Source of the DNA: Candidatus Ornithospirochaeta stercoravium
Lineage (GTDB): Bacteria > Spirochaetota > Spirochaetia > Sphaerochaetales > Sphaerochaetaceae
NCBI GenBank assembly: GCA_017694915.1
Contig: JADIMF010000122.1
Span: 1-38,798 of the forward strand
Direction: 5' to 3'
DNA length: 38,798 nucleotides
The position numbers and the translations under genes are program-made. Each line of letters starts with the position of its first letter. Position 1 is the first letter of the stretch. The notes beneath the pieces are model-generated. The model was not told the origin of the DNA. It searched no databases and saw only the letters and a list, made by a program, of their open reading frames with translations. Below are positions 1 to 38,798 of this stretch, one piece after another.

Positions 1-57
1 GTCATCTGAGGAGGATATTCTTTTTCTTTTCTTGCTGTTTTCGCTTTGATTACCAGC

Positions 58-73
58 TATAATACTTTTTATG
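58..73 (+). promoter_or_regulatory. Predicted leaderless promoter of malQ
   Basis: A perfect TATAAT lies at 58-63 and is followed by 7 nt and then the malQ ATG at 71. Transcription would therefore start at or beside the A of the ATG. No Shine-Dalgarno sequence precedes the start. The -35 box is unclear; TTGCTG at 32-37 gives a long 20-nt spacer. Confidence 0.6.
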
Positions 74-1585
74 GACAGAAATCTTAGGAAAGCTGGAGTA
101 CTTCTCCATATAACATCGCTCCCTTCTGATTACGGTATCGGAGATCTGGGAGAGAATGCATACAAGTTTGTTGATTCACTTGAGAAAGCCTCGATAGGGC
201 TTTGGCAGATGCTGCCTGTAGGACCGACTGGTTTTGGTGACAGCCCATATGCAGCAAGATCAGCGTTTGCTGGTAATGAGCTCATGATTTCCCCACGTCT
301 TCTCTATCTTGATGGTTATCTTGATGTTGAGGATGTGATGGAGAAGGCTTTGCCCACAGAACGTGTGGATTATGGAGAGGTGAGGAAGCTGAAGATGCCG
401 ATGCTGAGGAAGGCCGCTTCTGCATTTCTTTCAGCTCCGGAGAAGGAGAAGAAGGATTATCATGCATTCCTTGAGAAGGAAGGATGGTGGCTTGATGACT
501 ATGCTCTTTTCCAGGCCCTTGCGGACAAATATAACGATTCAAGATGGTTCCTTGCATGGCCTGAGAATCTTAGAGACAGAGAAGAGAAGGCTATGGAGAA
601 GGCAAAGAAGGAGCTGAAAGCTGAAGTCGATACATATAAGGTTCTTCAGTATTTCTTCTATAAGCAGTTCATGGATCTGAAGGCTTATGCTAATGAGCAT
701 GGTGTGCTTCTCATCGGTGATATCCCTATCTTTGTTGCAGGTGATTCTTCCGATGCTTGGTCGAACAGAAAGCTTCTCAGAATAGACGAGGAAGGACAGC
801 AGGAAGCTTCTTCAGGAGTACCGCCAGATGCATTCTCTGCAGATGGACAGCTCTGGGGGAATCCTCTCTATAGATGGTCTGAGCATCAGAGGACTGGATT
901 CAAGTGGTGGATTGAGAGATTCCGTACCAATCTTTCTCTTTTCGATATTGTCCGTGTCGATCATTTCAGAGGCTTTGAAGCCTGCTGGGAAGTTCCGAAG
1001 GGCGCGAAGACAGCTGCTGGAGGCAAGTGGGTGAAGAGCCCGGGACAGGAGCTTTTCGATGCACTGAGGAAGGAGCTTGGATCAGATCTGCCTATTATCG
1101 CAGAGGATTTGGGTGTCATAACACCTGAGGTTGAGGCGCTTCGTGTAAGCAATGGATTCCCTGGAATGAAGATTCTGCAGTTCGCATTCGCCTTCGATAA
1201 TGGTGACTGGCAGACGGGGAATGCCTACCTTCCTCATAATATCGAGAAGATGTCGGTGGCTTATACGGGAACGCATGACAACAACACGACCAGAGGCTGG
1301 TATGATGAGCTCGATGACGGTATGAAGGATTATGTCCGCCGTTATTTCGAATGCAGTGATGATGAGGTTGTCTGGCGCATGATAAGAGCGCTTATGGGAT
1401 CTCCGGCGCAGTTCGCGATATTCCCTATGCAGGATATCCTCGGGCTTGGTGCTGACGCCAGGATGAATGTGCCTGCGACATGCGGTACATCGAACTGGTC
1501 ATGGAAGATGGAGAAGGAAGATCTCGAAACTCCTTCTTTCGAGGGAATAAAGTATTTCTCCCATCTCTTCGGACGTGACAAGTGA
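71..1585 (+). CDS. malQ: 4-alpha-glucanotransferase (amylomaltase, GH77)
   Basis: Cytoplasmic disproportionating enzyme that transfers alpha-1,4-glucan segments between maltodextrins and releases glucose. The 504-residue length is normal for bacterial MalQ. GH77 landmarks are in order: the N-terminal GVLLHITSLPS motif, the WQMLPVGPTGFGDSPY sugar-binding loop (45-60), the nucleophile Asp297 in VRVDHFRG, the acid/base Glu345 in IIAEDLG, and the later YTGTHDNNT transition-state motif. There is no signal peptide. The start follows a -10 box by 7 nt (leaderless type). It is the first gene of a malQ-rsmE-thyX operon, and its stop overlaps the rsmE start as GTGA. No maltodextrin transporter or phosphorylase lies nearby. 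The partners are unrelated housekeeping genes, so the operon is probably positional rather than a pathway unit. Confidence 0.96.
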   Translation: MDRNLRKAGVLLHITSLPSDYGIGDLGENAYKFVDSLEKASIGLWQMLPVGPTGFGDSPYAARSAFAGNELMISPRLLYLDGYLDVEDVMEKALPTERVDYGEVRKLKMPMLRKAASAFLSAPEKEKKDYHAFLEKEGWWLDDYALFQALADKYNDSRWFLAWPENLRDREEKAMEKAKKELKAEVDTYKVLQYFFYKQFMDLKAYANEHGVLLIGDIPIFVAGDSSDAWSNRKLLRIDEEGQQEASSGVPPDAFSADGQLWGNPLYRWSEHQRTGFKWWIERFRTNLSLFDIVRVDHFRGFEACWEVPKGAKTAAGGKWVKSPGQELFDALRKELGSDLPIIAEDLGVITPEVEALRVSNGFPGMKILQFAFAFDNGDWQTGNAYLPHNIEKMSVAYTGTHDNNTTRGWYDELDDGMKDYVRRYFECSDDEVVWRMIRALMGSPAQFAIFPMQDILGLGADARMNVPATCGTSNWSWKMEKEDLETPSFEGIKYFSHLFGRDK

Positions 1586-2289
1586 ACATCATACTTCTGA
1601 ATGAAGGCGAGACGTTTCTTCCGTCTTCTGATGACAGGGCAAAGCATATAAGGAAAATCCTCCACATGGGTGTGGGGGATTCCTTCCGTGCAGGAATCAT
1701 CAACGGATATGAAGGAAATGCCAGGATAACAGCTTCCGATGAGAAAGGTATCACTATTGATTTCACTCCTACCAAGGATTCGTCTGGGCTTTATCCACTT
1801 ACGATGATAATAGCCCAGGTCCGGCCGATATGCATGCGTCGCATACTGCGTGAGACTGTTTCGCTCGGTGTGAGCCATCTCATCCTTCCTGTTTCCGATT
1901 TAGGTGAGAAGAGCTATCTTGAGGCTTCCCTTTATACGAAAGGCGAGTATAAGGATATTCTTCTTGATGGAGCGATGCAGGCAGGGGCTACAGGTGTCAG
2001 CCGTGTATCAATAGTGAAAAACGTGGAGGAAGCGGTTGCATCTGCTGATGGAGATGTGCATATATTACTAGATAACGCAGTAGGTGCTACGCCGCTTTCA
2101 CGGGAGAATCTTGAGGGGAAAAGCGTTGTACTTGCTATCGGTCCGGAACGTGGATGGTCTGGACGAGAAAGGCAGTATTTTATAGATAATGATTATCGTC
2201 CGATGCTTCTTGGAGACAGGATACTCAGGACGGAGACTGCGGCTGTGGCTGGTGCTGCAATGGCACTTGCTGCTATGAAGCTGCTTTAG
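1582..2289 (+). CDS. rsmE: 16S rRNA (uracil-1498-N3)-methyltransferase RsmE
   Basis: SPOUT-class methyltransferase that methylates N3 of U1498 in 16S rRNA (E. coli numbering) using SAM. At 235 residues it has the family's usual length. The N-terminal PUA-like part includes AKHIRKILHMGVGD. The C-terminal trefoil-knot region carries IGPERGWSGRERQYF and a final LGDRILRTETA segment, both hallmarks of RsmE. The start is GTG at 1582, overlapping the malQ TGA stop (GTGA), which suggests translational coupling. The Shine-Dalgarno sequence is weak. thyX begins 9 nt downstream. Confidence 0.95.
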   Translation: MNIILLNEGETFLPSSDDRAKHIRKILHMGVGDSFRAGIINGYEGNARITASDEKGITIDFTPTKDSSGLYPLTMIIAQVRPICMRRILRETVSLGVSHLILPVSDLGEKSYLEASLYTKGEYKDILLDGAMQAGATGVSRVSIVKNVEEAVASADGDVHILLDNAVGATPLSRENLEGKSVVLAIGPERGWSGRERQYFIDNDYRPMLLGDRILRTETAAVAGAAMALAAMKLL

Positions 2290-2298
2290 GAGGGATAT

Positions 2299-3117
2299 AT
2301 GCATTGTGTTGTACCGGAAGCTGAGGAAATACTCGACAAGGAATTTCCCGTTCTCGATCATGGATTCGTAAGGCTTGTGGATTACCTTGGATCTGACCAG
2401 CGTATCGTTCAGTCAGCGCGTGTAAGCTACGGAGAGGGTACAAAGACATACAGGCAGGATAAGGGTCTCATCAATTATCTTATGCGCAATGAACATACAT
2501 CTCCTTTTGAGCAGGTTGTATTCACATTCCATGTGAAGATGCCAATCTTCGTCGCGCGTCAGTGGACCCGTCACAGAACAGCTCGCATGAATGAGATCTC
2601 CGGTCGTTATTCTGTTATGAAGGACGAGGTATATATTCCTGCAGATGAGAATATCGCACTGCAGAGCGAGGATAACAAGCAGGGAAGGAAGAATGAGCCT
2701 GTGTCCCCTGAGATGGCAGAGGAAGTGAAGGCGATAATGGCTTCCGATCAGGAGAGAGCTTTCGCGAATTACCATAAGATGCTCGATATGGGAATTGCAC
2801 GTGAGATAGCGAGAATCGATCTCCCGCTTTCCCTTTATACAGAGTTCTACTGGGAGATAGATCTGCACAATCTCTTCCATTTCCTGAAACTCAGGCTCGA
2901 TTCCCATGCTCAGTATGAGATAAGGCAGTATGGTGAGGTGATGCTTGAGATAGTAAGGAAGGTATGCCCTATAGCAACAGATGCTTTCGAGAATCATGTA
3001 CTTCACTCAAAGACATTCTCATCCCATGAGGTAGAGGCAATAAAGAAGATGCTCAGCGGTGAGGAATGCCCTCTTGAGAAGAGGGAGAAGGAAATCTTCC
3101 TTGAGAAACTGAAATAA
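2299..3117 (+). CDS. thyX: FAD-dependent thymidylate synthase ThyX
   Basis: Makes dTMP from dUMP using methylene-tetrahydrofolate as carbon donor and reduced FAD, replacing ThyA. The ThyX signature RHRX7S is complete: Arg91-His92-Arg93 through Ser101 in RHRTARMNEIS, followed by GRYS. The 272-residue length suits the longer ThyX forms. The start ATG is preceded by AGGAGG with a 5-6 nt spacer, in contrast to the leaderless first gene of this operon. It is the last gene of the operon and is followed within 25 nt by a strong intrinsic terminator. Confidence 0.96.
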   Translation: MHCVVPEAEEILDKEFPVLDHGFVRLVDYLGSDQRIVQSARVSYGEGTKTYRQDKGLINYLMRNEHTSPFEQVVFTFHVKMPIFVARQWTRHRTARMNEISGRYSVMKDEVYIPADENIALQSEDNKQGRKNEPVSPEMAEEVKAIMASDQERAFANYHKMLDMGIAREIARIDLPLSLYTEFYWEIDLHNLFHFLKLRLDSHAQYEIRQYGEVMLEIVRKVCPIATDAFENHVLHSKTFSSHEVEAIKKMLSGEECPLEKREKEIFLEKLK

Positions 3118-3137
3118 GAATCTGTAATCTGATTCAG

Positions 3138-3169
3138 GTCCTTCTGGTAGATATCAGGAGGACTTTTTT
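3138..3169 (+). terminator. Intrinsic terminator of the malQ-rsmE-thyX operon
   Basis: A 9-bp stem (GTCCTTCTG at 3138-3146 pairing with CAGGAGGAC at 3155-3163, one G-U pair) encloses an 8-nt loop. Six T residues (3164-3169) follow directly. It lies 20 nt after the thyX stop. Confidence 0.9.
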
Positions 3170-3177
3170 CTGTGCTC

Positions 3178-3218
3178 TTGTTTTCTCGCAAATGCAGCTT
3201 GTGTAGAATCTTGTCATG
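3178..3218 (+). promoter_or_regulatory. Predicted leaderless promoter of the GNAT_C-like gene
   Basis: TAGAAT at 3204-3209 is followed by 6 nt and the ATG at 3216. A TTGTTT at 3178-3183 could be the -35 box but the spacer is 20 nt. There is no Shine-Dalgarno sequence. Confidence 0.55.
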
Positions 3219-4001
3219 ACCAGAGCTGAATTCCTTAGGAGTATTGATTGCCTTGAGTATGAAGATGCTTACGATGCTTTTCCTTTGACAGAAGGAGTCC
3301 GTAACGCTTTCTTTCTCGATTTCCCTTCCTTTGCCAAGCTTGGAGAATCATCTGATAATCCAGGGCTTTTCTACCTCTCTTCATATCTTCAGCTTGCATA
3401 CGAATGCCACGAAAAGTATTCAGAGCGGGGTATTTCCGATGATATATATTTTGCTACATTCTCAGATATATCTGTCTGGGCATCGTGGTATCAGAGGCAT
3501 ACAGGTAAGGTTGGATTGGATAGAATCAATTGGCTGCGTCACCATGTGAACTTGGAGATATTCCGTCTAGGAGAGCTTCAGGCAGAGCCTGCTATAAAGC
3601 CTCTTGATGATGTCTGGAAATCTGTAGATACATCATTACCCTTGTTTTTCATCCATATTCCTGAAGGCGTGGATCTCTCAAAGGCCGAGGACTCGTTCCA
3701 ACGGATTCTGTCATTCTTCCATTGCAGCAAAGCTATGTTTCTCATCCATTCCTGGCTGCTGTCTCCTGAGGTAGCGTGTATGCTTGATGAGAAATCCAGA
3801 ATAAGAAATTTCGCATCTCTTTTCACTCTCCTTGGGACAGAAGATGACCGGCAGGCTGAGGAGCGTATATTCGGCTTTATTTCCGACAATCCATTTTCAT
3901 ATCCAGAATCATCTTCACTTGCAGTGAAGGCGAAGAAATATCTTGAAAGCGGAGGAAGAATACTCTCCGGATATGGGTATAGGGAAGTCAGTCTGAAATA
4001 A
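3216..4001 (+). CDS. GNAT-like C-terminal-domain protein (predicted acyltransferase family)
   Basis: A 261-residue soluble protein of unproven function. The middle and C-terminal parts match what I know of the GNAT_C family ('acyltransferase domain-containing protein'). These are a YLQLAYECHEKYSERGISDDIY-like segment (about 56-78), a TFSDISVWASWY segment, WLRHHVNLEIFRLGELQ, FFIHIPEG and LIHSWLLSPE. Family members usually carry a full N-terminal acyltransferase-like domain. This protein has only about 55 residues before the conserved part, so it may be shortened or diverged there. The substrate is unknown. It is a single-gene unit with its own leaderless-type promoter, and its 3' end overlaps the convergent zinc-ribbon gene by 14 bp. 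Confidence 0.72.
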   Translation: MTRAEFLRSIDCLEYEDAYDAFPLTEGVRNAFFLDFPSFAKLGESSDNPGLFYLSSYLQLAYECHEKYSERGISDDIYFATFSDISVWASWYQRHTGKVGLDRINWLRHHVNLEIFRLGELQAEPAIKPLDDVWKSVDTSLPLFFIHIPEGVDLSKAEDSFQRILSFFHCSKAMFLIHSWLLSPEVACMLDEKSRIRNFASLFTLLGTEDDRQAEERIFGFISDNPFSYPESSSLAVKAKKYLESGGRILSGYGYREVSLK

Positions 4002-4335
4002 TCTTTCTGTTCCAGCTCTTCTTCCCGCACTTCGGGCACCTGAGGTGTCTTGTCCTTCCTATGTGTGCTGAGAGAAGCATCGCCTTTCTTTCAGGAATGT
4101 ATTTATGTCCACATTCCCTGCATTCATACCAGCCTGCAGTCCTTTCGATTTCCAATGCCATAAGTACACTGACAATGAGCAGGACAAGGCTTACTGCGAA
4201 GATGATGAAGAATGCCGCTGTTCCTGGAATGCAGAGCGCTATAAGCATGATGATTGCTATGAAGAATATGACGATAACAGATGTGAATACTGTTTCTGCT
4301 TTCAGAAGCAGTTTCTCATACTCTTTCTCTTTCAT
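3988..4335 (-). CDS. Small membrane protein with C-terminal zinc ribbon
   Basis: Unrecognised 115-residue protein. A charged N-terminus is followed by two hydrophobic segments (about 16-36 and 39-60) that probably form a transmembrane hairpin. The cytoplasmic tail has two CxxC pairs (CRECG near 73-77 and CPKCG near 99-103) separated by about 25 residues, a classic zinc-ribbon spacing. The ATG at 4335 lies within the 3' end of the hydrolase gene (20-nt overlap), with GGAG just upstream. It is the third gene of the SPL-like/hydrolase operon. No enzymatic motif is visible; a structural or sensing role is possible but not shown. Confidence 0.72.
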   Translation of the reverse strand: MKEKEYEKLLLKAETVFTSVIVIFFIAIIMLIALCIPGTAAFFIIFAVSLVLLIVSVLMALEIERTAGWYECRECGHKYIPERKAMLLSAHIGRTRHLRCPKCGKKSWNRKIISD

Positions 4336-4987
4336 TTGTCTCCTCGATTATTATTCTCGCAATCTTATCGGAATGGACGATATATGATTCATGATGCTCG
4401 GATGGGATAATCATGAGCTTTGAATCAGGGATAGAGGAGGCGATGAATTCCGTGTCGCTTCTTTTCACCAGATCTTTCTCTCCCGCTGTCACAAGTACAG
4501 GTATTTTTATCGATTCAAGCTCTCTTTTCCTTATATGAGGTTCAGATAGCATCAGGTTTATGAGTTTATCCCTTGTCCTCTGATAGGCATTCCATGCGCT
4601 TATCCTGAACCAGAGCTTGAGAGCGCTTGGTTTCGTATTTGCTCCGCTTACTATGAGATGACTTGCGGTTCCCGGATGTTTTATTTCCATTATCAGGGCT
4701 GTGATTCCTCCATCTGAAAAACCGAAGATGACAGGCTTTTCGATTTTCAGGAGTTTTATGAAGGCATATAGATCCTCAGCAAGAAGAGAGTAGTGTATTT
4801 CCTTCATCTTCGTGCTCTCCCCATGACACCTTGTGTCGATACGGTAGACCATGAAATGCTTCTCAAGAAGTGGAAGCGCCTCATCGAATATCGTCATGTC
4901 CTCGCCGTTGCCATGAAGGAGAATCAGAGGTTTTCCCTCTCCTGATATTTCATAATGCAGCTTCAGCGGTCCCATATCCAGAAACAT
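4316..4987 (-). CDS. Alpha/beta-hydrolase fold protein
   Basis: A 223-residue serine hydrolase of unknown substrate. The fold is clear: ILLHGNG oxyanion-hole motif (22-28), nucleophile elbow GFSDGG with Ser91, acid Asp172 in TAGEKDLV, and a histidine in SEHHES (198-199). It is short, with little room for a lid domain, and has no signal peptide, so it is probably cytoplasmic. The ATG overlaps the stop of the upstream SPL-like gene as TAATG, which implies coupling. The zinc-ribbon gene overlaps its 3' end. The family covers esterases, lipases and peptidases, and nothing visible narrows it down. Confidence 0.88.
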   Translation of the reverse strand: MFLDMGPLKLHYEISGEGKPLILLHGNGEDMTIFDEALPLLEKHFMVYRIDTRCHGESTKMKEIHYSLLAEDLYAFIKLLKIEKPVIFGFSDGGITALIMEIKHPGTASHLIVSGANTKPSALKLWFRISAWNAYQRTRDKLINLMLSEPHIRKRELESIKIPVLVTAGEKDLVKRSDTEFIASSIPDSKLMIIPSEHHESYIVHSDKIARIIIEETNERERV

Positions 4988-6225
4988 TATCTTCTTCTCT
5001 CCTTAAGCATGTTTATCTTCTCTTCATAATGCTTTCTCATGTCAATTTCAAAATCACTGTCCCGTTCATATTCCCGGCCAAGCACCGGAAGCCAGAGAGA
5101 AGGATCTTCCATACATAAATAGAAGAACACATTCTTATGGAAGCTGTCTGAGAAAGAATTGTATACATGGCTGAAAAGCTTTCTCTTGATGTCCAGAGGG
5201 TAGGAGAATTTACCCGCAGCAGGTGTGAGTTCCATCTCAAGAACCCTGCTTTCATCTCCTCTTTCACGCAGATGCCTTAAGACGGATTTGGTGAATGTAA
5301 GCGTTCCGATGCTTGTCAGGGCAACATCATCAGGAGAAAAACGCTTCTCGATTTCCTCTGCTATCAATTTGTATTCATCTTCCCAGCCTCTGAAATATAC
5401 CATCGGGTGTATATGGAAGCCTACGAGATTTCCGTTATCCCTCGCTCTCTCAGCATTCTCGAGCCGGCCTTCGAGCGTTGCCGTCATATGCTCTTCCTTT
5501 TCGATGATGGTCGGTGCATTGAGAGACCATGTGAAAAGCATATTCGCAGGGTATTTCCTGTCAAAGACATTTCTTGCGGATTTTGATTTAAGTTCTATTA
5601 CTACATCAGGATGCTGTTCTGCAAACGCAGAGAGGGCGGAAAGCGTTCCGTAATCATCTCCGAGCACGAGCGAGTCGGAGGCCTGTCCTGTTCCTATGTG
5701 CCATACAGATGGATCAAGTTCGAGCGCCAGAAGCTTTTCCTTCAGGTTGCTGACGGCATGTATTTCGTTCTCTGTATAGAAAGCCTGCACGGAACAATAT
5801 GAGCAAGAGAACGGACACTGCATCACCGCATCGAGGGTTGTAAGCTTGCAGCATCTTGTCTTCTCGCCATCGACAGGGCATGGACATTTTCCGGGAACGA
5901 TCTTCTCGTCTGAGAGTATCGTCCTGTATTTCGGCCGCGGATGAAAATCGGGAGAGAAAGATGAATAATCAGTTTCACTTTTTCTCAGATCATCCATATA
6001 GCTTCGCATAAGGCGCATGTACGCATCGCCTTTTCTGCCGTCTTTTCTCGCGTCGATTTCTTCATAGGGAGCGAGGAGGCAGAATGACTGTTCCTTCCAT
6101 TGCCTTAGATCGGCTTCAGCCTTCGCTATTTCAAGCTTCTGGCTTTCCGTGAAGTGATAACGTTCAAATAGTTTTTCGATATCCCTGCTGTCAAGAGAGG
6201 CAATGAGTTCATTCAATGCGGCCAT
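4987..6225 (-). CDS. Spore-photoproduct-lyase-like radical SAM protein
   Basis: A 412-residue radical SAM enzyme related to SplB. The cluster motif CPFSCSYC (Cys137, Cys141, Cys144; CxxxCxxC spacing as in SPL) is followed by SVQAFY. A GTGQASDSL segment (178-186) corresponds to the place where genuine SPL carries its hydrogen-donor cysteine; here there is glutamine or alanine instead. Four extra cysteines (114, 116, 125, 126) precede the cluster. A helical region of about 110 residues extends the N-terminus. I start it at the ATG at 6225 because it sits 6 nt after a TATACT -10 box; a TTG seven codons upstream lies upstream of that -10 box. It heads the operon with the hydrolase and zinc-ribbon genes and diverges from uvrC. 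A repair or nucleic-acid role is inferred, not shown. Confidence 0.83.
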   Translation of the reverse strand: MAALNELIASLDSRDIEKLFERYHFTESQKLEIAKAEADLRQWKEQSFCLLAPYEEIDARKDGRKGDAYMRLMRSYMDDLRKSETDYSSFSPDFHPRPKYRTILSDEKIVPGKCPCPVDGEKTRCCKLTTLDAVMQCPFSCSYCSVQAFYTENEIHAVSNLKEKLLALELDPSVWHIGTGQASDSLVLGDDYGTLSALSAFAEQHPDVVIELKSKSARNVFDRKYPANMLFTWSLNAPTIIEKEEHMTATLEGRLENAERARDNGNLVGFHIHPMVYFRGWEDEYKLIAEEIEKRFSPDDVALTSIGTLTFTKSVLRHLRERGDESRVLEMELTPAAGKFSYPLDIKRKLFSHVYNSFSDSFHKNVFFYLCMEDPSLWLPVLGREYERDSDFEIDMRKHYEEKINMLKERRR

Positions 6226-6231
6226 GATTTG

Positions 6232-6260
6232 AGTATAAGTTGTCAAAGCTGTTTCGAGAA
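6232..6260 (-). promoter_or_regulatory. Predicted leaderless promoter of the SPL-like operon
   Basis: On the minus strand, TATACT (6237-6232) is followed by 6 nt and the ATG at 6225. TTCTCG (6260-6255) is a 17-nt-spaced -35 candidate. It is interleaved with the divergent uvrC promoter. Confidence 0.6.
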
Positions 6261-6277
6261 GCTATTCTCAAGCTATG
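6240..6277 (+). promoter_or_regulatory. Predicted leaderless promoter of uvrC
   Basis: TTGTCA (6240-6245), a 17-nt spacer, TATTCT (6263-6268), then 6 nt to the ATG at 6275. This is the best-formed leaderless promoter in the window; no ribosome-binding site could fit in the transcript. Confidence 0.8.
6256..6269. promoter_or_regulatory. Candidate operator palindrome between uvrC and the SPL-like gene
   Basis: A perfect inverted repeat GAGAA-N4-TTCTC. It covers the uvrC -10 box and the -35 position of the divergent gene, so a bound repressor would block both. Its geometry (5-bp arms, 4-bp gap) resembles Gram-positive-type LexA boxes, and a lexA gene lies in this window. The sequence differs from known boxes, so the assignment is an inference. 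Confidence 0.4.
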
Positions 6278-8050
6278 TCGGAAAGCGCAAGGAATCAGGC
6301 GAGGGAGCTTCCGGATTCTCCGGGATGCTACCTTATGAAGAATAAGGAAGGAACTGTTATATATGTCGGAAAGGCGAAGAACCTCAAGCGGCGTGTTTCC
6401 TCATATTTCCTTCCGAATAGGAATGCCAAGACAGCTGCGCTTGTCGAGAAGATTGATACCATTGATTTCGTCATAACTGGTAATGAGTATGAAGCTCTGA
6501 TCCTCGAGAACAATCTGATCAAGAAATACAACCCTCATTACAACATCCTTCTAAAGGATGGGAAAAGCTACCCTGTCATAAGAATCACGAAGGAGAAGTT
6601 CCCCCGTATATTCAAGACAAGAAGAGTCATAAAGGATGGTTCTCAGTATTTCGGGCCATATCCAGACGGGATGAAACTTGACACCTATCTCAAGCTCGTG
6701 GGGGATAATTATCCTCTGCGCCTCTGCTCAGGGCCTCTTAAGGAGAGAAAGACACCATGTCTCTATTACCATATACACAAATGCTCGGGCCCATGCATTG
6801 GTGCTGTTTCCGAAAAGGATTACGGCGTCTATGTGAAGGAGGTCAGGGATTTCCTTTCAGGTGATGACTCCTCGATGATCAAGCAGGTGGAGCGGGAGAT
6901 GCAGAAGAGCGCGAAGGAGCTCGACTTCGAGACTGCCGCAAGAAAGCGTGACCAGCTTCAGGCCCTGACCGTGATGCAGAAGAACCAGATGGTGGAGGAT
7001 TTCACCACAGACAGCCGAGATTATGTTGCTATCGAGATGCGTAGCTACCTCTGTACTATCTCCATAATGCAGTTCCGCTCCGGGCGTCTTATCGGGAAGG
7101 CATTATATAGGGCTGAATGCCTTGGTGATGAGACCGAGACGCTCTTTTCATTTCTTGTGCAGTATTACAGCGATGGTGATACGCTTCCGCAGGAGATATT
7201 CGTTTCCTGCGATATCGACACGGAGCTCCTTGCGAAATACTTCAATGAAGAGCTCAGAAGTCCTGTTTATATCACTGTGCCGAAGGATGGAAAGCATTAC
7301 AGAATCCTGCGCATGGCTGCGGAGAATGCCTCAAGAGATGTGGAGAAACGTCTTCGTGATGTTGATAACACACCGTCTCTCGAGGCTCTTCAGAAAGAAC
7401 TCGGACTTGAGGATATCCCTCGTCATATCGAGGGCTTTGATATCGCGCAGCTATCCGGAAAGTATACAGTCGCCTCTCTTATTGTTTTCAGGGATGGAAA
7501 TCCTTCGAATAAGGAATACAGGCATTTCTCCATAAAATCCCTTGAAGGGAAGATCGATGATTTCCAGTCCATGAGGGAAGCAGTTGGAAGACGTTATCAG
7601 AGATTGCTGAATGAAGGCGCTGAGATGCCAGATCTCTTGATGGTCGATGGCGGAAAGGGACAGGTGAGTGCAGCACTCGATTCATTATCTGCACTTGGAC
7701 TGGATTTTCCTGTGGTAGGACTTGCAAAAGAACATGAGGAAATCGTATTCCCCGGCGATAGGGAATCCCTTCTTCTTGACCATAGCGATCCAGGTCTTCG
7801 TGTTCTCATCGCTGTCAGGGATGAGTGCCATAGATTTGCTACTTCATTCAACCAGAGGATGAGAAGCCGCGACGCCTCCTTCTCCCTTCTTGAGTCGATA
7901 GATGGAATAGGTCCGGAGAGATCGAAGAGGATAATGCAGAAGTACGGATCAGTCGAGGCAATCCTCAGCCTGTCTCCCGATGAACTTGCAAAAGGTGCAT
8001 CGATACCGAAGAATGTCGCAGAGAGAGTGATTCACAAGCTCAGCTTCTGA
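6275..8050 (+). CDS. uvrC: Excinuclease ABC subunit C
   Basis: Makes the dual incisions flanking DNA lesions in nucleotide excision repair after UvrAB loading. The 591-residue length and domain order are standard. The N-terminal GIY-YIG nuclease (PGCYLM at 16-21, IYVGKAKNLKRRV at 29-41) performs the 3' incision. A cysteine-rich segment (CSGPLKERKTPCLYYHIHKCSGPC) and a UVR motif (about 205-240) that contacts UvrB follow. Then comes the RNase H-like 5' nuclease (IEGFDIAQLSGKYTVAS, LMVDGGKGQ) and terminal helix-hairpin-helix motifs (SIDGIGPERSKRIMQKYGS). The ATG is positioned 6 nt after a strong -10 box. It is a single-gene unit whose 3' end overlaps convergent holA by 11 bp. Confidence 0.98.
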   Translation: MSESARNQARELPDSPGCYLMKNKEGTVIYVGKAKNLKRRVSSYFLPNRNAKTAALVEKIDTIDFVITGNEYEALILENNLIKKYNPHYNILLKDGKSYPVIRITKEKFPRIFKTRRVIKDGSQYFGPYPDGMKLDTYLKLVGDNYPLRLCSGPLKERKTPCLYYHIHKCSGPCIGAVSEKDYGVYVKEVRDFLSGDDSSMIKQVEREMQKSAKELDFETAARKRDQLQALTVMQKNQMVEDFTTDSRDYVAIEMRSYLCTISIMQFRSGRLIGKALYRAECLGDETETLFSFLVQYYSDGDTLPQEIFVSCDIDTELLAKYFNEELRSPVYITVPKDGKHYRILRMAAENASRDVEKRLRDVDNTPSLEALQKELGLEDIPRHIEGFDIAQLSGKYTVASLIVFRDGNPSNKEYRHFSIKSLEGKIDDFQSMREAVGRRYQRLLNEGAEMPDLLMVDGGKGQVSAALDSLSALGLDFPVVGLAKEHEEIVFPGDRESLLLDHSDPGLRVLIAVRDECHRFATSFNQRMRSRDASFSLLESIDGIGPERSKRIMQKYGSVEAILSLSPDELAKGASIPKNVAERVIHKLSF

Positions 8051-9110
8051 GGCCTTCTCCTCCGAGAAGCGGTTCATTGATGCATATATCCTCTTCCATC
8101 CCTTTACGCATGATGATTGTATAGAGCAAGGATGAGAACATCATCGAAATCCATTCGCTTCCGGTGCCTTTTATATCAGTGTCCATCTTTCCAAGGTACT
8201 TTATTATCCTGCGTGTGTCGGGAAGGGGATAGGAAGAAGCCGCTTTCCTGAACATCGGCCAGTCTCTTTTCTTTATACCTTTCCCCTGATAGAAAGCTGT
8301 GAATGGTGTGATCGCCTCGGCATTCGCGAAGGCAGATTCATCTCCCTGTCCTGAGGCTTTCAGCTCCTCATAGCTCTCAAGCTCCCTGAAGCGCTGAACG
8401 ATTGTCGAGAAGGCTCTTCCCGATGCTGTGGAATCTGCATTGATGATTGATGCAAGTATCGACTCTGCATGCTCCAGATCACACTCCGCAATAGCCTGGA
8501 AGAGCGTATTCCCATCTTCTCCTCGTGTCTGGAGCGAGTATTTCCGTATATCGTCAGGAGTGATTTCATGTTTCGATTTATCCGTGGCATGGAAATAGAT
8601 AGCGAGTGCTGAGACAAGGTTCCTCATCTCAGCTGTATTGTTGTCTACGGAGAAAAGCACTTCATCGACACCTTCATCGCTTATGAAGAAGCCTTCTTTC
8701 TGGAATGCCGACTTTATCCAGCCGCGTTTCTGGTTGTCGAACATCTCCCAGAACATTATCACGCTGACGTTCTTGCTGTCCGTTATCTTCTTCCCGAGTT
8801 TCGTCGATGACTTTTCAGAGGAAATAACAACGAATTCTGCGTCGTCCATTCCTGATTCAAGGAAGGATATTATGGCTTTGTCGAATGTATCACGTGCGGT
8901 TCTGTTCTCGTACTGCTTTACGATCACGAAACGGAATGACGAGAAGAGCGACTGCTGGGAAAGTGCCGCATCCAGATCCTCTCCTTTGTCATCACCTACG
9001 AATATCTGGTGAATCTCCGCATCCGGATGCTCAGAGAGCACGCGTTTCTTCTCCTCATTAAGCCAATCTGCTTTCTGGCCTTCCTCAGGACCCAGAAGAA
9101 AGTAGTTCAA
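8040..9110 (-). CDS. holA: DNA polymerase III delta subunit (clamp loader)
   Basis: Clamp-loader wrench subunit that opens the beta sliding clamp. The 356-residue length and overall layout fit HolA: an N-terminal FLLGPEEGQKADW segment in place of a classical P-loop, QQSLFSSFRFVIVKQYE (beta-binding helix region), and a C-terminal helical collar domain. The start is TTG at 9110. AGGAGG, which encodes Arg-Arg near the end of lexA, lies 8 nt upstream, and the TTG overlaps the lexA stop as TTGA. There is no in-frame ATG until far into the protein. It is the last gene of hprK-ptsH-lexA-holA. Confidence 0.88.
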   Translation of the reverse strand: MNYFLLGPEEGQKADWLNEEKKRVLSEHPDAEIHQIFVGDDKGEDLDAALSQQSLFSSFRFVIVKQYENRTARDTFDKAIISFLESGMDDAEFVVISSEKSSTKLGKKITDSKNVSVIMFWEMFDNQKRGWIKSAFQKEGFFISDEGVDEVLFSVDNNTAEMRNLVSALAIYFHATDKSKHEITPDDIRKYSLQTRGEDGNTLFQAIAECDLEHAESILASIINADSTASGRAFSTIVQRFRELESYEELKASGQGDESAFANAEAITPFTAFYQGKGIKKRDWPMFRKAASSYPLPDTRRIIKYLGKMDTDIKGTGSEWISMMFSSLLYTIIMRKGMEEDICINEPLLGGEGLRS

Positions 9111-9715
9111 TGATAATCCCTCCTAATGGATATAAGACGGCCAAGTATCCTTAAGCTGCTTTCTGCCGCTTTTATCACTCCCATTGTATCATTATCAGGG
9201 ATAAGAAGTGCATACCCGTTCCCGATTCTTCTCAGCCTTCTGAGTTCCGGGATCATCTCATCATCCCCAAGGGATGCCAGTACGATATCGCCATCGGCTT
9301 TTGCGATGTCTGCATCGGCCATGACTGCGAAATCTCCTGGAAGGATGCCTCCGTTCCTCATTGATTCCGATGTCACCTTGAATGTGAAAGCGGCTTTCTT
9401 CGTTCTAGGGATGAATATCCTTTCCTCTGTTCCTGCAGAGAGAACTGCATACGATGGTTCCGCCTGATAGAAAGGAACTGCGTTGTTCTCCCTTTTCAAT
9501 CTCTCATTAAGAGGGAATGTGAGGGATCTCAGTCCGTTATCTATTTTTTCGAGATAGCCTTTCCTGACTAATGTAGCTACTGCATCACGAGCTGCGATAT
9601 GAGAGAAACCGAAGGCCTCTCCGATTTCCCGCAGCGATGGCGAGCGTCCGTTGGTGTAAATGTAAAGCGAGATGAAATCCAGGATCTGCTTCTGCCTATC
9701 TGTGATGTCCTTCAA
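9107..9715 (-). CDS. lexA: LexA-type repressor with arginine at the catalytic lysine position
   Basis: The N-terminal winged helix (about 1-66: TDRQKQILDFI, then SPSLREIGEAFGFS) matches LexA. The C-terminal S24 peptidase domain holds the Ala94-Gly95 cleavage-site pair (VLSAGTEE), nucleophile Ser118 in SESM, and the GGILPGDFAV and GDIVLASLGDDE segments. The residue matching Lys156 of E. coli LexA (the K of VTVKRL) is Arg159 here, in ELRRLRR, and no lysine lies nearby. Self-cleavage may therefore be reduced or work differently. The start is TTG, overlapping the ptsH stop as TTGA, with AGGAG 9 nt upstream; no earlier ATG is available. Being downstream of hprK-ptsH is an unusual setting for an SOS repressor. 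It may instead be a LexA paralogue with its own regulon. Confidence 0.85.
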   Translation of the reverse strand: MKDITDRQKQILDFISLYIYTNGRSPSLREIGEAFGFSHIAARDAVATLVRKGYLEKIDNGLRSLTFPLNERLKRENNAVPFYQAEPSYAVLSAGTEERIFIPRTKKAAFTFKVTSESMRNGGILPGDFAVMADADIAKADGDIVLASLGDDEMIPELRRLRRIGNGYALLIPDNDTMGVIKAAESSLRILGRLISIRRDYH

Positions 9716-9975
9716 GTCTCGAATCTCCTTTCGAAAAGATCATCAAGCGCAGCCATCGCCTCTTTTTCATCGGGCCCGGAACAAGTGCACCTGATCTTCG
9801 TCTTATATGTTGCTCCCAGCGTTATAATGCCCATTATCGATTTGGCATTTATCTTCATATCGTCTTTCTCAAAGAAGATATCGGAGGAGAATGATGAGGC
9901 GGTCTTCGCAATCTCTGAGGCAGGACGGGCATGGATGCCAGCCCTATTAAGCACCTCCAGTTCCTTACTGATCAA
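9712..9975 (-). CDS. ptsH: HPr phosphocarrier protein
   Basis: Small phosphocarrier of the PTS or a regulatory HPr. Both regulatory sites are present: RAGIHARP with the EI-phosphorylated histidine, and NAKSIMGI with the HPr-kinase serine. I choose the TTG at 9975 over the ATG at 9984. The TTG places these residues at exactly His15 and Ser46 of canonical HPr. AGGAG is then 9 nt upstream, as for lexA, whereas it abuts the ATG directly. The resulting 87-residue length is normal. It overlaps the hprK end by 11 nt, and its stop overlaps lexA. No EI or EII genes are in the window, so sugar transport versus pure regulation cannot be decided. Confidence 0.92.
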   Translation of the reverse strand: MISKELEVLNRAGIHARPASEIAKTASSFSSDIFFEKDDMKINAKSIMGIITLGATYKTKIRCTCSGPDEKEAMAALDDLFERRFET

Positions 9976-10972
9976 TTTCGCCATCTCCTCCGCTCAGAAT
10001 CTCATCGCTGTTGAAATACATCTTCCTTGCAGCTTCGCTCTCAAGCCACTTGAGTACATTCTGGTCGAATTCCTTCGATGAATAATACCCGAGTTTCTTC
10101 ATTCTTTCGTTTCCCGCAGCTGTTTCTATGAGGATAGGAACATTCCTTCCAGGACGGACGGGAAGGACGAGCTTCGGTATCGTGATACCTAGATATGTAT
10201 CAGTAAGCGAATCTCCGATTCTGTCGTACTGCTTTCCAGACTCCCAGTTCTCGAGAACAACTGAAAGCTGCACGTGCTTCTTTTCCCTGATTGCGCCTAT
10301 ACCGAAGAGATTCGCGATGTTTATTATTCCGAGTCCTCTTATTTCCATGTGGTGCGCTAGCAGGGGATTCTCTCCTGTCCCGATAAGGAAGGTATCTGAG
10401 ATGTTCTTCAGTTTCACCGTGTCATCGCTTATGAGCCGGTGTCCGCGTTCAATCAGCTCAAGCGCTGTCTCGCTCTTGCCGACACCGCTATCTCCCGTGA
10501 TAAGCACTCCAATGCCATATACATCTACAAGTACACCATGGATTGTCATCGTGGCGGCAAAGACCTCATCAAGCTGTGAATACAGACGGCGTGAGAAGTC
10601 TGATGATTCAAGCGGGGTGGAGAGAATTGCTGTGGCATTTTTCTCGGCGAGCTCAACGAAATGCTCGGAAGGCTTGTAGCCGCCGATGAATACGATACAA
10701 GGCGGTTCGTATGAGAAGATTCTTTCTATATTCTCGTATTCATTCTTCTTCTCAAGCATTTCTATATATGACTGTTCAGCTCTTCCGATGAGCTGGATGC
10801 TTGAGCCTGAGAAATCCTCGAAATAACCGGTAAGTGCCAGTCCCGGTCTTGATATCTTTGAGTTCTTTATTGTTCTTGAAAGCCCGGATCTGCCGGCTAT
10901 GCATTTAAGCTGCAGATGGTTATGTTCCCTTAAATCGAGATCTAACAGATCGAGGACGGTGAATTCTCTCAT
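9965..10972 (-). CDS. hprK: HPr kinase/phosphorylase
   Basis: Bifunctional enzyme that phosphorylates HPr on Ser46 with ATP or PPi and reverses the reaction, coupling carbon status to gene expression. The 335-residue protein has an N-terminal receptor-like domain and a C-terminal kinase core. The Walker A motif GDSGVGKS (160-167) and the ELIERGHRLISDD segment (Asp183/Asp184) are present. So is the HprK signature EIRGLGIINIANLFGIGAIR (about 210-229). The ATG at 10972 is 6 nt after TATACT. It is immediately upstream of and overlaps its substrate gene ptsH. Being first in a unit with lexA and holA links carbon signalling and replication/repair genes at the transcript level. Confidence 0.97.
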   Translation of the reverse strand: MREFTVLDLLDLDLREHNHLQLKCIAGRSGLSRTIKNSKISRPGLALTGYFEDFSGSSIQLIGRAEQSYIEMLEKKNEYENIERIFSYEPPCIVFIGGYKPSEHFVELAEKNATAILSTPLESSDFSRRLYSQLDEVFAATMTIHGVLVDVYGIGVLITGDSGVGKSETALELIERGHRLISDDTVKLKNISDTFLIGTGENPLLAHHMEIRGLGIINIANLFGIGAIREKKHVQLSVVLENWESGKQYDRIGDSLTDTYLGITIPKLVLPVRPGRNVPILIETAAGNERMKKLGYYSSKEFDQNVLKWLESEAARKMYFNSDEILSGGDGEIDQ

Positions 10973-10978
10973 GATCTG

Positions 10979-10984
10979 AGTATA
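10979..10984 (-). promoter_or_regulatory. Predicted leaderless promoter of hprK-ptsH-lexA-holA
   Basis: Minus-strand TATACT (10984-10979) ends 6 nt before the hprK ATG. The -35 is weak (TTTTAT about 17 nt upstream) and falls in the T-rich tail of the hpf terminator. Confidence 0.55.
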
Positions 10985-11000
10985 TCACAAGAGGAGAAGG

Positions 11001-11039
11001 CATAAAATAAGGGCCATCCAGCCTCCACTGAATAGCCCT
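11001..11039 (-). terminator. Intrinsic terminator of hpf
   Basis: A 12-bp stem including G-U pairs (11010-11021 with 11028-11039) with a 6-nt loop. On the minus strand it is followed by the T-rich TATTTTATG (11009-11001). It lies just after the hpf stop, separating hpf from hprK. Confidence 0.85.
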
Positions 11040-11046
11040 CAGATCA

Positions 11047-11343
11047 TCAGATCTTCATTGTTTTCTCTTTTTCCTTCTTTGCTGCAGCCTGGATCTTATC
11101 CGCGAGCAGCTCTATACCTTCATAAAGCTCATAGGCATCCTGGGAGACTACTTTTTCTTTCTTCCAGGTGAAGTGAAGAGTTGCATCAAGATGGAAACCG
11201 ATGCCCTTGCTTTCCTTCGTTGCCACGATATCGAGATCGTGGAGATAGTCATCCGCGAACGAAAGCTTCTTCAGTTTCTTGTCGAGAAACTCGCGATCTT
11301 CGTCCGTTGGTGTGAATCCGATGCCTCTAAATGTTAGATTCAT
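11047..11343 (-). CDS. hpf: Short-form ribosome hibernation-promoting factor
   Basis: Binds the 30S subunit near the decoding site and helps form inactive ribosomes in slow growth. The 98-residue length and sequence (NLTFRGIGFTPTDEDREFLDKKL, then HLDATLHF) fit the HPF/RaiA N-terminal domain alone, without the C-terminal dimerisation domain of long HPF. It is one of only two first genes here with a true 5' leader: AGGAGG lies 4 nt before the ATG, about 20 nt after the predicted transcription start. Its position directly after rpoN matches the rpoN-hpf order of proteobacteria. It has its own promoter and terminator, so it can be expressed independently. Confidence 0.94.
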   Translation of the reverse strand: MNLTFRGIGFTPTDEDREFLDKKLKKLSFADDYLHDLDIVATKESKGIGFHLDATLHFTWKKEKVVSQDAYELYEGIELLADKIQAAAKKEKEKTMKI

Positions 11344-11369
11344 ACTGCCTCCTTTTTCTCTTTTTTATG

Positions 11370-11398
11370 ATTATACTGCATGAATCTGGATAAAACAA
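11370..11398 (-). promoter_or_regulatory. Sigma70-type promoter of hpf
   Basis: Minus strand TTGTTT (11398-11393), a 17-nt spacer, TATAAT (11375-11370). The start codon is 26 nt further on, leaving a short leader with AGGAGG. This contrasts with the leaderless units around it. Confidence 0.85.
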
Positions 11399-11424
11399 AA
11401 GAATATTGGATGAAGATCAATTAT

Positions 11425-12798
11425 TCATTTTGTTCTTGTGAAAGATGAATCTATATCCAGCTCTTTCCTGTATTTGCTCACAGTACGGCGGGCTGTCTTT
11501 ATTCCCTTTGCAAGAAGCGCATCGCTTATCTTCTGATCGGAGAGAGGCTTCCCCGTATCGTTTTCCTCTATTATCTGCTTTATCATCTCCTTCACAGCGT
11601 TCTTTGAGAGGTTCTCATTGCTCTCTGACGCGACAGTATTGGAGAATAATGATCTGATAGGGTAGATGCCGAAATCGGTGTCAATATATTTGGATGAGGC
11701 TATGCGGCTTATTGTTGCCTCATGGACTCCGACTTCATCGGCAACCTCCTGCATTGTCATTCCTTTGAGATATAAAGGACCATTGAGGAAGAAATCCTTC
11801 TGCTTTTCCATCAGCACGGCACCTGTTTTCTCTATTGTCTTTGCCCTTATATCGAGCTGTGAGATGAGATTGCTTGCGGCATTGAGTTTGTTCTTTATGA
11901 ACTGGGCCGCTTCCTTTCCTTCCTTTGTGCTGTTCTTCTTATATTCATCTGCGAGGTTCTTATACTCCGGGTCGATTTCAACAGAAGGGAAGGCTTCGCT
12001 GTTTAGGTGCATTTTCAGTACCCCGTCTTCCTTTTTTATCGATAGCTCCGGGATGATGTATTCTTCATATTCAGAACCGTATTTTCTTCCCGGAAAAGGC
12101 GTGAGTGTCTTCAGAAATTCATAGAAGGCGTTGACTTCTTCTGTCTCGATTCTGAGATTCTTAGCTATCTGGGCGAATTTGCCGAGTCTTGCGTTATCGA
12201 GTTCACAGCAGACGAATTTCCTGAAAAGCGAGAGTTCGTCCCCCCTCATTCCCTTGGCTTCAGCCTGTATTATGAGGCTTTCCCTCCAGTCCATTGCTCC
12301 GACGCCATCTGGTTCCATGTGCTGGATGATTTTGACAGCTTCTTCCACATAAGTTTTCTCGTTCTCCTTGACTATCGTTTCAGGAGATGCTGGAAAGAAT
12401 CCGTTCCTGTCCAGGGAAGTTATAAGCGTCTCTGCTGTTCTTTTTACATTCTCATCGATATTCAGACAGCCAAGTTCCGCAAGAAGATGCGTCTTCAGGT
12501 TTTCCTTTTCTCCGACCATGCCTTCCATCCAGTTAGTATCCTCCCTGTCATCCGGAAGATATGGAGCATCATCTGAAAAGCTTTCCCTTCTGTCTGTGCG
12601 CTGCCTGTACTCGTTTGCAATGCGATCATAGGAACTGCTGCTGTCATTGACGATCAGAGCGGGATTTGTCTCGGCCTCTTTCTTTATCTTCTCCCTCAAT
12701 TCTTCCTGTGAGAGTGAGAGTGTTTCCATTGTCTGCATCAGCTGGACATTAAGCTTCAGCTCCTGCTTCAATGAAAGTTCGAGGCCTTGCTGCATCAT
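11425..12798 (-). CDS. rpoN: RNA polymerase sigma-54 factor
   Basis: Alternative sigma factor that needs AAA+ activators and recognises -24/-12 promoters. It is 457 residues long. The glutamine/leucine-rich region I (LELSLKQELKLNVQLMQTMETLSLS) contacts core RNAP and activators. The core-binding domain occupies the middle, followed by a helix-turn-helix (MQEVADEVGVHEATISRIASSKYI) and the RpoN box ARRTVSKYR (436-444). The ATG overlaps the lptB stop as ATGA; a second ATG directly follows and could be used instead. No sigma-54 activator is in the window. It closes the YmdB-like/RseC-like/lptCAB unit. Confidence 0.97.
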   Translation of the reverse strand: MMQQGLELSLKQELKLNVQLMQTMETLSLSQEELREKIKKEAETNPALIVNDSSSSYDRIANEYRQRTDRRESFSDDAPYLPDDREDTNWMEGMVGEKENLKTHLLAELGCLNIDENVKRTAETLITSLDRNGFFPASPETIVKENEKTYVEEAVKIIQHMEPDGVGAMDWRESLIIQAEAKGMRGDELSLFRKFVCCELDNARLGKFAQIAKNLRIETEEVNAFYEFLKTLTPFPGRKYGSEYEEYIIPELSIKKEDGVLKMHLNSEAFPSVEIDPEYKNLADEYKKNSTKEGKEAAQFIKNKLNAASNLISQLDIRAKTIEKTGAVLMEKQKDFFLNGPLYLKGMTMQEVADEVGVHEATISRIASSKYIDTDFGIYPIRSLFSNTVASESNENLSKNAVKEMIKQIIEENDTGKPLSDQKISDALLAKGIKTARRTVSKYRKELDIDSSFTRTK

Positions 12799-13529
12799 GT
12801 GGCGTCCTTATCGAAATCACGCCCGAAGTATATCTCTCTGGCTTCCTCGTTATGGAGAAGTTCCTCCCTCGTTCCTGAAACAAGAATCTCTCCATCTGAG
12901 ATGATGTGTGCGCGAGTTGTGATTTCGAGCGTGTCACGCACATTGTGGTCGGTTATGAGGATGCCTATTCCGGAGGCAGCCAGCCGTCTGATGATCTGCT
13001 TTATCTCATAAACCGCTTTCGGGTCGATTCCTGCAAACGGTTCATCAAGAAGCAGAAATTTGGGGGAAGTCGCAAGGGATCTTGCAATTTCTGTCCTTCG
13101 CCTCTCTCCGCCAGAGAGTGTATATCCAAACTGCTTACGTACTTTTTCCAGACCGAAGTCGGAGATGAGTTTCTCCTGAAGATTTTTCTTCTCGCTTCTA
13201 GTCATGTCCTTCTGAGTCTGGAGCACCAGCTTTATGTTCTCTTCAACTGTAAGCTTGCGGAAAATAGAAGCTTCCTGCGGAAGATATGCAAGCCCCATTT
13301 TCGAACGCTTGTGCATCGGAAGCTTTGTTATATCGTGACCATCGACTTTTACAGAACCGCCATCGGCCTTGATGAAACCTACGATCATATAGAAGGAAGT
13401 GGTCTTTCCTGCTCCATTCGGCCCGAGAAGCCCTGTGATGTCTCCGCTTGTCATGGAGAACGATACATTCTTCACTACATGCTTCTTACCGTAGAATTTT
13501 GAAAGATGGTCGACTTCAAGCTCAGCCAT
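12795..13529 (-). CDS. lptB: LPS export ABC transporter ATPase LptB
   Basis: Cytoplasmic ATPase powering extraction of lipopolysaccharide or a related glycolipid from the inner membrane by LptFG-C. It is 244 residues, normal for LptB. Visible motifs are Walker A GPNGAGKTT (36-44), the Q-loop near YLPQEASIF, the signature LSGGERRRTEIAR (138-150), Walker B FLLLDEP with Glu163, and a switch histidine in LITDHNVRDT, typical of LptB. It overlaps lptA by 8 nt and rpoN by 4 nt. LptF, LptG and LptD are not in this window, so whether the cargo is true LPS is open. Confidence 0.95.
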   Translation of the reverse strand: MAELEVDHLSKFYGKKHVVKNVSFSMTSGDITGLLGPNGAGKTTSFYMIVGFIKADGGSVKVDGHDITKLPMHKRSKMGLAYLPQEASIFRKLTVEENIKLVLQTQKDMTRSEKKNLQEKLISDFGLEKVRKQFGYTLSGGERRRTEIARSLATSPKFLLLDEPFAGIDPKAVYEIKQIIRRLAASGIGILITDHNVRDTLEITTRAHIISDGEILVSGTREELLHNEEAREIYFGRDFDKDAT

Positions 13530-14142
13530 TTATAGTTCCTCTGATTCTTCCATCAAGCGAGATGCTGTCTGTGTCGAGATCTACGCTGATAACCTCTGCC
13601 TCATATCTGTCCCCGTCCCAGTCGACAGTCGCAGAACCTCTCAGTTCAAGTGTATTCCTGCTTCTTGAGAAGAGAACGCTTTCCGCATTGCACCTCATTA
13701 TACCATCATCGGTGGCTTTGAGGAGCGTCACATCTTTATCGAGTCTGAGGTTCTCCTCATCGAGGAGGTACTCAAGGGAAGCCCCTGTTGCAGATACCTC
13801 ATTCTCCGTGTCATCGATTTCATACCATGAGGATATGAGTATTCTTTCATTTTCCCTGTCGTACCAGATGGAGGATGTCCTGATGCTTATACCTCTTGTC
13901 TCGTCGATTACTGAAGAGTTGCCCGTGCATTCAACATATCTCCAGTTGTTGCCTGAGAGATTTATCCTGTCCGCATTTATCGTCATTGAGCCGACAGTCA
14001 CACTCGCACCGTTTGACAGTACCACGTTTTCCCTGCCATCCCTGAGTACGACAGAACTCTCTCCCCCTGAGAACGTTATGCTGTCAGCATAGGCTGATGA
14101 GATCAGGAATATAGATAGAATCAGGATGATATAACGTCTCAT
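13522..14142 (-). CDS. lptA: LptA/OstA-like periplasmic protein
   Basis: A 206-residue exported protein with a cleavable signal peptide (RRYIILILSIFLISSAYA, cleavage about residue 19). The rest is a run of alternating beta strands of OstA/LptA beta-jellyroll type, with repeated turns of the DADxI/AESVLF kind. In LptA such proteins form the periplasmic bridge that carries LPS to the outer membrane. Assignment rests on this layout plus its place between lptC and lptB. The start ATG overlaps the lptC stop as ATGA. Sequence similarity to E. coli LptA is low, as usual in this family. Confidence 0.82.
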   Translation of the reverse strand: MRRYIILILSIFLISSAYADSITFSGGESSVVLRDGRENVVLSNGASVTVGSMTINADRINLSGNNWRYVECTGNSSVIDETRGISIRTSSIWYDRENERILISSWYEIDDTENEVSATGASLEYLLDEENLRLDKDVTLLKATDDGIMRCNAESVLFSRSRNTLELRGSATVDWDGDRYEAEVISVDLDTDSISLDGRIRGTING

Positions 14143-14660
14143 ATGATGAACTCTCCCTCCTCAATCAGCTTGAATGAATAGATCTTCTCTCTGAGATCTG
14201 CTGCAAAGCCCATTCCCCTGAAGCTTCCATCCTCGGAGCTTACGCTTACGGTGCCATCAGCAGTTATCTCTTCGTTTTCCGTGTCAAAGTAAAGCGACTC
14301 GGCTTTTATCATCATGTCGCCATCGCTCTGATGAAGAAGAACATTTCCCTCAAGATCCATCGTTTCGTTTTCCGTGTCGATTTCGGCATGATCCGCAGAA
14401 CCCTCTATGGAGATTGTGCCGTCATCATTATATGACACGAATTCCATGTTCTCGACTATCGCCCTGTTATCCCGGGAATAAAGAGTCATCCTGCTGCTGT
14501 TGATGTATATAGGACTATTGCCATCCTGACCGAGAGTATATTCTGCACCCTCGAGGATTATATCCGGAAGAACGGCTTTCTCGTGAACTTCCTCATCTTC
14601 TCTGAAGGAACAGGAGGCGAGGAGAAGTACAATGAATATTATGAGATAGAGCTTCTTCAA
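14139..14660 (-). CDS. lptC: LptC-like lipoprotein of the LPS export bridge
   Basis: A 173-residue protein with a lipoprotein signal peptide; the lipobox LLASC ends at Cys17. It is followed by a beta-strand-rich domain with NAEID/KAESLYFDTEN-type repeats resembling LptC/OstA folds. LptC normally hangs on LptFG through a single transmembrane helix. Here the visible anchor is a lipidated cysteine instead. The order lptC-lptA-lptB-rpoN matches that of proteobacteria, which supports the call. Its start lies within a 4-bp overlap with the RseC-like gene. Confidence 0.75.
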   Translation of the reverse strand: MKKLYLIIFIVLLLASCSFREDEEVHEKAVLPDIILEGAEYTLGQDGNSPIYINSSRMTLYSRDNRAIVENMEFVSYNDDGTISIEGSADHAEIDTENETMDLEGNVLLHQSDGDMMIKAESLYFDTENEEITADGTVSVSSEDGSFRGMGFAADLREKIYSFKLIEEGEFII

Positions 14661-15064
14661 TCCTCGTTCTCTCCTTTATCAATGACAACAGGCGTGTATT
14701 TTGCCTTTCTGGCCCTGAAATATATCGCGGAAATAATGAAACCGACAGCTACTCCTGCAATTGAAGCGAGGAACAGGTATCCCTGACTGTCTGTGAAGAT
14801 GGAGGCAATGAAATAGCCAGGGAGGAACATGAGAAGAGGAAATCCAAGGCTCATGAAGACGGAGAAAAGAGTCTTCCTCGGCGGAAGCTCAATAACAGCT
14901 TTATCGCCTTTGCTTAGAACAATCCCCGATGGATTGTCTACAGTGAACGTGGAATTCTTTGATGTACAGAAAAAGGAACCCTTGCATCCCTCACAAGCTG
15001 ATTTATCACAGCCTGCGATGAGCTTGCCGTCCTTATTTTCCTGAATCGTTACCGTCTGTCTCAT
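14657..15064 (-). CDS. RseC/MucC-family membrane protein
   Basis: A 135-residue protein. A small beta-strand region contains four cysteines (19, 24, 27, 33 in CDKSACEGCKGSFFC). A segment of KGDKAVIELPPR type follows, then two transmembrane helices (about 66-90 and 97-117). This matches the positive-regulator-of-sigma-E RseC/MucC family, whose members occur in Rnf/SoxR-reducing contexts. The cysteine cluster could bind a metal or Fe-S cluster. The start overlaps the YmdB-like gene by 32 nt; internal alternatives exist but the chosen ATG keeps the family N-terminus. Its exact role here is unknown. Confidence 0.8.
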   Translation of the reverse strand: MRQTVTIQENKDGKLIAGCDKSACEGCKGSFFCTSKNSTFTVDNPSGIVLSKGDKAVIELPPRKTLFSVFMSLGFPLLMFLPGYFIASIFTDSQGYLFLASIAGVAVGFIISAIYFRARKAKYTPVVIDKGENED

Positions 15065-15881
15065 TCTTCTTGTCTTCAGGTTTCTCGATAGCTATATGCT
15101 TAGCAACTCTTTCTATCTTGATAGCCTTACCTGTCTCCTCATCAATTTCGACTACAGCACCTTCTATGATACCATCATTCCAGCATTCCTGGCTTCTTAC
15201 AGGAAGTTGTGATCTGAGCTTTCTTATCTCCGTCTCCGGATCGAAACCAGATACAGACAAGAATGATCCGACTCTTCCCGTATCGGTGATGTAAGCAGTG
15301 CCTTTCTCTGTGACCATCTCATCAGCAGTGAGGACTTTCGTATGTGTCCCTATTACAGCAGCGCACCTTCCATCGAGGAAGAATTTCATCGTCTTTTTCT
15401 CTGCAGTTGTCGCAGCATGGAATATTACGATAGGAATCTCCTTGTCGGCATTCTCCTCGCATTTGCGCAGAAGACTGTCGATGGAGTAGAAGGCATTCTG
15501 AAGACTCTGACGTGGAAATTCTGAGTTTCCCTGAAGATTTACTATCATGAATTTCCTGTTGTTTATGACAGCATGCTTGATGCCATGACCAGGGCAGGCT
15601 GCTGGATAGTTTACAGGGCGGATTATGAAACCGGCTTTCGGGATGAACTCCACCATGTCTATCTTATAGAAAAGCTTCTCAGCTCCTGTTATAAGGTCAA
15701 CACCCATTTTCCCAAGCTGTATTGAGTGAATCTTGCCAATGCCGAAGCCGTTTGTCATACCTTCGCCATTTGCAATCGTGTAGTCTATGCCATATTCAGT
15801 CTTGAGCGATGAAAGACCTTTCCTCAGTGCTGTAATTCCAGGCCTTCCTGTTATTTCGCCAAGAAACAGTATTCTTGCCAT
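15033..15881 (-). CDS. YmdB/TIGR00282-family protein with degenerate metal site
   Basis: The 282-residue protein aligns along its length with YmdB phosphodiesterases: RILFLGEITGRPG, IANGE, NLQGN, IFHAATTAEK, LDGRCAAVIGTHTKVLTAD, KGTAYITDTG. Most expected metal ligands are changed. The Asp of GDIVG is Glu9, the Asn of NGEN is Gly41, the GNH motif is Ala67-Glu68-Lys69, and the second His of GTHTH is Lys182. Glu40, His155 and His180 remain. Family members hydrolyse cyclic nucleotides or act in RNA processing; this one may be a pseudoenzyme or have another activity. It has about 20 extra C-terminal charged residues. Leaderless-type ATG, first gene of the lpt-rpoN unit. Confidence 0.85.
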   Translation of the reverse strand: MARILFLGEITGRPGITALRKGLSSLKTEYGIDYTIANGEGMTNGFGIGKIHSIQLGKMGVDLITGAEKLFYKIDMVEFIPKAGFIIRPVNYPAACPGHGIKHAVINNRKFMIVNLQGNSEFPRQSLQNAFYSIDSLLRKCEENADKEIPIVIFHAATTAEKKTMKFFLDGRCAAVIGTHTKVLTADEMVTEKGTAYITDTGRVGSFLSVSGFDPETEIRKLRSQLPVRSQECWNDGIIEGAVVEIDEETGKAIKIERVAKHIAIEKPEDKKNETDGNDSGK

Positions 15882-15888
15882 GCTGATG

Positions 15889-15918
15889 AGAATAACAATT
15901 AATCGTATGAAGTGGCAA
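15889..15918 (-). promoter_or_regulatory. Predicted leaderless promoter of the YmdB-like/lpt/rpoN operon
   Basis: Minus strand TTGCCA (15918-15913), an 18-nt spacer, TATTCT (15894-15889), then 7 nt to the ATG at 15881. Confidence 0.65.
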
Positions 15919-15946
15919 TGTGATATCGCTGGAAATTATATGGATT

Positions 15947-16028
15947 TGCCCACGAGGAGACTCGAACTCCTACCTTGTTACAGACTAGTACCTGAAACTA
16001 GCGCGTCTACCAGTTCCGCCACATGGGC
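15947..16028 (-). tRNA. tRNA-Leu (anticodon CAG)
   Basis: The minus strand folds into a full cloverleaf. The acceptor arm pairs GCCCATG (16028-16022) with CGTGGGC, with A as discriminator at 15947. The D arm is GCGGAACTGGTAGACGC. The anticodon arm is CTAGT/ACTAG around loop TTCAGGT, giving CAG at 15994-15992. A short variable arm and a T arm AGGAG-TTCGAGT-CTCCT follow. The sequence is close to the E. coli Leu(CAG) pattern. CCA is not encoded, so it must be added after transcription. Confidence 0.95.
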
Positions 16029-16042
16029 ATTTATTCAAGACT

Positions 16043-16070
16043 TGGATAATTTATCAGCTAAAGGTGACAA
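16043..16070 (-). promoter_or_regulatory. Possible promoter of tRNA-Leu
   Basis: Minus strand TTGTCA (16070-16065), a 16-nt spacer, TATCCA (16048-16043), 14 nt before the mature 5' end. The -10 box is imperfect. Confidence 0.45.
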
Positions 16071-16087
16071 ATGCAAGCACTTGAAGT

Positions 16088-16117
16088 GGAAAAGAAATCC
16101 TCTGGCAGCGCCAGAGG
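16088..16117 (-). terminator. Intrinsic terminator of the aldo/keto reductase gene
   Basis: A perfect 8-bp stem CCTCTGGC/GCCAGAGG (16117-16099 on the minus strand) with a 3-nt loop, followed by ATTTCTTTTCC. It sits 6 nt after the stop codon. Confidence 0.85.
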
Positions 16118-16123
16118 AATGAT

Positions 16124-17242
16124 TCAGATAAGTTTTGCTTCAGCTTTGCTCAGCAATTCCCTGATCGGAAGCTTCTGCGGACATGTTTTCTCGCATTTTC
16201 CGCATTTGATGCATTCCGATGCTCTGCCGTGAGTACCATCCTTGATGAGATTTGCGTAATCTGTTTTCGCCTTTGTCTTATCGCTGAGTACAGCTTCATC
16301 ATTGAGCATTCTGAATATAGATGGGATATCGATCTTCTTCGGACATCCAGGGACGCAGTATTTGCATGCTGTGCATTCTATCGTCTGAAGTTCTTCGATA
16401 GCTTCCTTGACTTTTGCAATTGCATCCTTTTCCTTTTCTGTAAGTGGGATTACAGGGGAGAATGTCTTTATATTATCCTCCAGCTGCTCTTCAGTGCTCA
16501 TTCCAGAGAGTATCGCGAGTATTCCATCGAGTCCGGCTACATAGCGGAGTGCATATGATGCGGGAGAAGCATCGGAGAGCTTTCTAAAAGGCTCTGTCAG
16601 ATTCTCATTGAGCATCGACAGTATTCCTCCTTTGACAGGTTCCATTATAATAATCGGCTTATTGTGCTTCCTCGCAATTTCATAAACACCACAGGATTGT
16701 ACTCTCGGGCTTGTCCAGTCGAGATAATTGATCTGGAGCTGCACGAATTCCGCTTCAGGGTGTTCTGTAAGGATACGGTCCAGCATTTCTGGAGTATCAT
16801 GGAAGGAGAATCCCAGATGACGGATTTTTCCTTCTGCCTTCATTCTCTTCCCGAATTCCCAGGCGTTGCTTTTATTGAATATGTTGATGTTGCTTTCGCT
16901 GATCGCGTGCAGGAGATAGAAATCGAAATACTCCAGGCCAGTGCGTTCAAGCTGCGTCTGGAAAAGCTCTTCCGGCGTCTTTCCCTCAGCAAGCATTCCG
17001 CTCGGAAGCTTTGTTGCTATCGTATACTCATTTCTATCATGCCTGCTGCTTACGGTTTTCCGGAAAATATCCTCAGAGCCGGGATATGAATAAGCGGTAT
17101 CGAAATATGTGAAGCCTTCGGAAAGGAATCGGTCAACCATAGCCGCCGTTCTCTTCTCATCGATTTCACCAACCGCTGTTTTCGGAAGGCGCATCAGGCC
17201 GAAGCCGAGTTTCTTCTTGTTGAGTCCATATAAGTCATTCAT
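16124..17242 (-). CDS. Aldo/keto reductase with C-terminal double [4Fe-4S] domain
   Basis: A 372-residue fusion. Residues 1-280 form the AKR TIM barrel with the catalytic tetrad Asp48, Tyr53, Lys78 and His112 visible (FDTAYSYPGSE, IATKLP, YLLHAIS). Residues 290-354 form a ferredoxin-like tail with two complete CxxCxxCxxxCP motifs (Cys290/293/296/300 and Cys344/347/350/354). The family is the 'aldo/keto reductase with 4Fe-4S' group common in anaerobes. The clusters suggest electron exchange with ferredoxin rather than, or in addition to, NADPH. The substrate is unknown. The ATG lies 6 nt after TATACT, and the gene ends at a terminator, so it is a single-gene unit. Confidence 0.93.
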   Translation of the reverse strand: MNDLYGLNKKKLGFGLMRLPKTAVGEIDEKRTAAMVDRFLSEGFTYFDTAYSYPGSEDIFRKTVSSRHDRNEYTIATKLPSGMLAEGKTPEELFQTQLERTGLEYFDFYLLHAISESNINIFNKSNAWEFGKRMKAEGKIRHLGFSFHDTPEMLDRILTEHPEAEFVQLQINYLDWTSPRVQSCGVYEIARKHNKPIIIMEPVKGGILSMLNENLTEPFRKLSDASPASYALRYVAGLDGILAILSGMSTEEQLEDNIKTFSPVIPLTEKEKDAIAKVKEAIEELQTIECTACKYCVPGCPKKIDIPSIFRMLNDEAVLSDKTKAKTDYANLIKDGTHGRASECIKCGKCEKTCPQKLPIRELLSKAEAKLI

Positions 17243-17248
17243 ATCTTG

Positions 17249-17254
17249 AGTATA
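17249..17254 (-). promoter_or_regulatory. Predicted leaderless promoter of the aldo/keto reductase
   Basis: Minus-strand TATACT (17254-17249) is 6 nt before the ATG at 17242. No strong -35 is visible; the box touches the 3' end of the upstream nuclease gene. Confidence 0.55.
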
Positions 17255-17257
17255 ACC

Positions 17258-18271
17258 TCATATCAGCCCAAAGGAAGAGGCAATTTCCTCGATTCCAAGA
17301 AGCGAGAAAACCTCTGTTTTAATATCCACGAACAGGCTGATGATTTCATTGAGCACCATATCCTTCGGTGATGATGGTGAGACATATTCGAACTGAGATT
17401 CATCGGGCATTTCACCGGTTGGAATGAACTCTGTGAAATTCCAATCGGCAGTGTTCGCTTTGCTCTCTATTGCTTCTTCCTGGTCATCAGGAAGTGAAGG
17501 GTAGAAATCGATGCCTGTGATTTCTTCCACTTCATCAATGCTCATGGCATAGCTCTGGAGGGCTTTATCTGATCCTTCATTCGGAAGCACGAATCCGATT
17601 GCTTTTATATCGGGATCGGTGTAATCGAGAACGACCTTGTAGAACTGTTTCGGGATGGCTACTTCATTCTTTCCGATGGTCTCATAAGGTCCGTCCGTGA
17701 GTACCGGTCCTGTGACGACATGCACCTCACCGTTATCATAAGCCATTGTTCTGACCACGGCTTCCAGATCAGCCCAGATGCCTCTGTTGAAAGAAGGCTC
17801 CTGCGGACACATGTTCGATAAATAGAATGTATCGCTCATCGCCTCGACAGACCATTTGAAATCAGCAGCAGGTGCCATGTGCCCCCTGTCATATCCAGAA
17901 CCGCGGTAATCTGAAAGCGAAGCGGAGCCTGTCCGTACAAGCGGATCTTCCCTGAAGTCGTCCTCTCTGCTTCCTGTTCCAAGCACCTCATCCCTTGTGA
18001 GAGTGTATGCAACCCATGATGGCAATTCATATTCTTCGTTATAGGAAAGGGTATAACCAGTGTGACTGATTATCTGCTCTCCATCTATCGGAGCCGGAAG
18101 CTCCAGATTCTTGATACTTCCATCTGCGGTTATTCCGTTTGCTGTATCCGATGACGGGGTAATAAGGCAGAGAATCAGGAATATGATAATCAGAATCACA
18201 AGCATGATGAGGAGTCGCTTGAGCTTCTTTGGAAGGCTTGTCTTTTTCTTTGTTTTCTTTTTACGTGCCAT
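17258..18271 (-). CDS. Membrane-anchored DNA/RNA non-specific endonuclease (NUC family)
   Basis: A 337-residue protein. The N-terminus is very basic (MARKKKTKKK) and is followed by one transmembrane helix (about 20-38), so the nuclease domain should face the periplasm. The beta-beta-alpha-metal core is intact: DRGHMAPAADF with catalytic His131, the metal ligand Asn162 in FNRGIW, and VTGPV further on. The acidic C-terminal part (about 260-337) beyond the nuclease core is not recognised. Possible roles are nutrient scavenging from nucleic acids or defence against incoming DNA. It has GGAG 6 nt before the ATG and a short leader. It reads toward the aldo/keto reductase with only 15 nt between them. 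Confidence 0.9.
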   Translation of the reverse strand: MARKKKTKKKTSLPKKLKRLLIMLVILIIIFLILCLITPSSDTANGITADGSIKNLELPAPIDGEQIISHTGYTLSYNEEYELPSWVAYTLTRDEVLGTGSREDDFREDPLVRTGSASLSDYRGSGYDRGHMAPAADFKWSVEAMSDTFYLSNMCPQEPSFNRGIWADLEAVVRTMAYDNGEVHVVTGPVLTDGPYETIGKNEVAIPKQFYKVVLDYTDPDIKAIGFVLPNEGSDKALQSYAMSIDEVEEITGIDFYPSLPDDQEEAIESKANTADWNFTEFIPTGEMPDESQFEYVSPSSPKDMVLNEIISLFVDIKTEVFSLLGIEEIASSFGLI

Positions 18272-18288
18272 TTCTGTCTCCGTTTCTG

Positions 18289-18294
18289 ATTATA
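18289..18294 (-). promoter_or_regulatory. Predicted promoter of the nuclease gene with very short leader
   Basis: Minus-strand TATAAT (18294-18289) is 17 nt before the ATG at 18271. The transcript would begin near 18282, almost at the GGAG ribosome-binding site. This is an intermediate case between the leaderless genes and hpf. Confidence 0.5.
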
Positions 18295-18317
18295 GCCATA
18301 ATATTCAGTATTTAATC

Positions 18318-19157
18318 TTATTTTTCAGATGATATCCTGATATATCCTTTTCTTGCAGAATATATAAGTAAAACTGCAAATAAAGCAATCGTTTCTATAA
18401 TGATCATCGGACTATCCGGATTCATTTCCGTAAGGAAAACGGAGGCTGAAGGAAGTGATGATCCTTCATAATTGACCATCAGCGCTATGTAGAGATTATT
18501 GGTTATATGCATTGCCGCCGCAGCTTCGAAACCATCCGTGAGGACTGAAAGCAGTGCAGCTCCTGAGCCCCAGAGAAAATAATAGATGATCGGTATGAAT
18601 GAAGATGCTGTCCTGACTTCAGCATTGGGGAGATGGGGTAGCATGAATACGATTGATGATATGAGGATGTATGGCATCGTTGCTGATAGCCTGCATGGTT
18701 TTCCATCTCCGAATGCTATGCGATATGGAAGCATTCTGAATACGATTTCCTCAGAAAGCGCCTGTATTGGAGTGATGATAAGTACCGGCAATAGAAGCAT
18801 GAGTCTTGTATTCCATCCGGTATCATTGATTCTCGTCGCTTCATGTCTGATAAGCGAGAATACGATATATACAGCTACCGAAAGCATGGAGATGGATAGG
18901 AATAGATTCTTTCTGAAGGGAACTTCCATTTCCATGATTTTCTTCAGAGGCCTGTGCATTATCGGTTCTGACAGCAGAAACAGAAAGAGAAAGAGGATTA
19001 TGAAAGGGCCATTCACCATGATGTAATTAAGCAATATGCTTCCGCTTTCCGGCATGATAAGGACTACTGTGATAGGAGCTATGATGAAAAGAACGAAGAG
19101 CGAGAGCATCATGAATGCGAGGGCTCTGGTTCTTATGTTCAGCTTTTCTTCTGTCAT
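18318..19157 (-). CDS. CPBP-family intramembrane metalloprotease
   Basis: A 279-residue polytopic membrane protein with about seven to eight hydrophobic helices. The Abi/CPBP motifs are present in order: Glu136-Glu137-x3-Arg141 (SEEIVFR), a second motif ending in His175 (FMLPH), and His217-x3-Asn221 (HITNN). The family includes Rce1-type prenyl proteases and bacteriocin self-immunity proteins. The substrate is unknown and no bacteriocin gene is nearby. It diverges from addB across about 50 nt. The ATG is 6 nt after TAATAT. The nuclease gene follows 46 nt downstream with its own promoter. Confidence 0.9.
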   Translation of the reverse strand: MTEEKLNIRTRALAFMMLSLFVLFIIAPITVVLIMPESGSILLNYIMVNGPFIILFLFLFLLSEPIMHRPLKKIMEMEVPFRKNLFLSISMLSVAVYIVFSLIRHEATRINDTGWNTRLMLLLPVLIITPIQALSEEIVFRMLPYRIAFGDGKPCRLSATMPYILISSIVFMLPHLPNAEVRTASSFIPIIYYFLWGSGAALLSVLTDGFEAAAAMHITNNLYIALMVNYEGSSLPSASVFLTEMNPDSPMIIIETIALFAVLLIYSARKGYIRISSEK

Positions 19158-19163
19158 ATGCGA

Positions 19164-19169
19164 ATATTA
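19164..19169 (-). promoter_or_regulatory. Predicted leaderless promoter of the CPBP protease
   Basis: Minus-strand TAATAT (19169-19164) is 6 nt before the ATG at 19157. It lies inside the imperfect palindrome ATGCGAATATTAGCAT (19158-19173). Confidence 0.45.
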
Positions 19170-19174
19170 GCATG

Positions 19175-19211
19175 TTGTTTTATTGCATTTACAGGCTATA
19201 ATCCCATCATG
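19175..19211 (+). promoter_or_regulatory. Predicted leaderless promoter of addBA
   Basis: TTGTTT (19175-19180), a 16-nt spacer, TATAAT (19197-19202), then 6 nt to the ATG at 19209. Confidence 0.75.
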
Positions 19212-21758
19212 ACCGGATACGAAGCACTTTTTGATCTTATAGATGATGGATGGAAGCTGGTGTTCCCGACGGAGGAGAGCGCCAGAGCCTTTTCTACCGA
19301 TTATGTTCTCAGAAAAGGAAAAGGCATACTTGCCTCGTCTGTCATAGCGTTCGACAGATTCGCATTGCTTTTCTATCCGGAGGCAGAGGGCAGGAAGAGT
19401 ATTTCCGAAGCTTCCCGTGCAGTTTTCTCGTCGTATGCCGCTTCGAAACTTGCACCGCATATGCAGTATTTCTCAGCTCCGGATTACCCTGTGATGCAGT
19501 CAAGACTTCAGCCCTTCCTGAATTCGATGCTGCCATATCTTGATGACGCACTTTCCCTTCCTCAGAAAAATGCTGGGGCAAAAGCTGATTTAGCGCTTCT
19601 CAGAGATCGTTATGAGGATTTTCTTGATAAGACATCATCATATGAGAGTGCTTTTGCGAAACCTGTAATGCCTGAATCCTTTACGGATAGGTATGCGTTG
19701 ATAATGCCTGCAGCATTCCCGAAAGAGGAAAAGCTTGTCAGATTCCTTTCAGGCTGTGGCAACGTGAGAATCATTGATGATGTGTCCTCTCCGATGCCTG
19801 AGTATGAGGTGTATCAGAACGAGAAGAGCGAGATCAGGTCTGTCTTCGTCCAGATTCGCCGTCTGCTGGATAATGGAGCGACACTTGATGAGATTGCAAT
19901 TACAGTGCCTGGTATGGATAGGCTGAGGCCATACCTTGAGGAGGAAGCCTATCTGTTTTCCATTCCGCTTGATTTCTCCGAAGGAGAATCGCCATCGCGT
20001 TCTTCCTCAGGCTCCTTTCTTGTAAGGCTTCAGGATATATATACCTCGGATTATTCCCTTGATGCCCTCAAGAGCTTCATGCTTGATTCTGCAATCCCTT
20101 TCAGAGAGCCAGATAAGCTCAGGGCTTTCATAAAGGCCGCTGTTGCGTATTCGATAACCTCGGCCCCAGACAGGAAGAATGACAGATACATGAGGATATC
20201 ATCGGACTCAGGCTCGGAGTATTACCGCATTCTGCGTCCTACTCTCGACAAGCTGATGACCGAGAAGAATCCCGACAAGATTCTTCCATATATTCATACG
20301 CTGCTTTCCGGTTTGCTTTCAGAAGATGAGTTCAGAGGGAATGAAGAGGATAATGCTGTCTATTCATTCACCATGAATACGCTCTCATCCTTTCTTGCAG
20401 ATGCCAGGGAAGCAGGAGATGCTGGATTCGGCTTGTCTGAACCAGTATTCCCTCTGTTCCTGAAATATCTTGAGAATGTCCGGTATGTACCTCAGGACAG
20501 AATAAAGGGTATCAGGGTTTATCCATTCACTGCTGACGCAGCTGTATATTATCATCATCGTTTCATCGTCGCTCTCAATGAGACAGATAGCCGTCGTATA
20601 GTTAAGAAGGCATCCTTCCTTTCTGATTACGAGCTTAGCATTGAACGAGACGAGAAAGATATAACTTCTTATATCTTATCATTATATTCAGCGTTCTCTG
20701 GTAAGCTTCACCTATCTGCCTCATATGAAATCTATGGAGGTTTCGTGCTTCCATTGTCTGAACTGAATCCATACAGAAAGGATGGAATAATACCTCCTTA
20801 CGATCCTTATTCAGCTGAATGCAAGCGAGAGAAAACCGGATGCATAACCAGAGTAGAGAGAACAGGATTCGAAAGAGCTCTTGTTTCCTCTCTTCGGGTT
20901 AAAGAGCGAAAGGACGATATGACATATGAAAAGAAAGGACGGAAGAAAAGCCTTCCTGTCACGCTTTCATACACATCGTTCAACGCATATAGACGTTGCC
21001 CGTTCCTGTATGCTCTGCAGTATGAGTTCGGGCTTAGGAATCTTCCTCAGTACGAGGCCGATGAAGCGGATCACATGGAGATAGGCTCAAGGCTTCATAG
21101 CATTCTTGAGCGCTATTACAGGGAGAGTAAGGATAACCCAGATGTGGATATTCCTCTGCTCTTTGATTCCGAGATGAAGATGTGGAGCGAAGGGAAGACG
21201 CTGAACTCCAATGGTTCCATTATTGATATGCCGTCATCTTCAAAAAGACCGACTGAGTTTCTTATAAGCTTCCTCAGAAAGAGATATGTTCCGCGTCTTG
21301 CGGAAGCTGTGAAGATGATGGATGAGATTTCCTCCCCAATACCTTCCTGGGGACTTGAGGAGAAGATAAGGAGCGAGTATCCGGAAAACGGATTCATCCT
21401 AGAGGGCCGGGCGGACAGAATTGCGCGTCTTAGCGATGGAAATCTTGTCATCTTTGATTACAAGAAAGGCCGAAGGTTCAGTAAGGATGAGAAAGCTGAG
21501 AAAGCATATCAGTTCGTGATTTACTCGCTTCTTCTGGAGTCAGAGGGGCAAGGCAGAACAGAGAAGGCATATTTCATATCCCTGACAGATGGCGCGATGA
21601 GTGAGGCATCTCTCAGAACGGAGAAGGATCCTAAGGAAGAGCTTCAGGACGCAGCTCTTGGAATGGCTGCCGGAGACTGGCATGCAGCGCCTTCCCGCAC
21701 GACATGTGAGGGATGTCAGTACCGCGCGCTATGCAGAAGGAGGTTCAGCGTCAGATGA
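19209..21758 (+). CDS. addB: AddB/RexB-like nuclease-scaffold subunit of the AddAB complex
   Basis: An 849-residue partner of AddA in double-strand-break resection. The C-terminus carries a RecB-type PD-(D/E)XK nuclease: GSRLHSILERYY, the active-site GRADRI, and VIFDYKKG. An iron-sulfur staple surrounds it: Cys in RRCPF, then CEGCQYRALC (Cx2Cx5C), the AddB pattern. The N-terminal half is helicase-like but shows no GxGKT Walker A, as in RexB rather than AddB of Bacillus. It may therefore be a structural or DNA-scanning module. I use the ATG at 19209, 6 nt after TATAAT, not an in-frame ATG 17 codons earlier that precedes the promoter. It overlaps addA as ATGA. Confidence 0.88.
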   Translation: MTGYEALFDLIDDGWKLVFPTEESARAFSTDYVLRKGKGILASSVIAFDRFALLFYPEAEGRKSISEASRAVFSSYAASKLAPHMQYFSAPDYPVMQSRLQPFLNSMLPYLDDALSLPQKNAGAKADLALLRDRYEDFLDKTSSYESAFAKPVMPESFTDRYALIMPAAFPKEEKLVRFLSGCGNVRIIDDVSSPMPEYEVYQNEKSEIRSVFVQIRRLLDNGATLDEIAITVPGMDRLRPYLEEEAYLFSIPLDFSEGESPSRSSSGSFLVRLQDIYTSDYSLDALKSFMLDSAIPFREPDKLRAFIKAAVAYSITSAPDRKNDRYMRISSDSGSEYYRILRPTLDKLMTEKNPDKILPYIHTLLSGLLSEDEFRGNEEDNAVYSFTMNTLSSFLADAREAGDAGFGLSEPVFPLFLKYLENVRYVPQDRIKGIRVYPFTADAAVYYHHRFIVALNETDSRRIVKKASFLSDYELSIERDEKDITSYILSLYSAFSGKLHLSASYEIYGGFVLPLSELNPYRKDGIIPPYDPYSAECKREKTGCITRVERTGFERALVSSLRVKERKDDMTYEKKGRKKSLPVTLSYTSFNAYRRCPFLYALQYEFGLRNLPQYEADEADHMEIGSRLHSILERYYRESKDNPDVDIPLLFDSEMKMWSEGKTLNSNGSIIDMPSSSKRPTEFLISFLRKRYVPRLAEAVKMMDEISSPIPSWGLEEKIRSEYPENGFILEGRADRIARLSDGNLVIFDYKKGRRFSKDEKAEKAYQFVIYSLLLESEGQGRTEKAYFISLTDGAMSEASLRTEKDPKEELQDAALGMAAGDWHAAPSRTTCEGCQYRALCRRRFSVR

Positions 21759-24700
21759 ATGGTATGGAATTTCTTGAAAAATACGGCAAGAATCTGTCAG
21801 ATGAGCAGCGTGCCGCAATATTATCAGATACATCGACCGTGGTTTCCGCTGGCGCAGGTTCCGGAAAGACAACAGTTCTTTCTCTCCGATTTGCCAGACT
21901 TGTCATAGACGGCAAAGCGCATGCTGATGAGATACTGACTATCACATTCACAAGAAAAGCCGCTGCGGAGATGTATGAAAGAATCCATATGCTTCTTGAG
22001 AAAGCGGCGGAGAGTGATGAACGGATGAGAAATGAGCTTGATGAGCGTTTCCCGAAAGCCCGTATCTCCACCATGGATTCGTTCTGGAGTGAAATCGCAA
22101 GGACCGACTCGCTTCGATATGGCATAACCAGAGATTTCGCCAATCTCGAAAGCGATGATGAACGCGATATCGTGAAAAGGCTGTACGAGAAGCTTCAGGA
22201 CTGTGATGAGTGCAGAGAAGGTTTCATGACTCTTTCAGAGCTCTATTCGTCCGATGCGATTCTCACGTTTCTTATCCGTATAGCTGGTATGACAGATATC
22301 CTCACGGAGTTCAGCGCGGAGAAGAACACTTCATCATATGAAACCTTCCTTTCTCTCATTGAGCGGGAGGCAGTCAATGAAGGGCATTCTGTATTCAATA
22401 CGCTCATCGCATTGGATGATGCTGATCCAGATAATGGAGAGCACGAGAATATAGCGAAGATGGTTTCCTTCTTTGAATCGGGAGAATATGGGAAGCTGAT
22501 AGACTTCGACTACAAGAACCTTCGGAAGAAGAAGGATAAGGAACTCTGGACATTCATCAAGGAGAAATACAGACCGCTTGCAGCAAAGCTCCGTGCCATT
22601 TCGAATATGCAGAACACTGTAGAGAGTGCAGCAGCTGTCTCTGCGCTTCTCGAGGTTTTCATCAGGAATGTACAGGAAGAGAAACGCAGGATGGGTGTTC
22701 TCTCTTTTCATGATACCGAAGCTCTTTGCCGTCGGATTCTCCTTGAAAATGATGATGTCAGAGAGTGGTATCAGCGGAAGTTCCGTTACATCATGGTCGA
22801 TGAGTTCCAGGACAATAACGGCAGTCAGCGCGATCTTCTTTTCCTTCTTTCCAGTAAGCCCGGAATAACAGGTGGGCATGTTCCTTCGCCGGATGAGCTT
22901 GAGAAGGATAAGCTTTTCTTTGTCGGTGATGATAAGCAGTCGATATATTATTTCCGTGGTGCCGATGTCTCAGTTTTCAGGGCTCTCAAGGAAGATATAC
23001 AGTCGATTGGTGTAAAAGTCCTATCATTAAGTGCAAATTATCGTTCTGAACCCGGTCTGATAAATCACTTTAATAATGTATTCAAGGCTGTGTTTGATGT
23101 AACTCCGGATGAGAATGAGATAAAGCGCGAGAAGCTTATATCAGAGTACACAGGGATACCTTATACATCCTTTTATGCAGAGCATGAGGAGATAAAAGCG
23201 AGAGAGACATATGAAGGTGTCGAGCCTAAGATACGAACATATATGATTCCGAAAAGCGATGAGGATCTCTCGGGGTATGCATCTGATGCGGACAGTGAGG
23301 CATATTTCATTGCAAAGCTGATACAGCAGATGGTTTTTTCAGATGAATATCTCATACCTGATGGAAAAAATGGTTTGAAACGTCCGGATTATTCTGATAT
23401 AGCGATTCTTCTCAGGACGACGCTTCCCCAGATGCCGATAGAGAAGGCATTCAGGATAAACGGAATACCATATACGGTTGCTGAAAGCTCCTCAGCTCTC
23501 ATGGAGGCAGTTGGTTCTGATATCTTCTCCTTCCTCACGCTTCTGGTCTATCCGGATGATAAAAGTGCTTATCTAGCTCTCCTCAGATCTCCATTTGCCC
23601 GCCTTTCAGATGATGCAGTTCTAGCTTTTTCCGCACTTGATGGAAATGCTTTTTCTGAAGAACCAGAGCTGTCGGATGAGGATATGGTGGCTTTCCGCAA
23701 TCTCAGGGATCTATATCATTCGCTTCTTGAGATGGCTGGACGGCGACCGATTACCAGGATTCTTGAGAGAATGTTCTATGAGAGCGGCTATTATACCTTC
23801 CTTCAGAGTTCGGATTATCTTTCCGCATATACTGAGCACTTCGATTACATCTGGGCAGCAGCTTCTCTATATGATAATAAGAACGCATCGCTTCCGTTGT
23901 TCCTTGACTATCTTCGTCCTATGGTTGGAAAGGCTGAGAAGATACAGAATGCTGTGATACAGCATATAGGGGAAAGCGGGGTGCAGATCATGACCATCCA
24001 TCGCTCTAAAGGCCTGCAGTTCCCTATAGTGATTCTTGCGGATTCCGCTCATGGTGCCTCGAATAAATCGAAATCGGACAGGCTTATTTCCATAGATGGA
24101 AGCAATCCTCTCATTCTTCCATCGCTTTCAGATGGAGATGATGTGATCCAGAGCGAGATGTGTGAATACTCATCAAGAAGAGAGAAGGCCGAGGCAAGAC
24201 GACTTCTGTATGTTGCGCTGACAAGGGCTGTGGATCATCTTGTACTCACGGGATATGAAAGGAAGAATGGAATGAGCGGCTCCCTTTACAGTATCTATAT
24301 GGAGGGGAATGATGGGAACGTGGAGGAGATTGAGCGTATTCCTGATGTGTACGAAGGTTATGATTCGGCAAGTGCCCGGCACTCTTTCGACTGGTATGAT
24401 GCCCCTGTTTCCCTTGAAGCTGTCTATAATGAGAAACGATTCGGCGTAAAGGATGCGTCACATAAGGAGACAGGATGGGCAAGAAGCGAGGATGCTGAAG
24501 AATTACCTTCACTCGCTACCGATACCATTATCGCGGAACACGGGATTTATCAGGAATTCGGTGTCATGGTTCATTCCATGCTTGAAGCAGCTGTTTCAGG
24601 TAGGACATATATTCCGTCATATCCCCCAGTTCTTTCTGAAGAAGAGAGGAAAGTCATTTCCGAGACTCTTGGTGAGATAGAAAAAGCCTTTTTCTCCTCT

Positions 24701-25009
24701 GCATTTTATAAGAAGCATATAAAGGATCACCGGACGCTTGCAGAGGTAAGATTCTACTATCCTGCAGGAAATTCAGTTGCCGAAGGCTCTGCTGACCTGC
24801 TTGTCTTCGGTGATGATTATAATCTCGTTGTGGATTACAAGACCAACAGGTATAAGGATGAAAGCATGCACAAGGGACAGATTACCGCTTATGCAGAGGC
24901 AATGGAGGATCTCTATAAGAAAAAATGCCTTGCTGTCCTCCTCTATATAAGAGGGATGACAGAAGGCACCTTCCTTGATAAGAACGGTGATGAGGTCAAA
25001 GGGCTCTGA
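21755..25009 (+). CDS. addA: AddA helicase-nuclease (UvrD/RecB superfamily 1A)
   Basis: A 1084-residue motor and nuclease subunit that unwinds and degrades broken ends before RecA loading. Helicase motifs are Walker A SAGAGSGKTT (31-40), TITFTRKAA (Ia), MVDEFQDNN (Walker B), VGDDKQSIYYFRGAD (III), LSANYRS (IV), TIHRSKGLQFP (V) and LYVALTRAVDHLVLTG (VI). The C-terminal PD-(D/E)XK domain shows GSADLLVFGDDYNLVVDYKTN. Both nuclease domains of the complex thus look active. The start ATG overlaps the addB stop, with AAGGAGG 11 nt upstream; an ATG three codons later is an alternative. Its 3' end overlaps convergent PatB-like by 14 bp. Confidence 0.95.
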   Translation: MNGMEFLEKYGKNLSDEQRAAILSDTSTVVSAGAGSGKTTVLSLRFARLVIDGKAHADEILTITFTRKAAAEMYERIHMLLEKAAESDERMRNELDERFPKARISTMDSFWSEIARTDSLRYGITRDFANLESDDERDIVKRLYEKLQDCDECREGFMTLSELYSSDAILTFLIRIAGMTDILTEFSAEKNTSSYETFLSLIEREAVNEGHSVFNTLIALDDADPDNGEHENIAKMVSFFESGEYGKLIDFDYKNLRKKKDKELWTFIKEKYRPLAAKLRAISNMQNTVESAAAVSALLEVFIRNVQEEKRRMGVLSFHDTEALCRRILLENDDVREWYQRKFRYIMVDEFQDNNGSQRDLLFLLSSKPGITGGHVPSPDELEKDKLFFVGDDKQSIYYFRGADVSVFRALKEDIQSIGVKVLSLSANYRSEPGLINHFNNVFKAVFDVTPDENEIKREKLISEYTGIPYTSFYAEHEEIKARETYEGVEPKIRTYMIPKSDEDLSGYASDADSEAYFIAKLIQQMVFSDEYLIPDGKNGLKRPDYSDIAILLRTTLPQMPIEKAFRINGIPYTVAESSSALMEAVGSDIFSFLTLLVYPDDKSAYLALLRSPFARLSDDAVLAFSALDGNAFSEEPELSDEDMVAFRNLRDLYHSLLEMAGRRPITRILERMFYESGYYTFLQSSDYLSAYTEHFDYIWAAASLYDNKNASLPLFLDYLRPMVGKAEKIQNAVIQHIGESGVQIMTIHRSKGLQFPIVILADSAHGASNKSKSDRLISIDGSNPLILPSLSDGDDVIQSEMCEYSSRREKAEARRLLYVALTRAVDHLVLTGYERKNGMSGSLYSIYMEGNDGNVEEIERIPDVYEGYDSASARHSFDWYDAPVSLEAVYNEKRFGVKDASHKETGWARSEDAEELPSLATDTIIAEHGIYQEFGVMVHSMLEAAVSGRTYIPSYPPVLSEEERKVISETLGEIEKAFFSSAFYKKHIKDHRTLAEVRFYYPAGNSVAEGSADLLVFGDDYNLVVDYKTNRYKDESMHKGQITAYAEAMEDLYKKKCLAVLLYIRGMTEGTFLDKNGDEVKGL

Positions 25010-26213
25010 CTGCTTTGATCATACGCTCAAGAGCCTTGAGACAGCGTTCCTGTGATGTTCCGTAATTGAATCTTACGAAGCATTTCCAAGAGTCACCGAA
25101 CCATGTACCGTCATTGACTGCAACACCTGCTGCAACACCGAAGAAGCGGGAGAGCACCCCGCCGCCTTCACCGCCTTTATAGCGGTCCGGATGCGAGAGA
25201 ACTTCCGTTTCGATCTTGCTGTAGTATGCGGAGAAGTCGATGAAGATAACAAATGATGCACTGCCATTGACGATTTTCACATCAGGTGAAAGCTTTTCGA
25301 CAGTCTCGCGCATCTTTGCAATTGTATCTCCGAGGTATCTGCAGAGTTCTCTGTTGTATTCATATCCCTTCAGATAAGCGCTTGAATAGAGTTCTCCGAT
25401 TGTGAGTCCCGGCTCGGAAAGCCATAGAGCTTCCTCTGCTTTCCTGAATCTCTCGCTCATGATGCTGTCCGAGAAGACTGCGAATGCGGCATGTTCTCCC
25501 GCGATATTGAAAGTCTTGGAAGGAGCAAAGAATGTTCCGCATTTCGCTCCGACTCTTTCATTCGCAAGTCCCATCGGGATATGTTTTGCATCAGGGTGGA
25601 CGAGATCTGAATGTATCTCATCAGAAAGAATCGGGATATCCCTTTCCTTCGCGATTGTAAGAACAGCTCTGAGCTCCTCTTCCGAGAATACTATACCTGT
25701 AGGATTCTGCGGAGAGCAGAAGAGTATCATGTCGGCTTTTTCTGCATCTTCCCTGAATCTTTCGATGTTCAATGTGAATACGCCGTCGGAATAGTCGAGA
25801 TCATGCTCTATGAGCTTTCTGTTGTTGAGTTCCGGTATCGTTCTGAATGGCCTGTACATAGGGGAGGGGACAAGTATCGAGTCTCCTTCCTTCGTGAAGA
25901 GATTTATGGCAAGAGCAAGGCCATGCAGCAGGCCCTGACAGAAGATGATGTCCTCTTCTGATACTATCCAGCCATGCTTCTGCCTCAGCCAAGATTCCAC
26001 AGCTTTGTTGTCCTGCGGATATGATGGATAACCATATATTCCCTGTCCGGCTATCATTCTTCCAGCTTCCTGGACATGAGGTTCCGGAAGGAAATCCATA
26101 TCGGCAACCCAGAAAGGTTCCGCATCCGCATTTGCAGCTATATTCTCGATAGCCCTGCGGCTCCATTTTATGCTATTTGTGTTGCGTCTATCTGCAGCTA
26201 TATTGAAATTCAT
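24996..26213 (-). CDS. PatB/MalY-type PLP-dependent aminotransferase (C-S lyase)
   Basis: A 405-residue fold-type I PLP enzyme. It shows WVADMDF near the N-terminus, PMYRPF, SPQNPTGIVF, the SDEIHSDL PLP-ring motif (197-204), and the Schiff-base lysine Lys233 in APSKTFNIAGEHAA. These features fit the MalY/PatB group, typically cystathionine beta-lyases that split C-S bonds in cystathionine or cysteine conjugates. The start overlaps the EFR1-type gene stop as ATGA. It is the last gene of the aroA operon. A role in methionine synthesis or sulfur release is inferred from the family. Confidence 0.92.
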   Translation of the reverse strand: MNFNIAADRRNTNSIKWSRRAIENIAANADAEPFWVADMDFLPEPHVQEAGRMIAGQGIYGYPSYPQDNKAVESWLRQKHGWIVSEEDIIFCQGLLHGLALAINLFTKEGDSILVPSPMYRPFRTIPELNNRKLIEHDLDYSDGVFTLNIERFREDAEKADMILFCSPQNPTGIVFSEEELRAVLTIAKERDIPILSDEIHSDLVHPDAKHIPMGLANERVGAKCGTFFAPSKTFNIAGEHAAFAVFSDSIMSERFRKAEEALWLSEPGLTIGELYSSAYLKGYEYNRELCRYLGDTIAKMRETVEKLSPDVKIVNGSASFVIFIDFSAYYSKIETEVLSHPDRYKGGEGGGVLSRFFGVAAGVAVNDGTWFGDSWKCFVRFNYGTSQERCLKALERMIKAVRAL

Positions 26214-26971
26214 TTTCTTCTCAGCTCCTTTGTATCTACAAGACCTTTATACTGTCCTGTCGCCCCTGGATATTCTATAGCATTCTCCGGGCATCTGTGG
26301 TAGCAGGCGAAGCACGTAATACATCTATTATCCATATTGGCCTTGCCATTCTCTGTCCATATGTTTCCGTTCGGACATATTGAAGCACATATACCACAGC
26401 CTGTACACCTTGCGCTTACCTTCAGCTTCTCGTTGGCACGTGGCTTCAGTGTAGAACCCAAGCGGCGCATTATCCTCCAGCCAGGAATCTTCTTCGGAAG
26501 CTTTATCGTCTCATTCTCTGTGTCCTCGATTGCTTTCCTTATCTTCTCAAGTGTTTTTCCGACAATTGTCTCTGTCTCTTTCTCCGTTACCGCTTTTTTC
26601 TTCAGAGGAAGGTAGGCATCGGGAAAGCGGAATGATTCGGCATATGACAGAGCACAGCCTATGTCCTGAAGACATCTGTCTGTGTCATAAAGCGTATAAA
26701 GAGCTGTTGCGCCGCAGGTGATGAATGCATAGATGTATCCGAGCGATGAGTTGTCTCTGTTTCCGAGATATTCGGAAATGAAACGTCTCATCGGGTAGGG
26801 GACGGAGAAGCAGTAAGCAGGGAATACGAGAGCAAGACGCTCCGTATCTGCAGGTATTTCGTAACGTCCGTCCATAAACTCCTCAATGAGATGAACCTCG
26901 GCGTCAGGTATGAGCTTTGCAAGATAAAGGCTGTTGCCTGTTCCTGTGTATACAGCAGCAATGGTTTTCAT
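26210..26971 (-). CDS. EFR1-family flavodoxin/ferredoxin protein
   Basis: A 253-residue electron-transfer protein. The N-terminal half is flavodoxin-like with the FMN loop YTGTGNS (8-14) and VFPAYCFSVP. The C-terminus has a 2[4Fe-4S] ferredoxin: CTGCGICASICP and CITCFACYHRCP. This layout is the EFR1 (EF-hand-free flavodoxin-ferredoxin) family seen in anaerobes. The partner is unknown. I start it at ATG 26971, preceded by GAGGAG at 7 nt, rather than at codons upstream inside the threonine aldolase gene. It lies 1 nt after that gene and overlaps the PatB-like start. Confidence 0.9.
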   Translation of the reverse strand: MKTIAAVYTGTGNSLYLAKLIPDAEVHLIEEFMDGRYEIPADTERLALVFPAYCFSVPYPMRRFISEYLGNRDNSSLGYIYAFITCGATALYTLYDTDRCLQDIGCALSYAESFRFPDAYLPLKKKAVTEKETETIVGKTLEKIRKAIEDTENETIKLPKKIPGWRIMRRLGSTLKPRANEKLKVSARCTGCGICASICPNGNIWTENGKANMDNRCITCFACYHRCPENAIEYPGATGQYKGLVDTKELRRK

Positions 26972-26972
26972 G

Positions 26973-27980
26973 TCAGAACTCCTCAACTCTGGTTTCTCTT
27001 ATGATTCGTACAGCTTCTTCTGCATCTTTATCGGATACGTTCATTGAAAGCACGATTCTTCCCATCCCCCCGTCCTTCAGGAAGAGCATTCCCTTTTTCC
27101 TGAACGCTTCCACGATATTCTCAATCGGATACTGTGAGCGGAAGAATATCATGTTTGTTGATGAGATGACGATATCTGCCCAGGTAGTTTCTGATAAAGC
27201 CTTCGATATCTCTTCCCTGTGCCTGTGATCATCTCTAAGTCTTTCCACATTATGCTGAAGCGCATAGATACCAGCGGCTGCGAGTATTCCCACCTGCCTC
27301 ATTCCGCCTCCGAGTATCTTTCTGCATCTCTTTGCTTCCTTTATGAAATCCTTCGTTGAAGCGAGTATGGAGAATGCAGGGCAGCCAAGGCCTTTTGAAA
27401 GGCAGAATGTTATGTCATCGGAATAGGATGCATATGTCTTTACCGGAATACCGGTCTCGACAGACGCGTTGAAGATTCTTGCACCATCCATATGCACCCA
27501 CAGATTATGATTCTCTGCAATCTTCTTTATATCCTTCAGTGTGCTATCGGGGTAAATGAGGCCGGAAGTGGTATTCTCCACCTCTATCATGCTTGTCTCT
27601 GACATGTCATAGGCATATCCATGGATATTCTTCTCCACATCATCGCTTCTCATGATTCCGTTATCTGATGGAACGATTACCGGAAGAGTTCCTGAAAGCG
27701 ATACGATGGCGCCTATCTCATGGCATACGATGTGCGATGATGCTGCACAGAGCACTTCCTTTCCTCTTCCGCCTTTTATCATGTGCGGAATAAGATTTCC
27801 CATGCAGCCGGAAGAGACGATGAGAGCATCTTCCTTTCCTGTTATCTCAATGCCCATGTCGCGGAGCCTGTTCATTGTAGGATCCTCTCCGTAGACATCA
27901 TCTCCGACTTCTGCCTCATACATTGCCTTTCTCATGGCTTCCGTTGGCTTTGTGAATGTATCTGAACGTAAATCAATCAT
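26973..27980 (-). CDS. ltaE: Low-specificity L-threonine aldolase
   Basis: PLP enzyme that cleaves threonine or allo-threonine to glycine and acetaldehyde. It is 335 residues long. Features are the N-terminal IDLRSDTFTKPTEAM motif, a GDDVYGEDPT loop, His83 stacking region (SSHIVCHE), HMDGARIFNA, and the PLP lysine Lys196 in CLSKGLGCP, followed by GGGMRQVGILAAAGIYAL. All are typical of the family. The start follows AAGGA by 7 nt and lies 2 nt after the aroA stop, so it is translated from the same mRNA. Confidence 0.94.
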   Translation of the reverse strand: MIDLRSDTFTKPTEAMRKAMYEAEVGDDVYGEDPTMNRLRDMGIEITGKEDALIVSSGCMGNLIPHMIKGGRGKEVLCAASSHIVCHEIGAIVSLSGTLPVIVPSDNGIMRSDDVEKNIHGYAYDMSETSMIEVENTTSGLIYPDSTLKDIKKIAENHNLWVHMDGARIFNASVETGIPVKTYASYSDDITFCLSKGLGCPAFSILASTKDFIKEAKRCRKILGGGMRQVGILAAAGIYALQHNVERLRDDHRHREEISKALSETTWADIVISSTNMIFFRSQYPIENIVEAFRKKGMLFLKDGGMGRIVLSMNVSDKDAEEAVRIIRETRVEEF

Positions 27981-27982
27981 AT

Positions 27983-29236
27983 TTATTTCCTTATTGAATC
28001 AAAAAGAGTGAAGAATGACGGGAATGTTACAGCCGCAGCCTTCTCATCATCAATCGTTATATCATTTTTGCTTCCCGCAGATGCCGCAGCCAGCGCCATT
28101 ATTATCCTGTGGTCACCGAATCCTTTGCCGTTTCCTCCTGGTATTCTTCCTTTCCCGTGGATGATAAGGGAATCCTCCGTCTCTTCAGCCTCTACGCCGA
28201 GAGCCTCAAGATTCTCTCTCATCGATGTTATCCTGTCGGTTTCCTTTATCCTTGCCTGCGGAACATTGCCAAGTATGGTTGTTCCTTCTGCCGCTGCTGC
28301 TGTCACTGCAAGTATAGGGAGGGTATCGGGGATCGGATTGAGATCGAATTCACCGCCTCTGAGCTTTCCTCCCTTCACTGTTACCGCATTGCCGTTCCAC
28401 GTTATCGTACAGCCCATCTTCTCGAGGATTCCGAGTATGGCTTTGTCGCCCTGCGGATCATTTCTGTCCAGTCCTTTCACCGTAATCTCCGTACCAGCCA
28501 TTGCTGCCATCGCAAAGAAGAAGGACGCTGAGGAGAAATCACCGTTGATATACTCATCAAATGGCTTGTAGCTCTGGTTTCCCTTTACCTCTGAATGCAT
28601 GTAGTCACTGGAGATTGAATAATCGATATCCTGCCTGTCCATCCATCCGAGAGTCAGCGATACATATGGTTTCTCATAGAGAAGCGGGCAGTCGATAACC
28701 GTATCTCCATTGCTGAGAGGAGAGGCGAGAAGAAGTCCGGAGAGATACTGGCTGGTTCTGCATTCAATTGATGCATTTCCTCCTCTGAGTGGTCCTCTGA
28801 TTGTTACAGGAGGAAAGCCATTGTTGTCGGTTATCGTGGCCCCAAGGCTTTCAAGAGCTTCTTTCAGCGGACCTACAGGACGTTTAACAAGCTGTTCATC
28901 CCCTGTTATTGTTACTGGAATGCCGAGAGATGCCGCCATCGGAAGCAGGAGATATGTCGTTGTACCGCTGTTGCCGGTATCAATTGTGATTGGTTTATCA
29001 GGATTCATTCCTGAAGAATCCACATAAGCGATGGAATTGTCTTCGCTGAATGTAACAGAAGCACCCAGAGCTCTCACCGCATTTACGCATGACATGGTGT
29101 CCGATGAGATAAGAGGATGCCTTATTATTGATTTCCCTCGTGCGAATGCTGCAATAAGCAATGCACGTATTGTCTGGCTTTTTGAGGCCGGGACTTCAAT
29201 TGTCCCTTCGGGCCGCGATGGAGATAGAACGATCAT
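27983..29236 (-). CDS. aroA: 3-phosphoshikimate 1-carboxyvinyltransferase (EPSP synthase)
   Basis: Joins PEP to shikimate-3-phosphate in the chorismate pathway. It is 417 residues long. The Lys-Ser pair in ASKSQTIRALL (17-27), GNSGTTTYLL, LRGGNASIECRTSQYLSGLLLASP, the RIKETDRI active-site stretch and GFGDHRIIMALAAAS are all present. GNSGTTTYLL differs slightly from the usual GNAGTTMR. No other shikimate genes are nearby. It is the first gene of a unit with threonine aldolase, EFR1-type and PatB-like genes. The ATG is 6 nt after TAGAAT. Confidence 0.96.
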   Translation of the reverse strand: MIVLSPSRPEGTIEVPASKSQTIRALLIAAFARGKSIIRHPLISSDTMSCVNAVRALGASVTFSEDNSIAYVDSSGMNPDKPITIDTGNSGTTTYLLLPMAASLGIPVTITGDEQLVKRPVGPLKEALESLGATITDNNGFPPVTIRGPLRGGNASIECRTSQYLSGLLLASPLSNGDTVIDCPLLYEKPYVSLTLGWMDRQDIDYSISSDYMHSEVKGNQSYKPFDEYINGDFSSASFFFAMAAMAGTEITVKGLDRNDPQGDKAILGILEKMGCTITWNGNAVTVKGGKLRGGEFDLNPIPDTLPILAVTAAAAEGTTILGNVPQARIKETDRITSMRENLEALGVEAEETEDSLIIHGKGRIPGGNGKGFGDHRIIMALAAASAGSKNDITIDDEKAAAVTFPSFFTLFDSIRK

Positions 29237-29242
29237 GGCATG

Positions 29243-29271
29243 ATTCTATCCATTGGGCGGCCGCGGGACAA
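29243..29271 (-). promoter_or_regulatory. Predicted leaderless promoter of the aroA operon
   Basis: Minus strand TTGTCC (29271-29266), a 17-nt spacer, TAGAAT (29248-29243), then 6 nt to the ATG at 29236. Confidence 0.75.
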
Positions 29272-29275
29272 GCTT

Positions 29276-29299
29276 AGAGAGGCCGATTCAGGCCCCTCT
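29276..29299 (-). terminator. Hairpin between the phosphohexomutase gene and the aroA promoter
   Basis: On the minus-strand RNA a 9-bp stem (one G-U pair) with GGCC/GGCC at its top closes a 6-nt loop, 5 nt after the mutase stop. It lacks a T run, so it may be a weak or factor-aided terminator or a 3'-end stabiliser. It abuts the aroA -35 box. Confidence 0.45.
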
Positions 29300-29303
29300 C
29301 TGA

Positions 29304-31025
29304 TCATATTCCGAGGAATGCCTCGACTTCAGCTTTCAGAGCTTTTTCTTCCTGAGCTGCTTTCTCTTTATTGTCAGCTCTGATGGAGAAGTAGATCTTC
29401 AGCTTCGGTTCCGTTCCGGAAGGTCTTACGACAACGGAAATACCGCTCTCTGTCATGAACTTCATCACGTCTGAAACAGGAAGCTCGATTTTCGTCTTGT
29501 TGCCATCCTTGTCTGTTGATACGGAATTGAGATAATCGTTCTTCACGATAATCGGGCTACCGTTCCATTTGTCCGGAGCTTCTTCCCTCATCTTCTTCGT
29601 CATGGCCTTCATCTTCTGGAAGCCTTCTTCGCCGTCGAATTCATAGCTGTATAGCGTGTTGTAGAAGTAGCCATACTCCTTATAGAGGGAATCAAGGACC
29701 TCAAGGAGGCTCTTTCCTCTCTTTCTGTAGTATGCAGTCATATCGGCAATCATCATCGCGCCATCGACAGCATCCTTGTCGCGGACATAGCTTCCTGTGA
29801 GATAGCCATAGCTCTCCTCGAAACCGAGGATGTATCTGTTAGCTTCACCGTCCTTTTCAAGAAGACCAATCTGCTCTCCTATATACTTGAAGCCCGTGAG
29901 AACTTCGCGCATCTCGATTCCGTAACGTGCTGCGATGCGGCTTGCCATATCCGTTGTGACGATGGTCTTAACAGCAACAGGCTTTTCCGGCATCTGGCCG
30001 AGTTCGATTCTTCTCTTTGCAATCCAGTCGAGAAGAAGAACACCAGTCTCATTTCCTGAAAGAAGCGCATAACCACCTTCGCTGTTTCTGACAGCGATTC
30101 CGACTCTGTCTGAGTCAGGATCGGTTGCGATAAGGATATCGCTCTGCTTTGCCGCAGCGTCCCTTAGTCCGAGCTCAAGCGCTTCTCTTATTTCCGGGTT
30201 AGGATAGGGGCAGGTCGGGAAGTTGCCGTCAGGATTCTCCTGCTCCTTTACAACGCTGATATTCGTATAACCATTCTTCTTAAGGCATGTCGTGACGCAC
30301 TTCAGTCCTGCACCATTGAGCGGTGTGTAGACTATCGAGAGATTCTTGTCACCGTCATTGTCCTTGAGAAGCGACTCGTTCGATACAGCGTCAATGAAAG
30401 CATTCACAGTCTCATCGCCGATCCATGAAATCGCGCCGCTCTCGAGTCCCGCCTTGAAATCGATTCTCTTAATGCCATGGAAGATATCGATTCCGTTGAT
30501 AGCCTTCTGTATCGCTTCTGCGGCTTTTGTGGTTATCTGGCAGCCATCCGGTCCATAGACCTTATAACCATTGTACTTAGCTGGGTTATGGCTTGCTGTT
30601 ACAACGATACCGCCAGAGCAACCGAGATGGCGAACTGCAAACGAAAGGGAAGGCGTTGGCATCAGGGTGGGGTACATATGCACCTTGATTCCATTTGCCG
30701 CGAATACTGAAGCTGCTGTTTCCGAGAACAGATCAGATTTGATTCTGCTGTCATGTGCGATTGCAACAGATGGATTCTCGAAATTCTTATTGAGATACTC
30801 TGAGTAGCCCTGGCTTGCCTTTGCGACAGTCATCACGTTCATCCTGTTAGTACCGGCGCCTATGACACCTCTAAGACCGCCTGTTCCGAACTCAAGATCG
30901 CGATAGAAGGCATCGTTTATCTTCTCATCATTCCCCTTGATAGCTTCAAGCTCTTTCTTGAGATCTGCATCATAAAGCTCGTTCTCAAGCCACTCCTGAT
31001 ATCTTCTCTCAGTTTCCTTTTCCAT
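29304..31025 (-). CDS. Alpha-D-phosphohexomutase (phosphoglucomutase/phosphomannomutase)
   Basis: Interconverts hexose-1- and hexose-6-phosphates. At 573 residues it belongs to the long PgcA/PGM2-like branch. Its four family motifs are the active-site serine TASHNPAKYNG with Ser145, the metal loop DPDSDRVG (about 305), the sugar-binding GFEESYGY, and the C-terminal phosphate-binding RPSGTEPKLKIY. Glucose versus mannose preference cannot be read from the sequence. Location after alpha-mannosidase makes mannose-phosphate a reasonable guess. GAGG lies 7 nt before the ATG, 4 nt after the GH51 gene. It is the last gene of its operon. Confidence 0.94.
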   Translation of the reverse strand: MEKETERRYQEWLENELYDADLKKELEAIKGNDEKINDAFYRDLEFGTGGLRGVIGAGTNRMNVMTVAKASQGYSEYLNKNFENPSVAIAHDSRIKSDLFSETAASVFAANGIKVHMYPTLMPTPSLSFAVRHLGCSGGIVVTASHNPAKYNGYKVYGPDGCQITTKAAEAIQKAINGIDIFHGIKRIDFKAGLESGAISWIGDETVNAFIDAVSNESLLKDNDGDKNLSIVYTPLNGAGLKCVTTCLKKNGYTNISVVKEQENPDGNFPTCPYPNPEIREALELGLRDAAAKQSDILIATDPDSDRVGIAVRNSEGGYALLSGNETGVLLLDWIAKRRIELGQMPEKPVAVKTIVTTDMASRIAARYGIEMREVLTGFKYIGEQIGLLEKDGEANRYILGFEESYGYLTGSYVRDKDAVDGAMMIADMTAYYRKRGKSLLEVLDSLYKEYGYFYNTLYSYEFDGEEGFQKMKAMTKKMREEAPDKWNGSPIIVKNDYLNSVSTDKDGNKTKIELPVSDVMKFMTESGISVVVRPSGTEPKLKIYFSIRADNKEKAAQEEKALKAEVEAFLGI

Positions 31026-31029
31026 ATTC

Positions 31030-32541
31030 TTACCTCACTTTTATTCTTATGGTGTTCCATGAAGCAGGGCGCAGTATTATGCTTCCTGTTCCTGAATCAA
31101 GAGCGGAATCAGTCCTTACGACTGGTCTTACGTTCTCCTTTTCCTCCGTATTTATGGCTTTCAGGTCATCCGATCTCAGTTCTATATGCTCAATAAGGCT
31201 GCATTTGCCGAATCCTCTCAGGTCGAGAGCGAGCTCCATATCTTCTGAAAGGCTTCTGTTTACGGCGAATACAGTAAGCTCATCTTCTGCCTCATTAAGC
31301 ACCGCAACGCTTTCAAGATACGGAACATCACCGTATTTGCCAGAGTCATACAGAGCCGAATCCGCTGCTGTCTCGACAACCTTGCCCCTGCCATAACGTG
31401 AAGCATGCATGAACGGGTAGTATATCGTCTGTCTCCATGCGCCACCTCCCTTTCTTGTCATGATCGGAGCAATGACATTAACAAGCTGGGCAAGACATGC
31501 AATCCTGACTCTCTCCGCATTCCTGAGAATAGTTATGAGCATACAGCCCACGACAAGTGCATCCTCAGCGTTGTAGATATCCTCGAGAAGGTGAGGAGCT
31601 ATCTGCCATGGATTGTCGTCCATCTTCTTGTCATCTTCACGTCTTGTGTGGTACCAGACATTCCATTCATCGAGTGATATCCCGATGGTCTTGCTGCTTC
31701 TTGTCACTGCTTTTGCATAATCCGCGGCAGTTATCACAGTTTTTATGAATCTGTCGAGATCGGTGCTTGCAGCAAGGAATGATGGAGCATCATCATCGTA
31801 GTTGTCGTAATACTGATGCATCGAGATGTAATCAACGGCATCGTAGGCTTCGGTAAGGACAATGCGTTCCCATTCCGGGAATGTTGCCATATTCGATCCG
31901 GAGCTGCCACAGGCAACAAGCTCGATTGATGGATCGACTCTCTTCATCGCTCTTGCAGTCTCTGCTGCGATGCGGGCATATTCCTCAGGCGTCTTATGGC
32001 CTGTCTGCCATTTACCGTCCATTTCATTGCCAAGGCACCAGAGCTTTATACCATATGGATCCTTATGCCCGTTATCCTTCCTCATCTGAGCATATTTGGA
32101 AGGTGCATCTATGTTGCAGTATTCAAGAAGATTGACGGCATCCTGCAACCCTCTTGTTCCGAGATTGACTGCCATCATGAGCTTTGTATCAGCGGCTTTA
32201 GCCCAAGCTGCCGCCTCATCGAGTCCGAATGTGTTCGGTTCCAGCGTCTTCCATGCAGCATCGAGCCTTGCAGGTCTTTCTGCCACTGGGCCTACACCAT
32301 CCTCCCATCTGTAACAGGATACGAAATTTCCGCCGGGGTATCTCACGTATGGAACATCAAGTTCTCTGATGAGCCTGATGACATCTTTCCTGAAGCCGTT
32401 CTCGTCCGCTTCGGGGTGGCCAGGCTCATAAATACCGCTATAAACGGCTCTTCCAAGATGTTCAATGAAGGAGCTGTAGATCCTTCTGTCTACAGCTGCC
32501 TTCTTCATGTCACGATCAGCAATGAGCCTTGCCTTAAGCAT
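31030..32541 (-). CDS. Alpha-L-arabinofuranosidase (GH51)
   Basis: A 503-residue cytoplasmic glycosidase removing terminal arabinofuranose from arabino-oligosaccharides. The GH51 signature runs from IYSSFIEHLGRAVYSGIYEPG, through RYPGGNFVSCYRWEDGVGP, to the acid/base Glu173 in CLGNEMDGKW and nucleophile Glu292 in SLDEWNVWYH, with a C-terminal beta domain. No signal peptide is present, so substrates must be imported. The ATG at 32541 overlaps the stop of the GH38 gene, with GGAGG 6 nt upstream. An in-frame upstream extension lies inside that gene and is not used. Confidence 0.95.
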   Translation of the reverse strand: MLKARLIADRDMKKAAVDRRIYSSFIEHLGRAVYSGIYEPGHPEADENGFRKDVIRLIRELDVPYVRYPGGNFVSCYRWEDGVGPVAERPARLDAAWKTLEPNTFGLDEAAAWAKAADTKLMMAVNLGTRGLQDAVNLLEYCNIDAPSKYAQMRKDNGHKDPYGIKLWCLGNEMDGKWQTGHKTPEEYARIAAETARAMKRVDPSIELVACGSSGSNMATFPEWERIVLTEAYDAVDYISMHQYYDNYDDDAPSFLAASTDLDRFIKTVITAADYAKAVTRSSKTIGISLDEWNVWYHTRREDDKKMDDNPWQIAPHLLEDIYNAEDALVVGCMLITILRNAERVRIACLAQLVNVIAPIMTRKGGGAWRQTIYYPFMHASRYGRGKVVETAADSALYDSGKYGDVPYLESVAVLNEAEDELTVFAVNRSLSEDMELALDLRGFGKCSLIEHIELRSDDLKAINTEEKENVRPVVRTDSALDSGTGSIILRPASWNTIRIKVR

Positions 32542-35491
32542 TGATGTCCTCCGCAATCGTGATAATCTCAAACGGCTTGTATTCGAGCTTCTCCGTCCAG
32601 CCTTCATGATCTTCGAGCATGTTCAGCGTCTCGACCTTTCTTCCGAGGTCTACCGTACCTCTCTTGCCATTCTGCTCTGAGAGACGGTAGATGATCTTCT
32701 TTCCATCTTCTGAAAGCTTCGCGGCTTCAAGATACAGCGGACCGAAATCCCAGGATGCTGAGAGAGGTTCTGCAGTTTTCACAAGCGGGGTATTGTATTC
32801 GATTGCCCTCTTGTTGATTCCACTCTCCACGGCGCTTCCCTTGTGTGGGAGAATCGTCAGGCAGAAATCATGATGTCCGATATCTGACATGATATCCGGT
32901 CTGATGTTCGATCTGAGAAGGCTGACAGTGAATCCGTCTTCCTGAACACCAAGGCCGTATTTTCCTTCGTTGATGACTGCGATACCGCCATCAGTTTCAG
33001 AGAAGTCCGTCCAGAGATGTGTCGAGACTTCGAATCTTGCCTGCTGCCAGGTTGTGTTCTTGTGAGTCTCGCGTACGGCAAAACCTGCACTTGTATCTGT
33101 GACGAGAGAACGGGAGAGCACGTTGCATGCAAACTCTGCTTTCATGAGCTTGTGCTTCTCATCCCAGTCAACGATATGCTCGGTCTCAATCTCAGGGGAG
33201 GCTGCGAACAGCCTGATGACGAGTCGCCATGTGCTCTTGCCGCCAGGTGTCTTAAGAACAGCTGAGAATTCTGCTGATACGCTATCCGCCTTGTCGAGGG
33301 AAAGCGGTTTCTCCACAGAGAGCTCATACTCGACTTCATCATAGTTCGGGAGGATATCCCAAGCGTCATACATACCCGGTGTATCCTGATAGAGGTGCAG
33401 CTTGTTGAAACCACCCTTGACCCATTCCCTGCCTGTCTCTGCATCGCGGAGGCTTGCAAATGAACCGTCATTTCCGAATTCGATTTCATAATAAGGCGTT
33501 GAAACCTTGTTTCCATCAGCCTTGAGCCAGGATGTGTCACCTGATGTCCTGTCCTCGATTTTGCTCGATGAGAGCGAGTCGATAGCAGGGTAGGCGAAAT
33601 ATCCATTCACTCCATGCCTTACGCTCTTGCCGCTTTCGGATTCGATGAAGTGCACACCCTCCCTCTTCCAGTTGAGTGAGTTGAAATAGTAGTCACCATT
33701 CTCGGAGAGAATCGAATCGAGATCCTTGTCGACAGCCTGGTAATCAGCAATAGCGTCCTCATAAACAGGATTGATATGGCTTCCAGGAAGAATATCGTGG
33801 AACTGGTTGAGAAGGAAGCGCTTATAAGCATCCCTGATTTCATCTGCAGGGTACTTCTTTCCATTCCTGTTTCTTATGAGTGAGACTATCTCTGTATTCC
33901 TGAGCTTGGATTCAAGCTTTCTGTTGTATGCCTTCAGATTCGATTTCGTGGTGAACGTTCCGCGGTGCATCTCAAGATAGAGCTCTCCATCCCATACCGA
34001 AAGCTCCGTATTGCCGTCGAAGTTGCTGTGCAGATACTCATCTGCCCTCATGTGCTTTGTCTTTGGCATGAGCGAAAGCTTGTCGAAGCGATGCATCATC
34101 TCGATCATCTCTTCTGTTGCGCCACTTCCGCCGTCACCATATCCGAACATCGAGAGCGTTGCTCCGCCTCTTTCCTTGTCCTGATATGCATCCCAGTTCT
34201 CCATGATCTGGCTCGGCATGTTCCATGTGATGAAGTGTGTAGGAGGAACACATGCATAGATCATCGTTCCATCGAGTCCCTTCCAGAGGAAGTTGTTGTG
34301 AGGGAACCTGTTCGTATCATTCCATGTGGACATCTTGTTGGAGATGAAGTAGTTCACCCCTGACTTCTTCAGAATCTGAGGAAGAATCCAGCTATTGCCG
34401 AAAACATCCGGAAGCCATGCTGTGTCTACCGTGATTCCAAAAGCCCTTCTGTAGTAGTGCTGTCCATAAAGGCACTGCCTTATGAGGCTTTCTGCAGATG
34501 GGATATTGCAGTCAGGCTCGACATACATTGCACCTACTGGCTCGAACTGTCCGCTCTTGACCTTCTCCTTAAGCTCCGCGAAAAGCTCCGGATGATATTT
34601 CTCAAGCGTCTCATAGACATATGGCTGTGTATGCGTGTAGTGGAAATCTGGATACTGATCCATAAGCCTCATCTGGATGAGTATTGTCCTTGCATTCTTC
34701 TCGACAACATGGATACGTCTCCAGTAGTAGGCTATATCGAGATGAGAGTGTCCGATGAGGGCAACGTTTCCAGAAGAACGGAAATCGGTATTCTGATAGA
34801 TTCTCTTCTCTATGTAATCACGAGCTTTGTTAGCGCCTTCGAAAGTGTCGAAATCGACAAAATTCAGCGCGGCATTGAGTTCTTTCGCGATATATGCTCT
34901 CGCATCCTCATCGAAATGCCTTGATTTCGTCACATCGATGAGCATCGTCATATCGTAATAGAGTCCAAGGACATCATGGTTGATCGTGACGATATACATT
35001 CCTGTGAATATCTGGCGGCAGCCACGAGATGCCATCGACTCAGGGTTTCTCTCATCGTCCGGCTTCGATCTGTTATAGCCCTCGATCTCAATCTTCACCT
35101 TTCCGTCTTTTCCGATGAACGGGGTTATGAGCATCCTGTCCCTGTTCGGGTCGATGCCGCCTGCATATTTTCCATTCACCTTAACTATCATTTCGGCAGC
35201 TGTATGATGATAAAGCCAGAGTTCCTTGCCTCTCATCTTTTCCGGAATGGTGACTTCACCTTCGATGAATGCTGTTCCATCAGGGGTGAAATACATATCG
35301 CCGTTTACAAGCGGTCTCCATCCTTCGGGATAATACTCGAATTTATCTTCGCTTATCTGACGTGCATCGCGGATTCTGAGATCCTTAATCTCATATTTCT
35401 CCTTTATGATGCCTCTTCTCAGCCAGGAGTATCTCAGATCAGTCCACTCCTCAGGTCTCATGCTTCTTCTGATGACTTCTACGAATGCCAT
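32534..35491 (-). CDS. Alpha-mannosidase (GH38)
   Basis: A 985-residue cytoplasmic exo-mannosidase acting on alpha-linked mannose of imported glycans. The zinc site and nucleophile are visible: GHSHLD (His250, Asp252), AWLPDVFG with nucleophile Asp362, and LEMHRGTFTT giving the last metal-binding His. The about 240-residue N-terminal domain and beta-rich C-terminus fit the bacterial GH38 type. No signal peptide is seen. GGGAG precedes the ATG, and it lies 12 nt after the NifU-like gene. It is followed by the overlapping GH51 gene, forming a glycan-degradation operon without visible transporter genes. Confidence 0.95.
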   Translation of the reverse strand: MAFVEVIRRSMRPEEWTDLRYSWLRRGIIKEKYEIKDLRIRDARQISEDKFEYYPEGWRPLVNGDMYFTPDGTAFIEGEVTIPEKMRGKELWLYHHTAAEMIVKVNGKYAGGIDPNRDRMLITPFIGKDGKVKIEIEGYNRSKPDDERNPESMASRGCRQIFTGMYIVTINHDVLGLYYDMTMLIDVTKSRHFDEDARAYIAKELNAALNFVDFDTFEGANKARDYIEKRIYQNTDFRSSGNVALIGHSHLDIAYYWRRIHVVEKNARTILIQMRLMDQYPDFHYTHTQPYVYETLEKYHPELFAELKEKVKSGQFEPVGAMYVEPDCNIPSAESLIRQCLYGQHYYRRAFGITVDTAWLPDVFGNSWILPQILKKSGVNYFISNKMSTWNDTNRFPHNNFLWKGLDGTMIYACVPPTHFITWNMPSQIMENWDAYQDKERGGATLSMFGYGDGGSGATEEMIEMMHRFDKLSLMPKTKHMRADEYLHSNFDGNTELSVWDGELYLEMHRGTFTTKSNLKAYNRKLESKLRNTEIVSLIRNRNGKKYPADEIRDAYKRFLLNQFHDILPGSHINPVYEDAIADYQAVDKDLDSILSENGDYYFNSLNWKREGVHFIESESGKSVRHGVNGYFAYPAIDSLSSSKIEDRTSGDTSWLKADGNKVSTPYYEIEFGNDGSFASLRDAETGREWVKGGFNKLHLYQDTPGMYDAWDILPNYDEVEYELSVEKPLSLDKADSVSAEFSAVLKTPGGKSTWRLVIRLFAASPEIETEHIVDWDEKHKLMKAEFACNVLSRSLVTDTSAGFAVRETHKNTTWQQARFEVSTHLWTDFSETDGGIAVINEGKYGLGVQEDGFTVSLLRSNIRPDIMSDIGHHDFCLTILPHKGSAVESGINKRAIEYNTPLVKTAEPLSASWDFGPLYLEAAKLSEDGKKIIYRLSEQNGKRGTVDLGRKVETLNMLEDHEGWTEKLEYKPFEIITIAEDINA

Positions 35492-35503
35492 AGTCTCTCT
35501 CCC

Positions 35504-35740
35504 TTATGCCATGTCCCAGAAATAGGGTTTTCTGCGTATAGCTTCGATATGGACGGTTTCCCCAAGATCCCTCTTGATTTCCTTCTCCATCCAGTCCGTG
35601 CATCTGTTCAGAATAAGGCATTTCGAGCATTCGCCTCTGAAAATAAGCGATAGCGTTCCATTCTCGTAGGATACGAATTCCACCCATCCTCCATCGCCTC
35701 TGAGCTTTGGAGCTAACGTGTTGACGATATATTCTTCCAT
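35504..35740 (-). CDS. NifU C-terminal-domain-like protein
   Basis: A 78-residue stand-alone NifU/Nfu-type domain. It shows IVNTLAPKLRGDGGWVEFVSYENGTLSLIF, then GECSKC, matching the DGG and CxxC motifs of NifU C-terminal domains that hold a transferable Fe-S cluster. An additional cysteine follows in NRC, and there is a nonstandard C-terminus. Family members deliver or scaffold Fe-S clusters. Its place as first gene in a glycosidase operon is unexpected and no Fe-S enzyme follows it. The ATG is 6 nt after TATGAT. Confidence 0.85.
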   Translation of the reverse strand: MEEYIVNTLAPKLRGDGGWVEFVSYENGTLSLIFRGECSKCLILNRCTDWMEKEIKRDLGETVHIEAIRRKPYFWDMA

Positions 35741-35746
35741 AATCCT

Positions 35747-35752
35747 ATCATA
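35747..35752 (-). promoter_or_regulatory. Predicted leaderless promoter of the NifU-like/GH38/GH51/mutase operon
   Basis: Minus-strand TATGAT (35752-35747) is 6 nt before the ATG at 35740. The -35 is unclear. Confidence 0.5.
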
Positions 35753-35767
35753 TTACACATAATCAAT

Positions 35768-35803
35768 GGCCACAGGGCATATTCTTTTTCCATAGTGGCA
35801 TTT
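35768..35803. promoter_or_regulatory. Short inverted repeat in the glycosidase intergenic region
   Basis: GGCCAC and GTGGCA half-sites face each other across about 25 nt between the two divergent glycosidase units. It could be a regulator site, but short arms make chance occurrence likely. Confidence 0.2.
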
Positions 35804-35823
35804 TCTTATCGGGATGCTTGTGC

Positions 35824-35839
35824 TAGTATCGGGGCCATG
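35824..35839 (+). promoter_or_regulatory. Predicted leaderless promoter of the beta-galactosidase gene
   Basis: TAGTAT (35824-35829) is followed by 7 nt and the ATG at 35837. The -35 is weak. Confidence 0.45.
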
Positions 35840-38761
35840 AAGCTTGAGAAGTATTATGAGGACCTTTCCGTACAGCATGTCGGTACGGAGAGAAGCAGAG
35901 CATATTACATGCCGATGGATGCTGATGGAAAGGGTACAGAGACCCTTCTTTCGGGAAAATGGAAGTTCAGGCTCTTCCCATCGCCGGAAGATGTTGATGA
36001 TAAGATGATCGGAGGTGATTATGACACCTCGTCTATGGATGAGATTCCCGTTCCATCCAGCCTGGAGCTTCTCGGATACATACAGAACCAGTATACGAAC
36101 GTGAATTACCCGATTCCGTATGATCCTCCATATGTTCCTGCAGATAATCCTACAGGTGTCTATGCGATGGATTTTACTGCAGCGAAGAAGGACGGAAGGA
36201 AATACTATATCTATTTTGAAGGTGTCGATTCCGCATACTTTGTATATCTCAACGGTGTTTTCGTCGGCTATAGCGAAGTGCCCCACAGTCCTTCCGAGTT
36301 CGATATCACCGGAAAGCTGGTGAACGGAAGCAACAGACTTGCTGTAATAGTGCTGAAGTATTCTGATGGCACATATCTTGAGGATCAGGACAAATTCAGA
36401 TGGTCCGGCATATTTCGTGATGTCTATCTTCTTGACAGGCCAGAGAATCATATCGCAGATTTTGCGGTCACTGCCGATATGCACGGCTCTGTTAACATCA
36501 GCTTCCTGAGGCTTTCCGGGAATCCTTTTATCCATGCTTCCCTTTCAGATAAAGAAGGAAATGAGATCTTCTCAGGGGAGAGCAGGGGAGATGTCATTTC
36601 ATTCGCAGTTCCATCTCCTCATCTCTGGAATGCGGAGGATCCGTATCTGTATACGCTGGAATTGTCAGTTCCTGGTGAGAAAATAGTGCAGAGTGTCGGA
36701 TTCAGAAGCGTCTGGATTGAGAACAGCGTGGTGCTTTTCAACGGAAAGCCCGTGAAGTTTCTTGGTACGAACAGGCATGAGAGCAATCCATATACAGGTG
36801 CATATGTAAGCCGTGAGGATACTCTCAGGGATCTGAAGATGATAAAGGCTTATAACATGAACACGATCAGGACAAGCCATTATCCTTCAGCTCCATGGTT
36901 CTATCAGATGTGTTCTGAGATGGGGTTCTATGTCGTTGCCGAGGCCGATGTTGAATGCCATGGTGTTCTCTATCAGGAAGGGGGTTCGCATCAGTGGAAT
37001 TATGACACGATTGCACGTAGTGATGACTTCCTGCCTATGATTCTCGACAGGAATGAGAGAAATCTTGAGGTGAACAAAAACAATCCATGTATCTTCATGT
37101 GGTCCCTTGGCAATGAATCGGGATATGGAAAATGCTTTGAAGAGACTGCGAAGTGGATTCAGGAGCGTGATGATACCCGCCTCGTGCATTATGAAGGAGC
37201 CACCCATTCCGTTGTTCATGGAAGATATGTCGATGATCGCTATCTCGATGTCGACAGCTTCATGTATCCTGAAGTCAGCTTCATGGATAGCTATTTCCCA
37301 GATCCGAAGCATTCAAAGCCTGCATTCCTCTGTGAATATATCCATGCAATGGGCAATGGCCCTGGAGATATCGAGGATTATATCGAGGTATTCCGTCGTC
37401 ATCCTGAGATAATGGGAGGCTGTGCATGGGAGTGGTGTGACCACGCAACATACGAAGGCGATGATGAGAAGCATGGATCGAAGTTCTGGTATGGCGGAGA
37501 TGCTGGTGAATTCCCTCATGACGGAAACTTCTGCCTCGATGGTCTTGTCTATCCAGACAGAAGGCCTCACACAGGTCTTATCGAGTATGGTAATGTACTC
37601 CGTCCGGTAAGGGCTGAGATAAGGGAAATGAAGGATGATTCCATAATCCTTTCTTTCAGGAACTATTATTCATTCATCTCCCTTGCGGGTATCAATGCTG
37701 TGTATGAGATCAAGGAGCATGGAAAGCTTCTTGCAGAAGGAACGATTCCTTTGAAGGCAGAAGCTGACGGAACTGAGACAGCTTCCATTAAGCTTCCTCA
37801 TTTCGGAACTGATGATGCCTATCTCAATATTCGCTACAAGAAGGGGGAGATTGAGCTTGGTCATGAGCAGCTTCTTATCTCTGAAGGTGTGAAGAAGGAT
37901 ATTGCCATCGGGAAATCCGGGAAAGTCCATGCATCTGAGACTGACAGGGAATATATCGTTTCAGGTGATGGTTTTGAATATGTTTTCGATAAACGCAAGG
38001 CCGTGCTTTTATCTGCTGTTGTCAACGGTAAGGAAAAGCTTGCATCTCCTATGGAATGGACTCTCTGGAGAGCCCCTACTGATAATGACAGAAAGATAAA
38101 GCTGCAGTGGAAGGAAGAGCATCTTGATAAGGTTTCCTCGAAGTGCGTTTCATCATCGATGAATGCGGAGGATGAGCTTGCAGTCCTCTCTTTCGATTTC
38201 CATCTTTCACCTGTTTCAAGGCAGCCTGTGATTATCGGTACAGTGGAAATGAGCGTAAATGGAAAGGGTGAGATACTCCTTTCGGTTTCTGCCGAGCGCG
38301 ACATGAATTATGTCTTCCTCCCAAGATTCGGAGCTGCATTCCACCTTACGTCTGAAGGCGATGAAAAGTGCTCATACTACGGCTATGGACCATATGAAAG
38401 CTATGTGGATAAGAGAAGGGCTTCCTATATAGATCGTTTTGACTCTGAAGTGTCTGCGATGCATGAGGATTATATCGTTCCGCAGGAGAACGGAAGCCAC
38501 TATGGGACAACCGAAGTCGAAGTTGGATCTCTTTTCGCATATTCCTCGGAGCCTTTCAGCTTCAATGCCTCGTATTACACGGTGGAGGAACTTGAGGGAG
38601 CCAGACATAATTATGAGCTCAAGCCGTCGGGGAATCTCGAGGTCCATCTCGATTACAAGATGAGCGGAATAGGCTCAGGTTCATGCGGTCCTCAGCTTAT
38701 GGCAAAATATCAGCTGTCGGAGAGGAATATCGAATGGAAGATAATCTTCTCATTTCGGTAA
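35837..38761 (+). CDS. lacZ: Beta-galactosidase (GH2, LacZ-type)
   Basis: A 974-residue cytoplasmic glycosidase. The GH2 order is clear: N-terminal sugar-binding domain (GVYAMDFTA, YFEGVDSAYFVYLNG), Ig-like domains, and a TIM barrel with GTNRHESNP, NTIRTSHYP, acid/base Glu427 in LGNESGYGKCFEE and nucleophile Glu500 in AFLCEYIHAMGNG. A C-terminal Bgal_small_N-like domain (about 690-970) includes WRAPTDND. No signal peptide. I start at ATG 35837, 7 nt after TAGTAT; an upstream in-frame ATG at 35795 would add 14 unlikely residues and precede the promoter. It diverges from the GH38/GH51 unit. Whether lactose, galactans or other beta-galactosides are the substrate is not visible. Confidence 0.95.
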   Translation: MKLEKYYEDLSVQHVGTERSRAYYMPMDADGKGTETLLSGKWKFRLFPSPEDVDDKMIGGDYDTSSMDEIPVPSSLELLGYIQNQYTNVNYPIPYDPPYVPADNPTGVYAMDFTAAKKDGRKYYIYFEGVDSAYFVYLNGVFVGYSEVPHSPSEFDITGKLVNGSNRLAVIVLKYSDGTYLEDQDKFRWSGIFRDVYLLDRPENHIADFAVTADMHGSVNISFLRLSGNPFIHASLSDKEGNEIFSGESRGDVISFAVPSPHLWNAEDPYLYTLELSVPGEKIVQSVGFRSVWIENSVVLFNGKPVKFLGTNRHESNPYTGAYVSREDTLRDLKMIKAYNMNTIRTSHYPSAPWFYQMCSEMGFYVVAEADVECHGVLYQEGGSHQWNYDTIARSDDFLPMILDRNERNLEVNKNNPCIFMWSLGNESGYGKCFEETAKWIQERDDTRLVHYEGATHSVVHGRYVDDRYLDVDSFMYPEVSFMDSYFPDPKHSKPAFLCEYIHAMGNGPGDIEDYIEVFRRHPEIMGGCAWEWCDHATYEGDDEKHGSKFWYGGDAGEFPHDGNFCLDGLVYPDRRPHTGLIEYGNVLRPVRAEIREMKDDSIILSFRNYYSFISLAGINAVYEIKEHGKLLAEGTIPLKAEADGTETASIKLPHFGTDDAYLNIRYKKGEIELGHEQLLISEGVKKDIAIGKSGKVHASETDREYIVSGDGFEYVFDKRKAVLLSAVVNGKEKLASPMEWTLWRAPTDNDRKIKLQWKEEHLDKVSSKCVSSSMNAEDELAVLSFDFHLSPVSRQPVIIGTVEMSVNGKGEILLSVSAERDMNYVFLPRFGAAFHLTSEGDEKCSYYGYGPYESYVDKRRASYIDRFDSEVSAMHEDYIVPQENGSHYGTTEVEVGSLFAYSSEPFSFNASYYTVEELEGARHNYELKPSGNLEVHLDYKMSGIGSGSCGPQLMAKYQLSERNIEWKIIFSFR

Positions 38762-38798
38762 TCTCGGCACGTCGATTGTAATCGTAGAGCGGTAGAAG
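38762..38798. other. Window end after beta-galactosidase
   Basis: A 37-nt stretch with a short inverted repeat CGATT-gt-AATCG. It is too short to support a terminator or the next gene. Confidence 0.3.

Follow-up and report, generated by a model that had tools for sequence, protein, structure and literature searches.

A spore photoproduct lyase-like radical SAM protein of Candidatus Ornithospirochaeta stercoravium with glutamine at the donor-cysteine position

Introduction

In spore photoproduct lyase (SPL), a hydrogen atom given up by residue C141 is relayed through Y99 and Y97, with regeneration of SAM, according to the sections of two papers that treat the mechanism (PMC5368176, PMC3742179). 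The donor can lie elsewhere. In the SPL of C. acetobutylicum the donor cysteine is not at position 141, and an upstream residue across the pocket, C74, is used together with a conserved tyrosine (as given in part of PMC5368176). The title of PDB entry 4rh0 gives its protein as C140A/S76C. In the G. thermodenitrificans numbering that is mostly used below, the three residues of the relay are Cys140, Tyr98 and Tyr96 (141, 99 and 97 in B. subtilis).

Several other radical SAM systems offer points of comparison. In the futalosine pathway, adenosyl addition by the radical SAM enzyme MqnE is paired with a nucleosidase, MqnB. Lipoyl synthase (LipA) has cysteines upstream of its radical SAM motif, in a spacing unlike the one described below. 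In the hopanoid pathway, adenosyl addition by HpnH (adenosylhopane synthase) is followed by the action of the nucleosidase HpnG (the phosphorylase), as outlined in part of one paper (PMC12583986).

The protein considered here, P0001, is encoded in a 38,798-nucleotide stretch of the Candidatus O. stercoravium genome (contig JADIMF010000122.1), referred to as the window. An earlier note made from the letters of the window alone had described it as an SPL-like enzyme with no hydrogen-donor cysteine. A search of the open-access literature found no paper on the function of the P0001 family, which does not show that none exists.

The protein and its predicted fold

The P0001 gene starts with the ATG at 6225 and runs to a stop at 4987 on the minus strand, and an alternative TTG start is possible at 6246 (Table 1). 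It is single-copy in its own genome, a draft that is 94% complete. P0001 scores 42.8 bits against the Pfam SPL model PF20903, above the gathering cut-off of 27. It falls far below the cut-offs of two NCBIfam equivalogs, TIGR04070 for SPL (48.5 bits, cut-off 400) and TIGR03886 for the SPL family protein (11.2 bits, cut-off 437.55).

Table 1. Features of the P0001 gene and its surroundings (positions in the window)
Feature	Coordinates	Strand	Basis
SPL-like radical SAM protein P0001, 412 aa plus stop	4987..6225	-	open frame, PF20903, fold match to SPL
Upstream cysteine group, C114-P-C116-x8-C125-C126	5848..5886	-	at least three upstream Cys in 118/118 T1, 50/50 T2
Cluster motif C137xxxC141xxC144 (C137-PFS-C141-SY-C144); Y143 matches SPL Y96	5794..5817	-	sequence and SPL alignments
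S145, at the position of the SPL relay residue Tyr98 (Gt)/Tyr99 (Bs)	5791..5793	-	alignments; S/A in 118/118 T1
GTGQASDSL (178-186); Q181 at the position of the SPL donor, Cys140 (Gt)/141 (Bs)	5668..5694	-	profile/PDB alignment, hhalign, T1 count
K215, aligned with SPL K174	5581..5583	-	alignment; invariant in A1 and A2
S234, aligned with SPL S195	5524..5526	-	alignment; invariant in A1 and A2
FYLCMED with invariant C371, directly after a predicted strand	5104..5124	-	alignments, model
Alpha/beta hydrolase, directly downstream	4316..4987	-	PF00561 2e-18; same gene family in 11/78 loci
Small protein, hydrophobic stretches and CxxC pairs	3988..4335	-	sub-threshold zinc-ribbon matches only
uvrC, divergent neighbour	6275..8050	+	Pfam; family in same place in 65/78 loci

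An AlphaFold2 model of P0001, calculated from alignment A2 (56 rows, i.e. the query and 55 of 68 non-redundant loci), has a pLDDT of 90.4 and a pTM of 0.89, and its weakest part is in blocks between residues 91 and 160. Foldseek places SPL first with this model (1.6e-12) and human lipoyl synthase next (2.3e-5). VIA gives a Z of 25.4 and an rmsd of 2.5 Å to SPL over 265 aligned residues (model residues 95–372); the families that follow are MqnE (Z 14.5) and lipoyl synthase (Z 14.4), and a family missing from the VIA rows is not counted as evidence. The likeness in fold to SPL that the earlier note had seen is upheld by the structure prediction. Alignments and model show that P0001 keeps the predicted SPL fold, the CX3CX2C cluster site (C137, C141 and C144) and the putative SAM-binding residues. 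Fold, motif, Tyr96 and SAM contacts are those of the B. subtilis and G. thermodenitrificans enzymes (PF20903; PDB 4FHC-4FHG). P0001 differs from these SPLs in its N-terminal stretch, of which residues 1–94 are unaligned, and in having about 40 more residues at the C-terminus.

Distribution and tiers of the family

A search with P0001 alone finds matches in 84 of the 119 genomes of its family. With profile A1, built from 23 of 49 loci, relatives turn up in 125 of the 247 genomes of the phylum and in 36 of the 200 from Campylobacterota. A scan of genome contigs confirmed 550 relatives; 80 of these were retained as named loci, almost all of them from Spirochaetota and two, 44–46% identical, labelled Campylobacterales. 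The 271 loci with a match yield 189 non-identical sequences, which by the final cut fall into three tiers: T1, the kind to which P0001 belongs (118), T2 (51) and T3 (20, comprising T3a and T3b). A tree of 71 sampled rows places T1 on one side of a branch (100/100) and T3 likewise (100/99); the rows labelled T1s include one Campylobacterales record (L128), and the position of SPL is unsure because its branch is long. T3b (L245–L249, L192, L193 and the Spirochaetota f17 loci) constitutes a separate SPL-like branch with tyrosine exactly at the donor-cysteine position. Two homologues, L012 and L026, are each interrupted within the matched range by a single in-frame TAG, from assembly error or decay.

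Viral or plasmid carriage of the SPL-like gene was considered and set aside; none was found in two viral-contig scans or in plasmids. A search of a phage set gave two distant matches, T3b-type and bacterial-looking. These two records (L272, MT835514.1; L273, MT835770.1) are named Bacteriophage sp., and by eye they carry ordinary bacterial genes (glycerol kinase-like, SulP-like). They may be bacterial contigs.

Residues of the hydrogen relay

The earlier note had read GTGQASDSL as the donor segment with no cysteine in it, and this is borne out. Q181 falls on SPL C140 both in HMMER (A1 profile against PDB chains) and in hhalign (A2 against G. thermodenitrificans SPL), so the hydrogen-donor cysteine is absent from the 140/141 position of P0001. 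S183 and D184 align with SPL S142 and D143 in both comparisons, and K215 and S234 with K174 and S195 in that of the A1 profile with PDB chains. These four SPL residues we take to be SAM contacts, hence the presumed role of K215 and S234; their counterparts are invariant in the P0001 family alignments. Ten residues are invariant in all 56 rows of A2: Q181, S183, D184, C116, C125, C126, C137, C141, C144 and C371.

The donor-equivalent residue is Q in 118/118 T1 sequences (106 by pattern, 12 by eye), E in 51/51 of T2 and in 4/4 of T3a, and Y in 16/16 of T3b (13 by pattern, 3 by eye). In the T2 and T3 profiles, E and Y align with SPL C140. Loss of the donor cysteine is not special to P0001, but marks a family of hundreds.

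A point that the earlier note missed is the loss of the second relay residue. P0001 has S145 in place of the relay tyrosine 98/99, and the equivalent position has S or A in 118/118 T1 sequences, F, Y, I, A or V in T2, and Y or F in T3. The Tyr96/97 equivalent (Y143 in P0001) is kept in 118/118 T1. As judged from the alignments, the T1 family as a whole is shown to have Gln181 and Ser145 (or Ala) in place of Cys140 and Tyr98 of the SPL hydrogen relay.

A putative metal site

At least three cysteines lie within the 30 residues before the cluster motif in 118/118 T1 and 50/50 T2 sequences. T2 numbers 50 in this cysteine count and 51 by the final cut; L271, counted here in T3, is T2 by the later cut. 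The four additional cysteines that the earlier note had listed ahead of the cluster are all present in P0001 (C114, C116, C125 and C126), with C114 only nearly invariant in the family. The note had overlooked the invariant Cys371, which is kept in 118/118 T1 and 49/50 T2 sequences, the exception, L252, being on a 3.4-kb contig. With at least three extra conserved cysteines taken as the mark of an auxiliary cluster, both T1 (118/118) and T2 (50/50) bear it. In two T2 sequences (L264 and L266), one of the CC pair is gone and a CPC cysteine is gained (CPC..GC, CPC..SC), as if three ligands were kept.

The simplest reading suggests that the upstream cysteines and Cys371 form a putative joint metal site. 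Three upstream cysteines, possibly with Cys371, would hold a second iron–sulfur cluster or zinc, and a role of this putative site in the chemistry is only possible. Such a site would be unneeded for a function shared with T3b, because T3b has the nucleosidase and dehydrogenase partners described below with neither the upstream cysteines nor Cys371. The upstream group is absent from T3 as a whole, L271 aside. Cys371 may also serve otherwise, since three of the four T3a sequences retain it without the upstream group; the fourth has Ala.

P0001 resembles the C. acetobutylicum SPL in having no donor cysteine at 141. It differs in that C. acetobutylicum SPL has the upstream donor C74 and a conserved tyrosine (PMC5368176, in part), whereas the P0001 family has three to four upstream cysteines and has lost Tyr98. 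Compared with the B. subtilis and G. thermodenitrificans enzymes, the upstream cysteines and Cys371 are additions. Lipoyl synthase resembles P0001 in that its radical SAM motif is preceded by cysteines; a correspondence of C371 with its cluster serine would be conjectural.

The locus and its own genome

The genes downstream of P0001 are as the earlier note had them, an alpha/beta hydrolase and a small protein, the latter with weak zinc-ribbon matches. The divergent uvrC neighbour was missed. In the survey of homologue neighbours that the note had proposed, 78 of the 80 named loci had a usable gene (two of the 80 being those labelled Campylobacterales). Here uvrC is divergent in 65/78 loci and the hydrolase family is found in 11/78; at a number of Campylobacterota loci there is a nucleosidase or a short-chain dehydrogenase (SDR). 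Another downstream gene family is near in 26/78 named loci. Adjacency to uvrC was rejected as proof of a repair role; it is seen in Spirochaetota loci only and may therefore be lineage synteny. An SOS link through a LexA box was looked for by eye in the uvrC intergenic sequences, and no obvious palindrome was seen. A phage-defence role was also rejected, as PADLOC gave no match for P0001 or the hydrolase and chance-level matches only for the small protein.

A thyX gene (PF02511) at 2299–3117 is close to the P0001 gene, and its family is near in 36/78 loci. Positions 8040–12798 have a row of genes on one strand with lexA, HPr, HPr kinase and sigma-54. The frame at 8040–9110 has no Pfam match; we presume that it is perhaps holA.

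The statement of the earlier note that the organism shows no sign of sporulation stands for the one marker looked at: the alpha/beta SASP family PF00269 is absent from the 94% complete draft, with a positive B. subtilis control. The flavin DNA photolyase family PF00875 is absent from the same draft, with controls positive in 8/14. As the genome is a draft of this completeness, neither absence is absolute.

Nucleosidase and dehydrogenase partners in Campylobacterota

Of 21 Campylobacterota loci (a set of 19 together with L127 and L128), nine have a PF01048 nucleosidase at position -1 or -2 and nine have an SDR nearby. A nucleosidase profile (A3, nine rows) scores at least 70 bits in 36 of the 200 Campylobacterota genomes, and the next other genome-level match is at most 34 bits. 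These are exactly the 36 genomes with the SPL-like gene (28 T1, 8 T3b; Fisher 1.6e-40, a value that ignores phylogeny and comes from a profile built from genomes in the same set). An SDR profile (A4, five rows) at 180 bits or more matches 29/200 genomes; 28 of these are among the 36 and one, G525, is not (1/164). In three genomes (G419, G548 and G361) the nucleosidase and SDR genes adjoin and the radical SAM gene is elsewhere. In N. profundicola, the SDR GAMH_0506 is next in number to the spl gene GAmH_0507 (PMC2628731, in part).

The partners recur with T3b. Of 16 T3b loci, eight have the nucleosidase at -1 or -2, seven have the SDR at +1 and 11 have at least one of the two; profiles from T1 loci alone also find the partners. 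The gut contig L273 has nucleosidase, radical SAM and SDR genes in order; L272 has SDR, a 160-aa frame and the radical SAM gene. In Spirochaetota, nine of 11 T3b-type genomes have a nucleosidase match of at least 190 bits (G122, G147, G158, G198, G218, G297, G302, G338 and G222, with G302 and G338 assigned by family f17, not by sequence); the two without are G248 and G321, whose second matches fall in T3b. Four Spirochaetota genomes (G240, G304, G328 and G342) have a nucleosidase match above 60 bits and no SPL-like match.

The nucleosidase is found in none of eight sampled Spirochaetota T1 genomes, and the best match in the genome of P0001 itself is 35.9 bits. No A3 match exceeds 32.4 bits in 61 family genomes, and no nucleosidase is near the radical SAM gene at 78 named T1 loci or at 18 T2 loci. 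As a T2 partner it is doubtful: 31 of 98 roughly T2-type genomes match at 60 bits or more, yet it is nearby at 0/18 T2 loci. These matches may represent futalosine hydrolase. The partner evidence thus concerns relatives in another phylum and not this organism, because Spirochaetota T1 genomes, its own included, are without the nucleosidase.

The nucleosidases keep E11, D113-M-E115 and S137-D138, which we take to be MTAN-type catalytic residues. They match the models for futalosine hydrolase, HpnG and MTA/SAH nucleosidase, all far below cut-off. In 10 of the 36 Campylobacterota genomes there is a second, weaker nucleosidase match, presumably a housekeeping enzyme. The arrangement resembles HpnH/HpnG in that a radical SAM enzyme is tied to a phosphorylase-superfamily nucleosidase with weak HpnG matches; it differs in that HpnH belongs to a radical SAM family of another name and the P0001 genome lacks this nucleosidase. 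The likeness to MqnE/MqnB consists of the futalosine hydrolase matches and the Z score of MqnE with the P0001 model.

Discussion

We favour, with a probability of roughly 0.55, the reading that P0001 is an SPL-fold radical SAM enzyme of a new variant that acts on another substrate, is not a spore photoproduct lyase and consumes SAM. The enzyme would cleave SAM to the 5'-deoxyadenosyl radical, which would attack a substrate other than spore photoproduct; SAM would be consumed, and either 5'-deoxyadenosine or an adenosylated product would be released. This product would be processed in Campylobacterota by the dedicated nucleosidase, and the SDR would act afterwards. Consumption of SAM is the plainest reading because two of the three relay residues are lost and all Campylobacterota members examined come with a nucleosidase. 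The suggestion of the earlier note that the substrate or the fate of the radical differs is thus well supported, by the family-wide loss of Cys140 and Tyr98, the lack of SASP and the tie to nucleosidase and SDR in Campylobacterota. A missing cysteine at 141, taken alone, does not carry that suggestion, as C. acetobutylicum SPL with its C74 and the 4rh0 protein indicate that SPL chemistry is compatible with it. Against the favoured reading are the lack of the nucleosidase in the genome of P0001 and in 8/8 Spirochaetota T1 genomes, and the uvrC gene next door at 65/78 loci, which fits a repair role.

That same neighbour, together with the precedents of C74 and 4rh0, would suit a genuine repair enzyme of the SPL type whose hydrogen donor has moved, either to C125/C126 (standing in for C. 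acetobutylicum C74) or to C371, acting on spore photoproduct or another dithymine lesion. By ungapped count C125/C126 are two to three residues from the S76 equivalent, but the profile alignments stop short of this region and none fixes the register. Such an enzyme appears improbable: Tyr98 is lost too, three to four upstream cysteines together with C371 are more in keeping with a metal site than with a single donor, no SASP gene was found in the genome, and the uvrC link is missing from the Campylobacterota loci examined. The cysteines could instead belong to a LipA-like or SPASM-like enzyme, whose auxiliary iron–sulfur cluster (C114/C116, C125, C126, C371) would give sulfur to, or take an electron from, the product radical. 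Their presence in 118/118 T1 sequences is consistent with this, as is the place of lipoyl synthase as the best Foldseek family after SPL and near the top of VIA. A Z of about 14 is, however, common to many radical SAM families, T3b has the same genomic partners without these cysteines, the model is least certain around them, and zinc is equally possible. We regard a LipA-like or SPASM-like enzyme as unlikely.

The nucleosidase itself can be read in two ways. It may merely remove the inhibitory by-product 5'-deoxyadenosine, P0001 and its relatives being ordinary SAM consumers with an unrelated substrate. Such by-product removal is one form of the favoured reading and the main rival to the adduct proposal given next; we hold it to be possible though doubtful. 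The retained MTAN-type residues, with the roles that we assume for them, would fit by-product removal. On the other side, the second, weaker nucleosidase in 10 of the 36 genomes presumably would do that job, and the SDR would be left unexplained. The by-product is known and inhibits radical SAM enzymes, as stated in part of one paper (PMC8102628). The adduct proposal, drawn by analogy with HpnH/HpnG, is that the Gln- and Tyr-type SPL-like proteins act as radical 5'-deoxyadenosyl transferases, or form a different nucleoside intermediate, in a new pathway; the nucleosidase would strip adenine from the product and the SDR would reduce or oxidise the remainder. We offer it as a rather unlikely, speculative extension.

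The favoured reading, an SPL-fold enzyme with another substrate, bears on how such proteins are named. In sporeless organisms, proteins of the P0001 sort carry the annotation spore photoproduct lyase or DNA photolyase. The N. profundicola genome paper assigns such a protein to COG1533 and counts its gene among those for DNA repair (PMC2628731, in part). A 2024 paper on LUCA, in the part that concerns this family, reads COG1533/K03716 as SPL and bases a discussion of UV exposure on it, with the caveat that non-spore, non-UV organisms carry it (PMC11383801). If much of the group is without the SPL relay and works with a nucleosidase, the UV inference for LUCA weakens; the branch of P0001 is only putatively COG1533. 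The triad of nucleosidase, SDR and radical SAM protein makes the question testable in culturable Campylobacterota.
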